DNA of 64,000 nt, from the NCBI RefSeq assembly GCF_000159095.1, contig NZ_GG666296.1, positions 248,819 through 312,818 of the forward strand, written 5' to 3'. The stretch is from Anaerococcus tetradius ATCC 35098 (lineage in GTDB: Bacteria; Bacillota; Clostridia; Tissierellales; Peptoniphilaceae). This document shows, one piece after another, positions 1-64,000 of this stretch. Below the pieces are notes generated by a model. It saw only the letters and a program-made list of their open reading frames with translations. It ran no database searches and had not been told where the DNA came from. Numbering within the stretch: position 1 is the stretch's first letter; each line of letters opens with the position of its first letter. Position numbers and translations under genes: made by a program.

Positions 1-14
1 TTCTTTACTTTATT

Positions 15-761
15 TTAGTCTACTTTATCAGAGAGGAATCTCTTCAAGAACTCCTTAGTTCTATCGTTATCAGGGTTAGTGAAGATTTTCTCTGGGCTTG
101 CATCTTCTAGGATTATGCCCTTGTTCATAAATAAAACCCTAGTTGATACATCCCTTGCAAAGTCCATCTCGTGGGTTACAACTATCATAGTCATACCGCT
201 TTTAGCAAGTTTGGTCATTACATCGAGAACTTCGCCGACTGTTTCTGGGTCGAGGGCGCTTGTTGGCTCATCAAAAAGTAATACATCCGGATTCATACAA
301 AGGGCACGAGCTATGGCTACTCTTTGTTGTTGACCACCAGAAATTTGGCTAGGCTTAGCATTGACATAGTTTTGCATATTTACGCTTTCAAGATATTTTC
401 TAGAAATTTCTTCAGCTTCCTTGTGGTTTCTACCAAGGACTTTCATCTGACCAAGCATACAATTCTCTAGAACTGTTTTATTGGCGAAGAGGTTGAAATT
501 TTGGAAAACCATGCCAACTCTTGACCTATATTTTCTTTGGTCGAACTTATGATCTAGAATATTTTCTCCCCTGTAGAGGATTTCTCCACTAGTTGGATTT
601 TCCAAAAGATTTAAACAACGGAGGAGGGTAGACTTACCAGATCCAGAAGAACCTATAATAGAAACAACTTCTCCTTCGTCGACTTCCATATTAATATCCT
701 TGAGGACTAGATTGTCCCCGAACTTCTTTTCTAAATTATTTACTCTAATTATCTCAGACAT
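15..761 (-). CDS. Polar amino-acid ABC transporter ATP-binding protein
   Basis: This is the cytoplasmic ATPase of a polar amino-acid importer (GlnQ/HisP type, 248 aa, the usual length). The Walker A motif is GSSGSGKST near residue 37. The Q-loop lies in VFQNFNLF, the signature is [14 protein letters not shown] near 141-154, and Walker B is [12 protein letters not shown] followed by the H-loop VTHE. It starts inside the end of the fused binding protein/permease gene (8-bp overlap), so the two are translationally coupled. Together they form a complete importer under the T-box leader upstream. The substrate cannot be read from the ATPase. Confidence 0.95.
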
Positions 762-2319
762 TTTTTGCTCCTGTTGATGATTCCATGATAAAGTCAGTAT
801 CGTTAAATCTTTTTTCTAGAACAAGAAGGATTCTTGTAATAGTAAAGGTTAGGACAAAGTAGATTACTGCTGTTATCAAATAAGTTGGGAAATATTGGTA
901 GGTTGATCCTGCAACTGATTTAGACATGAAGAATAATTCTGTAACAGAGATTACATTAAGTACGGAAGTATCCTTTATGTTAATAACAAATTCGTTGCCT
1001 AGGGATGGGAGGATGGTAAGGATGGTTTGTGGGAGGATAACATGTATCATAGTTTGGAAATGTGTCATTCCTATAGCCTTACAAGCCTCGAATTGACCCT
1101 TATTAATTGAATTAATACCACCACGAACGACTTCTGATAAGTAAGCGCCAGTGTTGATTGATACAATTAGGACAGCTGCAAATATAGTTGATAAGTCTAT
1201 ATCAAAATATTGTTTGAGTCCATAGAAGATGATTACAGACTGTACCATCATTGGGGTACCCCTAAAGATTTCTACATAAGCTGCCAAAATTGCATTTATA
1301 ATTTTGTGGAAATAGTAGGAGATTACATTATCAGTCTTTTTTACTTCAAGTCTTCTTATTACTGCTACGATTAAACCTATCAAGAAACCTAAAATAGTTG
1401 AAACAACAGCTATAAACATAGTGTTAACAACACCCTTTAGGAAAAGTCCTGAATAGGTAGACCAAATTGACTTAACTTCTGATATAAAACCTGTGCTTTC
1501 TTTCTCGTTTGCGGTAAGCTTGGTCATCTTAGCCATGATTTCTTCTTGCTCCTTTGGAATATCCATTGAAGAAAGAATCTTGTTGACTTGGGCTGTTAGT
1601 GGAGAATTTTTAGCAATACCAACTCCAACAGTTGTATCCTCATCCTTAGTTTCAAAGCCCTTGCCATCTTCAAACTTTATATAAGTTAGCTTTGGATTGG
1701 AAGCTATAGCTGATTGGGCACCAGCTTCTTCGGAAATATATCCATCAATAGTACCAGCATTAGCAGCTGCAATCATAGTAGGGAAGGAATCCATAGGCTC
1801 TTGCTTATTAACACCCTTCATTTGATCAATCATTGCTACGTGGAAAGTACCAAGCTGAGCGGTAATCTTTGCTCCAGCAAAATCATTAATTGATTTAGCA
1901 TTTACATACTTTGAGTCCTTTTGGGTAACTACAACCATAGAAGCATGGTAGTAAGGAACAGAGAAGTCAATTTGCTTTAACCTCTCTTCAGTTGGACTCA
2001 TACCTGCAATAATAGCATCGATCTTGCCACTAGTTAGGGCAGGGATCAGACCATCCCATTCGATTTTATAAATCTCAAGTTTTTTGCCGAGTCCATCAGC
2101 AATTTTCTTAGCAAATTGCACGTCATATCCATTAGCAAACTCGCCAGGAGAATTGGCCACAGGACATCCCCCGTTCTTATCGTCTACTTCAGAAAAATTG
2201 TATGGTGCATAGTTTACCTCCATACCAACTCTGAAAGTGTCTTCTTGGCTAGCATTTGCCCTACAAAAAGGGGTGAAAAGTAGGACGATCGCTAGCATCA
2301 TTCTTAAAATCTTTTTCAT
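754..2319 (-). CDS. Amino-acid ABC transporter, fused substrate-binding protein and permease
   Basis: This 521-aa protein joins two importer parts. An N-terminal signal peptide (about residues 1-24) leads into a periplasmic-binding-protein type 3 domain (about 28-265) that includes [11 protein letters not shown] and [19 protein letters not shown] HisM/GlnP-type permease domain (about 295-505) follows, with several membrane helices and the EAA-type loop [19 protein letters not shown]. The fusion tethers the receptor to the channel, as in known GlnPQ-type systems. Start codon support is AGAAAGGATTTATT before the ATG. Expression is probably controlled by the T-box in the leader. The substrate is an amino acid of unknown identity. 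Confidence 0.93.
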
Positions 2320-2344
2320 AATAAATCCTTTCTAAATAAATTTG

Positions 2345-2622
2345 ATTGTAAAATAAAAGTCCTTACTGCTCCATCTGGAAGCAATAAGGACGAAAATTCG
2401 CGTTACCACCTTAATTTTAGTAAACCTCACGGCCTACTACTCAATAAGTACAATCATACTCTCTCGCTATAACGGGCAAGCCCCGTTGTCAGATCAAAAT
2501 ATCCCCGACAAAACTCAAAGTCTTTATTCACTCAAGCATAAAATCTCCATTCGCACCAACTAGGATTCTCTTTATTTTATAATCTTGGGTTACTCGTCTT
2601 ATCAATGTTGTTGATTATATAT
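2345..2622 (-). promoter_or_regulatory. T-box riboswitch leader of the amino-acid transporter
   Basis: On the minus strand the region holds a TATAAT-type -10 near 2604, a long stem I with an AG-rich bulge and a TTGGTGCGAA terminal loop, and the conserved T-box GGTGGTAACGCG (plus-strand 2399-2410). A terminator hairpin with a U-rich tail follows. Uncharged tRNA binding would allow transcription of the importer genes. I could not fix the specifier codon with confidence: AGT directly after the upper helix is one candidate, but pairing is ambiguous. It sits back to back with the regulator gene on the plus strand. Confidence 0.9.
2351..2391 (-). terminator. Intrinsic terminator inside the T-box leader
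   Basis: Read on the minus strand, a 12-bp stem (GTCCTTATTGCT with AGCAGTAAGGAC, one mismatch) is followed by TTTTATTTT. It lies immediately downstream of the T-box sequence and before the start of the transporter gene. This is the expected position for the terminator that competes with the tRNA-stabilised antiterminator. Confidence 0.85.
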
Positions 2623-2681
2623 TACATCAAATAAAAATAATGTCAAATTTATTTTTAGGGTACAGTGATAGAGAGGTTAAT

Positions 2682-3182
2682 ATGGACATAAAAGACAGAC
2701 AATTAGAAATAATAAGAATATTACAAGATAAGACCTACCCGATATCAGGAACAAGCCTTGCCCTAGACTTTGGCGTAACAAGACAAGTAATAGTAAAAGA
2801 CATCTCCATTCTAAAGGCCCTAGGCTATGATATAATATCGACCAACAAGGGCTACAAGCTTGAAGATGGAGCCTGTCTAACTTTCATAGTTAAGTGCAAG
2901 CATGATGATTTCATGATTGGAGAAGAGCTAAATACCATAGTCGACAATGGAGGAGAAATCCTCGATGTATTTATCAATCACAAGACCTATGGCTTGATTA
3001 AAAAAAATTTGGATATTAAATCTAGAAACGGGGTGGACTCCTTCATAAAATCCATAGATAAGGCAACTCCCCTAAAAAATTTAACAGACAGTATCCACTA
3101 CCACACCATAAGAGTAAGAGATGAATTTGCTAAAACCAACATAAGAGAAAAGCTAAGAGAAAAAGGCATCTTGGTCGATTAG
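2682..3182 (+). CDS. niaR: NiaR-type transcriptional repressor (HTH_11 plus 3H domain)
   Basis: This is a 166-aa regulator. An N-terminal winged helix (about residues 1-58, with SLALDFGVTRQVIVKDI) precedes a 3H domain with the conserved histidines in KCKHDDFMIGEEL, INHKTYGLI and SIHYHTIRV. This architecture belongs to NiaR, the nicotinic-acid-responsive repressor of NAD and niacin genes, which binds a metal ion through the histidines. I start at the ATG at 2682 because GAGAGG lies 5 nt upstream. An earlier in-frame ATG at 2640 has no such site. The next gene downstream encodes a membrane transporter, which could be a target. Confidence 0.85.
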   Translation: MDIKDRQLEIIRILQDKTYPISGTSLALDFGVTRQVIVKDISILKALGYDIISTNKGYKLEDGACLTFIVKCKHDDFMIGEELNTIVDNGGEILDVFINHKTYGLIKKNLDIKSRNGVDSFIKSIDKATPLKNLTDSIHYHTIRVRDEFAKTNIREKLREKGILVD

Positions 3183-3260
3183 GAAAACTAACTAAAATTT
3201 GGCAAAAAATACTAGGATCTATAAAAAATCCTAACAGATGAGAAAAACTTTCATAAACAA

Positions 3261-3379
3261 GAGTAAGTAAATTTAAAGAAAATAAAAATTCCAAGAGCTA
3301 TTAAAATATAAAAAAACTCAAAGACGGAAAATGAGTCCAAGCAAACACAAGTAATTAACTCTTAGGAAAAAATTCCAAG
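3261..3379. repeat. Intergenic direct repeat, copy 1 (about 119 bp)
   Basis: This stretch begins GAGTAAGTAAATTTAAAG and ends in CTTAGGAA-loop-TTCCAAG. It is nearly identical to a second copy starting at 3423, with only a few substitutions and one-base indels. The end of each copy can fold into a short hairpin. No open reading frame spans the unit. Confidence 0.85.
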
Positions 3380-3422
3380 CTCGTGAACAAAATTAAAAGA
3401 TGTAAAAAAACTGCTTTAATAC

Positions 3423-3540
3423 GAGTAGGTAAATTTAAAGAAAATGAAAATTCCAAGAGCTGTTAAAAATATAAAAAACTCAAAGACGGCAAATAAGCCC
3501 AAGCAAACACAAGTAATTAACTCTTAGGAAAAATTCTAAG
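3423..3540. repeat. Intergenic direct repeat, copy 2 (about 118 bp)
   Basis: This is the second copy of the unit at 3261, separated from it by 43 bp of unrelated sequence. It ends in CTTAGGAAAAATTCTAAG, which pairs over about 7 bp including one G-T. The closing hairpin is kept although its bases differ from copy 1, which hints at a structured RNA or DNA element. Function unknown. Confidence 0.85.
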
Positions 3541-3568
3541 GGTCAGCAAAAATCCTTAAAAATTACAA

Positions 3569-3637
3569 GAAAATATACTTAAAATTTAGTAGAAAAAGTC
3601 AGTAGAGAAACCCTCTTATTTTAAATTTAGTATTTTC
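3569..3637. repeat. Imperfect inverted repeat upstream of the PTS_EIIC_2-type gene
   Basis: The arms at about 3569-3588 and 3619-3637 (GAAAATA..CT..AAA against TTT..AG.TATTTTC) are nearly complementary with small bulges, and enclose about 30 nt. It lies between the second direct repeat and the gene's promoter. It may be a weak terminator for the upstream gene or a protein site. This is visual pairing only. Confidence 0.4.
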
Positions 3638-3675
3638 AAATAAGGATTAGGCATTGGATGAAAAATATTCCCCAC

Positions 3676-3685
3676 TGTATATACA
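3676..3685. promoter_or_regulatory. Candidate operator palindrome before the PTS_EIIC_2-type gene
   Basis: TGTATATACA is a perfect 10-bp palindrome placed about 18 bp upstream of a -10-like TAAAAT (3703-3708), so it overlaps the -35 zone. It could bind a repressor such as the neighbouring NiaR. Assignment to NiaR is inference from proximity only. Confidence 0.3.
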
Positions 3686-3737
3686 ACGAATAATTTTTGT
3701 GCTAAAATATTAAATGAATATATTTTGGAGGAAATTA

Positions 3738-4739
3738 ATGGAATTTTTAAGAAAAAAGGGGATAAATTTATCCTGGAGAACTTATTTTATTGATGCCCTA
3801 GGGGCTATGGCCTTTGGTTTGTTTGCATCTCTTTTGGTTGGAACTATACTTAACAGCCTTGGTCAAAGCCTACATATTGCCTATCTTACCGATAGACTTT
3901 GGCCATTAGCAAAGTCTGCTAGTGGGGCAGCCATAGCTGTTGCTATAGCTGTAAGCTTAAAGGCACCAAATCTAGTTTTGTTTGCATCTACCATAGTTGG
4001 TCTTGGAGCCTACGAGCTAGGGGGTCCTGTTGGAGTATTTTTGGCTACAATTTTTGGGGTTGAGTTTGGCAAGCTCGTATCAAAATCAACCAAGCTTGAT
4101 ATTATCATTACTCCAAGCATAACCATCATCGTAGGAATCTTGGTAGGGGATTTGATTGGACCTTATGTGGCAAGCTTTATGAAGGCTATAGGCTTATTTA
4201 TTATGAAGGCTACCGAGCTTAGACCATTTTTCATGGGAATTGTAGTAGCTGTTACTATCGGTATGGCCCTAACCCTTCCTATTTCATCAGCAGTAATTTG
4301 TATGATGTTAAGTCTTGAAGGCCTTGCAGGTGGTGCTGCGACAGTAGGTTGTTGTGCACAAATGATTGGCTTTGCTGTAATTTCTTATAAGGACAATGGT
4401 CTAGAGGGTCTTCTTGCCCAAGGTCTTGGAACGAGTATGTTTCAGGTACCAAATATAATCAAGAATCCATGGATATGGCTTCCACCTACCCTTGCTAGCG
4501 CAATCCTTGCTCCTATAGGAACTTTAGTTTTCAAGATGAAAAACACACCCCTAGGTTCAGGCATGGGAACAAGTGGTTTGGTAGGTCAAATCGGAACTAT
4601 AAATGCTATGGGTCTAGGAGCTATATACAAGGTCCTTCTCCTTCACATAATCTTACCAGCTATCTTGTCTTTTATAATCTATAAGATAATGAAAAATAGA
4701 GGACTTATTAAGGATGGAGATATGAAAATTGACTTTTAG
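3738..4739 (+). CDS. PTS_EIIC_2-type multispanning membrane protein
   Basis: This 333-aa, highly hydrophobic protein has about 9-10 predicted membrane segments. It resembles the PTS_EIIC_2 family, which has the IIC fold but usually no IIA or IIB partner. Glycine-rich loops such as SGAAIAVAIAVSLKAPN and the C-terminal NTPLGSGMGTSGLVGQIGT are typical. The start at ATG 3738 is chosen because TTTTGGAGG lies just upstream; an in-frame ATG at 3714 lacks a site. No PTS phosphotransfer proteins are nearby, so substrate and energy coupling are unknown. Position next to niaR makes a vitamin or niacin-related substrate conceivable but unproven. Confidence 0.8.
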   Translation: MEFLRKKGINLSWRTYFIDALGAMAFGLFASLLVGTILNSLGQSLHIAYLTDRLWPLAKSASGAAIAVAIAVSLKAPNLVLFASTIVGLGAYELGGPVGVFLATIFGVEFGKLVSKSTKLDIIITPSITIIVGILVGDLIGPYVASFMKAIGLFIMKATELRPFFMGIVVAVTIGMALTLPISSAVICMMLSLEGLAGGAATVGCCAQMIGFAVISYKDNGLEGLLAQGLGTSMFQVPNIIKNPWIWLPPTLASAILAPIGTLVFKMKNTPLGSGMGTSGLVGQIGTINAMGLGAIYKVLLLHIILPAILSFIIYKIMKNRGLIKDGDMKIDF

Positions 4740-4786
4740 AAGAAAGTTCGTATTGTTAAGTTAATATTTATTAGTGAAATAGAAAG

Positions 4787-4835
4787 CCTAAGGCCCGTCA
4801 ATTTATTAAGAAGGGCTTTGGGATTTTATTTTATT
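4787..4835 (+). terminator. Terminator after the PTS_EIIC_2-type gene
   Basis: CCTAAGGCCC pairs over 10 bp with GGGCTTTGGG (with G-T pairs). It is followed by ATTTTATTTTATT. Confidence 0.85.
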
Positions 4836-4855
4836 AAAGGGAAAAATTTAGGGGC

Positions 4856-4884
4856 TTGCTTTATTTTTCAATATCGTGTATATT
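4856..4884 (+). promoter_or_regulatory. Promoter of the tyrS leader
   Basis: TTGCTT (4856-4861), a 17-bp spacer and TATATT (4879-4884) form a good vegetative promoter just upstream of the T-box leader. Confidence 0.75.
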
Positions 4885-4889
4885 GTAAT

Positions 4890-5047
4890 AAGAATAGAAC
4901 TTACAATGAAATCCAGTAGGACCTTGTTTGAAATAACTTGGTGCGAATTACACTTCATTTTGTTTAAGACCCGCCTAGAGTCTATCCTAGGCACTGAGTA
5001 TAAAGAAAGCTGGTACCGCACTTGTTGCGCTTTTATGCTCTTTTTTT
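4890..5047 (+). promoter_or_regulatory. T-box riboswitch leader of tyrS
   Basis: A short stem I region with a TTGGTGCGAA loop is followed by the T-box core GCTGGTACCGC (5009-5019). A terminator stem GAGTATAAA/TTTATGCTC (4996-5004 with 5032-5040) ends in seven T. Translation of tyrS starts 33 nt after the T run. Uncharged tRNA-Tyr is the expected ligand because the downstream gene is tyrosyl-tRNA synthetase; I could not place a tyrosine specifier codon securely. Confidence 0.88.
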
Positions 5048-5079
5048 GTACCTATTTTTACGAAAAGAAAGGAAGAGAA

Positions 5080-6330
5080 ATGAAATTTACTTACGAAAAA
5101 GAATACGATAATATATTTGATGAATTAGTTGATCGTGGCTACTATGAACAAGCTACCAACGAAGAAGAACTTAAAGACTTATTAAAAAACGAATCAGTTA
5201 AGTTTTACTGTGGATTTGATGCCACAGCCGATTCCCTAACTGTAGGCCACCTCATCCAAATCATGGTAATGATGCGTATGCAAAACTACGGCCACAGGCC
5301 TGTTGCCCTTCTCGGTGGAGGAACAACTCTTATAGGAGACCCTTCAGGAAGAAGTGATATGCGTCAAGTTATGACTGTCGAAAGGATTAACCACAATGCC
5401 GATTGCTTCTACAAGCAATTCCAAAGATTTTTGGACTTCTCTGATGGCAAGGCTACTATGCTTAACAACAAGGATTGGCTCCTTAACCTAAACTTTGTAG
5501 AATTTCTAAGAGATGTGGGAAGCGAGTTTTTAGTTAACGAAATGATAAAAAAAGATGCCTACAAGAATAGGATGGCAGCAGGTGGACTAACCTTCTTTGA
5601 ATTTTCCTACATGCTCCTCCAATCCTATGACTTCTTGAAAATGTATAGGGAAGATGGGGTAAGTCTTGAAATGGGTGGGTCTGACCAATGGTCAAACATC
5701 ATCGGTGGAGTTGACCTTATAAAAAAACACGAAAATGGCAAGGCCTACGGTATGACCTTCTCCCTCCTTACAACAGCTGACGGAGTAAAAATGGGTAAAT
5801 CTCAAAAGGGAGCTGTATGGCTTGATGAAAATAAGACTTCCCCTTACGAGATGTTCCAATACATGAGAAATGTTGACGACAGGGATGTCGAGAAATTCCT
5901 CCTCCAACTAACCTTCCTTCCAACAGGAGAATGTAAGAGACTAGGAAATCAAACAGAGGCAAGTGAAATCAACAAGGCAAAAGAAATCCTCGCCTACGAG
6001 GTAGTAAAACTTGTCCATGGTAAGGAGAAGGCAGATGAAGCCCTAGCAGCAGCAAGAGCTCTTTTCTCAGGTAAGGGAGATGAATCTGCTATGCCTACCA
6101 GTCAAATAGGAAAAGCTGACCTTCCAAAGGGTCTACTTGCTCTAATGACAGAAACTGGCCTTACCAAATCAAATGGAGAGGCAAGAAGAGCCATCCAACA
6201 AGGTGGAGTATCAATCAACGATACAAAAATAACCGACCCTTCCTTTGAAGTTACAGAAGAAATCTTTGAAGAAGGAAGAATAATAATCAAAAAAGGCAAG
6301 AAAAACTTCCACAAGGTGGAACTAGCCTAG
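5080..6330 (+). CDS. tyrS: Tyrosyl-tRNA synthetase
   Basis: Class I aminoacyl-tRNA synthetase (416 aa) that charges tRNA-Tyr with tyrosine in the cytoplasm. It shows YCGFDATADSLTVGHL with the HIGH-equivalent VGHL near residue 40-50, the tyrosine/tRNA-pocket segment MGGSDQW, and the KMSKS-equivalent KMGKS. A C-terminal S4 RNA-binding domain (NGEARRAIQQGGVSIND) follows. The start is ATG 5080 with AAAGGAAGAG upstream. The open frame extends further upstream through the T-box leader, but that part is not coding. Confidence 0.97.
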   Translation: MKFTYEKEYDNIFDELVDRGYYEQATNEEELKDLLKNESVKFYCGFDATADSLTVGHLIQIMVMMRMQNYGHRPVALLGGGTTLIGDPSGRSDMRQVMTVERINHNADCFYKQFQRFLDFSDGKATMLNNKDWLLNLNFVEFLRDVGSEFLVNEMIKKDAYKNRMAAGGLTFFEFSYMLLQSYDFLKMYREDGVSLEMGGSDQWSNIIGGVDLIKKHENGKAYGMTFSLLTTADGVKMGKSQKGAVWLDENKTSPYEMFQYMRNVDDRDVEKFLLQLTFLPTGECKRLGNQTEASEINKAKEILAYEVVKLVHGKEKADEALAAARALFSGKGDESAMPTSQIGKADLPKGLLALMTETGLTKSNGEARRAIQQGGVSINDTKITDPSFEVTEEIFEEGRIIIKKGKKNFHKVELA

Positions 6331-6339
6331 ATATTTTAC

Positions 6340-6366
6340 AAGTAGCCTTAGGGCTACTTTTTTTTT
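6340..6366 (+). terminator. Terminator after tyrS
   Basis: AAGTAGCC pairs with GGGCTACTT over a short loop and is followed by eight or more T. Confidence 0.9.
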
Positions 6367-6401
6367 GCCATTATATTAGATAAATATCAAATATAAGTCC
6401 A

Positions 6402-6430
6402 TTGATATTAGATGAAATTTGTCCTATAAT
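6402..6430 (+). promoter_or_regulatory. Promoter of the ArsR-ABC operon
   Basis: TTGATA (6402-6407), a 17-bp spacer and TATAAT (6425-6430) form a near-consensus promoter. The -35 region overlaps an ATATTAGAT motif that recurs nearby, consistent with repression at this promoter. Confidence 0.8.
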
Positions 6431-6446
6431 TAAATTAATCAAATAT

Positions 6447-6476
6447 ATATCTAATTTATCAAATTATATTAGATAT
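6447..6476. promoter_or_regulatory. Candidate operator of the ArsR-type regulator
   Basis: ATATCTAAT (6447-6455) and ATTAGATAT (6468-6476) form a perfect 9-bp inverted repeat with a 12-bp spacer, between the promoter and the start codon. The half-site ATATTAGAT also occurs near 6373 and 6406. This spread of sites around one promoter suggests autoregulation by the winged-helix protein encoded directly downstream. Binding is inferred. Confidence 0.55.
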
Positions 6477-6497
6477 GTATCGAATAAAGGAGGTCTT

Positions 6498-7697
6498 ATG
6501 GATCAAGTTTTTAATGATTTTAATATTATAGAAAAGCCCCTTCTTGTAAATGAGGCAGGGCTTATCATCTACTACTATACAAATTGGCTAGCTGCCTCAA
6601 ACAAGGGTCAATATAGCTTTGATGTAGCCTATCCTGGCTTTTCTTTCTCAAAAGATTGGCTACTAATTTCCATAGAAGAGCTTTTTGCTTCTGAAAAAGC
6701 CTATGTTGATTTTGTAAAGAAAGTTAAAAGTGAGGCCTTTCCTTATTTGGAAGAGTTTTTTACGGAAAAGAATACTGATATTCTTAATCTTTTTTACATA
6801 TTTATGGAAAATGACGAAAATTATCTGCCTTTTTTTGCGGGAATTTTCCAAAATCTAAATATTTTTGATTTAAAAGAATTAACTTATGAGCGTTTCAAAG
6901 AAGTTTTTGACTTTTGTTTCCTAAAATTTATGGGAGTTGAGCTTAGTGATGAAAATCACAAGGACCTTGCAAGTCTTATAGCTAGCAAAAAGAAGGCCTT
7001 CAAGGAAAATTTCCTTAGCTTGATGGCGAAACTTCCTTACAGGGATGAGTTGTCTATGAACCTAGTGAGGTCTTACTCAAATACCAGGTCTATCTACGAT
7101 AGACTCCTTCCCCTTCTTGAAAAGCTTTGTGAAATTTTGAAGGAGAAGATTCCTCTCCTAAGTAAAGACCTAACAAATCATTTTGACCATATCAGGGAGG
7201 ATGATTATAAGTTTATCAAGGATATTATTGACCAAGTTGGGATAAATTCTTTTTTACTTGCTAATGCTAAGAGACTTAATGTCTACTCTCTGTGTATGGC
7301 AGCCAATATGGAAATGATTCAATTTATGTCAGAAGATCTAGACTTTGCCTTTATAAACTTAGGTGTTTTTGCTGATAAGGAGAAGAAAAGCCTAGGGAAG
7401 TTAAAACTCCTAAACCAGTACCTAAAGATTTTGGGAGATGCTACTAGGATTGATATTCTAGATTTACTAATGGAAAGATCCTACTATTCCAAGGAATTAT
7501 CGGACAAACTTTTCATAACTCCTGCCACTCTTTCCTACCACCTAAGCCAACTTCACGTTTGTGGCTTTGTAGGAGCTTACATTGATGGTAGAAAGACTTA
7601 TTACTATTTGAGAAAGGCTGGTTTTAAAAAAATCATAGAAGAACTTAGCGAATTTGCTAGTAACATAAGGGAGGAAAATCATGACCAAAGAGAATGA
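6498..7697 (+). CDS. Large ArsR-type winged-helix regulator
   Basis: This 399-aa protein ends in an ArsR-family winged helix (about residues 315-390), including GDATRIDILDLLMERSYYS, the recognition helix ITPATLSYHLSQL and the wing DGRKTYYYL. The preceding ~310 residues are mostly helical without a motif I recognise. They could sense a ligand or partner. ArsR proteins are usually about 100 aa, so this is an unusually long form. The ATG at 6498 follows AAAGGAGG. Its end overlaps the first exporter gene by 17 bp, so regulator and exporter are one operon, probably regulated by this protein. Confidence 0.8.
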   Translation: MDQVFNDFNIIEKPLLVNEAGLIIYYYTNWLAASNKGQYSFDVAYPGFSFSKDWLLISIEELFASEKAYVDFVKKVKSEAFPYLEEFFTEKNTDILNLFYIFMENDENYLPFFAGIFQNLNIFDLKELTYERFKEVFDFCFLKFMGVELSDENHKDLASLIASKKKAFKENFLSLMAKLPYRDELSMNLVRSYSNTRSIYDRLLPLLEKLCEILKEKIPLLSKDLTNHFDHIREDDYKFIKDIIDQVGINSFLLANAKRLNVYSLCMAANMEMIQFMSEDLDFAFINLGVFADKEKKSLGKLKLLNQYLKILGDATRIDILDLLMERSYYSKELSDKLFITPATLSYHLSQLHVCGFVGAYIDGRKTYYYLRKAGFKKIIEELSEFASNIREENHDQRE

Positions 7698-9549
7698 GAA
7701 ATTAAGGGAAAACCTAGCCCAAAACTTAAATTCAGAAGAAAGCATAAGAGCCTTTCTTAGGGGGAATAAGTTGTCTAATTTCAAGCTTTTGCTTATAGCC
7801 TACGCTCCTTTTAAGGATAATCTAAAGATAAAATTTTCCTTGTTGATTTATCCCTTTGTAAATGGTTTGATACCGGTCTTACAGGCCTTTATCATGTACT
7901 TTTTGGTAGAACTTATAAATAATAAGACCGACCTTAGGACTATGATTCTTATAATTACATCCTATAGCCTTATAATTTTTGCTTTTTCTTTGATTTCTAA
8001 GCAAATAGAACGTAGAACTTATCCGACCTATATGGATACAAGGTTAAATTTATTTGTGAAAGCATCAGAATCTATTATGAAAATGGACTATGGCCTTGGG
8101 GAAAATTCCCTCTTTATGGGAGAGTTTACCAGAGGTTTTGAGCCATTTTCCTGCAACAATACAGGTCTTGAGGGAATCTATCACGATATGTACCCCCTTC
8201 TTTCAAGTATCCTTTCCTTTATCGTGATTTCGATAGTTTTGGCAAGGCTTAATCCCCTAATCTGTATCTTTGCTCTAATTTCTATTCTGATCCAACTTGT
8301 AGTTAGAAATTATACTGATAGATACAGACACGAGCATACAGGAGAGCTTAACATGGTAAGAAGAAAGACGTCTTCTTATTATAGCGAAGCTAGTGACTTT
8401 CGTTTTGCCAAAGATATTAGAATTTTCTCCTTCAAGGAAAGATTTATAGAAGGCTTTAGGCCCCTAGTAGCTGATGTAGTAAGAATTTCAAGAGTGTTTA
8501 TCAAGCCTGAGATATTCTTATCTCCTATCCTTGCCATAAGTCTTTTAGGGATAGAGGCGATTTGTTTTTATTTCTTGACAGGAAAAATAAAAAGTTACGA
8601 GATAAGCCTAAAAGAGCTTACCCTAATGATAACTTCTGTGGCAATCTTAAGCAAAGTATCCCTTGCCCTTGTGACAAACCTTGCCCAAACTAGGGCCAAT
8701 CTTTTGTATGTAGGAGATGGCTTTGATATGATAAGAAATGACCTAGAATCTACTTGGGGAGATAAGAAAATCACAGGACCTATGACAATAGAATTTAGAA
8801 ATGTATCTTTTTCCTACCCTCTTTCCAGCACAAAGGTCTTGGAAAATCTCTCCTTTACCATCAAAGAAAGGGAAAAAGTAGCCATAGTTGGGGTAAATGG
8901 AGCTGGCAAATCGACCATAGTTTCTCTAATCCTAGGTCTATATAAGCCGACAGAAGGGGAGATTTTAATAAATGGCATGGATGCTAAGTACATCGACTTA
9001 AATGAAAGATACAAGGCCTTTGCCACAGTCCTTCAAAATGTAGAGCCTCTTGCTGTATCCCTAGCAGAGAATGTTGCAGGAACTGATAAAAATATCGACA
9101 GAAAAAAAGTAATAGATTCCCTAGAAAAGGCGGGCCTTTCCTATAAGCTTGACCAACTTCCAAAGGGGATTGATACTCAGATGACTAGAAATATTTACGA
9201 GGATGGAACTCTTTTTTCTGGTGGTGAAAACCAAAAACTCGCCATAGCCCGTGCTATATACAGAGAAAACTCCAAGGCTATGATAATGGATGAGCCAACA
9301 GCTGCCCTCGATGCCTTAGCTGAGGAGAAAATCTACAGGGACTTAGAAAAAATAAGCCAAGGAAAGACTTTAATCTTTATTTCCCACAGGCTAGCTTCAA
9401 CCAGATTTTGTGATAGGATAATGCTCCTTGATGGTGGAAGGATAAGAGAGAAAGGATCTCACGAAGAGCTTCTAGCGAAAAATGGACTCTATAAAGAAAT
9501 GTACGAATCCCAAAGGAAATATTATAAGGAGGAAGATAATGAAAAATAA
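7681..9549 (+). CDS. ABC exporter half-transporter (permease-ATPase), first subunit
   Basis: This 622-aa half-transporter has an N-terminal six-helix exporter membrane domain (about residues 40-330). The ATPase domain starts near 360, with Walker A GVNGAGKST, signature FSGGENQKLAIARA, Walker B AMIMDEPTAALD and H-loop FISHR. The start follows GGGAGGAAAATC. It overlaps the next ABC gene by 11 bp, so the two products very likely form a heterodimer. The cargo is unknown; peptides, lipids or drugs are all possible for this family. The upstream regulator presumably responds to the cargo. Confidence 0.9.
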   Translation: MTKENEKLRENLAQNLNSEESIRAFLRGNKLSNFKLLLIAYAPFKDNLKIKFSLLIYPFVNGLIPVLQAFIMYFLVELINNKTDLRTMILIITSYSLIIFAFSLISKQIERRTYPTYMDTRLNLFVKASESIMKMDYGLGENSLFMGEFTRGFEPFSCNNTGLEGIYHDMYPLLSSILSFIVISIVLARLNPLICIFALISILIQLVVRNYTDRYRHEHTGELNMVRRKTSSYYSEASDFRFAKDIRIFSFKERFIEGFRPLVADVVRISRVFIKPEIFLSPILAISLLGIEAICFYFLTGKIKSYEISLKELTLMITSVAILSKVSLALVTNLAQTRANLLYVGDGFDMIRNDLESTWGDKKITGPMTIEFRNVSFSYPLSSTKVLENLSFTIKEREKVAIVGVNGAGKSTIVSLILGLYKPTEGEILINGMDAKYIDLNERYKAFATVLQNVEPLAVSLAENVAGTDKNIDRKKVIDSLEKAGLSYKLDQLPKGIDTQMTRNIYEDGTLFSGGENQKLAIARAIYRENSKAMIMDEPTAALDALAEEKIYRDLEKISQGKTLIFISHRLASTRFCDRIMLLDGGRIREKGSHEELLAKNGLYKEMYESQRKYYKEEDNEK

Positions 9550-11305
9550 ATTTAAAGCCTTGTGGCTTTTTGCCAAAATTATCTGCAAAAACGATCCCTT
9601 CTACCTAGGAGTGATCCTCCTAAATGCCCTAATCGATTCAGCCTTCACCATGGTAGATGTATTTGTGCCAATGATTTTTATTAACCAAATCACAAATCCA
9701 AGGCCTATCCCAGACTTCCTTAAACTTATCCTTGCCCTAGTCCTGGGAAAAATCCTCCTAGACCTTATAAAGAGGGTATCTAGCAGGGAAGAATTTGTAA
9801 GACGTCAGGGGATAAATGACTACCTAACCTTTGAGCTTGCCAAAAAAGCCATGGACTTATCCTACGAAAATATAGAAAATCCCCACACCCTCGACCTAAA
9901 GGAAAAAGCCAATGCTGCCATCCGTATGGGCTCTATCCACAACCTCCTATGGTGTTTGCGTGAAATAATCACAAGCCTATCAACCATGCTTGCTACAGCT
10001 TTAATAATAATAAATTTCTCCCCTTATCTAGTAGCTTTTTCTATAGGAATTTCTTTACTAATAATTGTAACGAGCATCAAAGAATCTGCCTTTACAAGAA
10101 AGTTTGACTTAGAAATTGTAGATGTAAATAGGAGATTTTCTTACTATTTCTCCTTGATGGGTGGACCTCACTATCAAAAAGAAATAAGAGTCTATGAGCT
10201 AGGAGATTTGATAAAGGCAAAGGTCAAAGATTACCTCGATAAGATGCTCAATCAATTTAACAAGAGATATGCCTATGAGGCAAACATGAGTGCTATAAAA
10301 ATTTTCTTAGAAACTATTCTAAGATTTATTTCCTACACCTATGTAGCAATGAGGACCCTCTCAGCGTCCTATGGCCCACAAATTACTTTTGGTGAGTTTT
10401 CTCTAATAATTTCTGCCAACGAAAACTTTATGAAGGCCTTTCAAGCTATGTTTACTGAAACAGGCGACTTTATCCTAAGCCTTGCCAACCTTCTTCCTCT
10501 TTATGATTTCATGAATCTTGAAAGCGATGATAAAAGAGAACTTAAAAAAGCAGGGGACTTTGAAAGCCTCGAATTTAGAAATGTTTCTTTCTCCTATCCT
10601 GGAAGTGACAGACTAATTCTCGATGATATTTCCTTTAATATAAAAAGGGGAGAGAAGATTTCCATAGTTGGAGTAAATAACGCAGGAAAGAGCACAATCG
10701 TAAAGTTAATAGCGAGATTTTTTGATATAAAAGAAGGAGAAATCCTCTACAATGGAGAGAATATCAAAGAAATCGACAAGAAATCTCTCTATGATAAAAT
10801 TTCTGCCGTCCTCCAAGATTTTTCCATCATGCCTTTTACAATCAAGGAAAATATCCTAGCTAACAAGGCTTACGACAAGGAAAAAATCGATAAGATTTTA
10901 AAGGAAATAAGCCTTGATGAGAAGGTAGCTGACCTTGCCTATGGACTTGATACCTACATGAACAAGGATATCTACGAAAATGCAACTGACCTGTCCCTCG
11001 GCCAAAAGCAAAAACTTGCTATAGCCAGATGCCTTTACCAAAATCCAGACCTAATCATTTTAGATGAGCCGACAGCAAGCCTCGACCCCCTAGCAGAGGC
11101 GAAAATCTACGAGCAATTTAATCAAATGACCTCTGGGAAAACTGCAATCTTCATCTCTCATAGGATGAGCTCAACAAGATTTACCGACAAGGTTCTAGTC
11201 CTAGATGAAGGTAAAATCAAGGCCTTTGACTCCCACGAAAATCTGATGAAAACCGACAACATATACTCCAGACTCTACAAGTCCCAAGCCAAATACTACA
11301 AGTAA
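9539..11305 (+). CDS. ABC exporter half-transporter (permease-ATPase), second subunit
   Basis: This 588-aa partner of the preceding half-transporter has a membrane domain at about residues 20-310 and an ATPase domain from about 345. Walker A is GVNNAGKST, Walker B LIILDEPTASLD and the H-loop FISHR. Its signature reads LSLGQKQKLAIARC rather than LSGGQ, so one of the two composite ATP sites of the dimer is degenerate, as is common in heterodimeric exporters. The start at ATG 9539 is supported by AAGGAGGAAGATA. An earlier in-frame ATG lies deep in the upstream gene and is rejected. Confidence 0.9.
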   Translation: MKNKFKALWLFAKIICKNDPFYLGVILLNALIDSAFTMVDVFVPMIFINQITNPRPIPDFLKLILALVLGKILLDLIKRVSSREEFVRRQGINDYLTFELAKKAMDLSYENIENPHTLDLKEKANAAIRMGSIHNLLWCLREIITSLSTMLATALIIINFSPYLVAFSIGISLLIIVTSIKESAFTRKFDLEIVDVNRRFSYYFSLMGGPHYQKEIRVYELGDLIKAKVKDYLDKMLNQFNKRYAYEANMSAIKIFLETILRFISYTYVAMRTLSASYGPQITFGEFSLIISANENFMKAFQAMFTETGDFILSLANLLPLYDFMNLESDDKRELKKAGDFESLEFRNVSFSYPGSDRLILDDISFNIKRGEKISIVGVNNAGKSTIVKLIARFFDIKEGEILYNGENIKEIDKKSLYDKISAVLQDFSIMPFTIKENILANKAYDKEKIDKILKEISLDEKVADLAYGLDTYMNKDIYENATDLSLGQKQKLAIARCLYQNPDLIILDEPTASLDPLAEAKIYEQFNQMTSGKTAIFISHRMSSTRFTDKVLVLDEGKIKAFDSHENLMKTDNIYSRLYKSQAKYYK

Positions 11306-11310
11306 AATGT

Positions 11311-11341
11311 CCTCAAATTTTTTAGCTTTGAGGGCTTTTTT
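11311..11341 (+). terminator. Terminator after the ABC exporter operon
   Basis: CCTCAAA pairs with TTTGAGG around a 9-nt loop and is followed by GCTTTTTT. Confidence 0.9.
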
Positions 11342-11730
11342 ACTTTAATTTCAAAATTTATAATTATACCTAATATCAACTAGGAAAATATTTGTTGCTA
11401 AAAATCCCCTTGGTAGTTTTTCTAAAATCAAGCTAAATTTTCCAGTTTTTTGCATTATTTCAGCCATTTCTTAGTATGTGTTCTTGACTAATTTTTTTCT
11501 TTAATTTTTTTATAAGTGCCTATTTATAAGTCTCTACATATAAAATTTTATGAGTTTTGTATATTAATGCACAGACTTAATTTTGCATATATTATCAAAT
11601 TGTTACAAAATTACATCTATAATTTAATGAAATATAAATCTCTTATCTACAAAAAACGTTTTACATTTTAGAGTTTATAGGGGTCTCGCTTTTCATCTCT
11701 TCATACGCATACTAACGAATAAAATTTATC
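11342..11730. other. Long AT-rich intergenic region without a recognisable gene
   Basis: About 390 bp with stop codons in all frames. I see no tRNA, no T-box signature and no strong hairpin. The promoter of larA lies at its right end. The length suggests room for an upstream regulator site, but none stands out. Confidence 0.5.
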
Positions 11731-11759
11731 TTGATATTAGTGACCATTTGTGCTATAAT
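11731..11759 (+). promoter_or_regulatory. Promoter of larA-larD
   Basis: TTGATA (11731-11736), a 17-bp spacer and TATAAT (11754-11759), 42 bp before the start codon. Confidence 0.8.
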
Positions 11760-11801
11760 CTATTGCGTTGAATAATTATTAATATGATAGGAGATGTTAA
11801 A

Positions 11802-13079
11802 ATGATTAAAATCAATGTACCTTACGATCATACAACTATGGAGGTCGCATTAGAAGATAAAAACTTTGCAGGAAAACTAGAGGGAAAACAAACCCACTAT
11901 GTTTCTGAAAAGTCTCAAGAAGAGTTAGTTGAAGAATCTTTAGATAATCCAATCGGACAAAAGAGGCTAGAAGAACTTGTAGTAGGTAAAAAGGATATAG
12001 TAATTATCAGTTCAGACCATACTCGTCCAGTTCCTTCAAAAGTTATTACACCTATTTTGCTAAGAAGAATACGCAGCGCTAACCCAGATGCCCGTATTCG
12101 TATTCTTGTAGCAACAGGATTCCACCGCCCATCAACTAGGGAAGAGTTAATAAACAAATACGGTCAAGAAATCGTAGATAACGAAGAAATTGTAATGCAC
12201 GTATCAACAGATGATAGTTCAATGAAAGAAATTGGAACTCTTCCAAGTGGTGGAGCTTGCATTATCAACAAGATTGCTGCAGAATGTGATTTGTTGATTG
12301 CTGAAGGATTTATTGAAGCTCACTTCTTCGCAGGATTTTCTGGCGGAAGAAAATCAGTTTTACCAGGAATTGCTTCTTATAAGACAATCATGGCTAACCA
12401 CAGTGGTGAATTTATAGATGATAAACATTCAAGGACAGGAAACCTAAAGCATAATTTAATCCACGAAGATATGGTTTATGCAGCAAGAACAGCAAATCTT
12501 GCCTTTATCATTAACGTTGTGTTGAATGGTAAACACGAAATCATAGGTTCCTTTGCAGGTGATATGGAAGAGGCTCACAAGGTTGGTTGTGACTTTGTAA
12601 GAGAACTTGCAAGCGTTAAGAAGATTGACTGCGATATAGCTATCACTACAAATGGTGGAGCTCCTCTTGATCAAAATATTTACCAAGCTGTAAAGGGTAT
12701 GACAGCCGCTGAAGCAACTGTTAAAGAAGGCGGAGTAATCATAAGCTGTTGTGCTTGTGGTGATGGTCACGGTGGTGAAGGTTTCTATCACAATATTGCT
12801 GATGTAAAAGAAGCTAGAGAATTTGAAGAAATGGCTATTAACACTCCAAGGCTCGAAACTGTGCCAGACCAATGGACATCTCAAATCTTTGCCCGTATCC
12901 TTTCTCACTATCATGTAATAATGGTATCTGACCAAGTAGATGAAAAACTTGTTACAGACTTACACATGCAACTTGCAAGAACTATGGACGATGCTTTGAA
13001 ATTAGCTTTTGATATAAAGGGTAAAGATGCTAAAGTAGTTGTTATTCCAGATGGTTTAGGCGTAGTTGTAGAAAATTAA
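11802..13079 (+). CDS. larA: LarA-family nickel-pincer racemase (lactate racemase-like)
   Basis: This 425-aa protein has the LarA/DUF2088 layout. It contains the phosphate/substrate loop SSDHTRPVPS, the catalytic-histidine segment ATGFHRPSTREE, and FFAGFSGGRKSVLPG, whose lysine is the attachment point of the nickel-pincer nucleotide in LarA. The enzyme class interconverts D- and L-2-hydroxy acids. Pairing with an aquaglyceroporin gene, as in the larA-larD arrangement of lactobacilli, favours lactate. The start at 11802 is preferred (AGGAGATGTTAAA) over an ATG 18 bp upstream. The cofactor-making genes larB, larC and larE are not in this window. Confidence 0.85.
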   Translation: MIKINVPYDHTTMEVALEDKNFAGKLEGKQTHYVSEKSQEELVEESLDNPIGQKRLEELVVGKKDIVIISSDHTRPVPSKVITPILLRRIRSANPDARIRILVATGFHRPSTREELINKYGQEIVDNEEIVMHVSTDDSSMKEIGTLPSGGACIINKIAAECDLLIAEGFIEAHFFAGFSGGRKSVLPGIASYKTIMANHSGEFIDDKHSRTGNLKHNLIHEDMVYAARTANLAFIINVVLNGKHEIIGSFAGDMEEAHKVGCDFVRELASVKKIDCDIAITTNGGAPLDQNIYQAVKGMTAAEATVKEGGVIISCCACGDGHGGEGFYHNIADVKEAREFEEMAINTPRLETVPDQWTSQIFARILSHYHVIMVSDQVDEKLVTDLHMQLARTMDDALKLAFDIKGKDAKVVVIPDGLGVVVEN

Positions 13080-13092
13080 TTAAGGAGCGAAG

Positions 13093-13800
13093 ATGATTTC
13101 AAAACTAATAGCAGAGTTCTTAGGAACTGCCCTTATGATTATTTTCGGTGTTGGTGTTCACTGCGACGAGGTGCTTAACAAGGCCAAATACCAAGGCTCA
13201 GGCCACTTGTTCGCCATAACAACATGGGGATTTGGTATTACTATAGTTCTAGTAGTGTTTGGGGATGTATGTATAAATCCCGCCATGGCATTTTGCCAAG
13301 CAATCCTTGGCCTTATCCCTTGGAGCTACTTTGTCCCATATGTTATAGTTGAATGTTTGGGAGGATGTGTAGGAGCTTTGATTTGCTATGTCCTATACAA
13401 AGATCAATTTGATTCATCCCTAGACGTTGACCCAGTAAAGGTAAGAAATATATTTTCAACAAACCCTATATACAGAAACCTTCCTAGAAACTTCTTTGTA
13501 GAGTTTTTTGCAACCTTTATCTTCTTATCATCAATACTAGGTCTTGTTAAAAATCAACCAAATATTGTGCCAATAGGTGTCGGCTTGTTAGTATGGGCAA
13601 TTGGTATGGCCTTGGGTGGCCCTACAGGATTTGCTATGAACCCTGCCAGAGACCTAGGTCCAAGACTTGCCTATAGCCTATTACCAATCAAAAACAAAAC
13701 AGATAATGACTGGCAATATGGTTTGACAATTCCTGGAATTGCTCCATATGTAGGAGCTATTGCAGCTGCCTTATTTGCTAAGTTCTATCTTGGTTTTTAG
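13093..13800 (+). CDS. larD: Aquaglyceroporin, probable lactate channel LarD
   Basis: This 235-aa major intrinsic protein has six membrane helices, with NPA boxes INPAMAF near residue 60 and MNPARDLG near 180. The second box, followed by R-D, is typical of glycerol-conducting members. It starts 13 bp after larA with a TAAGGAGCG site, so the two are cotranscribed. In the known lar operons LarD lets lactic acid pass the membrane; a glycerol role is equally possible by sequence. A second aquaglyceroporin near 55 kb sits with glycerol genes, so a division of labour is likely. Confidence 0.8.
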   Translation: MISKLIAEFLGTALMIIFGVGVHCDEVLNKAKYQGSGHLFAITTWGFGITIVLVVFGDVCINPAMAFCQAILGLIPWSYFVPYVIVECLGGCVGALICYVLYKDQFDSSLDVDPVKVRNIFSTNPIYRNLPRNFFVEFFATFIFLSSILGLVKNQPNIVPIGVGLLVWAIGMALGGPTGFAMNPARDLGPRLAYSLLPIKNKTDNDWQYGLTIPGIAPYVGAIAAALFAKFYLGF

Positions 13801-13825
13801 GAAAATAATTTATTAATATGTGAAT

Positions 13826-13880
13826 TTTTAAGCGGAATCTAGTCTTAACAAAAGATGAAAATTCCGCTTAAATTTTTTTA
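13826..13880 (+). terminator. Terminator after larD
   Basis: TTAAGCGGAAT pairs perfectly with ATTCCGCTTAA over an unpaired loop of about 22 nt and is followed by a T-rich run. Confidence 0.9.
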
Positions 13881-13965
13881 GTCAATATATTTTTAATGAA
13901 GTTATTATTAAGAATGGCTTAATTTCATAAGGTCTTTCTTGCTTTTAAAAATTTATTCTGAAAAC

Positions 13966-13994
13966 TTGATTTTTATTTCATTAGAATGTATTAT
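13966..13994 (+). promoter_or_regulatory. Promoter of the ilvE leader
   Basis: TTGATT (13966-13971), a 17-bp spacer and TATTAT (13989-13994), directly before the T-box. Confidence 0.7.
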
Positions 13995-13997
13995 TAT

Positions 13998-14253
13998 GAC
14001 AACAAGTTGTGACGTGGAAAAGTAGAATAACTTATCTTTCAGAGAGGTATTGTTTGGTGAAAAATACTAGATAAGTTATATCGAACAATCACCACTGAGC
14101 TACAAGGCCCAACAGAGTAAGCCTTGCCGGGAACTCCCGTTACAGAGTTATTCATTATGAATTGAGTGCATCAATAGATGAAAAGGAGTGGTACCGCGGG
14201 GATTATTCTATCTCTCGTCTCTTTGCTAAGGGCAAGGAGGCGGGAGTTTTTTT
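13998..14253 (+). promoter_or_regulatory. T-box riboswitch of ilvE, isoleucine specifier
   Basis: Stem I is clear. ATAACTTATC (14027-14036) pairs with GATAAGTTAT (14070-14079), with AGAGAGG and TTTGGTGAAA in between. ATC (14080-14082) lies right after the helix in the specifier position. The T-box core TGGTACCGC is at 14189-14197. A GC-rich terminator (CTCTCGTCTCTTTGC with GCAAGGAGGCGGGAG) ends in seven T at 14247-14253. The specifier predicts tRNA-Ile as ligand, which matches the branched-chain aminotransferase downstream. Confidence 0.93.
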
Positions 14254-14286
14254 GTTACAAAAATTATATTATAGAAAAGAGGACTT

Positions 14287-15348
14287 ATGAAATACGAATT
14301 TATAAAAAGGGAAAATTTAAAAGAAAAACCACGTGGAGAACTAGGCTTTGGAAAATATTTTACAGATTATATGTTTTCTATGGACTATACCGACGAAGTA
14401 GGTTGGCATGATATGAAGATTCTTCCTTATGGGGATGTTAATTTGAATCCAGCTACAATGGTTCTACACTATGCTCAGGAAACATTTGAGGGCCTAAAAG
14501 CCTATAGGGGGGCTGATGGCAAGGTATATTTATTCAGACCAGAAATGAATGCTAGAAGATTTATCAATTCTAACAAGAGGATGTGCATGCCAATTGTCCC
14601 TGAAGACTTATTTATAGGAGCTATCGAGGAGCTTGTAAAAGTTGAAGAAGCTTGGATTCCAGAAAAAGAAGGAGAAAGTTTATATATCAGACCATTTATG
14701 TTTGCTAACGAAACATCAGTTGGTGTTCATGTGGCAAAAACCTACAAATTTTTAATTATAGCATCTCCTGTAGGAGCCTATTATCCACAAGGAATCGATC
14801 CTGTAAAAATATATGTAGAGGATGAATATGTTAGAGCAAGTCCTGGAGGAACAGGCTTTGTAAAATGCGGTGGAAATTATGCTGCAAGTCTTATAGGTCA
14901 AGCTAAGGCAGAAGAACTAGGCTATACTCAAGTCCTATGGCTAGATGGTGTTCATAGAAGATATGTAGAAGAAGTTGGCTCAATGAATGCTATGTTTGTA
15001 ATAGATGGAAAAGTCATTACAGCTCCTATCGAAGGAACAGTTCTTCCTGGAGTAACTCGTGATTCCATCCTAAAGCTCCTAGAAGAATATGGCTATGAGG
15101 TCGTAGAAAAGCATCTTTCTATTGATGAACTTATTGAGGCAGCAAGGAGTAAAAAACTAACAGAAGCCTTTGGAACGGGAACTGCTGCAGTAATATCTCC
15201 AATAGGTGAGCTTTATTATAAGGGTGAGAAAGTCCAAGTCAATGATTTTAAGACAGGCAATCTTACCCACAGACTCTACAAGGACCTAACAGATATCCAA
15301 TGGGCAAAGGTAGAAGATAAGTATGCTTGGAGAAGAGAAGTAAAATAA
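14287..15348 (+). CDS. ilvE: Branched-chain amino-acid aminotransferase
   Basis: PLP-dependent fold-type IV transaminase (353 aa) for leucine, isoleucine and valine in the cytoplasm. Visible features include the N-terminal LHYAQETFEGLKAYRG, the PLP-lysine region GFVKCGGNYAASL (Schiff-base lysine), and the motif EEVGSMNAMFVIDG. The phosphate-binding TEAFGTGTAAVISPIG is near the C terminus. Length and motifs match BCAT2-type IlvE. It starts after AAAAGAGGACTT and is the only gene of the T-box-controlled transcript. It could serve in synthesis or in amino-acid fermentation. Confidence 0.95.
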   Translation: MKYEFIKRENLKEKPRGELGFGKYFTDYMFSMDYTDEVGWHDMKILPYGDVNLNPATMVLHYAQETFEGLKAYRGADGKVYLFRPEMNARRFINSNKRMCMPIVPEDLFIGAIEELVKVEEAWIPEKEGESLYIRPFMFANETSVGVHVAKTYKFLIIASPVGAYYPQGIDPVKIYVEDEYVRASPGGTGFVKCGGNYAASLIGQAKAEELGYTQVLWLDGVHRRYVEEVGSMNAMFVIDGKVITAPIEGTVLPGVTRDSILKLLEEYGYEVVEKHLSIDELIEAARSKKLTEAFGTGTAAVISPIGELYYKGEKVQVNDFKTGNLTHRLYKDLTDIQWAKVEDKYAWRREVK

Positions 15349-15365
15349 AAAAAATACTGGAGAAA

Positions 15366-15402
15366 AAAAGTAGTTGAGAAATTTACTCAGCTACTTTTTT
15401 AA
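15366..15402. terminator. Bidirectional terminator between ilvE and the DUF1002 gene
   Basis: AAAGTAGTTGAG and CTCAGCTACTTT form a long stem with an A run on the left and a T run on the right. It can therefore end both converging transcripts. Confidence 0.88.
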
Positions 15403-15493
15403 AATATGAATTTTATAGAAAATCCTTAGGATAATGCAAGACTTATCTCTTGCCAGTCATTTTGGAGGAGATATGTCTATAAATTAAATCTTT

Positions 15494-16471
15494 TTAATTA
15501 TTTGTATCACTAGCCTCATCATTGTTGTTAAAGGCTTTCATGATAGAATCGAAAATGGATCTAAAAAACTCCATTATCTTATCCCAAAGACCACTATCCT
15601 TGGCTTCTTGGGCAACCTTATTGATACTATCCTTGTTATCTTCGTAGAATTTGCCGGCCTTTTGTGTTATATCACCAGCAAGCTTAGTAAGATTTTCCTT
15701 AACCTCGGCACTGTCTATTGCAGAAGTGTTTTGGTAGTTTTCAAAGTAGTTGACAAGAATTTGAATGTTATTATTGGATAAGATATCTCCCATATTTACA
15801 TTGTTAAGGGCATCTTTAATATAGACAGCAATTTGGTCTGATGAGGCATTCTCGCCAGTTTTTTTCTTGTTTTCGGCAAGTTTTTGTTTTACATCTATTA
15901 CTACCTTATCGAGTTTTTTGCTATCGAACTTATCCTTACCTTCATTTTCTTTGGCGACAGAAGATACAGTTTCAAGTTCTTCTTGGGCGGTTTGAGTTCT
16001 CTTGCTATCAAGCTTTACTCCACGCAACTCTTCTGATTTGTAGACTCCGACTAGGGCTGATTCACCTGTTACAGGCTTTGGGCTTGCAACGAGGATATCT
16101 GCACCAGTAATTCCTGCTGTGATGGCAGCATTAGTGTATTGACCTTCAGTAATCTCTGTTATATTTTCAGGAGTTTTAATCTTTACTGAAATACCCTTAG
16201 ACTTTCCGTGTCTTTTTACATAGACAGATGAAATCATATTTGAATCAGCTGTTGAATAGCCGAGATATTTTTCAAGGTCTGAGCCATCAACACGAGAAAC
16301 ATTTACATCATCTGCTACATCCATAGCCTTATCGACTAAATTTATCTGATCATCATTTAGGGCTACACCATATATTACATCATCCTTATTCTTATCAAAG
16401 TCACTAGCCATAGCGACCTGAGGAAGAAAGATTGCAAGTGTTAATAGCCCTGCCAAAATTTTCTTAACCAT
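15494..16471 (-). CDS. DUF1002 (YpuA-like) exported protein
   Basis: A 325-aa secreted or wall-associated protein. A signal peptide (about residues 1-22, cleavage after AMA) is followed by the DUF1002 region, including IYGVALNDDQ, VKRHGKSKGISVKI and the alanine/glycine-rich NAAITAGITGADILVASPKPVTGESALVGVY core. The C-terminal part is helical. The molecular role of the family is not known. It begins 8 bp after mrp, with TATAGGAGATAAT before the ATG, so the two are likely cotranscribed. Confidence 0.85.
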   Translation of the reverse strand: MVKKILAGLLTLAIFLPQVAMASDFDKNKDDVIYGVALNDDQINLVDKAMDVADDVNVSRVDGSDLEKYLGYSTADSNMISSVYVKRHGKSKGISVKIKTPENITEITEGQYTNAAITAGITGADILVASPKPVTGESALVGVYKSEELRGVKLDSKRTQTAQEELETVSSVAKENEGKDKFDSKKLDKVVIDVKQKLAENKKKTGENASSDQIAVYIKDALNNVNMGDILSNNNIQILVNYFENYQNTSAIDSAEVKENLTKLAGDITQKAGKFYEDNKDSINKVAQEAKDSGLWDKIMEFFRSIFDSIMKAFNNNDEASDTNN

Positions 16472-16479
16472 ATTATCTC

Positions 16480-17268
16480 CTATAGACTCTCAATTTTTTC
16501 TATAATTGGACTTAACTCTTTCATATCAATATCTTCGCAAAGACCTGAGTCGATTTTTTCTGCTATTTGTGGGTCGATTGGAAGCTTGGCTATGCAAGTT
16601 ATGTCGTATTTTTCAGCTACTTCGCTAAGATTGCTCTTGCCGAAGATTTGATGGACACTTCCGCAATCAGGACATTTGAAATATGACATATTCTCAACAA
16701 GACCTATGATGTTTTTGCCCATCATCTTGGCCATCTTGATTGATTTTTCTACAACCATCTCTACCAAGCCTTGAGGGGTAGCTACAGCTACTACACCATC
16801 TATTGGTAAAGATTGGAAAACTGTAAGTGGCACGTCAGCAGTTCCTGGAGGCATATCTACTATCATATAGTCGATTTCTCCCCAGTCTACATCTGTGTAA
16901 AATTGTTTTAGGACATTGGTAACTATTGATGATCTCCAAATAACTGGATCAGTTTTTTCACGTAGAATCATATTTACAGAAATAAGCTTTATACCATCAC
17001 GACTTATGGCTGGATACATTAGCCCTTCCTTTGTTCCCCTAACAGCTTCATCAATACCAAAGGCCTCTGCCATAGATGGGCCGGTAATATCAGCATCAAA
17101 GACTGCTACCTTGTAGCCTTTTTTGTTAAGGTTATTTGCAAGAAGGGCTGAAACAGAAGACTTTCCAACGCCTCCCTTACCACTCATTACAGCTATTACC
17201 TTCTTGATTGAAGAACCTTCGTGGACTTTGATTTTGAATTTATCTAAATTAATATTTTTCTTTTGCAT
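16480..17268 (-). CDS. mrp: Mrp/NBP35-type P-loop ATPase, iron-sulfur cluster carrier
   Basis: A 262-aa cytoplasmic ATPase of the Mrp family, which binds and transfers 4Fe-4S clusters. The deviant Walker A SGKGGVGKSS is near residue 30, with DADITGPSM and the Mrp signature region VDMPPGTADVPLTVFQ. The cluster-binding C-x-x-C is in YFKCPDCGSVH. The start is moved to the ATG at 17268, preceded by GGAGAGAAC, seven codons inside the longest frame. Gene order with the DUF1002 gene gives no functional clue. Confidence 0.9.
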   Translation of the reverse strand: MQKKNINLDKFKIKVHEGSSIKKVIAVMSGKGGVGKSSVSALLANNLNKKGYKVAVFDADITGPSMAEAFGIDEAVRGTKEGLMYPAISRDGIKLISVNMILREKTDPVIWRSSIVTNVLKQFYTDVDWGEIDYMIVDMPPGTADVPLTVFQSLPIDGVVAVATPQGLVEMVVEKSIKMAKMMGKNIIGLVENMSYFKCPDCGSVHQIFGKSNLSEVAEKYDITCIAKLPIDPQIAEKIDSGLCEDIDMKELSPIIEKIESL

Positions 17269-17366
17269 GTTCTCTCCTTTTCTAAGCACCTGGACTTTCG
17301 CAGATGTAGGAATATTATACTTTCAATTTATCATATGTTAAGCCGATAAGCTTAGAGAAGAAAGAT

Positions 17367-17732
17367 TCATTCATAAAGTGGAGGGTACTTGCACTTATTT
17401 TCATAGGGGGGACCTAATTGTTCGTGGGAATTACTTATATTAAGAAAAATTCTATTGAAACGTAAATTTTCTCCCCTCCTATGAGTCCAAGGATAGTAAG
17501 AATAATAGTAAGTTAAGCCCGGATCATCCTTATAGCTTGCTATAATCTTATAGCCACCATTCTTATAATCTCTAAAGACTTCTTCACTTTCTATATTTTC
17601 TTCACCAATTCCTTGAGCAGATCTGTAATCTTCATAGCACCTTAGGGCAAGTCCTCTTTCTACTGGATAAATAAAAAACAAGCCAAGACCTAGAAGGATT
17701 AATATAGCCAAGAAAACTTTTTTGCCTTTCAT
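17367..17732 (-). CDS. Small membrane-anchored protein of unknown function
   Basis: 121 aa with one N-terminal membrane segment (KKVFLAILILLGLGLFFIYP), followed by an exported, tyrosine-rich polar domain. I do not recognise the family. The start at 17732 is supported by GTAAAGGAGGACTT, and the longer frame upstream lacks a site. About 100 bp separate it from mrp on the same strand; it may be a single-gene transcript. Confidence 0.65.
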   Translation of the reverse strand: MKGKKVFLAILILLGLGLFFIYPVERGLALRCYEDYRSAQGIGEENIESEEVFRDYKNGGYKIIASYKDDPGLTYYYSYYPWTHRRGENLRFNRIFLNISNSHEQLGPPYENKCKYPPLYE

Positions 17733-17813
17733 AAGTCCTCCTTTACTAATATTATAGGAGAAATTCAAATTATTGCTAGAAATTCACAGACTTTGAATAA
17801 AGATTTGGCCAAA

Positions 17814-17855
17814 GAAAAACCCCGAAATCTCTTATAAAGATTCCGAGGCTTAGGA
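17814..17855 (-). terminator. Terminator after the AgcS symporter gene
   Basis: On the minus strand CCTCGGAATCT pairs with AGATTTCGGGG and is followed by TTTTTC. It lies 30 bp past the stop of the symporter gene. Confidence 0.88.
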
Positions 17856-17884
17856 GTCAAATTCTCTTATCTATATTTGATTTA

Positions 17885-19264
17885 TTACAATTTATATTCC
17901 TTATCCCTCTTCCAAACAGGATCTTCTATTCCTTGGGCAAGTTGGCTTTGATAGTCGCTTAAAACCGTTTTTACATCTTTAAAGAGCAAGAATAAACTTA
18001 TTACATTTATAAATACTACAATTCCAACGAAGACGTCTATAAAGCCCCAAACAAGTTTTAGATCCATTTGAGTGGCAATAAGAAACATGATGAAGGCTAT
18101 TATCCTATAAATCCAAAGAGGAACTTTGTATTTATCTTTAAAGATAAATACAATATTGCTTTCACCATAAAAGAGGTCGGCTATTAGAGTTGTAAAGCCA
18201 AACATAAACATGGCAAAAAACACTAGCCATCTACCTGAAACTCCCATAATACTTTCGAAGGCATCTTGGACAAGGGTAATACCTGCTCCATTAGCCGGAT
18301 CTCCTACAACTCCTGTCAAAAGTAGGGCGAAAGCAGAAAGGGAACAAATTATAATTGTTGTAACAAAAGTTCCGAACATTCCAAGGAAGCCTTGTTCTGC
18401 AGGATGCTTTACATCTGCTGAGGCATGCATAATACCTGCGATTCCATTACCTGCATCATTCGAAAATAAACCACGAGCGACCCCTTGTCTAAAAGCTTCC
18501 ATTACTGTATGGCCTAGCATACCAGCAAAGGCTGCTTGAGGAAGGAAGGCACTCCTAAAAATCATAGCAATAACAGAAGGAAATTTACTTATGTTTGTAA
18601 AAACAATAATTAAAACTACAACTATATAGCTAAGAGCCATCAAAGGAACAACCTTTGAAGAAAAATCAGTAAGTCTTTTTATACCGCCTATAGTTATGAT
18701 AAAAGCAGCAATTGTAACTATTATGCCTGGGATTATTGGATTAAGATCCAAAACACCTGTGAAGGCTTGGCTTATCGAATTTGATTGCATGAAGGCAATA
18801 CAAAGACCAACGCCTAGTATGTAGAAAAATGCTGTAAATATTCCAAAACTACGAGACTTCAAACCAAATTGCACATAATATGCAGGTCCGCCCCTATAAG
18901 AGCCATCCTTTAATTTGACCCTATATAATTGACCTAAAACAGTTTCTGCAAAAGTAATTACCATACCCAAGATAGCAGTAACCCACATCCAAAAAATTGC
19001 ACCAGGTCCACCAAAACAAATAGCAGTTGCTACACCAACAAGAGAGCCTGTTCCAACTTGTCCACCAACTGCTGTAGCAAGAGCAGCAAAGCCGCTTACT
19101 CCATCATCGTTTTTAAGGTTTTTCTTTATAACCTTTTTTATCAAATGCGCATGTCTAAATTGTGGAAAGCCAAGTCTTATGGAATAGTAAAGGCCTACTG
19201 CCAATAGCACATATCCAATTACATTGGACCACATAAAATCTGCGACTTTTAAAATTATATCCAT
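17885..19264 (-). CDS. Sodium:alanine/glycine symporter (AgcS family)
   Basis: 459-aa integral membrane protein with about 10-11 helices. Family hallmarks are visible: GGQVGTGSLVGVATAICFGGPGAIFWMW near the N-terminal third, GGPAYYVQFG, and RGLFSNDAGNGIAGIMHA in the middle. AgcS proteins import alanine or glycine with sodium. It is monocistronic here with its own terminator. Substrate choice between alanine and glycine cannot be read from the sequence. Confidence 0.93.
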   Translation of the reverse strand: MDIILKVADFMWSNVIGYVLLAVGLYYSIRLGFPQFRHAHLIKKVIKKNLKNDDGVSGFAALATAVGGQVGTGSLVGVATAICFGGPGAIFWMWVTAILGMVITFAETVLGQLYRVKLKDGSYRGGPAYYVQFGLKSRSFGIFTAFFYILGVGLCIAFMQSNSISQAFTGVLDLNPIIPGIIVTIAAFIITIGGIKRLTDFSSKVVPLMALSYIVVVLIIVFTNISKFPSVIAMIFRSAFLPQAAFAGMLGHTVMEAFRQGVARGLFSNDAGNGIAGIMHASADVKHPAEQGFLGMFGTFVTTIIICSLSAFALLLTGVVGDPANGAGITLVQDAFESIMGVSGRWLVFFAMFMFGFTTLIADLFYGESNIVFIFKDKYKVPLWIYRIIAFIMFLIATQMDLKLVWGFIDVFVGIVVFINVISLFLLFKDVKTVLSDYQSQLAQGIEDPVWKRDKEYKL

Positions 19265-19457
19265 ATTTCCCCCTTCTAAAATTGAAATACCAATATAGTA
19301 TAATAAATAACAAAGAAAAATTCAAGTTTTTTATAAAGGGTCTAATTAGTAAGGCTTCCTTTGCTATATAAAAATAAGACTTATAATTTGGTGATTTATC
19401 CCTCTTGTTGAAGTATGATGAAACTGATATATTCATTTGAATTATGAAAGGATTATT

Positions 19458-21395
19458 ATGACTGAGAAAAAACCTTACTATATAACAACTCCGATATATT
19501 ACCCAAATTCTAACTTACATATCGGAAATACCTATACATCAGTAATAGCTGATGTGCTAAAAAGATATAAAAATCTCCTTGGCTATGATACTTTCCTAAC
19601 TACAGGAACTGACGAGCATGGCCAAAAGATTATGAAAAGTGCCCAAGATGCTGGAGTTAATCCTCAAGCTTTCGTTGATAAAATTGCTTCTGAGACAATT
19701 GAGCTTTGGAAAAAACTTGAGATTGACTATGATCGTTTCATCAGGTCAACTGAGAAGCAACACGAAGAAGACGTTAAAAATATTTTTACTAAACTTTATG
19801 AACAAGGTGATATCTACAAGGGTGAGTACAAGGGATATTATTGTACTCCTTGCGAGACTTTTTGGACTGAAGCTCAACTTGAAGATGGCAAGTGTCCTGA
19901 TTGTGGAAGGGATGTAGACTACCAAGAAGAAGAAACATATTTCTTTAGACTTTCCAAATACACAGACAGGCTAAAAGAGCTTTTCAAAGACCACCCAGAG
20001 TTTCTTGAACCAGCCTTTAGGCAAAAAGAAATGCTTAACAACTTCATTGACAAGGGCCTATCCGACCTTTCTGTAACTAGAAATTCCTTTGACTGGGGAG
20101 TAGATGTTCCTTTTGATAATGAACATGTTGTTTACGTTTGGATTGATGCCCTATCTTGCTATCTTTCTGCTATAGGCTTTGGGGATGATAAGGAAAAATT
20201 TGAGAAATATTGGCCAGCCGGAGTCCACCTAATTGGTAAGGATATAGTAAGATTTCATACTATAATATGGCCAGCCCTCTTGATGGCCCTAGACCTCCCT
20301 CTACCAGAGAAAGTTTTCGCCCATGGTTGGATCCTATTTGATAATGACAAGATGAGTAAGTCCAAGGGTAATATCATGTATCCAGAACCACTGGTAGACC
20401 TTTATGGGGTTGATGCTCTTAAATTCTTCATGCTTCGTGAATTTAACTTCGGCTCTGACGGCAACTTCTCAGCCAAGAAATTCATGGAAAGATATAATTC
20501 TGACCTTGTAAATGACCTAGGAAATCTTGTTTCAAGAACTACTTCAATGATTGATAAATACAATGGTGGAGTTGTTAGAAAGGGAACAGTTTCAGATAGC
20601 TTTGATGATGAGTTAATAGCTCTTTCTAGCGAGACTTACAGCAAGTTTAACAAGCTTATGAATGAGTTTAACTTTAACGCAGCCATCGAAGCCATATGGG
20701 TACTTATTCGTCGTGCCAACAAGTATGTAGATGAAACAGAACCATGGATTTTAGGCCGAGATGAGGCCAATAAAGAAAGGCTTGACAGAGTCTTATACAA
20801 CCTTGCTGAAACTATTAGAATTGTAGCCCAATTAATCGAGCCAGTTATGAAAAATACTACAAGAGAAATCCTAGAAAAAATCGGAACAGACAACAAGGGT
20901 TTTGAGTCAGCTGGAAAGTTTGGACTTCTTGAAGAAAATGCCAGAGTATCTAAGGGCAAGAACCTCTTCGATAGACTTGATATTGACAAGGAACTTGTAA
21001 GACTTCATGATGCCAATGGTGCACTTATCGAACAAAGACTAAAGAAAAATGCAAAAGAAGAAAAAGAAGAATTTATAGATTTCGAAGATTTCACTAAGGT
21101 AAACTTGGTTGTAGGAAAAATCATAGAAGCCCAAAACCACCCAGATGCTGACAAGCTTTTGGTATTTAAGGTTGACATTGGAGAAGCTGAGCCAAGGACA
21201 ATTATATCTGGCATCAAAAAATGGTATAAGGCAGAAGACTTGATAGGCAGAAACGTAATAGTTGTTAAAAATCTCGCCCCAAGAAAGATGCGTGGTATTG
21301 AATCTCAAGGCATGCTTTTGGCGGCAGATTTCGATAATGACCTAACTCTCCTATCAACCCTCACAGACATCAAGCCAGGAAGTAAGGTAAGTTAA
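19458..21395 (+). CDS. metG: Methionyl-tRNA synthetase
   Basis: 645-aa class I synthetase. The HIGH motif appears as NSNLHIGNTYT, the zinc knuckle as CTPCETFW and CPDCG, and KMSKS as KMSKSKGNI near residue 300. A C-terminal Trbp111-type tRNA-binding domain (about 545-645, EEFIDFEDFTKVNLVVGKI) completes the two-part bacterial form. The ATG at 19458 has GAAAGGATTATT upstream; an ATG 21 bp earlier lacks spacing. It heads a tight run with tatD, rnmV and rsmA, an arrangement common in Firmicutes. Confidence 0.97.
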   Translation: MTEKKPYYITTPIYYPNSNLHIGNTYTSVIADVLKRYKNLLGYDTFLTTGTDEHGQKIMKSAQDAGVNPQAFVDKIASETIELWKKLEIDYDRFIRSTEKQHEEDVKNIFTKLYEQGDIYKGEYKGYYCTPCETFWTEAQLEDGKCPDCGRDVDYQEEETYFFRLSKYTDRLKELFKDHPEFLEPAFRQKEMLNNFIDKGLSDLSVTRNSFDWGVDVPFDNEHVVYVWIDALSCYLSAIGFGDDKEKFEKYWPAGVHLIGKDIVRFHTIIWPALLMALDLPLPEKVFAHGWILFDNDKMSKSKGNIMYPEPLVDLYGVDALKFFMLREFNFGSDGNFSAKKFMERYNSDLVNDLGNLVSRTTSMIDKYNGGVVRKGTVSDSFDDELIALSSETYSKFNKLMNEFNFNAAIEAIWVLIRRANKYVDETEPWILGRDEANKERLDRVLYNLAETIRIVAQLIEPVMKNTTREILEKIGTDNKGFESAGKFGLLEENARVSKGKNLFDRLDIDKELVRLHDANGALIEQRLKKNAKEEKEEFIDFEDFTKVNLVVGKIIEAQNHPDADKLLVFKVDIGEAEPRTIISGIKKWYKAEDLIGRNVIVVKNLAPRKMRGIESQGMLLAADFDNDLTLLSTLTDIKPGSKVS

Positions 21396-22156
21396 TGGCT
21401 TTAATAGACACCCACGCCCATCTAACAGATAAGGCTTTCGATTGTGACAGGTTCTTTATTATTAAGGACCTGTCCAATTTTAATATTAAAGCTCTAATAA
21501 ATCCTGGCTGTAACATTCACGATTCAAAGATGGCGGTAGACCTTGCCCAAAAGTTTGACAACTTCTATGCCCAAGTCGGCATCCACCCAGAAGAAATTGA
21601 AACTATGGGAGAAGATGACCTAGAAATTATAGAAAAGCTAGCCCAAAATCCAAAAGTCGTAGCTATTGGAGAGATTGGCCTTGATTATTACTGGCGTGAT
21701 GATAATAAAGATAAGCAAAAAGAAATCTTTATAAAGCAACTAGAAATCGCAAGAAAGCTAAAGCTTCCAGTTGTAGTCCACACTAGAAATGTTGGTGAAG
21801 ATGCCTTAGAGATTTTAAAGGCTTATAGGGATTTAAAAATTCAAATCCACTGCTTTTCAGAAAGCTTGGATCTTTTAGATAAGTATATGGAGCTTGGCTG
21901 TTATATTTCAATAGGTGGGGTTGTGACCTTTTCTAATGGAGAAAATGAGAAGCTTGCTGCAAGCTATGTCGATATTAATAGGCTTATGCTTGAAACAGAC
22001 AGCCCATATCTAACACCAGAGCCTTATAGGGGTCTTAGAAATGATCCTAGAAAGATAATAGAAGTTGCTCGTGAGATTGCTAGCCTTAGAGGAATGAAGC
22101 TTAAAAAATTAGAAAAAAAGACAAGTAAGAATGCAGAGGAATTTTTTGCCTTATGA
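21395..22156 (+). CDS. tatD: TatD-family metal-dependent DNase
   Basis: 253-aa TIM-barrel hydrolase. The metal-binding DTHAHLTD is at the N terminus, with GEIGLDYYW near residue 93, VVHTRN near 130, the histidine in QIHCFSES near 155 and ETDSPYLTPEPYRG near 205. These are the full set of TatD signatures. Members cut 3'-DNA or RNA ends. It starts on the stop of metG and overlaps rnmV by 4 bp. Confidence 0.93.
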   Translation: MALIDTHAHLTDKAFDCDRFFIIKDLSNFNIKALINPGCNIHDSKMAVDLAQKFDNFYAQVGIHPEEIETMGEDDLEIIEKLAQNPKVVAIGEIGLDYYWRDDNKDKQKEIFIKQLEIARKLKLPVVVHTRNVGEDALEILKAYRDLKIQIHCFSESLDLLDKYMELGCYISIGGVVTFSNGENEKLAASYVDINRLMLETDSPYLTPEPYRGLRNDPRKIIEVAREIASLRGMKLKKLEKKTSKNAEEFFAL

Positions 22157-22683
22157 TTAAAGAAACAATAGTAGTAGAAGGAAAAGATGATATAGCCAAT
22201 GTCAAAAGGGCGGTAGAGTGTGAGATGATTGCAACAAACGGCCTTGCCTTTGGCATAGACCTAATAGAAAGGCTAAAAGTCATAAACGACAGGTGTGGGA
22301 TAATTATTCTAACTGATCCTGACTATGCAGGAAAAAAGATTAGGGCAAGGATTGCGGGGCACATACCCACTGCCAAGCACGCCTATATAGACAGAAAAAA
22401 AGCCATCAAGAAAAACGACCTTGGAGTAGAAAATGCGGAGCCTGAAGTTATAAGAGAGGCTCTAAAAAATGCCAAGGCTGAAATAAGCGAGAAGAGAGAG
22501 GTCTTTACTATGGCCGATCTCATAAACAATGGACTTTCCTTTGGTAAGGACTCTAGGGATAATAGGGAAAAGCTTGGAGATATGTTAGGAATAGGCTATT
22601 ACAATGCCAAACAACTCCTATCTAAGCTCAATTCCTTTGCCATAAGTCGAGAAGAATTTGAAAAGGCGGTAGAAAAATTATGA
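22153..22683 (+). CDS. rnmV: Ribonuclease M5
   Basis: 176-aa Toprim-domain nuclease that trims the precursor of 5S rRNA. The Toprim glutamate is in VVEGKDDIANV and the acidic pair is in ILTDPDYAGKKIRARI. The C-terminal domain is typical of RNase M5. ATGA overlaps with tatD before it and rsmA after it show translational coupling, the standard order for this locus. Confidence 0.95.
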   Translation: MIKETIVVEGKDDIANVKRAVECEMIATNGLAFGIDLIERLKVINDRCGIIILTDPDYAGKKIRARIAGHIPTAKHAYIDRKKAIKKNDLGVENAEPEVIREALKNAKAEISEKREVFTMADLINNGLSFGKDSRDNREKLGDMLGIGYYNAKQLLSKLNSFAISREEFEKAVEKL

Positions 22684-23522
22684 AAAAATTATATTCACCA
22701 AAAGTTGTAAAAGATATAATAGATTTTTATAACTTTAGATTTTCCAAATCGCTCGGCCAAAATTTTCTTGTAGATAAAAATTTCGTAGAAAAAATCGTAG
22801 ATAGAGCAGATGTTAAAGATACAAATGTCCTAGAAATCGGACCAGGGATCGGAACAATAACCTATGAGATGGCAAAATCAGCAAAGAAAGTCGTAGCCAT
22901 AGAAATCGACAGTGCCCTTCTTCCAATCATAGAAGAAAATATGGAAGAATTCGATAATTTCAAGCTTATCCACGAGGATATCTTAAAGGCTAATTTAGAA
23001 AAAATAGTTGAGGAAGAATTTTCTGGAGAAGCCTTCAAAGTTGTAAGCAATCTCCCCTACTATATCACAACCCCTATAATAGAAAAACTTGTTACAAGCA
23101 AATTGCCTTGCACAGATATGACTATTATGGTTCAAAAAGAAGTTGCTGATAGGATGCTTGCTACAGAAAAGGATAAGGAATACTCATCGCTTTCTGTATT
23201 TATAAAATATTTCACTGAGGCAGAAAAAATCACAAACGTGCCTAAGTCCGTCTTTATGCCCCAGCCTAAAATCGACTCAACCGTACTTAAACTAAAGCTT
23301 AGAAAGTATAGGGACGATGTAGATGAGTCTAAGCTTTTTGCCATAGTTCACGCAGGCTTTAACAAGAGGAGAAAGACTATCCTAAATTCCCTAGCTGATG
23401 CAGTAGATAAAGAGAAATTGAGATTAGCCTTTGATAAACTGGGTATAAATGAAAAGCTAAGGGCAGAGAATTTGTCCCTAGATGATTTTATTGATTTGAC
23501 AAAAACAATTGAGACTCTATAA
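22680..23522 (+). CDS. rsmA: 16S rRNA dimethyladenosine transferase (KsgA)
   Basis: 280-aa SAM-dependent methyltransferase that dimethylates two adjacent adenosines near the 3' end of 16S rRNA. Motifs are SLGQNFLVDKNF, the SAM loop LEIGPGIGTIT near residue 46, the acidic EIDSALLP and the catalytic NLPYYITTPI near 124. The C-terminal helical domain contains FNKRRKTILNSL. It is the last gene of the metG run. Confidence 0.96.
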   Translation: MKKLYSPKVVKDIIDFYNFRFSKSLGQNFLVDKNFVEKIVDRADVKDTNVLEIGPGIGTITYEMAKSAKKVVAIEIDSALLPIIEENMEEFDNFKLIHEDILKANLEKIVEEEFSGEAFKVVSNLPYYITTPIIEKLVTSKLPCTDMTIMVQKEVADRMLATEKDKEYSSLSVFIKYFTEAEKITNVPKSVFMPQPKIDSTVLKLKLRKYRDDVDESKLFAIVHAGFNKRRKTILNSLADAVDKEKLRLAFDKLGINEKLRAENLSLDDFIDLTKTIETL

Positions 23523-23554
23523 TTATTGGGTATATATAGAAAACGGAGGATAAT

Positions 23555-23785
23555 ATGGCAGATATTAAAATTTATACATCAAACACTTGTGTTTTCTGCA
23601 AGGCAGCAAAACAATATTTCAATGAAAAAGGAATCGAATTTACTGAAATGAATGTCGACAAAGACAAGGAAGCAGTAGATTATCTTGTTAGCAAGGGCTA
23701 TCGTGGAGTACCTGTTATTAATATCGACGGAGAAGACATAGTAGGCTTCGACAAGGAAGCAATAGAAGCAAAACTTAATAAGTAA
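23555..23785 (+). CDS. Glutaredoxin-like protein (NrdH/YruB type)
   Basis: 76-aa thioredoxin-fold protein with the redox motif CVFC near residues 12-15, the cis-proline loop GYRGVPVINIDGEDIVGFD and the expected length. It probably reduces disulfides in small-protein partners. It has its own RBS (ACGGAGGATAAT), lies 32 bp after rsmA and ends at a terminator. Confidence 0.88.
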   Translation: MADIKIYTSNTCVFCKAAKQYFNEKGIEFTEMNVDKDKEAVDYLVSKGYRGVPVINIDGEDIVGFDKEAIEAKLNK

Positions 23786-23793
23786 TTATAGGA

Positions 23794-23821
23794 GCAAGGC
23801 TGGAGACGGCTTTGTTTTTTT
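23794..23821 (+). terminator. Terminator after the glutaredoxin gene
   Basis: CAAGGC pairs with GCTTTG around an 8-nt loop, followed by seven T. Confidence 0.75.
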
Positions 23822-23884
23822 GTACCTTATAAATTGTATAGACAATAGCCACACATAACTGTATAATTTAAAAAAGGAGATTTT

Positions 23885-24166
23885 ATGGAAAAGACAGCCA
23901 AGATTAATATTAGGATTAAACCAGAAGTTAAGGATGAAGCTGAAGATATTCTAAGAAAGTTAGGAATCGCACCTTCAAATGCGATAGATATGTTTTATAG
24001 GCAAATTATTTTAAATAAGGGCCTACCTTTTGATCTTAAAATTCCAGAAGAAAAATCCATGGATATTTCAAAAATATCTAAGAAAGAATTAGATGAATTG
24101 CTAAAAGAAGGCCTTAAAGACATAGATGATGGCAATATCTACGATGTAGACGAAGTATTTGGTTGA
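23885..24166 (+). CDS. RelB/DinJ-type antitoxin
   Basis: 93 aa with an N-terminal ribbon-helix-helix (AKINIRIKPEVKDEAEDIL and IAPSNAIDMFYRQIIL), matching the RelB/DinJ family, and an acidic C-terminal half that would wrap the toxin. It starts after AAAAGGAGATTTT and is followed 9 bp later by a ParE/RelE-fold toxin gene. This is the standard antitoxin-first order. RHH antitoxins usually repress their own promoter. Confidence 0.88.
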   Translation: MEKTAKINIRIKPEVKDEAEDILRKLGIAPSNAIDMFYRQIILNKGLPFDLKIPEEKSMDISKISKKELDELLKEGLKDIDDGNIYDVDEVFG

Positions 24167-24175
24167 TTTAGAAAA

Positions 24176-24487
24176 ATGTTTAAGCTTAAGATAACTGGGA
24201 GTGCTAAGGAAGATATTAATAGTATTGAAAGCTATATATCTTTAAATTTATCATCAGATAATATTGCACGTAAAACTATTCTTGATATTAAGAATGCAGT
24301 AAAAAGTTTAGAAGTAATGCCTCAAAGACATAGAATATACAAGTCGTCATCCTTAGGAATTGCTATAAGAAGTTTTCCTGTTAGAAACTATTTGATTTTT
24401 TATAGTATCGATTTAGATAAAGAAATTGTTTATATTTTAAGAGTCTTATATGCTAAAAGAAATATAGATAAAATATTGTACCAATAG
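24176..24487 (+). CDS. RelE/ParE-family toxin
   Basis: 103-aa toxin of the RelE/ParE fold. It begins FKLKITGSAKEDINSIESYI and ends with the basic strand-rich core PVRNYLIFYSIDLDKEIVYILRVLYAKRN. ParE types poison gyrase and RelE types cut mRNA on ribosomes; the sequence does not decide. It is paired with the upstream DinJ-like gene, and the two share a transcript ended by a terminator 4 bp after the stop. Confidence 0.87.
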   Translation: MFKLKITGSAKEDINSIESYISLNLSSDNIARKTILDIKNAVKSLEVMPQRHRIYKSSSLGIAIRSFPVRNYLIFYSIDLDKEIVYILRVLYAKRNIDKILYQ

Positions 24488-24490
24488 AAG

Positions 24491-24537
24491 ACTAGTTTAT
24501 CTTGTTTATTAGAATGAGTTAAACTAGTTTTTATTTT
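24491..24537 (+). terminator. Terminator after the toxin-antitoxin pair
   Basis: ACTAGTTTA pairs with TAAACTAGT and is followed by TTTTATTTT. Confidence 0.88.
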
Positions 24538-24608
24538 CTCACTTAATAATGGTAAAATACATACTTAGAGATAGATAAAAGATTTTTATTTTGAAAGGAA
24601 AAATTATT

Positions 24609-26042
24609 TTGATAAGTTTTGAAGATATTATTTCACACATATCTTACATAGATTATAAAAAAGCAAATGATATAGCCATAGAGGCTATTACAAATGATTC
24701 AAGAAAGGCTAATAAGGCGACTGCCTTTGTCGCAATCAAGGGCTCTCTTAGTGATGGCCACACTTACATAGCTTCCGCTATAAAAAAGGGAGCAAGCCTT
24801 ATTATTCACACAGAAGATGTAACTTGTGAAGAGGGAATTTCTTATATAAGGGTAAACGACCCTAGGAAGGCCCTAGCTCAAATTTCAAATCTCATCTACG
24901 ATTTTCCATCCAAAAAGATGGAGCTTGTAGCAGTTACTGGATCAAATGGCAAAACTACTACATCAAGGCTTATAGCCTTTCTTATGGGAGAGATTTTTGG
25001 CGATAGTGCAAGTATCGGAACAAATAATGCTCATGTAGGAGATGATATAATTCCAACATCAAATACTACTCCAGACATCACTGAAGTAAATAGAATCCTT
25101 GCTAAGTGCCTTGAAAAGAACATCCACCACCTAGCCCTTGAGGCTTCAAGCCATGGTCTTGATCAAAAAAGACTCTATGGTCTAGATATAGCTTATGGGA
25201 TTTTCACTAATCTTTCCGAAGAACATCTAGATTATCACAAGACTATGGATAATTATTTTAAGGCCAAGATGATTTTATTTGAAAATGCAAAAAATACCCT
25301 AGCAAATATTGATGATCCTTATGGTAAAAGAGCTAAAGAGCTTTTTCCAAAGACTATAACTTTTGCCATAGATGAAGAAAGTGCAGATTATAGGGCCGAA
25401 GATATTGTTAAAAAAGACGGTAAAATCTCTTTTAAGATTAGGGGAGTAGAATTTGTCCTCAACAAAATTGCTAATTACGAAATATACAATACGCTTGCTG
25501 CGGTAGCCTGCCTCAATCAAATGGGAGCTTCTATGGAGGATATTGGAGAAGCTTTTAAGAAGTTTAAGGGGATTAAGTCTAGATTTGAATATATAGAAAA
25601 TGACCTAGGAATAAATATCATCCTAGATTTTGCCCATACGCCTAGAGCCTATGAGGCCCTTTTCGAGTCAGTGCCAAAGGGAAGTAATATAATTGCAGTT
25701 TTTGGCATAAATGGGGATAGAAATTCTGAATTTAGAAGGCTAATAGGAAACGCTTGTGGCAAGTATAAGGTCTTTTCTGTCCTTACAACAGATGATCCAA
25801 AGTTTGATAATGTCGATCATATCAATGAAGAGATAATAGTAGGCCTTGATGAATACAAGGCAGACTATGTTATTAGAAAAGAAAGAAAAGATGCTATGAG
25901 ATATGCCATCAAAATGGCAAAGCCAGGCGATTATGTTTTTCTTTTAGGAAAGGGCGAGGAGAATTTTATCAAATTTCATGGCAATGAGAAGACCCCTTAT
26001 AGTGAAAGAGAAACTTTAAGGGAAGTCTTGGAAGAGCTATGA
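24609..26042 (+). CDS. murE: UDP-MurNAc-tripeptide synthetase MurE
   Basis: Mur ligase (477 aa) that adds the third residue to UDP-MurNAc-L-Ala-D-Glu. It shows TNDSRKA near the N terminus, the P-loop VTGSNGKTTT near residue 107 and the lysine in YHKTMDNYFKAK expected to be carbamylated. The C-terminal region is TTDDPKFD. DAP-adding MurE has DNPR at this last site; DDPK here argues for lysine or ornithine. I use TTG 24609, spaced from GAAAGGA; the frame opens at another TTG 18 bp earlier. It overlaps the next gene by ATGA. Confidence 0.88.
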   Translation: MISFEDIISHISYIDYKKANDIAIEAITNDSRKANKATAFVAIKGSLSDGHTYIASAIKKGASLIIHTEDVTCEEGISYIRVNDPRKALAQISNLIYDFPSKKMELVAVTGSNGKTTTSRLIAFLMGEIFGDSASIGTNNAHVGDDIIPTSNTTPDITEVNRILAKCLEKNIHHLALEASSHGLDQKRLYGLDIAYGIFTNLSEEHLDYHKTMDNYFKAKMILFENAKNTLANIDDPYGKRAKELFPKTITFAIDEESADYRAEDIVKKDGKISFKIRGVEFVLNKIANYEIYNTLAAVACLNQMGASMEDIGEAFKKFKGIKSRFEYIENDLGINIILDFAHTPRAYEALFESVPKGSNIIAVFGINGDRNSEFRRLIGNACGKYKVFSVLTTDDPKFDNVDHINEEIIVGLDEYKADYVIRKERKDAMRYAIKMAKPGDYVFLLGKGEENFIKFHGNEKTPYSERETLREVLEEL

Positions 26043-27247
26043 AAGTCTTTGTAATAGGGGCAGGGGTTGCTGGCCTTGCATTTGCATCTTTTGCAGAGGG
26101 ACTTGACCTTACTGTAATAGATTCTAACGATCAAGCTGGAAGAAAGCTCCTTGCGAGCGGAAATGGTAGGTGCAATTTTACCAATCTAAATTTTTCTCCT
26201 TCCTATTATCAAGGGGGAAATCCCGATTTTCCAAAATATGCCCTTGAGAAATTTACTAATGAAGATTTAATAAAATATTTCTCTGACCTAGGGATTGACA
26301 GCACGCATCTTCCTAGTGGTAGGTGCTATCCTGCGACTATGGCTGCCAAAACAGTTAGGGATATTTTGTACATAAGTGCTAAGGAAAATGCTAAATTTGT
26401 TTTTAATGAAAAAATTGTTGGCATTGATTTAAAAAAGAAGTTAATTGTAAGTGATAGAAATAAATACAAATATGATATCCTAGTCCTTGCAAGCGGAGGA
26501 ATCACCCTTCCTAATTCAGGTTCTGATGGTTTGATATTAGATATTTTAAAAGATAGGCAACAAGTTACAAGCCTTACTTATGCTATTACTAATTACAAGA
26601 CCAAGGAGAAATTATCGAAAAAAACCAAGGGTACTAGGATAAGAGCCAAGGCGAGCCTTCTTGTCCGTGGAAAATTGATTAAAGAATCAACAGATGATGT
26701 AATTTTCCAATCCTATGGTCTTAGTGGAACAGCGATTTTGGATTTGTCTAACCAGATAAGTATAAGTTTAAGCAAAAAGGAAGATCCTCTTGTCCTTATA
26801 GATTTCTTTCCGACTTATGGAAGTAAAGACTTAGAAAAAAGGATAAGATTTTTGCTTAATACATATCCTAAAAGAAGTATCTATGAGGTTCTTTTTGGGC
26901 TTGTAAATGACAGGCTGATCGATGATATCTTAATTAAGGCTAGGATTGATGTAAACAAGAGGGCAGATGACCTTAGCGATAGGGATATGGCAATGCTTAT
27001 CAAAATCTTGAAAGAAATGCGTTTTCACATCAAGGATATAAATGATAAGACCAATGCCCAGGTAACGATAGGGGGAATTGATACAAGATTTGTAGATGAT
27101 AAGACTATGGAGTCAAAAAAATATAAAGATTTATACTTTTGTGGCGAGATTCTAGATGTATCCGGCTCGTGTGGGGGGTACAATATACAATGGGCTTTTT
27201 CTTCAGCGAAAGTAGCCTGCGAGAAAATAAGGAGTATTAATGTTTAA
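26039..27247 (+). CDS. HI0933/BaiN-family flavoprotein oxidoreductase
   Basis: 402-aa FAD enzyme. The dinucleotide fold VFVIGAGVAGLAFA is at the extreme N terminus, followed by the family motif GRKLLASGNGRCNFTN near residue 36. A central inserted domain precedes the C-terminal GGIDTRFVDDKTMESKKYKDLYFCGEILDVSG and GGYNIQWAFSSA. The substrate of this family is not settled. It is coupled to murE by ATGA and overlaps the next gene by 8 bp. Confidence 0.88.
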   Translation: MKVFVIGAGVAGLAFASFAEGLDLTVIDSNDQAGRKLLASGNGRCNFTNLNFSPSYYQGGNPDFPKYALEKFTNEDLIKYFSDLGIDSTHLPSGRCYPATMAAKTVRDILYISAKENAKFVFNEKIVGIDLKKKLIVSDRNKYKYDILVLASGGITLPNSGSDGLILDILKDRQQVTSLTYAITNYKTKEKLSKKTKGTRIRAKASLLVRGKLIKESTDDVIFQSYGLSGTAILDLSNQISISLSKKEDPLVLIDFFPTYGSKDLEKRIRFLLNTYPKRSIYEVLFGLVNDRLIDDILIKARIDVNKRADDLSDRDMAMLIKILKEMRFHIKDINDKTNAQVTIGGIDTRFVDDKTMESKKYKDLYFCGEILDVSGSCGGYNIQWAFSSAKVACEKIRSINV

Positions 27248-28532
27248 AATAAATAGAAAATTAAAAGAATTGAAAGACAATGGAGAAAGCATAAAGCTTG
27301 CAGTAATAGGCTGTGGCAAGATGGGTTCATCCTTGATAAGCCAATTATCAAAGATGGATGCCATGGAAGTTAAGCTTGTTGTAGAAAGAACTCCACAAAA
27401 GGCAATCAAGGCCCTTGTTAATGCTGGAGTTGCTGAAGATAAGATAATATTTACAGATGACTATAACGAAGGCTATGAAGTCTTGGAAAAGGGTTTCGTT
27501 TGTGTTTCAACAAACTACAGACTAGCCTATAAGCTTTTGCAAATCAATGCAGTAATAGATTGTACAGGAAACCCTCCATTTGGAGCAGTAATAGCAAGAA
27601 AAACTATCCAATACCACAAGCACATGATTACCTTTAACGTAGAATGTGATGCCGTAGTAGGACCTGTCCTTCACGATATGGCAAAAAAGGCGGGAGTTGT
27701 TTATACAGGAATCCTAGGCGATGAGCCAGGAGCTATAATCGATCTTGTAGAATACGCCTATGGTATGGGCCTTGAAGTATTAGTTGCAGCAAAGGGTAAG
27801 AACAACCCACTAGATAATGATGCAACACCAGAAACCCTCGCAGAAGAAGCAAAGAAAAAAGGCCTATCAGCAAAAATGCTTACAAGCTTTGTAGACGGAA
27901 CAAACACCATGCTTGAGTTAAACTCAGCAGCCAACGCCCTAGGATTTTTACCAGATACTTTCGGTTGCCACGGTATCGACACAAGTCCAGAAACTGCCGT
28001 AGAAGATTTCAAACTAAAGGCAGACGGTGGCAAGCTTTCAAGATATGGAGTAGTAGAATTTTCAAGAGGAATGGCCCCAGGAGTCTTTATAATCGTTACA
28101 AGCGATCAAGAAGACGTAAGAGATCTTATGAAGTTCTTAGGCTTTGGTGATGGTCCAAACTATCTAATGTATAGACCTTACCACCTAACAAGTCTTGAAA
28201 CGCCAATTACAATCTACAAGGCAGTAGTAGAAAATGAAGCTACAATAGTTCCTCTTCATGGTCAAGTAGCAGATACAGTTACAATAGCAAAAAGAGATAT
28301 AAAGGCTGGAGAAAAGCTTGAAGGAGTTGGCTCAAGAACTGTTTTTGGAAAACTAACAAGCCATGCCAGAAGCCTAACAGAAGACCTCTTGCCAATAGCC
28401 TTAATCACAGACAAATCAAGAGCTATTAAGGATATCAAAAAGGGAACAGTAATAGACATGTCCATGGTAGAGCTTGACGAAAAAGCAACTATCACAAGAC
28501 TAAGAAGAAGACAAAACTCAATGAAATTGTAA
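27240..28532 (+). CDS. Homoserine-dehydrogenase-like NAD(P)-binding protein with SAF domain
   Basis: 430 aa. An N-terminal Rossmann fold (LAVIGCGKMGSSL near residue 20) leads into a catalytic domain resembling homoserine dehydrogenase, including TFNVECDAVVGPVL and GDEPGAI. A C-terminal SAF domain (about 340-420, TVTIAKRDIKAGEKLEG) follows. The family is seen in sugar-acid and amino-acid gene clusters, but its reaction is not known to me. The start follows AAGGAGTATTA. It is the last gene of the murE transcript, ended by a strong terminator. Confidence 0.75.
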   Translation: MFKINRKLKELKDNGESIKLAVIGCGKMGSSLISQLSKMDAMEVKLVVERTPQKAIKALVNAGVAEDKIIFTDDYNEGYEVLEKGFVCVSTNYRLAYKLLQINAVIDCTGNPPFGAVIARKTIQYHKHMITFNVECDAVVGPVLHDMAKKAGVVYTGILGDEPGAIIDLVEYAYGMGLEVLVAAKGKNNPLDNDATPETLAEEAKKKGLSAKMLTSFVDGTNTMLELNSAANALGFLPDTFGCHGIDTSPETAVEDFKLKADGGKLSRYGVVEFSRGMAPGVFIIVTSDQEDVRDLMKFLGFGDGPNYLMYRPYHLTSLETPITIYKAVVENEATIVPLHGQVADTVTIAKRDIKAGEKLEGVGSRTVFGKLTSHARSLTEDLLPIALITDKSRAIKDIKKGTVIDMSMVELDEKATITRLRRRQNSMKL

Positions 28533-28536
28533 AAAA

Positions 28537-28569
28537 GAGGCCGATCGTTCTAGGACAATCGGTCTTTTT
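28537..28569 (+). terminator. Terminator after the SAF-domain gene
   Basis: GGCCGAT pairs with ATCGGTC around a 12-nt loop and is followed by TTTTT. Confidence 0.9.
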
Positions 28570-28735
28570 GAATGCTTATTTCTATATAGAATATTAAAAC
28601 TTAAAGTGTTTGGTATCATTTGTTTTTCACCTTATAAATTATAATTTGGAGTTAAAATATTATAAAAATATAAAAACACCTGATATAATTATAATGTTAC
28701 TATCCCTATACTGGTAACAGAAAGGGGCGTTCAAA

Positions 28736-28864
28736 ATGAAAAAGCTACTTTCTTTCTCAATAGCTGTCAGGGTAGATGTAACTAGTCACTGCATTTGCAA
28801 ATGGTTAGACAGATTAATACAAAAGTTAGAAAACAGAAAAGATAGTAACTACCAAATAAAAAAA
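28736..28864 (+). CDS. Small hydrophobic peptide ORF, possibly relic or type I toxin-like
   Basis: The reading frame from ATG 28736 begins MKKLLSFSIAVRVDVTS, then CICKWLDRLIQKLENRK, a short hydrophobic start with a basic tail. AAAGGGG lies upstream and a TATAAT box near 28690. From memory, peptides with CKWLD after one membrane segment are scattered in Firmicutes. The frame does not stop before the terminator hairpin at 28865 but runs through it to 28927, so the natural stop seems lost. I mark only the part before the hairpin. It may be a decayed gene. Confidence 0.35.
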
Positions 28865-28900
28865 GACAGGAGTATGTTAGGCTCTCCTGTCTTTTTTGCG
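28865..28900 (+). terminator. Strong hairpin terminator after the small peptide ORF
   Basis: GACAGGAG pairs perfectly with CTCCTGTC around a 9-nt loop, with AAAAAA before and TTTTTT after. It could act on both strands. Confidence 0.88.
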
Positions 28901-29005
28901 TCCAAAATGGAACTACTTTCTTTCTAGTCACGTATATTATACAGCATATTGGTTGAAAGTGCAATAGAATTATTTTTACAATACTTTTGTTAAGCTAATC
29001 AACTA

Positions 29006-29443
29006 TTAGCAATTAAACAATTTTAGATACTCTCCATAGCCTTCTTCTTCCATCTTTTCTTTGGGAATAAATCTAAGGCTTGCTCCATTTATGCAATACC
29101 TAAGCCCTCCCCTATCAGCTGGGCCGTCAGAAAAGACGTGGCCTAGGTGGCTGTCTGCCGCCCTACTTCTTACTTCGGTACGAATCATGCCATGACTTAA
29201 ATCCACTTCTTCTTTAATTTCACTATCATCAAGGGCCTTAGTAAAGGAAGGCCAGCCACATCCTGCATCGTACTTATCTCTTGATGAGAAAAGGGCATCT
29301 CCACTTACTATATCTACATAGATTCCCTCTTCATAAAAGTTGTCATAGACAGAAGAAAAGGGTCTTTCTGTTGCATTTTCTTGGGTAACCCTGTAGGAGA
29401 TGTCGCTTAATCTATCTTTTAATTCTTTTTTGTCGTAGGTCAT
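29006..29443 (-). CDS. msrB: Peptide-methionine (R)-S-oxide reductase
   Basis: 145-aa MsrB that repairs the R-epimer of methionine sulfoxide in proteins. Motifs are [10 protein letters not shown] near residue 78, [11 protein letters not shown] near 115 and the catalytic cysteine in [11 protein letters not shown] near 131. The two C-x-x-C zinc pairs of some MsrB proteins are absent, so it is the non-zinc type. It stands alone, divergent from the aminotransferase, with AGGAAAGGAATTTTT before the ATG. Confidence 0.95.
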
Positions 29444-29530
29444 AAAAATTCCTTTCCTAATAAAATTATACCTTTTACTTAGGGGTATTCTTTAAGCTGG
29501 TAGTATAATAAAAGTAATTAGGAGGATTTT

Positions 29531-30763
29531 ATGGTAATGACAATCAAGAAGGCTACATGGAATGACGGTCCAGATCTAGCCTTTGCTATAAACAATAGGG
29601 CTAACGCCGCTATAGAAAAAAATGGAAGTAGCGTTGTAATTAATGCAGCTTTAGGAACACTCGCAGATGATGAAGGAAAACTTATTAGCCTTCTTTCTGT
29701 TTATGATAGACTTGATGAAATGGACAGGTCAAGGATTGCATCTTATGCACCAATCGAAGGGGAGAAGGAATATAGGAGGATAGTAATTGACAATCTTTTT
29801 GGAGCCTATAAGCCAGAAGGCTTTATCTCGGCTATAGCAAGTCCTGGAGGAACAGGAGCTATTAGGTCTGCGATTTTTTCTTATCTTGATAGGGGAGATC
29901 CATTAATTTGCCACGATTATTATTGGGCTCCTTACAGGAAAATCTGCCAAGAATTTGAGAGAGATTTTAGGACCTACAAGTTTTTTACTGATGATTATGC
30001 TTTTAATATTGGGGCTTTAGAAGAAGCTGTTTGTGAGGGGCTAAGGGATGCTGATAGAATTGCTCTTTTGATCAATTCACCTGCCAACAACCCAACTGGC
30101 TATTCCCTATCAGATGATGAATGGGATAAAGTTATTGGTCTTCTTAAAGAAAAAGCAGAAGATAAATCCAAAAAGCTTACATTGATAGTAGATGTAGCCT
30201 ATCTGGAATTTGCTGGAGATGGGGATGAGCAGAGGAGATTTTTTAAGAAATTTTCCCTTCTTCCAGAAAATTTGATGGTAATAGTCTGCTTTTCTATGAG
30301 CAAATCTCACACAGCCTACGGCCTAAGATGTGGGGCAGCAGTAGGAATATCTCAAAGCGAGGAAATAATAAAAGAATTTGAAGCATCTCTTTCGCATTCA
30401 GCAAGATGCAATTGGTCTAATGGAACCCATGCAGCTCAAAACATCCTCATAGATTTGGAAAAAGAGGAATACAAAAAAGTCTATGAGAAGGAACTTGAAG
30501 CTTTAAGAGCTATGCTTAAAAGAAGGGCGGACTTATTCGTCCTAAAAGCTAGGGAGAATAAGCTAACCATGATTCCATATTTTGGAGGATTTTTCACCTT
30601 TATTCCAACTGCTAGGGCCTTTGAGATTGCAGAAGAATTAGAAAAAGAAAATATCTTTACCATCCCTCAAGCCAAGGGAATTAGGGTTGCGATTTGTGGA
30701 GTAAGCGAGAAAAAAATCCCTCAACTTGTCGATAGACTAGCTTTTTATATAAATCAGAAATAA
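29531..30763 (+). CDS. Class I/II aminotransferase
   Basis: 410-aa PLP-dependent fold-type I transaminase. The nucleotide-like glycine turn ASPGGTGAIRSA is near residue 103 and NSPANNPTGYS near 187. The PLP lysine is in FSMSKSHTAYGLRCG near 260 and the substrate arginine lies near RVAICGVSE. The overall shape resembles aspartate/aromatic aminotransferases. The start follows AATTAGGAGGATTTT. It is a single-gene unit, and the amino-acid substrate is not evident. Confidence 0.85.
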   Translation: MVMTIKKATWNDGPDLAFAINNRANAAIEKNGSSVVINAALGTLADDEGKLISLLSVYDRLDEMDRSRIASYAPIEGEKEYRRIVIDNLFGAYKPEGFISAIASPGGTGAIRSAIFSYLDRGDPLICHDYYWAPYRKICQEFERDFRTYKFFTDDYAFNIGALEEAVCEGLRDADRIALLINSPANNPTGYSLSDDEWDKVIGLLKEKAEDKSKKLTLIVDVAYLEFAGDGDEQRRFFKKFSLLPENLMVIVCFSMSKSHTAYGLRCGAAVGISQSEEIIKEFEASLSHSARCNWSNGTHAAQNILIDLEKEEYKKVYEKELEALRAMLKRRADLFVLKARENKLTMIPYFGGFFTFIPTARAFEIAEELEKENIFTIPQAKGIRVAICGVSEKKIPQLVDRLAFYINQK

Positions 30764-30805
30764 AACTTGCAAAAATTTTTGGTCTTAGTATATTAATAAT
30801 GTGAG

Positions 30806-30832
30806 TTAGCACTTTAGACTTGCGAGTGCTAA
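30806..30832. promoter_or_regulatory. CIRCE element (HrcA operator) of groESL
   Basis: TTAGCACTT, nine bases, GAGTGCTAA matches the CIRCE inverted repeat with one change. It lies just after the -10 region (TATTAA near 30791, -35 TTGCAA at 30767) and before groES. HrcA repression of the chaperonin genes is established for this element. hrcA itself is outside the window. Confidence 0.95.
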
Positions 30833-30855
30833 ATGTAAAAATAAAGGAGAAAATT

Positions 30856-31137
30856 ATGATGCTAAAACCAATAGGTGATAGAGTAGTTATACAAAAAGCA
30901 CAAGCTGAAAAGACAACAGCCTCTGGAATCGTACTTCCAGAAAGTGCCCAAGAAAAACCACAATATGCAGAAGTAGTTGCAATCTCTTCTGATATAGAAA
31001 ATGACGAAAAGAAAAAAGATTCTCTAAGCGTTGGAGATAAGGTAATCTATTCTCAATACGCCGGAACAGATGTTAAACTTGATGATAAAGAATATATCGT
31101 AGTTAAATATAACGATATACTTGCAGTTGTAAAATAG
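30856..31137 (+). CDS. groES: Co-chaperonin GroES
   Basis: 93-aa heptameric lid of the chaperonin. It starts MMLKPIGDRVVIQ, has the mobile loop EKTTASGIVLPESAQEKPQ near residues 16-36 and ends DILAVVK. The ATG at 30856 follows AAAGGAGAAAATT; the frame opens earlier inside the CIRCE element, which is not coding. It is followed 18 bp later by groEL. Confidence 0.97.
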   Translation: MMLKPIGDRVVIQKAQAEKTTASGIVLPESAQEKPQYAEVVAISSDIENDEKKKDSLSVGDKVIYSQYAGTDVKLDDKEYIVVKYNDILAVVK

Positions 31138-32775
<1,638 letters not shown>

Positions 32776-32804
32776 AAACTAGAAACTTAACTCCGTAGGC
32801 GGTT

Positions 32805-32837
32805 AAAGAAGGGGGTAGGAATACTACCTCCTTCTTT
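32805..32837 (+). terminator. Terminator after groEL
   Basis: AAAGAAGGGGGTAG pairs with CTACCTCCTTCTTT around a 5-nt loop. The tail is A/T-rich without a clean T run, so it may be a weaker or bidirectional terminator. Confidence 0.75.
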
Positions 32838-32952
32838 GATTTATAAAAAAATGCTTTGTTTCCATAAGTAGATTAAAATAAGGTTCTTAGATTGAAAAAT
32901 ATACTTATAGCTTATATAATCTAAATAAATAAAGCTAAGAGTGTAGGAAAAT

Positions 32953-33894
32953 ATGGAAACAAATAATAAAAGTAAGAGATTTTTAACAATAGGGTTAATT
33001 CTTATTCTAATACTTTTTGGTATATTTAGCTTATTTAAGAATAAAATCCTAGAATCCAGAGTTTATAAAAGTTTATCTGATAAAGTCGATTTTATAGTAA
33101 ATACAAGAGATGTAAAAGTTCCTGAGGATGCCCTCGCTTTTTCAGTATATGACCTAAATGAGGGAAAATATTTATTTTATGAGGGTGGCAAACAATTGCC
33201 ATCTGTCGCAAGCCTATCTAAACTTTTCGCAATAGATTATGCGATGACTAAGGTAAAGCTAGATGATAAGGTCGAGATAAGTGATGAGCTCTTGAGCCTT
33301 GTTCCTGAGGGATCATCCCTAGCAAATCTAAGAAGTGGAGAATACACAGCTAAACAAATAATCCAAGCCATGCTCGTTCCTTCTGGCAATGATGCAGCTT
33401 ATGCACTGGCCTATAATATTGGCAAAAAAGAGCTTGGAGATGGCTATAGTACGAAAGAATATGTAGAGTATTTTGTGAAAAAGCTCGAAGACTACCTTAA
33501 AAAAGAAGGCTATACCAATACAGACCTCTTCGACCCTAGTGGATTCTCTACTCAGGCTTACACAGATTTGGATGATATCAATAGGGTAGCCTTAAAGCTT
33601 CTTGATTATGACTTTGTCAGAGAATGTGTGGGAGAAAGCTCCTTTACCATCCATACTAACCAGGGAGATTTTACTTGGAAAAACACTAATGAGTTTTTGG
33701 ACAAGGGTTCCCTATATTACAATAAGTATATCAAGGGGTTAAAGACTGGAACTATGGCAGAATCTTATAATCTTTTAGCCCTATATGAAAAAGATGGCAA
33801 AGGATATTTGATAACCTGCCTAGCAGCCAAGTCAGATAAAGATAGGTACCAAGCTGTTCAGGCAGCGATTAATACAATCATAGAGAAAAATTAA
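32953..33894 (+). CDS. D-alanyl-D-alanine carboxypeptidase-like serine peptidase
   Basis: 313-aa membrane-anchored PBP/beta-lactamase-fold enzyme with an N-terminal membrane helix (about residues 10-28). The active-site triad motifs are S-L-S-K in SVASLSKLFAIDYA, S-G-N in PSGNDAAYAL and K-T-G in GLKTGTMAES. It trims the terminal D-alanine of peptidoglycan stem peptides outside the membrane. It is monocistronic between groEL and a terminator. Confidence 0.9.
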   Translation: METNNKSKRFLTIGLILILILFGIFSLFKNKILESRVYKSLSDKVDFIVNTRDVKVPEDALAFSVYDLNEGKYLFYEGGKQLPSVASLSKLFAIDYAMTKVKLDDKVEISDELLSLVPEGSSLANLRSGEYTAKQIIQAMLVPSGNDAAYALAYNIGKKELGDGYSTKEYVEYFVKKLEDYLKKEGYTNTDLFDPSGFSTQAYTDLDDINRVALKLLDYDFVRECVGESSFTIHTNQGDFTWKNTNEFLDKGSLYYNKYIKGLKTGTMAESYNLLALYEKDGKGYLITCLAAKSDKDRYQAVQAAINTIIEKN

Positions 33895-33902
33895 TAAAGC
33901 AT

Positions 33903-33934
33903 GAAGTCGGCAATAAAAGTCCGACTTCTTTGTT
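33903..33934 (+). terminator. Terminator after the carboxypeptidase gene
   Basis: GAAGTCGG pairs with CCGACTTC around a 10-nt loop, followed by TTTGTT. Confidence 0.88.
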
Positions 33935-34104
33935 ATAAGAACATATTTTTTAATAGTTTTAGCTTATCTATTGTCCTAAAAGCAAATACCCCATTTGATT
34001 CGATATTTTGATTATTAGAACTAAGAAATTCCTCTTGAAGTTATAAATTATTTCCTTTGTAATATGTCATATATATCATAAAATGTATTCAAGGTGTAAA
34101 ATCG

Positions 34105-34278
34105 GATGATTTTGAGCTAATATTTTATGAGACTGAAAATGGAAGAATACCAGTAGAAGAATTTTTAAATACTTCATCAAGGAAACCTAGAGCTAAAATT
34201 GTCGGCATAATTTCTTTGCTTAAAGATTATGGAAATGAACGTAGATTGTCCTCTATCTTAAATCTTTTATTTGCCTAA
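34105..34278 (+). pseudogene. Fragment of a phage-type HigB/RelE-like toxin gene
   Basis: This frame reads DDFELIFYETENGRIPVEEF, then LNTSSRKPRAKIVGIISLL and KDYGNERR, before losing similarity and stopping. The first part matches the start of Gp49-like HigB toxins, in which a catalytic and C-terminal half should follow. No in-frame start codon precedes it and the C-terminal half is missing. No antitoxin gene follows. I read it as a relic. Confidence 0.6.
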
Positions 34279-34410
34279 CATGTACTTTTTATCCTCGTAT
34301 TGACTCTTTACTTGTTCAATTATTTTAACAAAATCTACTTGTTTTAGGTTGTCTATATCTTTTGTCTTATCTCCATAGGATAAACAATTAGTGTAAGTAT
34401 TGTTCCTATT
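34267..34410 (-). pseudogene. C-terminal coding fragment on the minus strand, family unknown
   Basis: An open minus-strand frame without a start codon reads YTNCLSYGDKTKDIDNLKQV, then DFVKIIEQVKSQYEDKKYMLGK and a stop. Codon use looks coding and the end is a natural C terminus, but the 5' part is absent because a stop lies upstream at about 34411. Its stop region overlaps the toxin fragment. I do not recognise the family. Its status as a fragment is an inference. Confidence 0.35.
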
Positions 34411-34439
34411 TTAAAGCTATTGATTAAGGGGTGTATTTA

Positions 34440-34910
34440 ATGAGGAAAAATAAATTTATCATGATAGATCTTATTATGCTTTTATTGATATTTGGCATGA
34501 TTGAGTTTTTCAAAGAATATATATTTGACACTTTAAAGAATAATGGAAATTCAATTTACTTGGTTTTTGCTTTTTCTATTTTACTTCTGATTGTTTATAT
34601 TTTGAGGTTTTTTGCTAGGCCTCCTTATGAACTTGTGAAAAAACTATATGGAAGTTCTTGGAAGATTTCGGGATATTATTCAAGAATAGCTCTTAGAAGT
34701 GAAAAGAATTATGCGAATTCCTATGATTTTTGGGTGAAGATTAACTTAATTCTAATAGGGATTTTTATTTTCATTAACTTATTAATAGCTTTTTCAAACG
34801 ATTTCATCTTCACAACCCCTATGTTTTTTGTTGAATTAATAGCAGGTTTTGTTTTGTCTATAGGAGGATGGATAGCTACTTGGATAAGAGAGTACAAATA
34901 TTATAGATAA
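34440..34910 (+). CDS. Four-helix membrane protein of unknown function
   Basis: 156 aa with membrane segments at about 7-25, 38-58, 99-119 and 127-147 and a cytoplasmic-looking basic stretch between the two pairs. I do not recognise a family. The ATG at 34440 follows AAGGGG; a GTG 9 bp earlier is in frame. It precedes the broken ABC exporter gene by 127 bp on the same strand, so it might be an associated immunity or accessory membrane protein. Confidence 0.6.
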   Translation: MRKNKFIMIDLIMLLLIFGMIEFFKEYIFDTLKNNGNSIYLVFAFSILLLIVYILRFFARPPYELVKKLYGSSWKISGYYSRIALRSEKNYANSYDFWVKINLILIGIFIFINLLIAFSNDFIFTTPMFFVELIAGFVLSIGGWIATWIREYKYYR

Positions 34911-35037
34911 TATAGTTTTGATTTATCATTTATAAAATGCTCTATTAAATTCATTCTAAGAATAAGGAAATGGCCATATCTGTATAGATATGTAAATTGG
35001 CGTTAAATATATTTTAGAGGAGAGAAAAGTATAGAAA

Positions 35038-36691
35038 ATGAGAAAATATATAAAAAACAACAAAAAAAATATTATAATATACATATTTATGTGTTTCATT
35101 TCTGCTAGTTTAACTGCTGGTACTGCGTTTTTATATCAAAGAATCACTAGTTCTGCTATAAATAATGACTTCAAGGCTTTGATTTTATTTTCAATATTTG
35201 CAATTCCCTACCTTATACTTGAAGCCAGTTTTGATTATATACCAAAAAAATATAGGTCTATAATCACCAATAGGATATCCTTAGATTTAAAAAATGACCT
35301 AATAAAAAATATAAATGAAACAGAATTGTCAAAAATGGACTATAATTTTACTAATACAATAAAAAACAAAATGGTAAATGATTTGAGCATAGTAGAGGAA
35401 TCATATATAAGAAATTTACTATCTATAATATTATATTCTTTTATGTTTGTTATCTCCTTGATTTCTGCTATATATATACAAGGATATCTAACTATAATTA
35501 TGCTCGTTCTGTCAGCTATTCCATTACTCACACCTATAATAAGTAAAAAGATTCTTGCTAATAAAAAAGAAATACAAAAAAATGCTAAAGACAAGTATCT
35601 CAATAGTTATAATGAGTATGCAGATAATATTCTTTTTGTAAATATTTCAAATTTAAAACTATTTTTCCATGATAGATTGAAACTATTAGGAGGGAAACTT
35701 AAACATGAAAGTATATTTTTTGAATCATCACTATTAAAAACCTATTCCATTTCCTACGGACTTGGGAATGTTTTATATTCTGGAACTTGGGTAATTGGTG
35801 GTATATTTGTGTATAAGAATCTATTAACCTTGCCATCTTTAATAGCAATGACAACATTAATGTTTACAATAGCTGGCCCTATTCAAACAATATCAAATAT
35901 TTATAGTGAGTTTTTGTCATCAAGAAAAATTTTCTTTGATTATTTAGATTTTAAAAATTTTCTTTGATTATTTAGATTTTATTGATAGATGTAAAACAAC
36001 TGATAAAAAACCCAATAGCAATATAAGTAAGATAGAAAAAATTGATATAAAGAATTTGAATTTATCTTTTTCTAATAAAATTATCTTAAAAAACATTTCT
36101 TTTAACTTTATGAATGGAAATAAATACGTACTTTTAGGAGAAAGTGGGTCTGGAAAAAGTACATTTCTTAATTCCTTGTTTGGAATATATGAGTATGCTA
36201 ATGATTATATTGCTATCAACGAAAAGAAGTTATCAGAAATAGATAAATCATCTTATTACGATAATATGTTTTATATACCACAAGAAACTATAATTTTTAA
36301 TACAAGTATACTAAATAACATAACTTTATTTTCAGAAAATGTAGATTTAGTAAGAGCACAAGAGTGTATAGAAAAAGTGGGTCTTTCTGACTGGTTTAAT
36401 TCAAAAGATAATGAATTTGATTGTGTTTTAAGTAAAGATAGTATATCAGGTGGTGAGAAAAAAAGATTGGATTTAGCAAGAGCTTTATATTTAGATAAGT
36501 CGGTTATTATTATGGATGAGCCAACATCTGCATTAGATTTTGAAAACGAGATTCTGATTTCTAAAATAATAAAGGGAATCCAAGATAAATTAATTATCTG
36601 TGTTAGTCACTCGACAAATGATGAATTTCTTAATGTATTTGATAAGAAAATAAAAATTATAAATAAAGAGTTAGTTATTGAGAATTATTAA
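35038..36691 (+). pseudogene. ABC exporter (permease-ATPase) gene disrupted by a 28-bp tandem duplication
   Basis: The first part (35038-35967) encodes the exporter membrane domain with six helices and stops after FFDYLDFKNFL. The second part encodes a complete ATPase, with Walker A GESGSGKST, signature SGGEKKRLDLARAL and Walker [13 protein letters not shown]. Between them a 28-bp sequence is repeated exactly in tandem (35926-35953 and 35954-35981). Removing one copy restores one frame through FFDYLDFIDRCKTT to the end, about 541 aa. The gene is therefore recently broken or switchable. The cargo is unknown; the compact size is like bacteriocin/peptide exporters. Confidence 0.85.
35926..35981. 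repeat. Perfect 28-bp tandem duplication inside the exporter gene
   Basis: Two exact adjacent copies, each beginning AAAATTTTCTTTG and ending TTAGATTTTA. 28 is not divisible by three, so two copies shift the frame and one copy would not. The duplication causes the TGA at 35965-35967. Confidence 0.95.
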
Positions 36692-36739
36692 AAATGAATA
36701 CTTCTAAAATAATTATTAAAAATCAGGCTACCTATAAAA

Positions 36740-36775
36740 GCTAAAAGGCAGGGAAGTTAATCTCTGCCTTTTAGC
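36740..36775. terminator. Bidirectional terminator
   Basis: GCTAAAAGGCAG pairs perfectly with CTGCCTTTTAGC. It lies between the converging exporter gene and the minus-strand flavoprotein gene. Confidence 0.88.
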
Positions 36776-36800
36776 GTAACCTTATTTAATTTTTTAAAAT

Positions 36801-37982
36801 CTATTTACCAAAAATCTCTGTACCTAGCTTTGTTTCCTCAAGGGCTTTGCCGTTAAATACTATGTTTTTTACATCATTTTGATACATGATGTCTCCCCAG
36901 AGGATGCCTCCTACATATGAATCTTCTTTTTTGAATAGTTTGTAGATTTTGTCTTCTTTTTCTATTCTTTCTTCTTCGATTCCTTCTCCTGAGTTCATGC
37001 CTGCTGAGAAAAGTTTGATATCTCCAAGCATGAGGGTTGAGAATGGTTTTGGTTGTTTGTAAGATTCGCTATCGCCTGTCATGTTGTGGCCTGCAATTTT
37101 TCCCATCTCTTGGCTTGATGTCCAAAGGCCTATAGTAAATTGTCCGATTTGTGCACAGTCGCCTGCTGCAAAGATTCCTTCGTGGGCTGTTTCTAGGTGA
37201 TCATTTACAACAACTCCTCTATCAGTTTCAAGTCCTGAGTCTTGGGCTATTTTTATATTTGATCTTACCCCTGCTTGAACCATGATTGCATCGGCACTTA
37301 AATCTGTTCCATCAGCAAGCTTCACTCCGCAAACTGCTCCATCTTTGGTGAGGATTTCTGCCGTATTTTTGCCTGTTATAGTTTTTATTCCCAATTCGTT
37401 TAAGTTTTTTTCTAATTTTTCTGAAAGCTCACGGTCGAGTTGCCTTGCAAGGAGGTAGTCAAAACTTTCTATTACAGTTATTTCGAGACCTAATTTTTTT
37501 GCAGAAAAGGCTGCTTCAAGGCCTAGGATTCCTCCGCCTATAACTACGATTTCTTTTTTGTTAGCTACATATTCTTTGAAGCTTCTAAGGTCGTCTACAG
37601 TTCTTATGGCAAAGACACCCTTTGAGTCAATGTTTGTAATTGGTGGGACGAAGGCTCTTGCCCCTGTTGCTATTAGGGCTTTTTTAAATTCTATTTCTTC
37701 TCCACCAGCAAGATATGCTATTCTTTTTTCTGGATCTATTCTCTCTACTTTAGTTGAAAGTCTTTCCTCGATTTTTCTTTCGTTATACCATGGTTCTTTT
37801 TTAACAAAGATTTCATCATCTGTGAAGTCTTTGCTTATTAAATCTGATAGTCTTGTTCTCCAATAAGTTGATGGTTTTTCTTCTGATACTATTAATATTT
37901 TTCCTTGAGGATCTTTTTTTCTTATTTCTTCAGTTGCTGAAAGGCCAGCAATTCCATTTCCTATAATTAGATAATCGTACAT
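36801..37982 (-). CDS. NADH:rubredoxin oxidoreductase-like flavoprotein
   Basis: 393-aa pyridine-nucleotide disulfide-oxidoreductase-fold enzyme. The FAD motif YLIIGNGIAGLSATEEI is at the N terminus, the NAD motif EIVVIGGGILGLEAA near residue 145, and the second FAD motif GIFAAGDCAQ near 270. There is no redox C-x-x-x-x-C, so it is not a thiol reductase. The N-terminal half and length resemble clostridial NADH:rubredoxin reductases, which feed oxygen or peroxide detoxification. No rubredoxin gene is seen nearby. The start at 37982 follows GAAAGGAATATT. Confidence 0.8.
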   Translation of the reverse strand: MYDYLIIGNGIAGLSATEEIRKKDPQGKILIVSEEKPSTYWRTRLSDLISKDFTDDEIFVKKEPWYNERKIEERLSTKVERIDPEKRIAYLAGGEEIEFKKALIATGARAFVPPITNIDSKGVFAIRTVDDLRSFKEYVANKKEIVVIGGGILGLEAAFSAKKLGLEITVIESFDYLLARQLDRELSEKLEKNLNELGIKTITGKNTAEILTKDGAVCGVKLADGTDLSADAIMVQAGVRSNIKIAQDSGLETDRGVVVNDHLETAHEGIFAAGDCAQIGQFTIGLWTSSQEMGKIAGHNMTGDSESYKQPKPFSTLMLGDIKLFSAGMNSGEGIEEERIEKEDKIYKLFKKEDSYVGGILWGDIMYQNDVKNIVFNGKALEETKLGTEIFGK

Positions 37983-38099
37983 AATATTCCTTTCAATCTT
38001 TATTTCTATGTCCATTATACATTTTGTTAATTTATCTTACAAACTATGACTAACTAAGCCAAGACTATAGTATAGTAAAAGAAAGTTAGGAGTTTATTT

Positions 38100-38603
38100 A
38101 TGATTAGGATTGCAAAAAAAAGTGATATAAGAAGGATAGAAGAATTAATTGCTTTAGCGAAAGCTTCTCTTAAAAAAGATGGGGTCGACCAGTGGCAAAA
38201 GTCAAACCCTGATAGGAGGCTTGTAGAAGGGCAGATCGAAAAGGAAGCCGGCTATGTTTATGAAAGGGATGGCGAAGTTTATGCCTATGCCTTTCTAAGT
38301 GAAAATGTAGAGCCAACTTATAAGAGATTTGAAAATGATTTTGAGGGGTCAAACTATCTAGTTATCCATACTTATATGGTCGATTCTGCATCAAAGATAA
38401 AAGGTCTCGGTACGAAATTTATGCAAGAGCTTGTAAGCTTTGCAAAAGACTACGGCAAAGATTCGCTTAGGATAGACACCCACGAAGATAATTTCAGGAT
38501 GAGGGGCCTTCTTGATAAGTTTTCTTTTAGGGAGCTTGGGATAATCCAAGTAGATGAGGACGGCATTGCTAAAGATAGGCTTTGCTATGAAAAAATCTTA
38601 TGA
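38100..38603 (+). CDS. GNAT-family N-acetyltransferase
   Basis: 167-aa acetyltransferase. The N terminus is MIRIAKKSDIRRIEELI, and the acetyl-CoA-binding region follows HTYMVDSASKIKGLGTKFMQEL, with the Q/R-x-x-G-x-G/A-type loop written as KIKGLG. The terminal FRELGIIQVDEDG strand is typical. The substrate is unknown. It starts after TTAGGAGTTTATTT and overlaps the helicase gene by ATGA. Confidence 0.85.
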   Translation: MIRIAKKSDIRRIEELIALAKASLKKDGVDQWQKSNPDRRLVEGQIEKEAGYVYERDGEVYAYAFLSENVEPTYKRFENDFEGSNYLVIHTYMVDSASKIKGLGTKFMQELVSFAKDYGKDSLRIDTHEDNFRMRGLLDKFSFRELGIIQVDEDGIAKDRLCYEKIL

Positions 38604-41155
38604 GAAATTTAGGCCAAGAAGAAATTATTAAAAATGCCAAGCTACCAGCTGTCGTAATAGCAGGGCCTGGCACAGGTAAAACCCATACTATTGTAAATTT
38701 TGTGGCAGAAGCCATAAAAAACGAACGCTTTAAAGCTAACAAGATCCTTATTACGACCTTTACCAAAAAGGCAGCCCATGAGCTTAATACTAGAATAATT
38801 ACAAGGCTAAAGGAAGAAGGCCTTAGGGTGGACTTAAAGGACATGATGATAGGTAACTTTCACTCCCTTGCCATGGATTTCATTACAAAATATAGGAGGC
38901 TCGACCAAAACTTTTTCAATCTCAAAATCATAGACTCCTTTATGGAAGAGTTTATAGTAAGAGAAAATTTAAGTCTTTTTAAGGGTCTTGATAATTTTGA
39001 TAGCTTCATAAAAAAAGACGAAGTAGCTACTATCCTTGATATCTTTCAAACAATAATCAACCAAGTCCTAGACCTAGATGAGCTTAAAAATTCCGAAAAT
39101 CCTAAGGATAGGCTAAGCTATGAAATTTATCTTACCTATGAAAATCTTCTAAATAAGCTAGGTCTAATTAATTTTCAGCTCATTCTAAAAAGATTTCTTG
39201 ACCTCCTAAAAGATCCCCTTATCGGTGAAAAGATAAGAAAATCAATAGATCTTGTAATTATAGACGAATACCAAGATACCAACCTAATCCAAGAAGAAAT
39301 CGCCTTTGCTTTGACTGATTCAAATAATATCATAGTCTTCGGTGATGATGATCAGGCCCTTTACTCCTTTAGGGGAGCGGATGCTAAAAACCTCACCCAT
39401 TTTGATGAGAAATTCTACCAAAGAAGGAAAGTTAAGGTCGAGAAATATTTTCTCGATATTAATTACAGGTCCAATCAAGTGATTATTGATAAGGCGAGAA
39501 AGTTCATGGAAGAAGCCAAGGGGGCAAGCCGAAAAGAGCTAAGGTCAGTCGATGAGAAAGAAAATCCTAACACCATAGTTAGGGCGAGAGCAGATGAGAT
39601 GGATAATCTCGTAAAAATCGTAAAGCTTCTTTCAAAAAAGATAAAGCTCAATCAAATTGCCTTCCTATTTCCAAGCTTTGCCAATCCCTATCCACAAGCC
39701 CTAGAGGAGAAATTTTCTAAGGAAAATATCAGAGTAATAAATAGAAAGAGCGATAAATTTTTCCATAGAGAAGAGATTAGGTTTTTTGTCCATGTCCTTA
39801 TGAAAATTGCAAATTTTGACCGCATAAATGTGGACTTTGATGAAAGATTTATGTCCTATGAAGAAAGGCAAAAAAACACCTACAGGAAGTATCTTAAAAA
39901 AATCCTCGAAGATGATAGCTTTATTTCTTCAAAAGAAATTAATGATTTTCTTTTGACCCTAGAAGATGGTCAAGACCTATCAGCTATTATCTATAAGCTA
40001 ATGGGCCTTACTTTCTTTAAGGAAATCCTCGGAGGGGCAGTAGATGAGCTTGATAGGCAAAGGATATTCAAAAATACTGGAAAATTTATAAATCTATGTG
40101 TCGACTTCGATGAAATTTATCCCAAGACTAAGGCTTCAGGGGCTAAGTTTGTAAGAAACTTTCTTTATGTTTATTTTAAGAAAAACGCCATCAGTGAATT
40201 TGATGAGGATGACTCTTACGAAGATGCCATAAATTTTATGACCATCCACCAATCCAAGGGTCTAGAGTTTGATGTGGTTTTTGTTTCAAGTCTTAACGAT
40301 TATCCAAGAAAGGACTATCCCAAATATATAGATACCTACCTAGCAAGTGATAGCCTTGAAAAAAAGAATCTAGACTTCTACAGAAAATACTACACAGCCT
40401 TTACCAGGGCCAAAAATCTCCTGGTTGTTTTGGATAATTCGAGGGACTTTAGGATTAAAAACTTCGCATTAAGCCTTGATGACTCATCAATCCTAGCTTC
40501 TATCGACTTTAAGATGGCAAAAAAAGCAAGGGAGAAGAAAATTCTTGCCTATACAACAGATATTGCTGTCTACCTAACTTGCCCACTCAAGTATAAATTT
40601 GTAAGGAAATTATCCTACAGGCAAAAAAAGACTCCAAGCCTTATTTTTGGTTCTAAGGTTCACGAGCTAGCCCAATATATGTATTCAGACAATTTTGACA
40701 AAAAGGCTATGACAGACTTCCTCAAAGAAAATGAAAGCTTCATTATTCCTATAAGGAATCTCTTAAATACGGCTTTTGAAGTCAGGTCTAGCGAAGTTAA
40801 TTATAAGGCGGATAGGAATTTTTATATCCTACAAGGTAACATAGATGTAATTTTAAAAGATCAATCACTTATGGACCTAAAGACAGGATCATTTAACGAA
40901 AATAGCCTAGACAAATACAAAAAGCAAGTAATAACTTACAATAAGCTAATGAAGCTTAATGGAGAAGAAGTTAAGGATATGTACTTGTATTTTATAGAAA
41001 AGGATGAGCTAATTAAAGTTTGTGAAGAAAACTTTGCTTTAGATCAAATTGATAATGTAGCTAAAAATATTATTGAGGAAAATTTTGATAAAAGGACAGA
41101 TGATAAAGATGCTTGTAAATTTTGTCAGATGAAATTTTATTGCAATAGAGCTTGA
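38600..41155 (+). CDS. UvrD/Rep-like helicase fused to an iron-sulfur PD-(D/E)XK nuclease
   Basis: 851 aa. The superfamily 1A helicase has Q/Walker A VIAGPGTGKTHT, motif II IDEYQDTN, motif III GDDDQALYSFRGA, motif IV INYRSNQ, motif V MTIHQSKGLEFDVV and motif VI YTAFTRAK. A RecB-type nuclease follows, with GSKVHELAQYM, VILKDQSLMDLKTGS and the Q-x-x-x-Y in KKQVITYNKL. Cysteines in YLTCPLKY and in ACKFCQMKFYC would hold a 4Fe-4S cluster as in AddB and Cas4. It probably processes DNA ends, but it is shorter than AddA or AddB and has no partner gene next to it. Confidence 0.85.
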   Translation: MRNLGQEEIIKNAKLPAVVIAGPGTGKTHTIVNFVAEAIKNERFKANKILITTFTKKAAHELNTRIITRLKEEGLRVDLKDMMIGNFHSLAMDFITKYRRLDQNFFNLKIIDSFMEEFIVRENLSLFKGLDNFDSFIKKDEVATILDIFQTIINQVLDLDELKNSENPKDRLSYEIYLTYENLLNKLGLINFQLILKRFLDLLKDPLIGEKIRKSIDLVIIDEYQDTNLIQEEIAFALTDSNNIIVFGDDDQALYSFRGADAKNLTHFDEKFYQRRKVKVEKYFLDINYRSNQVIIDKARKFMEEAKGASRKELRSVDEKENPNTIVRARADEMDNLVKIVKLLSKKIKLNQIAFLFPSFANPYPQALEEKFSKENIRVINRKSDKFFHREEIRFFVHVLMKIANFDRINVDFDERFMSYEERQKNTYRKYLKKILEDDSFISSKEINDFLLTLEDGQDLSAIIYKLMGLTFFKEILGGAVDELDRQRIFKNTGKFINLCVDFDEIYPKTKASGAKFVRNFLYVYFKKNAISEFDEDDSYEDAINFMTIHQSKGLEFDVVFVSSLNDYPRKDYPKYIDTYLASDSLEKKNLDFYRKYYTAFTRAKNLLVVLDNSRDFRIKNFALSLDDSSILASIDFKMAKKAREKKILAYTTDIAVYLTCPLKYKFVRKLSYRQKKTPSLIFGSKVHELAQYMYSDNFDKKAMTDFLKENESFIIPIRNLLNTAFEVRSSEVNYKADRNFYILQGNIDVILKDQSLMDLKTGSFNENSLDKYKKQVITYNKLMKLNGEEVKDMYLYFIEKDELIKVCEENFALDQIDNVAKNIIEENFDKRTDDKDACKFCQMKFYCNRA

Positions 41156-41195
41156 AAATACGCTACTGTGCTATACAATATAGGCAGGTGATAAA

Positions 41196-41522
41196 ATGAT
41201 TGAATCTCAAATGCTAAAGGGAGTAATAGAAGGAATTATCCTTCATATAATAAAAAATAACGAAACATATGGCTACGAAATAGTAGAGGAGCTTAAAAAT
41301 TCAGGCTTCTATGCTATGACTGAGGGAACAGTCTATCCCATCCTTCAAAGATTATCCAAGAAGGGCCTAATCTTTGGTGCCTACAAGAAGTCAAAGATTG
41401 GACCAAGGAGGAAGTATTATTATATTAGTCCCAAGGGTAGGCAATATCTTGAAGGTTTTTATACTTCTTTTGATGAGCTTAGTCTTGCCACAAATAATGT
41501 TTTGAAGAAAGGTAGAAAATGA
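41196..41522 (+). CDS. PadR-family transcriptional regulator
   Basis: 108-aa regulator with the PadR winged helix. ILHIIKNNETYGYEIVEEL leads to the recognition segment TEGTVYPILQRLSKKGLI and the wing KIGPRRKYYYISPKGRQYL. Family members repress transport or stress genes on ligand binding. A promoter-like TTGAAA-16-TACAAT lies at the end of the preceding gene. ATGA couples it to the pseudouridine synthase gene, an unusual partner, so its targets are unclear. Confidence 0.88.
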   Translation: MIESQMLKGVIEGIILHIIKNNETYGYEIVEELKNSGFYAMTEGTVYPILQRLSKKGLIFGAYKKSKIGPRRKYYYISPKGRQYLEGFYTSFDELSLATNNVLKKGRK

Positions 41523-42217
41523 GATTAGATAAAATGATCGGAAATTCCGGCCTAGATACTAGAAAAAATATCAAGCGTAATGCTAAAAAGGGAGCCATAA
41601 GAGTAAATGGACAAGTAGTAAAGGATACATCAATCCAGGTAGATCCAGACCTTGATGAAGTTTACTACATGGATCAATTCGTAGATTACTTTGAAAATAT
41701 ATATATCATGATGAATAAGCCAGCTGGTTTTCTTTCTGCGACAGAAGATAAGGATCCTACTGTAATCGACATCTTGGATGATTTTTATAAGGGCTTAGAT
41801 CTTTCTATAGCAGGAAGACTTGATAAGGATACGACAGGTCTTATCCTTCTTTCGACTGACGGAAAGTTCATCCACAAGGTTACAAGTCCCAATTCTAACA
41901 TAGAAAAGACTTACCAAGTAGAAACTCGTGATGAAATTAAAAATGACCTCATAAAGATTTTCGAAGAAGGTGTCTATATCAAAGAAGACGACTATACAGC
42001 AAGACCTGCCAAGCTTGAGATTTTGGAAGAGAAAAAGGCCCTAGTAAGGGTAACAGAAGGTAAGTTTCACTTAGTCAAGAGACTATTCGCTAATTGCGAC
42101 AATGAAGTTTTAAAATTAAAAAGACTTGCAATAGGAAAACTAAAACTTGATAGCCACCTTGCTGAAGGAGAATATAGGGAACTAAGTGATGATGAAATAT
42201 CCCTATTTGTAGAGTAG
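41519..42217 (+). CDS. RsuA-type 16S rRNA pseudouridine synthase
   Basis: 232 aa with an N-terminal S4 domain (MRLDKMIGNSGLDTRKNIKR to INGQ-like VRVNG-type residues near 30). The catalytic aspartate is in the motif AGRLDKDTTGLILLSTDG near residue 100, and the C-terminal signature is GKFHLVKRLFANCDNEVLKLKR. RsuA converts one uridine of 16S rRNA to pseudouridine. It is translationally coupled to the PadR-like gene. Confidence 0.92.
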   Translation: MRLDKMIGNSGLDTRKNIKRNAKKGAIRVNGQVVKDTSIQVDPDLDEVYYMDQFVDYFENIYIMMNKPAGFLSATEDKDPTVIDILDDFYKGLDLSIAGRLDKDTTGLILLSTDGKFIHKVTSPNSNIEKTYQVETRDEIKNDLIKIFEEGVYIKEDDYTARPAKLEILEEKKALVRVTEGKFHLVKRLFANCDNEVLKLKRLAIGKLKLDSHLAEGEYRELSDDEISLFVE

Positions 42218-42250
42218 AATTAGGATTAGTTAAGATTAATGGAGAAAATT

Positions 42251-42850
42251 ATGTACGAGAAATATGTAAAGAATATACTAGATAGGATCTTGGCCCTCCT
42301 AGGCCTTATAATCCTTTCACCTATATTTTTGCTTACAGCCTTGGCCATAAAAATAGAAGAGCCTAAAGGCAAAGTCTTTTTCATCCAAGAAAGATCAGGC
42401 ATGGGAGCTAGGCCTTTTTCTTGTATTAAATTCAGGTCGATGTCAACGGATGCACCCAAAAACGCTGCGACATGGGAGCTTGCTAATGCTGATAGCTATA
42501 TTACAAAGGTTGGCTCCTTCATAAGAAAGACATCAATAGATGAGCTTCCCCAGTTGATAAATATTATTAAGGGTGATATGAGTATAGTAGGTCCAAGGCC
42601 TGTCATCCTAAAAGAAACAGAGTTAATAAATTTAAGAAAAGAATATGGAGCCATAAATGTAAGACCTGGTATTACTGGCCTTAGCCAAATTTCTGGAAGA
42701 GATAATCTACCTCCCAAAAAAAAGGCTGAGACCGACGGAGAATATGCAGCAAATGTTACTTTCTTAAATGATTTTAAAATTATATTAAAAACTATCCCTC
42801 AGGTCCTAGCTGGCGAGGGAATTAGCGAAGGAAAAAAGGAAGATTTTTAG
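42251..42850 (+). CDS. Undecaprenyl-phosphate sugar-1-phosphate transferase (small monotopic type)
   Basis: 199-aa bacterial sugar transferase. It has one N-terminal hydrophobic re-entrant helix (ILALLGLIILSPIFLLTALAI), the basic loop VFFIQERSGMGARPFSCIKFRSM and the DE-type catalytic pair in TSIDELPQLINIIKGDMSIVGPRP. RPGITGLSQISGRD follows. The enzyme loads a sugar phosphate onto the lipid carrier to begin a surface glycan. I start at ATG 42251 because GGAGAAAATT precedes it; the longer frame starts 12 bp earlier. No other glycan genes are adjacent, which is odd for an initiating enzyme. Confidence 0.88.
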   Translation: MYEKYVKNILDRILALLGLIILSPIFLLTALAIKIEEPKGKVFFIQERSGMGARPFSCIKFRSMSTDAPKNAATWELANADSYITKVGSFIRKTSIDELPQLINIIKGDMSIVGPRPVILKETELINLRKEYGAINVRPGITGLSQISGRDNLPPKKKAETDGEYAANVTFLNDFKIILKTIPQVLAGEGISEGKKEDF

Positions 42851-42951
42851 AAAAAACTAAACATTTTCCTTTTTTCGAAAAAAATTTTAGTTCACAAAGC
42901 TTGTAAAAAACCAAATCTCACAAATATACATAAAATATTTTATGAAAATGA

Positions 42952-42980
42952 TTGCAAGATTTTTTTGTTTGTGGTAAACT
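42952..42980 (+). promoter_or_regulatory. Promoter of glpP-glpK
   Basis: TTGCAA (42952-42957), a 17-bp spacer and TAAACT (42975-42980), 77 bp before the start codon. Confidence 0.65.
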
Positions 42981-43007
42981 ACTAGTAAGAGAATATATAA
43001 GAGATGG

Positions 43008-43037
43008 CGAGCTGTGAAAATTTTACACGCTCGTTTT
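43008..43037 (+). promoter_or_regulatory. Leader hairpin upstream of glpP, candidate GlpP antitermination site
   Basis: CGAGC-T-GTG pairs with CACGCTCG (one bulged T) around AAAATTTTA, followed by TTTT. It is terminator-like and lies between promoter and start of the antiterminator gene. It shares GGCGAGCT with the hairpin before the next glycerol gene. Confidence 0.6.
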
Positions 43038-43056
43038 CTGCGTTCATGGAGGTTGT

Positions 43057-45143
<2,087 letters not shown>

Positions 45144-45194
45144 CTTAACAAATTTTAAAAAATAAGGTAAGATATAAACTAAATAGAAATTAGA

Positions 45195-45238
45195 GAAGGC
45201 GAGCTAAAGTATTACCCTACTTTAGCTCGCCTTCTTTT
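45195..45238 (+). terminator. Strong leader terminator before the first glpA-like gene, candidate GlpP target
   Basis: GAAGGCGAGCTAAAGT pairs perfectly (16 bp) with ACTTTAGCTCGCCTTC around an 8-nt loop, then TTTT. It lies between glpK and the dehydrogenase gene and shares GGCGAGCT with the hairpin before glpP. It may act as plain terminator of glpK or as a GlpP-controlled attenuator like that of Bacillus glpD. Confidence 0.85.
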
Positions 45239-45258
45239 CCATTAAAAGGGAGGAATAT

Positions 45259-46680
45259 ATGTATGATGCTATAATTATAGGTGGTGGAGTTACCGGAACA
45301 TCAATTGCCTACCAATTATCAAAGAAAAAAGGAAAATTCCTATTATTAGAAAAAAACGAAGATGTATGTACTGAGACATCCAAGGCCAACTCTGGCATTT
45401 GCCATGGTGGCTATGACGCTCATCCAGGTACCCTCAAGGCTAAGATGAATGTCAGAGGCAACCAAATGATGGAAGAAGAAGCAAAAAAACTTGCTTTTCC
45501 TTACAAGAAAATAGGAACCTTTGTATTGTGCCATGACGAAAAAAATTACCCACAACTTAAAGAACTTTACGATTTTGGTATAAAAAATGGAGTTAAGGGC
45601 ATGGAAATTATGGATGGAGATAAGGTTAGAGAAATGGAGCCAAATGTTTCTGATGATGTATGCTACGCCCTATATTGTTCAGAAGCAGGTATCCTTGATC
45701 CCTTCATAATGAATATTGCTTTTGCAGAAGTTTCTAATATTAATGGAGTTGAATATAAGTTTAACTCAAAAGTAATTGATACAATCAAAGAAGATGGCTA
45801 TTGGAAAGTCGTAACAGAAAAAGCTACATATGAAACAAAAACAATTGTAAATGCCGCAGGTCTTTATTCTGATGAAATCCACAATAAAGTAAGCGATGAG
45901 AAGTTTGAAATAAGAGCAAGACGTGGAGAATACCTCCTTCTTGATAAGGATACACAAGGTTACGTCAACCACGTTATGTTTAACCTACCTACAGAAAAGG
46001 GTAAGGGAATCCTTGTTTCACCAACTATTGATAACAACACCCTAGTAGGACCAACATCAGACTTCGTAGACGAAAAAGATGACATAAGATCAACTAGAGA
46101 ACACCTAGAAGAAGTAATAGAAAAATCAAACGATACAGTTGTCAATGTCCCAGTAAGAATGGTAATCACATCATTTTCAGGCAACAGGGCCCACGAAGTA
46201 GGAGGAGACTTTATCCTAAAAGAAAGCCTTGATGGTTTCTTCGATTGTATAGGAATCGAATCTCCAGGCCTAACATCTTCTCCAGCCATAGGCGAATATA
46301 TGGCAGGACTTGTTAGCGACAAACTTGGCCTTGAAGAAAACAAAGACTTTACTTATGACAGAAATCCGATACCAAAAACAAGCGAATTAAGCTTAGAAGA
46401 ACATGATGCCCTAATCAAAAAAGATCCAAGATATGGTAAAATCATCTGCAGATGCGAAAAAGTAACAGAAGGCGAGATAGTAAATGCTATTAATCGTCCA
46501 CTTGGGGCTAGGACTGTTGATGGAGTGAAAAGAAGAGTCAGAGCTACAGCAGGAAGATGCCAAGGTGGCTTCTGTCTACCAAGAGTTATGGAAATACTCG
46601 CCAGAGAACTTGGCGAAAACTACGATGATATAGTTAAAAATCACCCAGATTCCTACTATATCAAAGGCCATGTAAAGTAA
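45259..46680 (+). CDS. Anaerobic glycerol-3-phosphate dehydrogenase, FAD subunit with BFD-type iron-sulfur domain
   Basis: 473-aa GlpA/GlpO-like flavoenzyme that oxidises glycerol-3-phosphate to dihydroxyacetone phosphate. The FAD motif IIIGGGVTGTSIAYQLSKK is at the N terminus, with CTETSKANSGICHGGYDAHPGTLKA and the C-terminal substrate region IGIESPGLTSSPAIGEY. A BFD-like [2Fe-2S] domain has cysteines in IICRCEKVTEGEI and AGRCQGGFCLPRV. The next two genes complete the three-part form known from other anaerobes. It lies behind a strong hairpin in the glp operon. Confidence 0.9.
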   Translation: MYDAIIIGGGVTGTSIAYQLSKKKGKFLLLEKNEDVCTETSKANSGICHGGYDAHPGTLKAKMNVRGNQMMEEEAKKLAFPYKKIGTFVLCHDEKNYPQLKELYDFGIKNGVKGMEIMDGDKVREMEPNVSDDVCYALYCSEAGILDPFIMNIAFAEVSNINGVEYKFNSKVIDTIKEDGYWKVVTEKATYETKTIVNAAGLYSDEIHNKVSDEKFEIRARRGEYLLLDKDTQGYVNHVMFNLPTEKGKGILVSPTIDNNTLVGPTSDFVDEKDDIRSTREHLEEVIEKSNDTVVNVPVRMVITSFSGNRAHEVGGDFILKESLDGFFDCIGIESPGLTSSPAIGEYMAGLVSDKLGLEENKDFTYDRNPIPKTSELSLEEHDALIKKDPRYGKIICRCEKVTEGEIVNAINRPLGARTVDGVKRRVRATAGRCQGGFCLPRVMEILARELGENYDDIVKNHPDSYYIKGHVK

Positions 46681-46690
46681 GGAGGGCGTG

Positions 46691-47950
46691 ATGAAGAATT
46701 ATGATTTAGTAGTAGTTGGTGGAGGTCCTGCAGGTCTTGCAGCAGCAGCCAAAGCTTACGATTTGGGAGTAAAAAACATCCTAGTTGTAGAAAGAGATGA
46801 AATGCTTGGTGGAATCCTTAACCAATGTATCCACAACGGTTTTGGTCTTCACAGATTCAAAGAAGAACTAACAGGCCCAGAATATGCCCAAAGATTTGTT
46901 GACCTAGTAGAAGAAAGAGATATAGACATTCTCTTAAACACAATAGTAATAGACTTTGCCCATGACAAGACCCTTACTCTAATGAATGAAGAAAATGGTA
47001 TGTTTACCCTAAAGCCAAAGGCTGTAATCCTTGCTATGGGTTGTAGGGAAAGACCAAGAGGAGCCCTAAACATACCAGGAAGCAGACCAGCTGGAGTATT
47101 CTCAGCAGGAACTGCTCAAAGGATGATCAACCTTGAATGCTATATGCCAGGCAAAAAAGTAGTAATCCTAGGATCTGGAGATATAGGTCTAATAATGGCA
47201 AGAAGAATGACCCTAGAAGGAGCAAAAGTTCAATGTGTAGCAGAAATAATGCCTTACTCTGGAGGACTAAAAAGAAATATAGTCCAATGCCTAAATGACT
47301 TTGACATACCTTTATACTTTAACACAACTATATCAAGTATAGAAGGAAAAGACAGGGTAGAAGGATGTACACTCTCACAAGTTGACGAGCACATGAAAGT
47401 AATCCCAGGAACCGAAAAACACTATGACTGCGATACTATCCTCCTATCAGTAGGGCTTCTCCCAGAAAATGAGCTAACAAGAGAAGCAGGAATCAAGATA
47501 GACCCAAAAACCAAGGGAGCTGTAGTATCAGATAGACTAATGACAGACGTAGAAGGAGTCTTTGCTTGTGGTAATGTCCTCCACGTTCATGACCTAGTAG
47601 ACTATGTAACAGATGAAAGTGAACTTGCAGCAGAAAACGCAGCAGCCTACATAGAAGGTAAATTTAAAAAATCTGAGACTAGTCCAATCTACCTAAAGGC
47701 AGGAGATGGAATATCCTACACCCTTCCTCAATACATTAATCCTGATACGATGAATGAAACAGCCATCATAAGATTTAGGGTAAACAACGTCTATCAAAAT
47801 AGAATCCTAAAGATGTTTGTCGATGGCAAAGAAGTAGCAAAGAAGAGAAAACTAGTATATGCTCCAGGTGAGATGGAAGATTTAATCCTTAAAAAGAAGG
47901 ATGTCCCTCAAGGAGCCAAAGAAATAGAAATTAAATTGGAGGAAATATGA
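46691..47950 (+). CDS. FAD/NAD(P)-dependent oxidoreductase of the glycerol-3-phosphate dehydrogenase complex
   Basis: 419-aa flavoprotein. The FAD motif is LVVVGGGPAGLAAAAKAYD, followed by GGILNQCIHNGFGLHRF and the family segment LAMGCRERPRGALNIPGSRPAGVFSAG. An NAD motif is in KVVILGSGDIGLIMARRM and the second FAD motif in VEGVFACGNVLHVHDLVDYV. It would pass electrons between the GlpA-like subunit and NAD or another carrier. I use ATG 46691 with GGAGGG upstream; GTG 46688 is too close to the site. It overlaps the next gene by 4 bp. Confidence 0.9.
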   Translation: MKNYDLVVVGGGPAGLAAAAKAYDLGVKNILVVERDEMLGGILNQCIHNGFGLHRFKEELTGPEYAQRFVDLVEERDIDILLNTIVIDFAHDKTLTLMNEENGMFTLKPKAVILAMGCRERPRGALNIPGSRPAGVFSAGTAQRMINLECYMPGKKVVILGSGDIGLIMARRMTLEGAKVQCVAEIMPYSGGLKRNIVQCLNDFDIPLYFNTTISSIEGKDRVEGCTLSQVDEHMKVIPGTEKHYDCDTILLSVGLLPENELTREAGIKIDPKTKGAVVSDRLMTDVEGVFACGNVLHVHDLVDYVTDESELAAENAAAYIEGKFKKSETSPIYLKAGDGISYTLPQYINPDTMNETAIIRFRVNNVYQNRILKMFVDGKEVAKKRKLVYAPGEMEDLILKKKDVPQGAKEIEIKLEEI

Positions 47951-48303
47951 AAAAAGATCTTACATGTATAAATTGTCCTCTAGGCTGTAGCGTAACAGTA
48001 ACAATGGATGCTGACGGAGAAATTACTGATATTACAGGTAACACTTGTAAAAGAGGTGAAGTATATGCCAGAAGTGAAGTCAAAAATCCAGTAAGGACTG
48101 TAACATCTACAGTAAAAGTAGAAGGCGGAAGAGCTTATTCAGTTCCAGTAAAAACATCTGAAGCCATTCCAAAGGCTAAGATGAAAGAAGCTATGGAAGA
48201 AATCAATAAAGCAAGCATAAAAGCACCAGTAAAAGTAGGTGATATAATCATCAAATCCATAGCAGGCACAGGCATAAGCCTAGTAGCAACCGCCAATAGA
48301 TAA
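47947..48303 (+). CDS. DUF1667 protein, small cysteine-rich subunit of the dehydrogenase complex
   Basis: 118 aa with four N-terminal cysteines in TCINCPLGCSVTV and TCKRGEVYA, followed by the conserved RTVTSTVKVEGG and VPVKTSEAIPKAKMKEAMEEI. DUF1667 proteins regularly follow the GlpA-like and oxidoreductase genes in anaerobes and probably hold an iron-sulfur cluster for electron transfer. ATGA overlap with the upstream gene shows coupling. It ends at a strong terminator. Confidence 0.9.
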   Translation: MKKDLTCINCPLGCSVTVTMDADGEITDITGNTCKRGEVYARSEVKNPVRTVTSTVKVEGGRAYSVPVKTSEAIPKAKMKEAMEEINKASIKAPVKVGDIIIKSIAGTGISLVATANR

Positions 48304-48347
48304 GCCCAAAACAAGATTCTAATAAAAAGCTTAGCTAATAGCCCAAG

Positions 48348-48395
48348 GAGGGGCTCTTGCAATATGATTAAATCATCATGCAGGAGCCTCTTTTT
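48348..48395 (+). terminator. Terminator after the glycerol-3-phosphate operon
   Basis: GAGGGGCTCTTGC pairs with GCAGGAGCCTC (small mismatches) and is followed by TTTTT. Confidence 0.85.
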
Positions 48396-48471
48396 ATGAA
48401 AAAATTCTAAATAAAAAATCTCAAAAAAAATTAAATATTTCCCCAAAGTGATGGTATTGTTTAGCGAACTA

Positions 48472-48480
48472 TGTTATAAT
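48472..48480 (+). promoter_or_regulatory. Extended -10 promoter of the surface-protein/sortase operon
   Basis: TGTTATAAT is an extended -10 element at 48472-48480 without an obvious -35. The transcript would have about 150 nt of leader before the start codon at 48640. The leader is AT-rich and I see no clear riboswitch or hairpin in it. Confidence 0.5.
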
Positions 48481-48639
48481 AATATTAAAAAGAAGGCGTT
48501 TGTTATAGATATTGTTAAGTGAAATATATCACAATAAAAATGCTAATAAATGAGGCCTAAAGAGGCTATTGAGATAAAATAATAATCTAGCCAAAGATTA
48601 ACTACATAGGAAAAAGATTATTAAATTTTAGGAGGAATT

Positions 48640-50508
48640 ATGAAAAAGGATGTGAAATTTAGACTGGTAGCCTACCTTCTACCTGTTCTAATGATTTTCC
48701 AAGCTTTATTTCTTGCACCTATAAGTAGATCTGAAGGCGAGCTAGATAGTGGTAAGGAAAAATACACTATTAATCTCGACATCAAAATACTTGAAAAGAC
48801 AGATAAGCCAAGTACTAGGCAAGTAAAAGTATGGAAGTTGCCAGAAGATAAGCTAGCCAAAAATTCATCTGGAACCATAGATGAGTTAGAAACTGCTAAA
48901 AAATTCGATGCACTTGATGAAGCAAAAATCAAGGAAGCATTAGGAGAAGAACTTTTAATAAGTGAAGAATCAAAGATTACAGAAAATGGTGAAAATGAAA
49001 GAATCACGATAGAAATCGAACAAGCAAAAGATGAAGTTTCTTATTATCTTATAAAGGAAAGCGATGACTCTTACAATAAGATGAAAGAAAGAATAGATTC
49101 TGGCAAATCTGAAAAACTCAACACAACTGTAATTAAGGTTCCAAGCAATCAATTTAAGGGAAAAACATTAGATATACAGTTGAAGGGAACAAAACCTGTA
49201 CCAAAGACTGATATAGTATTAGTAAAAAAAGATACTAAAAATAAAGATAGAAAAATAGAAAAGGTAGATTTTAGACTTTTAGCTAAATCAAATGTAGAAG
49301 GAAAAGAAGATTATCCTGTAATTTTAGAGCAAAAATTGGGATATTATGAATTTAAGTCTATAGATAAAGGTACCGAAAAAAAGCCAGCAAGCAAAGAAAC
49401 AGCTACTATTATGACCACAAATGCTGAAGGCAAGATAGTAGTTAAAGGACTACCTAAAGGGGGAAGTTTCTATTTTGAAGAAATAGAAGCCAAGGGTATA
49501 TATAACGAATTTAATAATATATTAAATACTGGAAAACATTCTGATGATTTTACTAATGAAATTAAAGAAGAAATAGTTGTTTATAATGATAGGATTCCAT
49601 TTGTAAAGAAGAAAGATACTAGTGGAAAGTCCCTAGAAGATATTGGATTTAAAGTTTTTAACAAAGATGGAAAAGCTTTAAAGTTCAAAGAAGATAAGGG
49701 TGAAAACATCGGAGATTATGGTTATGGATATATCTACGATGAGTCTGGAGATATTGAAGAAGTTAATACTGATATAGAAGGTAATATTTTCTTAGGAAAG
49801 ATGCCAGCTGGCGAAGGTTACTACTTCTTAGAAACAAAGACTCCAGATAAATATGAAAAATCAGAAGAGAAACACTACTTTAATGTTGATGAGAATGGGG
49901 TTATATATCTAAAAGATAAAGATAATAAGAAACAGGAAGCATTACAAATTATAAACAAACTATTAAAGCCAACAGGTGGAAATGAAAAGAAGACTGGTGG
50001 TAGGAAGTTTATTAAAGTAGAAAAAAATAATTCCAAAGTTAAGATTAAAGGAGCAAAGTTTAAGGTTGTAAAAAAGGTCGGCGAAAATGAATATGCTGAT
50101 ATAGATGAGAAAAACCCATTAACTGTTGAGTCTGATAAGGATGGACGATTCGAAGTTAATAATTTGCCTTATGAAGGAGATGGCAGCACTTATTATCTAG
50201 TAGAAACTGCTGCTCCTGGCTATGTTGTAAATTATGAACCAATTCCATTTACAATAAATGCAAATTCATATTCTGAATCAGCTCAAATTATAACTAACGA
50301 AAAACCAACTCCTCCACCAACACCTGTTAGACCTCCAAGTAACCCACCAACACCTTCAACTCCAACAAAGATAATTACAAATAGGAGTCGTGGACCTATG
50401 GTTAAGACAGGTGATATTAGGATTTGGATTTACTTTGCTATTGGACTTCTTATGATTATTGGGGGAAGCCTAATTGTTAGAAGAGAAGATAGGAAACAAC
50501 TAGCATAA
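48640..50508 (+). CDS. Cna-B-domain, wall-anchored surface protein (pilin-like, proline-rich tail)
   Basis: 622 aa. A signal peptide (about 1-32) is followed by a domain to about 190. Three Cna-B/SpaA-like beta domains follow, with E-box motifs FYFEEIEAKGIY, YYFLETKTPDKY and YYLVETAAPGYV, suggesting internal isopeptide bonds. A proline-rich stretch (about 554-576, PTPPPTPVRPPSNPPTP) precedes the sorting signal: MVKTG at 587-591, a hydrophobic helix and RREDRK. MVKTG deviates from LPXTG by V for P. A proline tail is typical of basal pilins. Three class C sortase genes follow at once. No second pilin gene is present. Confidence 0.85.
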   Translation: MKKDVKFRLVAYLLPVLMIFQALFLAPISRSEGELDSGKEKYTINLDIKILEKTDKPSTRQVKVWKLPEDKLAKNSSGTIDELETAKKFDALDEAKIKEALGEELLISEESKITENGENERITIEIEQAKDEVSYYLIKESDDSYNKMKERIDSGKSEKLNTTVIKVPSNQFKGKTLDIQLKGTKPVPKTDIVLVKKDTKNKDRKIEKVDFRLLAKSNVEGKEDYPVILEQKLGYYEFKSIDKGTEKKPASKETATIMTTNAEGKIVVKGLPKGGSFYFEEIEAKGIYNEFNNILNTGKHSDDFTNEIKEEIVVYNDRIPFVKKKDTSGKSLEDIGFKVFNKDGKALKFKEDKGENIGDYGYGYIYDESGDIEEVNTDIEGNIFLGKMPAGEGYYFLETKTPDKYEKSEEKHYFNVDENGVIYLKDKDNKKQEALQIINKLLKPTGGNEKKTGGRKFIKVEKNNSKVKIKGAKFKVVKKVGENEYADIDEKNPLTVESDKDGRFEVNNLPYEGDGSTYYLVETAAPGYVVNYEPIPFTINANSYSESAQIITNEKPTPPPTPVRPPSNPPTPSTPTKIITNRSRGPMVKTGDIRIWIYFAIGLLMIIGGSLIVRREDRKQLA

Positions 50509-50563
50509 GAATAAATAGATGCGGTAGGGATATCGTATCTATTTTGCTTGTAAAGGATTTTAG

Positions 50564-51514
50564 ATGGCTATTTTTAAAAAAAATAAACAAAATAAAAAAG
50601 TTAAGAAAAAGCCTAATAGAAGGGCGAAGTGGACTTTTAGGTTTGTATTTCTTATCGGACTTCTAGTAGCTCTTTATCCCTTGATAAATAGAATCTATTA
50701 TAGGATTGATTCTAACAATCAAGTCAACGTCTTCAACGAGGGTGTAAATAAGCTAGATACAGCAGAAATCGAAAGAAGGATGGGTCTTGCTCGTGCTTAT
50801 AATGACTCCCTAGTCAATAATGTTTCCGAGGACCCCTATGCTAAGGATAAACACGCAAAGGGTAGGGCCGAGTATGCGAGGATGCTTGAAGTTCATGAGA
50901 TGATAGGACATGTGGAGATACCAAAGATTAACCAAGACCTTCCTATCTATGCTGGTACGGCTGAGGAAGTCCTCCAGAAGGGAGTTGGCCACTTGGAAGG
51001 AACTTCCCTACCTATAGGAGGTAACTCCACTCACTCAGTCCTTACAGCCCATTCTGGTCTACCGGAAGCTACTCTTTTTACCCACTTAAATGAGCTTGAG
51101 ATTGGAGATAAGTTTTATGTGCATAATATTGCCGAGATTTTGGCCTATCAGGTTGATCAAATCAAGGTAATTGAGCCAAGTAATTTCAGCGATTTGCTGA
51201 TTTCTCCTGGTCATGACTATGTAACCCTTCTTACCTGTACACCTATAATGATTAATTCTCACAGACTTATAGTAAGAGGACATAGGGTTCCTTATGTACC
51301 AGCTGTTGATGAAGAGCTAATAAGGACGACTAAGGCTAACTGGATTTTCAGACTGCTATTCTTCCTAGCCCTATTCTTGATAATAGTCTTAATAGTTTAC
51401 TTGTGGAGACTTAGAAGGGACAATAAGAGATACTATTCTAGGATTGAGGAGATAAAGAAACGACAAGAAGAGTTGTTAAAGAAATCCAAGAAGGTGAGAG
51501 AAGATGAGAAGTAG
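50564..51514 (+). CDS. Class C sortase, first of three
   Basis: 316-aa membrane-bound transpeptidase with N- and C-terminal membrane helices. The lid motif DPY (EDPYAKDK) is near residue 88. The catalytic histidine is in SVLTAHSGLPEA, the cysteine in VTLLTCTPIMINSHRL, and the arginine in LIVRGHRVPY. These are class C (pilus-polymerising) marks. It lies 55 bp after the surface protein gene and overlaps the next sortase gene by 11 bp. Confidence 0.93.
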   Translation: MAIFKKNKQNKKVKKKPNRRAKWTFRFVFLIGLLVALYPLINRIYYRIDSNNQVNVFNEGVNKLDTAEIERRMGLARAYNDSLVNNVSEDPYAKDKHAKGRAEYARMLEVHEMIGHVEIPKINQDLPIYAGTAEEVLQKGVGHLEGTSLPIGGNSTHSVLTAHSGLPEATLFTHLNELEIGDKFYVHNIAEILAYQVDQIKVIEPSNFSDLLISPGHDYVTLLTCTPIMINSHRLIVRGHRVPYVPAVDEELIRTTKANWIFRLLFFLALFLIIVLIVYLWRLRRDNKRYYSRIEEIKKRQEELLKKSKKVREDEK

Positions 51515-52379
51515 TTTAAAGGATAAGATAAAGTTTGGCATAGTCTTTCTAATCGGTCTTTTAATCTTCTCCTATCCTATGATTTCACAGAAGTTTTATG
51601 AAATTAAGGCTGAAGATGAGATAATAGAGTTTGTAAAACAGTCTAAGGAAATTGATAAGAAGGAAGTAAGTAGGAGGATGGAGCTTGCCAGAGTCTACAA
51701 CGAGACCCTTGATCCATCTAAGCTTGCCGATCCTTATAGTAAAAGAGTCAAGGAGGCTAAGGCCTATTACGCCCATATGCTAGAAGTTAATGAGATGATA
51801 GGCCATATAGAAATTCCCAAGATAAACCAGGATATCCCTGTATATGCAGGAACAAGCGAAGAAGTCCTTCAGAAGGGCTGTGGTCACTTGGAAGGAACTT
51901 CATTACCAGTAGGAGGTAGGTCAACCCACACCGTTATTACTGGTCACAGGGGCCTACCTAATGCCGTTTTGTTTAGAAACCTAGACCAACTAGTAGAAGG
52001 AGATATTTTTTACTTCCACAATCTCCAAGGAACTCTAGCCTATAAGGTTGATCAGATTCTAGTAGTCGAGCCTTCAAACTTCGAGCCAATCCTAGTCCAA
52101 GAAGGAAAAGACCTAGCTACCCTTCTAACCTGTACTCCTTACATGATTAACTCTCACAGGCTTTTGGTAAGGGGTCACAGGATTCCTTACCAAGACGCCA
52201 TAGATGATGGTATAGCTAACACGCCAAGATTTAGACCGGACTTCTTCCAATTAGTTTTAGCACTAATTCCAGTCCTAGTCTTTTTGATAATAGGTTCTAC
52301 AAGAGAAAAAAGAAGGTCTATAAAACTAAGAAAAGAGGTAGAAGATATTGAAAAAAAATTCAAAACTAACAAAAATTAG
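51504..52379 (+). CDS. Class C sortase, second of three
   Basis: 291 aa with the same layout as its upstream neighbour and clearly a paralogue. The lid is ADPYSKR, the catalytic histidine is in TVITGHRGLPNA, the cysteine in ATLLTCTPYMINSHRL and the arginine in LLVRGHRIPY. The segment EVNEMIGHIEIPKINQDIPVYAGTSEEVLQKG is nearly shared with the first. The start follows GAAGGTGAGAG within the upstream gene. It is translationally coupled at both ends. Confidence 0.93.
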   Translation: MRSSLKDKIKFGIVFLIGLLIFSYPMISQKFYEIKAEDEIIEFVKQSKEIDKKEVSRRMELARVYNETLDPSKLADPYSKRVKEAKAYYAHMLEVNEMIGHIEIPKINQDIPVYAGTSEEVLQKGCGHLEGTSLPVGGRSTHTVITGHRGLPNAVLFRNLDQLVEGDIFYFHNLQGTLAYKVDQILVVEPSNFEPILVQEGKDLATLLTCTPYMINSHRLLVRGHRIPYQDAIDDGIANTPRFRPDFFQLVLALIPVLVFLIIGSTREKRRSIKLRKEVEDIEKKFKTNKN

Positions 52380-53226
52380 CATCTTAGGATATCTTCTTAT
52401 CCTAACAGGCCTACTTTTTATAACTATTCCCCTCATAAATAGGACGATTAATGAATTATCCTACCAAAAGAAACTTGAAGAATTTGTAAAAGAACAAGAA
52501 AAACGACCTAAAAAAGAAATCGAAGAAGAAAATAAGTCGGCAGAAAAGTATAACGAACTTATAAAAAGGAGCGATACAGGAATAGTCGATCCCTTTACAA
52601 GTAAGGATAACAAAACTCGTTACAATTATTTCAAAAACTCTAACCGAGTTTTTGCTTATCTAGTAATACCTAAACTTGGCAAGAATCTTCCAATCTATCT
52701 TGATGCTACCCTTGATCACATATCAAGGGGAGTTGCCCAAGTAGAAGGAACTAGCATACCAGTAGGAGGCAAGGGAACAAGATCTGTTATAGCCGGGCAC
52801 AGGGACTGGTGGGGAGATAATATGTTTCTATATGTAGATGAGTTAGTCAAAGGCGATGATGTCTATGTGAAAAGAGCGACAGAAACCCTCCACTACAAGG
52901 TTAGTGATAAGGAAGTAATAGGCCCTTACGATTGGGATAGGCTAGAAAAAAGGGGAGATGAGGACGTCCTAACCCTCCTTACTTGTAGCCCCTTCTATCC
53001 ACCTAGGCCAGATAGGCTTCTTGTAAATTGCCTAAGATATGAGGACAAGGGCAAGGAGGGTAAAAAGGAGTCGGCTAATGAAGTCAAAGAATCAAAGGCT
53101 AAGAAAGTAAAAAGATCAGAGTCATTCACTAAACTAGGAGCTGGTCTTGGAATAGTTTTTATAATTTTAGTCCTTATGAGATTAATCAGAAGAATCCAAT
53201 ACACTAGAAAATTAAAAAACAAATAA
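52348..53226 (+). CDS. Class C sortase, third and divergent
   Basis: 292 aa starting at TTG 52348 with AAGAGGTAGAAG upstream. The lid is VDPFTSK, the catalytic histidine is in SVIAGHRDWWGDNMF, the cysteine in VLTLLTCSPFYPPRPDRLLVNC and the C-terminal helix is preceded by a lysine-rich linker. The arginine sits in a changed context (RPDRLLVNC instead of SHRLLVRGHR). It has moved apart from the first two and may use another substrate or do the wall-anchoring step. It is the last gene before a terminator. Confidence 0.88.
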   Translation: MKKNSKLTKISILGYLLILTGLLFITIPLINRTINELSYQKKLEEFVKEQEKRPKKEIEEENKSAEKYNELIKRSDTGIVDPFTSKDNKTRYNYFKNSNRVFAYLVIPKLGKNLPIYLDATLDHISRGVAQVEGTSIPVGGKGTRSVIAGHRDWWGDNMFLYVDELVKGDDVYVKRATETLHYKVSDKEVIGPYDWDRLEKRGDEDVLTLLTCSPFYPPRPDRLLVNCLRYEDKGKEGKKESANEVKESKAKKVKRSESFTKLGAGLGIVFIILVLMRLIRRIQYTRKLKNK

Positions 53227-53230
53227 AGCT

Positions 53231-53296
53231 AAGAGCCTTGCAGGAGCCAATTTCATCTGATACAAATTAGCTAATCTTGCAAGGCTTATTTTTTTG
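53231..53296 (+). terminator. Terminator after the sortase operon
   Basis: AGCCTTGCA pairs with TGCAAGGCT, followed by TATTTTTTT. The loop is about 40 nt. Confidence 0.75.
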
Positions 53297-53432
53297 TTTG
53301 GAATAATAGATTGCTTAGCTAAAATTACGACAAAGCTTTTGTTTATATAAAAAAATCTCGTCCGTACTTGGTAAAGTAAAAGATTTTACCAAGAAATCAC
53401 CCTAATCATATTAGGGAAAGTAAATTTTAGAC

Positions 53433-53462
53433 AACAAAAGAGCCTCAATGGGCTCTTTTGTT
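53433..53462. terminator. Bidirectional terminator next to the second glpA-like gene
   Basis: AACAAAAGAGCC and GGCTCTTTTGTT form a perfect stem with a 6-nt loop. On the minus strand it begins at the stop codon of the dehydrogenase gene and ends in a T-rich arm. Confidence 0.85.
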
Positions 53463-54933
53463 AAACTTCCATTTTTTTCATTAGTTCATTTATATCTTTT
53501 TTGTTAAGTCTTGATATGCCTGAATTTTCACTATCAAATTTCCTATTCTCGATAGGATGTTTATATTCATCTTCCATTACTTCGAGTACACGATTTCGGC
53601 AGAAGGCTCCTTGGCAGAATCCCATTCCGCTTCTAGTCCTTCTTTTGACAGCATCAAAACTTGTTAGTTCTATACCCCTATTTAGGGCATCCCTAATGGT
53701 TTTCTCGCTTACTTGCTCACACCTACATACAAGCCTTTCAGGATTTCCTAACTCTAGGTCAACCTTATCCTTAATCTTATTAAAGTCTTCTAGGTCTTTG
53801 TATTTGATGATTGGTTTTCTATAAGGGTTGTAGTTAGGGTCTTTTATCAGTTTTAGACCGATTTCTTCGAGGATTTTTTCTACCATCTCTGCAATAGCAG
53901 GTGATGAGGTAATTCCCGGCGATTGGATTCCTACTACATTGATAAAACCATTAGTCCTAGTATTTTCAATTATGAAATCTCCAGTTGAGCTTGCAGGTCT
54001 TAGACCAGTAAAAGACCTTATAAATTCTCTTAGATTCAAGACATCGTCTTTTACTGATTTCTTTGCAAGGGTGTAGATTTCCTTTAGTCTTTCTTCGTGA
54101 GTTCCTAGGTCTATTTCTTCCTCGTCTATGGCATCAGGGCCAATCAATATATTGTTATGATAGGTCCTAGTAACGAGTATCCCCTTTGATTTAGGGCTAG
54201 GAGTTTGGAAAAGGACCTGCTTTACACGAGATCCAGTTCCCTTTTGCATAAGCAAATATTCACCACTTCTTGGATGAATGTCAAAATCTGTTTGTGTAAT
54301 CATAGAAGAAACTTTAGCTCCGTTAAGGCCACTAGCGTTTATCACATATTTGGCCTCATAGCTTTCGCCAGTAGAGCAAGTTAGCCTAAAGACATCGCCA
54401 TTTTTTTCTATTCCTATTACTTCGCTATTTAATTTCAATTCTAGACCATTGTCCATGGCGTTTTCTACTAGGGCTATAACATATTCGTAAGGAGAGCATA
54501 CGCCAGCTCCCTTGCAATACAAAGCACCAATAGCTTGGTCTGAGACATTTTCTTCGAGCTTTCTTAGCTCATCTTGGCCTATAATTTCAATATCATCTAG
54601 TCCATTTTCCTTACCCATCTCATAGAGGGTAGCTAGCATTTTCATATCGTCCTCATCGAAGGCTAGAACAAGAGAACCATTGGCTAGAAAACCAAAGTTT
54701 AGCTCTTCGTTGAGTTTCTCGAAGCTTATTCTACCAGGATAGCAAAGTCTACCCCTAAGCTCCTTGCCACTTTCAGCATAGCCACCATGGACTATAGCTG
54801 AATTAGCCTTGCTTGCTCCCATGGACACGTCATTTTCTTTTTCAAGTAAGAGAATATCGAGTTTGTAGCGGGACAATCTTCTAGCTATTGAAGCTCCGCT
54901 AACTCCAGCTCCAACTATAATTACATCAAACAT
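53461..54933 (-). CDS. Second GlpA-like glycerol-3-phosphate dehydrogenase with BFD-type domain
   Basis: 490-aa paralogue of the 45-kb flavoenzyme. The FAD motif is VIIVGAGVSGASIARRLSRY, with SMGASKANSAIVHGGYAESGKELRG and NVVGIQSPGITSSPAIAEM. BFD-type cysteines are in LVCRCEQVSEKTI and GMGFCQGAFCRNRV. It lacks adjacent oxidoreductase and DUF1667 genes and is instead cotranscribed with glpF, 39 bp downstream of it. It may share partner subunits with the other operon or donate electrons elsewhere. Confidence 0.88.
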   Translation of the reverse strand: MFDVIIVGAGVSGASIARRLSRYKLDILLLEKENDVSMGASKANSAIVHGGYAESGKELRGRLCYPGRISFEKLNEELNFGFLANGSLVLAFDEDDMKMLATLYEMGKENGLDDIEIIGQDELRKLEENVSDQAIGALYCKGAGVCSPYEYVIALVENAMDNGLELKLNSEVIGIEKNGDVFRLTCSTGESYEAKYVINASGLNGAKVSSMITQTDFDIHPRSGEYLLMQKGTGSRVKQVLFQTPSPKSKGILVTRTYHNNILIGPDAIDEEEIDLGTHEERLKEIYTLAKKSVKDDVLNLREFIRSFTGLRPASSTGDFIIENTRTNGFINVVGIQSPGITSSPAIAEMVEKILEEIGLKLIKDPNYNPYRKPIIKYKDLEDFNKIKDKVDLELGNPERLVCRCEQVSEKTIRDALNRGIELTSFDAVKRRTRSGMGFCQGAFCRNRVLEVMEDEYKHPIENRKFDSENSGISRLNKKDINELMKKMEV

Positions 54934-54972
54934 AAGTCACTTCCTAATAAATTATTAACTTTTAGAAGCTGA

Positions 54973-55695
54973 TTATCCTATAAAAATAAAGTTATAGCAA
55001 ACAACTGCTAAAAGTCCGCCTATAATTGGTCCTACAACTGGAATCCAAGCATATCCCCAGTTAGGGTCAGCCTTGTTGTTGAAAGGAAGAATTGCATAGG
55101 CGATTCTTGGTCCAAGGTCTCTGGCAGGGTTAATAGCATAACCTGTAAGTCCGCCCAAAGACATACCAATAGAAACGATTATTCCAAATACTAATAATTT
55201 GTCAACGCCAACAGTGCCAGCTCCATCAACTTGGGAAAGGCCTAAGATTGCAAATACTAGTACGTAAGTTCCGATAATTTCTGATAGCAAGTTTCTAAAT
55301 GTGTTTGGAACAGATGGAGCTGTACAGAAAGTACCTCTTACATCAAGTGGTCTGTCGCTAGTTGCGTCATATTGGTCTTTAAAGAGAATATATACCAATA
55401 AAGCACCAACGAAAGCACCAGCCAATTGTGCTATTATGTAAGCTGGTAGATCAGAATAAGCTACATCACCCTTAAATGCCAAGGCAAGTGACAAAGCAGG
55501 GTTAAAGCTTGCGCCAGAAAGTTTTCCAAATATGAATGCTGGGAGAAGTACTGCAAGACCCCAAGCAAGAGTAATTTGGATTGAGCCTGCACCTTTTTGT
55601 CCACTCTTGTTAAGCAAAACGTTTGCAACAACGCCGTCACCAAGTAGTATAAGTATCATTGTACCGAAAAATTCACCCATAATAATATCTCTCAT
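54973..55695 (-). CDS. glpF: Glycerol uptake facilitator
   Basis: 240-aa aquaglyceroporin with six helices. The NPA boxes are SFNPALSLALA near residue 65 and AINPARDLGPR near 190, and the R-D after the second box marks a glycerol channel. The start follows TTAGGAGGAAATT. It heads the operon with the second glpA-like gene. Leader features upstream (a terminator hairpin and a cre-like box) suggest GlpP antitermination and catabolite control. It differs clearly from the larA-linked channel at 13 kb. Confidence 0.92.
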   Translation of the reverse strand: MRDIIMGEFFGTMILILLGDGVVANVLLNKSGQKGAGSIQITLAWGLAVLLPAFIFGKLSGASFNPALSLALAFKGDVAYSDLPAYIIAQLAGAFVGALLVYILFKDQYDATSDRPLDVRGTFCTAPSVPNTFRNLLSEIIGTYVLVFAILGLSQVDGAGTVGVDKLLVFGIIVSIGMSLGGLTGYAINPARDLGPRIAYAILPFNNKADPNWGYAWIPVVGPIIGGLLAVVCYNFIFIG

Positions 55696-55729
55696 AATTT
55701 CCTCCTAATAAGATATTTAGATAAGTAAA

Positions 55730-55760
55730 CAAAAAGCAACAAATAAGAGAAGTTTGTTGC
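55730..55760 (-). terminator. Leader terminator of glpF, candidate GlpP target
   Basis: On the minus strand GCAACAAA pairs with TTTGTTGC around a 9-nt loop and is followed by TTTTT. It lies between the glpF promoter and start codon and is preceded by GAAGAGCTT. Its position inside a leader points to regulated readthrough. Confidence 0.8.
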
Positions 55761-55783
55761 CAAGCTCTTCGGATATTAAATTG

Positions 55784-55797
55784 TGAAAACATTTACA
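55784..55797. promoter_or_regulatory. cre-like catabolite-control box of glpF
   Basis: TGTAAATGTTTTCA (minus strand) differs from the cre consensus TGWAANCGNTNWCA by one base in the central CG. It lies just downstream of the glpF -10 box, where CcpA binding would block transcription. Based on consensus only. Confidence 0.5.
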
Positions 55798-55802
55798 CTT
55801 AT

Positions 55803-55830
55803 AGTATATCATGATTTGAAAAAATTACAA
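55803..55830 (-). promoter_or_regulatory. Promoter of glpF
   Basis: On the minus strand TTGTAA (55830-55825), a 16-bp spacer and TATACT (55808-55803). Confidence 0.7.
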
Positions 55831-55975
55831 GTATTTTATCTAAAAATTTAAAAAATTCTATAATAATTTATAAAAAAAGAAATTTCTTTTCTGATATCGT
55901 TTTACTCTATGGACAAAAATTCTCTTTTATTATATGATTAAGTCATAAGAAGTTAACATAATTAGGGAGGAAAAA

Positions 55976-57094
55976 ATGAAAATTAGTAAAATTATGTCTC
56001 TTATCTCAGTCCTAACTCTTTCTTTCGCTCTTACATCTTGTGGTGGCGATAAGGCAAAGGATAACAAGGATGAAGGAGCAAAGGCTCCAGCTGAAACAAG
56101 CGAAAAAGCTGACAAGAAAGATGAAAAATCTGAAGATGCTAAGACTGATACTGTTAAGGTAACTATGGTTACAGACGAAGGTGGAGTTAATGATAAAAGC
56201 TTTAACCAATCTGCTTTTGAAGGTCTAAATGCTTACAAAGACCAAGGAAAAGTAAACTTCGATTATATCGAATCACACACAGATGCTGACTATCAACCAA
56301 ACCTTGAGTCTGCCCTAGATAGTGACTCAAATCTTATCCTTACAGTAGGTTTTGCTCTTTACAATCCAACAAGCGAAGCTGCTGAAAAAAATCCTGATCA
56401 AAAATACGCTATAATCGACAATGCAAATGTTAAAAACCAAAAGAACCTACTAGGTATTACTTTTGCTGACCACCAAAACTCATTTTTGGTAGGCTATATA
56501 GCTGGTATGAAATCTGAAGCAAACCACGTTGGCTTTATAGGTGGTCAAGTTTCTGACGTAATCGACAGATTTGAATATGGTTTCAGAGCTGGTGTTAAGC
56601 AAGCTGCTAGAGAAAAGAATAAAGACATAAAGGTTGACGTTCAATACGCAAACAGCTTCTCTGATCAAGCTGCAGGCAAAAACATAGCTAACCAAATGTA
56701 TCAAGAAGGTGCTGATGTTGTAATGCATGCTGCAGGCGGAGTTGGTATCGGTGTTAACGAAGCTGCAAAGGAAAATAACAAATGGGTTATCGGTGTTGAC
56801 CGTGATCAATCTGATGAAGCTCCAGATAATATGTTAGTTTCTACAATTAAGGGTGTTGGAGATGCTGTTCAACTTGTAATTGATGGACTAGCTAAGGGAG
56901 AATTTGAAGGTGGTACAACTAAACAATTCACCCTAGCTGATGGCAAGGCAGTTGATATTGCTTATGCTAAAAACGACCTTGTTAGCAAAGAAATCAAAGA
57001 TAAGGTAGAAGATCTAAGAAAACAAATTATTGACGGCAAAATCAAAGTTCCACAAAACAAAGACGAATTTAAGTCAATGGGATACGATAAGTAG
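55976..57094 (+). CDS. BMP-family nucleoside-binding lipoprotein
   Basis: 372 aa. A lipoprotein signal (lipobox LTSC at about residues 19-22) and an acidic/lysine-rich linker precede the BMP/PnrA domain. That domain starts at VKVTMVTDEGGVNDKSFNQSAFEGL and includes TVGFALYNPT, GYIAGMKSEANHVGFIGG and VMHAAGGVGIGV. Such proteins bind nucleosides outside the membrane. The three following genes supply the ABC ATPase and two permeases. It starts after TTAGGGAGGAAAAA. Confidence 0.93.
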   Translation: MKISKIMSLISVLTLSFALTSCGGDKAKDNKDEGAKAPAETSEKADKKDEKSEDAKTDTVKVTMVTDEGGVNDKSFNQSAFEGLNAYKDQGKVNFDYIESHTDADYQPNLESALDSDSNLILTVGFALYNPTSEAAEKNPDQKYAIIDNANVKNQKNLLGITFADHQNSFLVGYIAGMKSEANHVGFIGGQVSDVIDRFEYGFRAGVKQAAREKNKDIKVDVQYANSFSDQAAGKNIANQMYQEGADVVMHAAGGVGIGVNEAAKENNKWVIGVDRDQSDEAPDNMLVSTIKGVGDAVQLVIDGLAKGEFEGGTTKQFTLADGKAVDIAYAKNDLVSKEIKDKVEDLRKQIIDGKIKVPQNKDEFKSMGYDK

Positions 57095-57101
57095 AAAGCA
57101 A

Positions 57102-57148
57102 GGTGGGAAACCTATTTCCTTCTGAGATAGGTTTCCTACTCTTTTTTT
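57102..57148 (+). terminator. Terminator between the binding-protein gene and the ABC genes
   Basis: GGTGGGAAACCTAT pairs with ATAGGTTTCCTAC and is followed by TTTTTTT. It probably limits readthrough, so the lipoprotein is made in excess over the transporter. Confidence 0.88.
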
Positions 57149-57208
57149 ATAAATTTTTCTAATTTTATGATATGATAAGTGTAGAAAGTTATGTAAAGGG
57201 GAGTATTA

Positions 57209-58738
57209 ATGAAAAAATATTTTGATAGGGCCCCAGTTGTAAGCATGAGAAATATTACTAAGCGTTTTTTTGACAAGGAAGTTTTGACTAAGATAGACTT
57301 CGACCTTCACAAGTGTGAGGTTCACGCTCTCTTGGGAGAAAATGGAGCTGGCAAGACTACCCTTATGAATATTCTCTATGGTATGTTTCCTCCAAGTGAG
57401 GGATCTGTTACTATCAATGGAAAAACATTCGCTTCAATGACGCCCAAAAAAGCTATAGAAGCAGGTATAGGTATGGTTCACCAACACTTTATGCTAATTG
57501 AACCTTTGACTGTAACGGAAAATATCATCCTAGGTTATGAAAAATCCAAGGGGCTTTTCTTAGATAGGAAACAAGCTTATGCTGAGGTAGAAAAGTTAAG
57601 TGAAGAGTATAAGTTATCAATCAATCCTAAGGCAAAGATTGAGGATATATCTGTTGGTATGCAACAAAGGGTAGAAATCCTAAAGGCCCTCTACCATGGA
57701 GCAGATATCTTGATTTTCGATGAGCCAACAGCAGTCCTTACCCCACAAGAAATTGTGGAATTTATCGAAATAGTAAATAGATTAACAGAGCTTGAAAAGT
57801 CAGTCATAATTATTACCCACAAATTATCAGAAATTAAAGCCATGGCTGACACATGTACTATTATTAGACGTGGTAAATTTATTGATAAGGTAGATGTTTC
57901 AACTGTTGACGAGAACATTCTAGCAGAAAAAATGGTAGGACGTGATGTTAGCTTTAATGTAGATAAGAAAGAAATCGAAAGAGGTGGAGTTGTCCTTAAT
58001 ATCGAAGACCTTTGGGTTAAGGATAAGAGGGGAGTCGATGCCCTAAAGGGCCTTAATCTAAAGCTTCACGCTGGAGAAATCCTCGGTATAGCAGGTGTAG
58101 ATGGCAATGGTCAAACAGAGTTAATTGATGCTATAACAGGGATGACTAAGGCTAATAGGGGAATAGTTAACCTAAATGGAGTAGATATCTCCAAGGCATC
58201 TCCAAGAAAAATCCTAGATACTGGTATGAATTCTATACCAGAAGATAGGCAAAAAAGGGGACTAATCCTAGACTATCCTATAAAGGACAATCTAATCCTA
58301 GAAAGAGTTAGAAAAGAGCCTTTCTCAACAAAAGGCAGGCTCAACTTCAAAAAAATAGACGAAAATGCAAGGAATTTGGTAGAAAAATTCGATATAAGAC
58401 CAGCAGATATTAATGAAAAGGCAGTTAGCCTATCAGGTGGTAACCAACAAAAGGTTATTATTGCAAGAGAAATCGCAAACAATCCTGATGTCCTAATAGC
58501 GGCTCAACCTACAAGGGGTCTTGATGTTGGAGCTATAGAATTTATCCACCAATACCTAGTTGAACTTAGAAATCAGAACAAGGCAGTTCTTCTTATAAGC
58601 TTTGAGCTTGACGAGATAATGGACTTATCTGATAGGATTCTAGTAATCTATGATGGAAAAATCGTAGGAGAGAAAGATCCTAAAAAGACTGACGAGTTTG
58701 AGATAGGAAGACTTATGGCAGGAGGCTTAGATGAGTGA
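57209..58738 (+). CDS. Nucleoside ABC transporter ATPase (two ATP-binding domains)
   Basis: 509-aa tandem ATPase of the YufO/NupA type. Domain one has Walker A GENGAGKTT, signature VGMQQRVEILKAL and Walker B ILIFDEPTAVLTP. Domain two has the degenerate Walker A GVDGNGQTE, signature LSGGNQQKVIIARE and IAAQPTRGLDVG in place of a canonical Walker B. This asymmetry is usual for the family. The start follows AAAGGGGAGTATTA. It overlaps the first permease gene by 8 bp. Confidence 0.94.
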   Translation: MKKYFDRAPVVSMRNITKRFFDKEVLTKIDFDLHKCEVHALLGENGAGKTTLMNILYGMFPPSEGSVTINGKTFASMTPKKAIEAGIGMVHQHFMLIEPLTVTENIILGYEKSKGLFLDRKQAYAEVEKLSEEYKLSINPKAKIEDISVGMQQRVEILKALYHGADILIFDEPTAVLTPQEIVEFIEIVNRLTELEKSVIIITHKLSEIKAMADTCTIIRRGKFIDKVDVSTVDENILAEKMVGRDVSFNVDKKEIERGGVVLNIEDLWVKDKRGVDALKGLNLKLHAGEILGIAGVDGNGQTELIDAITGMTKANRGIVNLNGVDISKASPRKILDTGMNSIPEDRQKRGLILDYPIKDNLILERVRKEPFSTKGRLNFKKIDENARNLVEKFDIRPADINEKAVSLSGGNQQKVIIAREIANNPDVLIAAQPTRGLDVGAIEFIHQYLVELRNQNKAVLLISFELDEIMDLSDRILVIYDGKIVGEKDPKKTDEFEIGRLMAGGLDE

Positions 58739-59912
58739 GAAAAAAATCAGCAAAAAGAAAATAAATCTTGGATCATCGAGAATACTTTTTACCATAATAT
58801 CTGTAATCCTAGGCCTTGCTGTTGGAGCCTTAGTTCTAATTGTAGCAGGCTTTGATCCAATAGAAGGCTTCAGAAACTTATTCCTCGGAGTCTTTAAAAG
58901 TCCAAGACACATGGGCTGGGCCATAGTTACATCAACTCCTATCATCATGACAGGCCTTGGTGTATGCTTCGCCTTCCAAACAGGCCTTTTCAATATGGGA
59001 GCTGAGGGACAATTTATAGTAGGAACAATTGTGGCCTTCTTAGTCGGCTACAAGCTAAATCTTCCTCCCCTTATCCTTCCTCTAGTTGCTATAATTTTAG
59101 CTATGCTAGTAGGGGCAATCTACGGAGCCTTGGCAGGCTTTGTTAAGGCTAAATTCGGTATCCATGAAGTAATTTCAACAATAATGCTTAACTGGATAGC
59201 CTTTTACTTGCAAAACTTCATAGCTTATCGCTATAAACAACCCAACTCTATGGGATCTTTTGATGTAAAGGATGCTGCAAAGATTACCCTTTTTACTGAT
59301 GCAGCCAAAAGATTTAATGGATTCTTCTCTCACTTCTTTAGGGCTCCAATCCATTGTGGAAGCATCCTTGCCATAGTAGCAGTTATAATAGTCTGGTATA
59401 TCCTAAATAAGACAAGTCTTGGCTATGAACTAAAGGCAGTCGGTCTTAATAGGGAAGCCAGTGAATATGGAGGAATTGATTCAGGAAAGAAAATCGTTCA
59501 ATCCATGGCGATTTCCGGAGCTATTTGTGCCTTAGCTGGTGTTACTCAAGTTCTTGGTTTTACCTACAATCTTTCCGTCCTATCATCCATGCAAAACTTT
59601 GGTTTCGATGGACTGGCAGTATCACTTTTGGCAAGTAACAACCCTATTGGAGTAATCTTTTCGGGACTCTTCTTTGGTTCGCTCAAATATGCAGGTAACA
59701 ACCTACAAAGAGCTATGGGAGTACCAAGTGAGATTATCTCTATAATAATCGGAACAATTATCCTATTTACAGCAATTCCTTTAGTATTTAGGATAATTAA
59801 GGCTAAGCTTAAAAAGAATAAAGCTAATAAGAAAAATAAAAAAGTTGCTGTCGACCTTTCTTATGTAACAGAAAAGATAGAAGAAAACAAGGAGGAAGTG
59901 GACAATGATTAA
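58731..59912 (+). CDS. Nucleoside ABC transporter permease, first (YufP-like)
   Basis: 393-aa integral membrane protein of the branched-chain/ribose-type permease family with about 9 helices. FQTGLFNMGAEGQFIVGTI and KFGIHEVISTIMLNWIAFYLQNF are the recognisable signatures, and AVGLNREASEYGGI precedes the ATPase-contact region. It pairs with the next permease to form the heterodimeric channel. The C terminus is a charged cytoplasmic tail. It overlaps both neighbours by 8 bp. Confidence 0.93.
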   Translation: MSEKKISKKKINLGSSRILFTIISVILGLAVGALVLIVAGFDPIEGFRNLFLGVFKSPRHMGWAIVTSTPIIMTGLGVCFAFQTGLFNMGAEGQFIVGTIVAFLVGYKLNLPPLILPLVAIILAMLVGAIYGALAGFVKAKFGIHEVISTIMLNWIAFYLQNFIAYRYKQPNSMGSFDVKDAAKITLFTDAAKRFNGFFSHFFRAPIHCGSILAIVAVIIVWYILNKTSLGYELKAVGLNREASEYGGIDSGKKIVQSMAISGAICALAGVTQVLGFTYNLSVLSSMQNFGFDGLAVSLLASNNPIGVIFSGLFFGSLKYAGNNLQRAMGVPSEIISIIIGTIILFTAIPLVFRIIKAKLKKNKANKKNKKVAVDLSYVTEKIEENKEEVDND

Positions 59913-60843
59913 CATGACAATACTAGCTCTGATTATAGGAAACACCTTCTCCAATGCAGCTCCTGTCCTACTAACAGGCCTTGGCGGAATGATTTCCGAA
60001 AAATCCGGAGTTGTAAACATAGGCCTTGAAGGAATGATGACCATAGGAGCTCTTACGGGAGCAGTAGCAGGCTACTACCTAGGCAATCCTTGGCTAGCCT
60101 TCCTAGCAGGTGGTCTTGCTGGTGCGATTTTTGGATTAATTCACGCCTTCGTATCAGTAACTCTTGCAGGAGATCAGACTATTTCAGGTATAGCGATCAA
60201 TACCCTAGCCCCTGGACTTGCTCTTTTCCTATCAAGACTAATCTTTCAGGGAGCTACCCAAACCCCATCAATACCACTAGAAAATAAGATACCTAGACTC
60301 TTTAGGTCTATTTCAGATAGCCAGGTCTTTAACAATATCTTCGGTCAATACGCCACAGTTTACTTATCCCTAATCATGGTTGTAGTCCTATACTTTGTCT
60401 TGTATAAGACAAAACTAGGCCTTAGAATAATAGCTGTAGGTGAACATCCTAAGGCAGCTGAAACCCTTAATATAAATGTAAGTAGAGTAAGATACCTATG
60501 TGTAATATTTTCTGGTTTTATGGGAGGCCTAGGTGGTGCGAGCATGTCCCTTGCAGTAGTATCAAGCTTCTCACCAACCCTAATAGCAGGTCAAGGCTAT
60601 ATAGCCCTAGTAACAGTAATCTTCGGCAATTGGAAACCACAAGGTGTTGTACTAGGATCCTTATTCTTCGGTCTTGCCCAAGCTATAGCAACCTATCTAG
60701 GATCAAAAAACATAGCCATACCAATAGAGTTTATATCAATGATTCCTTATATAGCAACCCTACTAATTCTTATAATATTTAAGGGCAGAAGCTATGCACC
60801 AAAGGCTAGCGGTAAGCCTTACCTAACCCTAGAGGACGTATAA
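59905..60843 (+). CDS. Nucleoside ABC transporter permease, second (YufQ-like)
   Basis: 312-aa membrane partner of the upstream permease. The segment GGMISEKSGVVNIGLEGMMTIGALTG is near the N terminus, followed by LAGDQTISGIAINTLAPGLALFL, and AVGEHPKAAETLNINVSRVRY serves as ATPase contact. It has about 8 helices. It closes the transport operon, only 20 bp before the zinc-ribbon gene. Confidence 0.93.
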   Translation: MINMTILALIIGNTFSNAAPVLLTGLGGMISEKSGVVNIGLEGMMTIGALTGAVAGYYLGNPWLAFLAGGLAGAIFGLIHAFVSVTLAGDQTISGIAINTLAPGLALFLSRLIFQGATQTPSIPLENKIPRLFRSISDSQVFNNIFGQYATVYLSLIMVVVLYFVLYKTKLGLRIIAVGEHPKAAETLNINVSRVRYLCVIFSGFMGGLGGASMSLAVVSSFSPTLIAGQGYIALVTVIFGNWKPQGVVLGSLFFGLAQAIATYLGSKNIAIPIEFISMIPYIATLLILIIFKGRSYAPKASGKPYLTLEDV

Positions 60844-60863
60844 ATAGGGAATTAGGAGAAATT

Positions 60864-62255
60864 ATGAAATGTAAATTTTGTAAAGAAGAAATAGTTGATG
60901 ATAGTAAATTTTGCCCCTCTTGTGGCAGAAGGCTAGATGATGATAAACTAGATTACGAAGATGAAGAAAATCAAACAGAAGAAAATGTAGATGACTCTGA
61001 TGAAAATCAAGAAGAATTAAATACTGATCAAGATGAAGAAGAAAACTCAGATGAAGAAGACTACGATGATGAAGATGAAATCTACAAGGATATAAATGAA
61101 CTTCTAGAAGAACTAGGCCCACCTAGGGAAAATAAGATTGGAAAAATCATAGGCTTTGCCCTAATTGCTATAATTGTAGCTTCCCTTGCCTTTCTAGGCA
61201 TAAAAAAATACAAGGACTCACAAATAAAAGACGTAAGCGTGGATTTAAGCTACTATCTTGATATAAAAGCCGAAGGCGAAAGCGGTGCTGCAAGCCTTGA
61301 TATCAAACTTAACAAAGCATCCTTTGTAGCAGACTTTGAAGGAAGAATCTATAACAAGAAAAATAAAGAAGTCGTATCAAGCTCAAGGCTTATAGATGAC
61401 ATAGAAAAAACTATGAGATATGCCATAAGCAAGGAGCACAATCTGGAAAATGGTGACGAAGTAAATGTAAGAATTGTACTAAACTACAACAAATACAAGG
61501 ACTTAAACATAATCTTTGCAGACAAGGGGAAAGATTATAAGGTTGAAGGCCTCAAAGAATCAGCCAAGGATATCCAAGCTCCAGAAGAAGACAAAAAAGA
61601 AGAAGATAAGAAAAAGGAAAAAGAAAAGGAAAAAAAGGAAGACAAATCCGAGCAAAATTCCGACAAGAAAAAAGAAAAGTACGATAAATATATAAAAGAT
61701 CACATCAAGGGCAACTCTACTATATCCATAACAAGCTCAGAGCTAATGGGTAAGGCTATAAAATCCAAAGATGAGATTTATGTATATAAAATCAGAGCAA
61801 AAGAAAAACTTGGTCAAACAACCAAGGCCTTCGACTACTATGTAGGTCTCCACGATAAGGGAAAGAATGTTGAACTAATAAAGGGAAGCTTGACTCATAG
61901 GAGCTTAGACGAAAAAGAAAACACCCTCTATGACATAGACTATGAAGGCTTCGCCCTAGTAGATGATCTCTTATCAAGCATAAACAATGGCAACCTCAAA
62001 ATTAAGGACTTGATCTACTATGATAACTTCAAGGCCAAGGAAGCCATGGCAGGCTACTACTTCTTGGAAGGCTACACACTTTTCCTAGACAACGACAAAA
62101 ACGTAAAACTAATAAACGGTCAAAATGTCTATACTGGCAAATGGTCAAAAAACGACAAGACAGTAAGCCTAGACATCAAATCCTACAGCCCAGAGCCAAT
62201 CAAGGCCAACATAGCAGGAGATGAACTAGAATTTGACGCAGACGTATTCAAATAA
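60864..62255 (+). CDS. Zinc-ribbon, single-pass membrane protein with acidic linker
   Basis: 463 aa. An N-terminal zinc ribbon (CKFCKEEIVDDSKFCPSCGRRL, four cysteines) is followed by a very acidic linker (about 28-85) and one membrane helix (IIGFALIAIIVASLAFLGI, about 95-115). A long exported part contains a KEEDKKKEKEKEKKEDK-type charged stretch near 238-265. The ribbon would be cytoplasmic. Similar zinc-ribbon membrane proteins are common in Firmicutes, but the function is unknown. It may be cotranscribed with the nucleoside importer. Confidence 0.75.
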   Translation: MKCKFCKEEIVDDSKFCPSCGRRLDDDKLDYEDEENQTEENVDDSDENQEELNTDQDEEENSDEEDYDDEDEIYKDINELLEELGPPRENKIGKIIGFALIAIIVASLAFLGIKKYKDSQIKDVSVDLSYYLDIKAEGESGAASLDIKLNKASFVADFEGRIYNKKNKEVVSSSRLIDDIEKTMRYAISKEHNLENGDEVNVRIVLNYNKYKDLNIIFADKGKDYKVEGLKESAKDIQAPEEDKKEEDKKKEKEKEKKEDKSEQNSDKKKEKYDKYIKDHIKGNSTISITSSELMGKAIKSKDEIYVYKIRAKEKLGQTTKAFDYYVGLHDKGKNVELIKGSLTHRSLDEKENTLYDIDYEGFALVDDLLSSINNGNLKIKDLIYYDNFKAKEAMAGYYFLEGYTLFLDNDKNVKLINGQNVYTGKWSKNDKTVSLDIKSYSPEPIKANIAGDELEFDADVFK

Positions 62256-62263
62256 GACCAAAC

Positions 62264-62293
62264 AAAGGGACTTGCAAAAAGCAAGCCCTTTTA
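62264..62293. terminator. Terminator after the zinc-ribbon gene
   Basis: AAGGGACTTGC pairs with GCAAGCCCTT (one bulge) around AAAAA and is followed by TTTT. The A-rich left side means it may also stop minus-strand transcription from the tRNA array. Confidence 0.82.
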
Positions 62294-62336
62294 AAATACA
62301 AAAAAACAGAGAGAAAAGCTTGCTAAATACTATAAG

Positions 62337-62395
62337 TAGGGGAGAAAGGATTCTAGACTTCGAGCCTCACCTTCTCAAAGCCAAGAGCTGCCAAC
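62337..62395 (-). repeat. tRNA-like repeat A (5'-truncated, tRNA-Pro related)
   Basis: On the minus strand it starts GTTGGCAGCTC and passes a degenerate anticodon-arm region. It then has a T-arm-like GGCTCGAAG and ends CCTTTCTCCCC, but there is no matching 5' acceptor strand, D-stem or functional CCA. A 30-base core is identical to repeat B. Confidence 0.7.
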
Positions 62396-62433
62396 ATTAC
62401 TAGAATTATCACTTATAAATTAAAATATAGTAC

Positions 62434-62463
62434 AAAAAAACTAGGCTCTAATCAAACCTAGTT
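62434..62463 (-). terminator. Terminator after tRNA-like repeat B
   Basis: On the minus strand AACTAGG pairs with CCTAGTT and is followed by seven T. Confidence 0.85.
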
Positions 62464-62468
62464 ATATA

Positions 62469-62530
62469 TGGTCGGGGAGAAAGGAAACGAAGCTTCGAGC
62501 CTCACCTTCTCAAAGCCAAGAGTTACCAAC
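62469..62530 (-). repeat. tRNA-like repeat B (5'-truncated, with CCA end)
   Basis: On the minus strand the sequence runs from GTTGGTAACTC through an imperfect anticodon arm to GCTCGAAGCTTCG, ending CTCCCCGACCA. The 3' acceptor strand and encoded CCA match tRNA-Pro, but the 5' acceptor strand is replaced by unrelated AT-rich sequence. It is not a functional tRNA by eye. Confidence 0.7.
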
Positions 62531-62571
62531 ATTATTAGAATTGATGTTATTAATGTATAAATAATAGGTAC

Positions 62572-62598
62572 AAAAAAAACCAGCAACAAATGCTGGTT
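62572..62598 (-). terminator. Terminator after tRNA-Pro
   Basis: On the minus strand AACCAGCA pairs with TGCTGGTT around a 5-nt loop and is followed by about eight T. Confidence 0.9.
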
Positions 62599-62603
62599 AA
62601 TAG

Positions 62604-62680
62604 TGGTCGGGGTGAAAGGATTCGAACCTTCGACCTCATGTTCCCAAAACACGCGCGCTACCAAGCTGCGCCACACCCCG
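62604..62680 (-). tRNA. tRNA-Pro (UGG anticodon), CCA encoded
   Basis: On the minus strand a full 77-nt cloverleaf is present. The acceptor CGGGGTG pairs with CACCCCG, and the D-arm includes GCGCAGCTTGGTAGCGC. The anticodon arm is CGTGT-TTTGGGA-ACATG with anticodon TGG, and the T-arm is GGTTCGAATCC. The discriminator A and CCA are encoded. UGG reads proline codons. It is the intact head of a row of truncated copies, each followed by its own terminator. Confidence 0.95.
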
Positions 62681-62816
62681 TCATCAACTGACTATTACAT
62701 TATACGACAGTTAAAATTACTTGTCAAATCTTTTTTAAAAATTTCTTTAGATTTTTATTAATTTCTTACTTTCCTATAGGATAATCTGTTATAATGATAC
62801 CATAAGGAGATTAAAA

Positions 62817-62867
62817 ATGAAAGTCAAAAAGTATTTTTCTTATTTCTTTTTAGCTCTTGTAAGTTAA
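62817..62867 (+). pseudogene. Remnant of a small lipoprotein gene
   Basis: A TATAAT box (62790-62795) and AAGGAGATTAAAA precede an ATG whose frame reads MKVKKYFSYFFLALVS and then stops. One base shifted, the frame continues as SSCKLICDEDFNIYYSKITI, giving a plausible lipobox cysteine. A one-base frameshift at a T-rich site would explain both. The rest to 63044 shows no coding frame. Low certainty. Confidence 0.3.
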
Positions 62868-63044
62868 TTTGTGATGAGGATTTTAATATTTATTATAGCA
62901 AGATAACTATAAGATTTTTGCAAGTATAAGTAATTACAAGATGATTTTTACTAATCTTGGTTTTATGGTTATAAGCTTATGAGATTCTTAATGGGAGCTA
63001 TCAAGATGTACGATTTGGATATAGATTTTATTAGTTGAGGTGTT

Positions 63045-63395
63045 ATGATTTATAGGTCAAAACAAGAAGAAATGAGAGATTTCCTTGCCTTTGAGATTAT
63101 TTCGGGCAAGCTAAAGAATGGGGATAAGCTTTATGCTAAAAAGTTTTTTACTAACAAGTTTAAGGTTAATCCTTCCTATGTGGATGAAGCGATAGAGATG
63201 ATGCTAAAGGCTGGTTTTATAGAAAAAAGGCTAGATTATTATTATCTAAGCTTTGATGAACAAGTTTTAGCTCGTCTTAAAGATGAGTTTGCCAACAAGT
63301 TTATTAACGAGTTTTTGGATAAGATGGATCTTCTATCTTATGATATAGAAGATGCTCTTAACTTGCTTAGATTGAGGAGTATGGCTAATGGATAA
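63045..63395 (+). CDS. GntR-family (YtrA-like) transcriptional regulator
   Basis: 116 aa with a GntR winged helix. KQEEMRDFLAFEIISGKLKNGDKLYAKKFFTNKFKVNPSYVDEAIEMMLKAGFIEKR covers the DNA-binding domain, and a short helical C-terminal dimerisation part fits the YtrA subfamily. Such genes sit before ABC transporter genes they repress, and here an ABC ATPase gene overlaps its end by 8 bp. The recognition helix is slightly divergent from typical GntR. Confidence 0.82.
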   Translation: MIYRSKQEEMRDFLAFEIISGKLKNGDKLYAKKFFTNKFKVNPSYVDEAIEMMLKAGFIEKRLDYYYLSFDEQVLARLKDEFANKFINEFLDKMDLLSYDIEDALNLLRLRSMANG

Positions 63396-64000
63396 GATTA
63401 TTAGTATAAATAATTTAACAAAAAAATATAAGAATGCTATAGCTATTGATGATGTAAGTCTTGATATTGAAAAGGGTAGGGTCCTTGGCCTACTTGGCCC
63501 TAATGGCTCTGGCAAATCGACCCTCATCAAGTTAATAGTTGGGCTTTTGAGAAAGGATAAGGGAGAAATACTTATTGATTCTAAAAAACCGGGCCTTGAA
63601 ACTAAGGCTATGATTTCTTATTTGCCAGATTCCTATTATCTTTATGAGAGACTTACGGTTAGAGAAACTCTTTGTATGTATGAGGATTTTTACAAGGATT
63701 TTGATAGGAAGAGGGCTGATATGTTAATCGAATATCTAAGGATTCCCCTAGACAAGAAGACCAAAGACCTATCTAAGGGACTTAGGGAAAGGCTTTTGAT
63801 TAGTCTTAATCTTTCAAGAGATGCGGAGATTTATATAATGGATGAGCCGGTGGATGGGGTCGATCCTGTTGCCAAGCAAGCTGTTCTTGATGCTATTATA
63901 GATAAACTTTCTAGTGATAAGACCTTTATCATAACTACCCACCAGATAAAAGATTTAGAAAACCTCTTTGAGGATGTGGTCTTTCTCGATAAGGGAAAAG
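63388..64000 (+). CDS. ABC transporter ATP-binding protein (incomplete at window end)
   Basis: 204 codons are visible from ATG 63388 and the frame is open at the edge. It has Walker A GLLGPNGSGKSTLIK, the family's LSKGLRERLLISLNL in place of LSGGQ, Walker B IYIMDEPVDGVDP and H-loop ITTHQ. This is the drug/lantibiotic-resistance type of ATPase that follows YtrA-like regulators. Its permease should lie beyond the window. Confidence 0.9.
   Translation, partial: MDKIISINNLTKKYKNAIAIDDVSLDIEKGRVLGLLGPNGSGKSTLIKLIVGLLRKDKGEILIDSKKPGLETKAMISYLPDSYYLYERLTVRETLCMYEDFYKDFDRKRADMLIEYLRIPLDKKTKDLSKGLRERLLISLNLSRDAEIYIMDEPVDGVDPVAKQAVLDAIIDKLSSDKTFIITTHQIKDLENLFEDVVFLDKGK

Follow-up and report, generated by a model that had tools for sequence, protein, structure and literature searches.

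Comparison of sequences established that the two modules behind the tRNA-Pro gene in the window (the whole 64,000-nt stretch of Anaerococcus tetradius DNA that was analysed) are tandem partial tRNA-Pro copies of common origin, and that a linear 21-nt core within them is conserved beyond the neutral expectation. The best explanation is an array like the tRNA-linked repeats (TLRs) of E. coli; any expression of the array would come from read-through that starts at the tRNA-Pro promoter, and the core would act by its sequence. This reading is held tentatively, at a little under an even chance. A second lineage with the TLR layout, a deep origin in the genus and a measurable conservation of the 21-nt core provides a natural comparison and a testable question, and would show how a tRNA duplicate may be retained for a purpose outside translation.

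All the features of the locus lie on the minus strand in the order promoter, tRNA-Pro(UGG), terminator, module B, terminator, module A. The sigma-70-type promoter TTGACA-17-TATAAT (62699..62727) agrees with the consensus at 12 of 12 positions. It is followed by the intact tRNA-Pro(UGG) with an encoded CCA (62604..62680; ARAGORN and Rfam) and by the intrinsic terminator of this gene (62570..62598; stem 62598-62578 plus a T run). Module B (62469..62529; model match of 66.2 bits) is a 5'-truncated tRNA-Pro-like repeat and carries the conserved 21-nt core GGCTTTGAGAAGGTGAGGCTC at 62497..62517. Module A (62336..62394; 60.3 bits) is the same repeat with an intact core (62362..62382) and a decayed 3' end without CCA. 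The part of tRNA-Pro that both modules represent starts in the D-loop (TTGGTA) and extends to the 3' end, which in module B reaches the CCA. The initial annotation had described an intact tRNA-Pro followed by two 5'-truncated tRNA-like modules on the minus strand, with which the tRNA calls, the alignments and the model matches agree. The 30-base core that it had reported as identical in modules A and B (CTCTTGGCTTTGAGAAGGTGAGGCTCGAAG) was recovered as such. The serial duplication that it had considered was borne out as well: the modules agree at 88% over 72 aligned nt with a spacing of 135 bp, the 3' end of tRNA-Pro lies one more 135-bp step away, and the module tail aligns with the tRNA.

The same annotation had assigned each module its own terminator. 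This held for module B (62432..62463; stem 62463-62439) but not for module A, directly 3' of which the hairpin search found no terminator hairpin. The nearest hairpin past module A on the same strand, 62288-62268, is located about 50 nt further on, beside the end of the next gene, which is convergent to the array and starts with a weak zinc-ribbon match under the Pfam cut-off. Apart from modules A and B, nothing in the genome matched the 21-nt core with three mismatches or fewer. Chance is ruled out, since the genome has no other core match and congeners carry the element at the corresponding locus. Elsewhere in the window, two T-box leaders exceeded the Rfam gathering score, at 14000-14225 on the plus strand and at 2383-2614 on the minus strand.

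To determine the distribution of the element, a collection of one genome per species (84,980 species) was scanned with a degenerate form of the 21-nt core, resulting in ten stretches, eight in Anaerococcus records and two elsewhere without a tRNA tail. The exact core matches outside Anaerococcus (L034 and L040) were set aside as chance, being followed by no tRNA tail and looking like coding sequence by eye. A sequence-only model made from 37 modules, with a cut-off of E <= 1e-11, detected 41 modules in 16 of the 31 Anaerococcus genomes, with 1 to 5 scored units per locus. The model gave none in the 99 other genomes of the family and none in the 218 other genomes of the order; the searches of the family and the order used stricter filters with few candidates scored per genome, and weak copies could be missed. 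The 41 modules scored 47-75 bits, in comparison with 33-43 for intact tRNA-Pro genes and 21-41 for some incomplete copies. Conservation in relatives, which the initial annotation had named beforehand as a test, is present at species level. The other 15 of the 31 species have no scored module, which indicates that the element is dispensable; two of the 15 keep remnants, a truncated core in G011 (GGCTTTGAGAAATTT, L023) and a tail remnant in G010 (L019).

Each of the 41 scored modules is located behind a tRNA-Pro gene, within about 2 kb, with the exception of G017, where integrated elements lie between. The upstream gene is tRNA-Pro(UGG), or tRNA-Pro(CGG) in G027 and G020; the tRNA-Pro(CGG) of G020 is itself truncated, and G029 has a partial module copy behind its tRNA-Pro(CGG). 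The modules at L041:871-1009 and L042:875-935 lie beside tRNA-Pro(CGG) and, like that tRNA, have the T-loop variant TTCAAAT; at L042 the tRNA is truncated and its module is intact. Module numbers vary from 0 to 5, and 3' ends decay, as in module A and in the last copies of L002 and L044. Short palindrome-rich inserts that break modules were seen by eye in the first module of L011 and in the last modules of L002 and L044, and another was noticed in L019 downstream of tRNA-Pro; the inserts of L011 and L019, two different species, look alike and interrupt the acceptor strand at almost identical positions. The search of viral contigs with the exact core pattern, and of plasmids and phages, gave no match to the core, and a mobile element carrying the core was rejected on this ground. 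No publications on such repeats in Anaerococcus were found in the open-access literature searched.

TLRs of E. coli have been described since 1978. According to the sections of a 2021 paper that deal with them, they comprise 22 units at ten loci with one to five units per locus, each unit has as its last 18-19 bp an exact copy of the 3' end of the tRNA or rRNA that precedes it, and they were without known function before the three rRNA-linked cases of that paper, rrA, rrB and rrF, which are TLR-type sRNAs that arise by read-through and lie between a pair of terminators (PMC8144298). In the tyrTV locus of E. coli NC_000913, the last 19 nt of tRNA-Tyr, AATCCTTCCCCCACCACCA, were found three times behind tyrV (rttR) with a spacing of 178 bp, and once more between the two tRNA genes. 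The Anaerococcus modules likewise follow a tRNA gene closely in tandem, each finishing with a copy of the 3' end of the tRNA and with one to five units at a locus, and their well-kept right block AATCCTTTCACCCCGACCA is the same tRNA stretch as the E. coli tail. In contrast to the E. coli repeats, the Anaerococcus unit has retained a larger part of the tRNA (D-loop to CCA), and its tail is often mutated; its conserved part is a linear 21-mer, most of the units have their own terminator, and the host is no enterobacterium. With the tRNA-Pro(UGG) of the window as the reference, or the CGG tRNA for three modules, the 3' stretch identical to the tRNA was at least 18 nt (19-30) in 17 of the 37 aligned modules, the remainder being mutated. 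The tail of module B has an identical 3' stretch of 9 nt, with 16 of 19 positions matching, and that of module A has 0. The best ungapped match to the 21-mer in tyrTV, the one locus compared, has 8 of 21 mismatches. Because the core has no closer match in the tyrTV stretch and the modules have no Rfam family, they are, on sequence grounds, TLR-like and are not filed as E. coli TLRs.

Two further known systems were compared. As far as the parts of the source on this element go, tRNA-Other of Bacillus cereus is a pseudo-tRNA which is poorly aminoacylated in vitro, lies beside a genomic island and was suggested to belong to a larger regulatory RNA (PMC3399842). The modules share with it, as there portrayed, a tRNA-derived origin, the lack of a translation role and the vicinity of a genomic island, but they are truncated, tandem and unrecognised as tRNAs. 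The E. coli 3'ETS-leuZ is presented as a sponge RNA, a spacer cut from a tRNA transcript which acts by base pairing; unlike the modules, it is no tRNA copy, and the passages on it do not describe a repeat array (PMC8144298).

The conservation of the core was evaluated across the midpoint root of an rpoB tree (one gene, 30 of the 31 species as G026 gave no locus, branch supports not weighed), with module-bearing species on both sides. The mean identity of the core (columns 16-36) across this root was 0.925 in 280 pairs of the 37 aligned modules, the pairs being not independent and the three CGG-type modules being left out. The corresponding values were 0.882 for the tail (columns 48-66), 0.673 for the left part of the T-arm (columns 37-47) and 0.462 for the D-side (columns 1-15). 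The spacer of 30 nt upstream of the modules had an identity of 0.340 compared with 0.354 when shuffled, and the fourfold sites of rpoB had 0.540 across the same root. The alignment of 37 modules omits incomplete copies and four of the 41 model matches (one each from G019, G002, G015 and G020), two of which have a core with two changes; once the four were added, the core identity was 0.923 over 345 pairs.

As the modules had first been gathered by their core, a test based on the tail only was conducted. It resulted in 32 tail matches at most 1.4 kb downstream of tRNA-Pro, 28 of which carry the core with 0-3 mismatches in 21; the test comprised non-overlapping matches in 30 of the 31 species (not G023), misses a few aligned copies and does not reach the G017 array. 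The other four matches had 11-14 core mismatches, three of them, at 1.0-1.35 kb, being chance-like and one being the G010 remnant. With an identity of 92.5% against 54% at fourfold sites and a spacer at chance, and with the core present in copies picked by the tail, the core looks selected, that is, under purifying selection or shaped by a mimicking cause not thought of. The selection suggested by the initial annotation thus appears to hold for the core. Recent transfer of modules between the two clades is unlikely, as the spacer adjoining the core is at chance.

For the TLR-like array expressed by read-through, the following course is proposed. The tandem duplication of part of tRNA-Pro, which took in the D-loop through to the CCA together with the terminator, would date from early in the history of Anaerococcus and would have been followed by re-amplification, presumably repeated, and by homogenisation within genomes. 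A few polymerases would pass the first terminator and give short RNAs ending at each module terminator, and the output of module RNA would follow tRNA-Pro transcription. Read-through is assumed because the tRNA-Pro promoter is the only recognisable one. In favour of the array are the terminators that follow most of the aligned copies and the E. coli precedent of rrA, rrB and rrF. Sites resembling an own promoter upstream of the modules were no commoner than chance (3 of 37 modules compared with 93 of 740 shuffles). The TTGAGA-17-TAGAAT match inside module A was rejected as a promoter, since TCGAAT or CCGAAT stands at that place in most of the aligned modules and upstream sites are no commoner than in shuffles. 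A second terminator directly before the modules, seen by eye in G019, G015 and G002, makes read-through less likely. Copies and tRNA within one genome are often near-identical in the terminator by eye, which suggests exchange between the units. The core would act through base pairing or through a protein that binds it as sequence, given that it is conserved linearly and has no visible fold. The tRNA tail (AATCCTTTC...GACCA) may serve as a processing or end signal.

The initial annotation had also proposed a small structured RNA and had recommended covariation across relatives as a check; neither the covariation nor the folding favoured such an RNA. Covariation was counted on 37 modules (36 distinct) against shuffles in four helices, namely CTTTGAG/CTCRAAG, the T-stem, GGTGA/TCACC and the alternative GCTTT/GAGGC, and was not clearly above the shuffles in any of them. 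The CTTTGAG/CTCRAAG hairpin was 92.9% paired compared with at most 74.0% when slid, which proves nothing, since its 5' side hardly varies; no pair was changed on both sides and the covariation score equalled that of shuffles. The T-stem came nearest to a signal, with one double change (equalled by 173 of 500 shuffles) and a score reached by 110 of 500 shuffles, and its innermost pair is broken in 14 of the 36 sequences. GGTGA/TCACC and GCTTT/GAGGC had no double changes. Ten Pro modules folded no better than their dinucleotide shuffles, with z values from -1.03 to +1.30 (module B was folded without its last A).

The linear conservation is explained equally well by a role at the DNA level, and the main rival, considered unlikely on the whole, is a DNA site. 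According to it, the tail is an attachment site of a tyrosine integrase, the modules act as spare attB sites or as decoys, or else are tiny non-autonomous units that have multiplied at the 3' end of the tRNA, and the core is a DNA site bound by a protein. The absence of a visible structure suits this explanation, as do the integrative elements found at the tail. In G017, the 16-bp tail CCTTTCACCCCGACCA occurs in four copies, exactly 62,841 bp apart three times (C1:140687-329225; L045, L046), with a phage-type (tyrosine) integrase gene just before the last tail copy. The modules of this genome lie 189 kb from tRNA-Pro because of the integrated elements between them; these possibly reflect three elements inserted into tRNA-Pro in tandem, or else a repeat in the assembly. 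In G028, and there only, there is an element end, a homologue of the one in G017, that begins right after the module tail CCTTTCACCTCGACCA, the local score of the two ends being 131 compared with the maximum of 38 in 300 mononucleotide shuffles. This homologous end makes it probable that a module tail was used for attachment on at least one occasion. However, the attachment-site role concerns the tail, which the tRNA also has, and not the conserved core, to which the integrase footprint has no tie. Moreover, conservation of a site that serves its parasites is not to be expected of a host, the core is without match in viral contigs, plasmids and phages, and the 41 scored modules stand behind tRNA-Pro genes.

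A tRNA mimic or decoy for T-box leaders or processing enzymes, as offered by the initial annotation, gained no positive evidence. In this explanation, which is regarded as improbable, the module RNA would titrate T-box leaders, enzymes of tRNA processing or a nuclease that targets tRNA. By eye, the core can be aligned with the anticodon region of tRNA-Pro (TTTTGGGAACATGAGG compared with CTTTGAGAAGGTGAGG), and the matching position of the anticodon loop is C in the three aligned modules beside tRNA-Pro(CGG) and T beside tRNA-Pro(UGG); nearly all aligned copies have retained the GACCA end, each of its positions being conserved in 35 to 37 of the 37. Against these likenesses, no anticodon stem can be recognised by eye, for which reason a codon reading with UGA or CGA at the would-be anticodon was dropped. 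The 5' acceptor strand is missing, as the initial annotation had stated: an acceptor-like 5-mer within 60 nt upstream was found in one of 37 modules, where it comes from the neighbouring truncated tRNA. The innermost pair of the T-stem is open in the 14 of 36 sequences mentioned above, and module A has kept the core and lost the CCA. Neither module A nor module B was called a tRNA by ARAGORN or Rfam, which is in line with the earlier view that they are not working tRNAs, and the Rfam scan matched only the tRNA, with one sub-threshold match on the tRNA terminator. The module CCA continues in the DNA into the terminator, which speaks against a T-box decoy.

Similarly low probability is given to a fail-safe terminator array, in which selection favours several terminators downstream of a very strong promoter that points at a convergent gene, the tRNA pieces being passengers. 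A terminator was determined after 25 of the 37 aligned modules compared with 30 of 740 shuffles, which is well over chance; some species have two terminators per unit by eye, and the next gene in the window is indeed convergent. Such an array leaves unexplained why the 21-nt core is kept while its flanks change freely, and why it is kept in the terminator-less module A. A neutral, decayed tandem duplication of tRNA-Pro is the least probable explanation and a very doubtful one, since, for all the decaying 3' ends, the numbers from 0 to 5 and the within-genome homogenisation seen by eye, a neutral 21-mer is not expected to be 92.5% identical when fourfold sites reach 54% and the spacer no more than chance, and copies picked regardless of the core still carry it.

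In the same genome (G000), the best 30 of 46 tRNA matches were taken with their flanks. A non-tRNA copy of the tail was detected downstream of 3 of the 31 distinct tRNA genes, those for Pro, Glu(UUC) and one Asp(GUC). The units behind tRNA-Glu(UUC) and tRNA-Asp(GUC) are located at L146:1011-1178 and L147:1595-1713 (contigs C95 and C100). They have in common a hairpin, TCTTYGGACTCACT..CGTTCGTCTCRAAGA, which is unlike the Pro core, and a short hairpin resembling an anticodon stem. It is possible, though rather doubtful, that tRNA 3' halves have repeatedly become small non-translational RNA genes in the tRNA operons of Anaerococcus, unstructured and sequence-conserved in the case of Pro and strongly folded in the case of Asp and Glu; these would form a Gram-positive counterpart of the TLRs, acting in trans and with an output tied to tRNA transcription. 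The four Asp/Glu-type units that were folded were far better than shuffles (z -2.49 to -4.41), in contrast to the Pro modules, and thus there are at least two kinds of TLR-like units in Anaerococcus. The Asp unit gave 21 BLAST matches in 15 of the 31 Anaerococcus genomes at E <= 1e-5. The hairpin pattern in the loci of these matches resulted in ten distinct copies, nine of them behind tRNA-Asp or tRNA-Glu, and the strict hairpin pattern was found in 6 of the 130 genomes of the family, all six being Anaerococcus.
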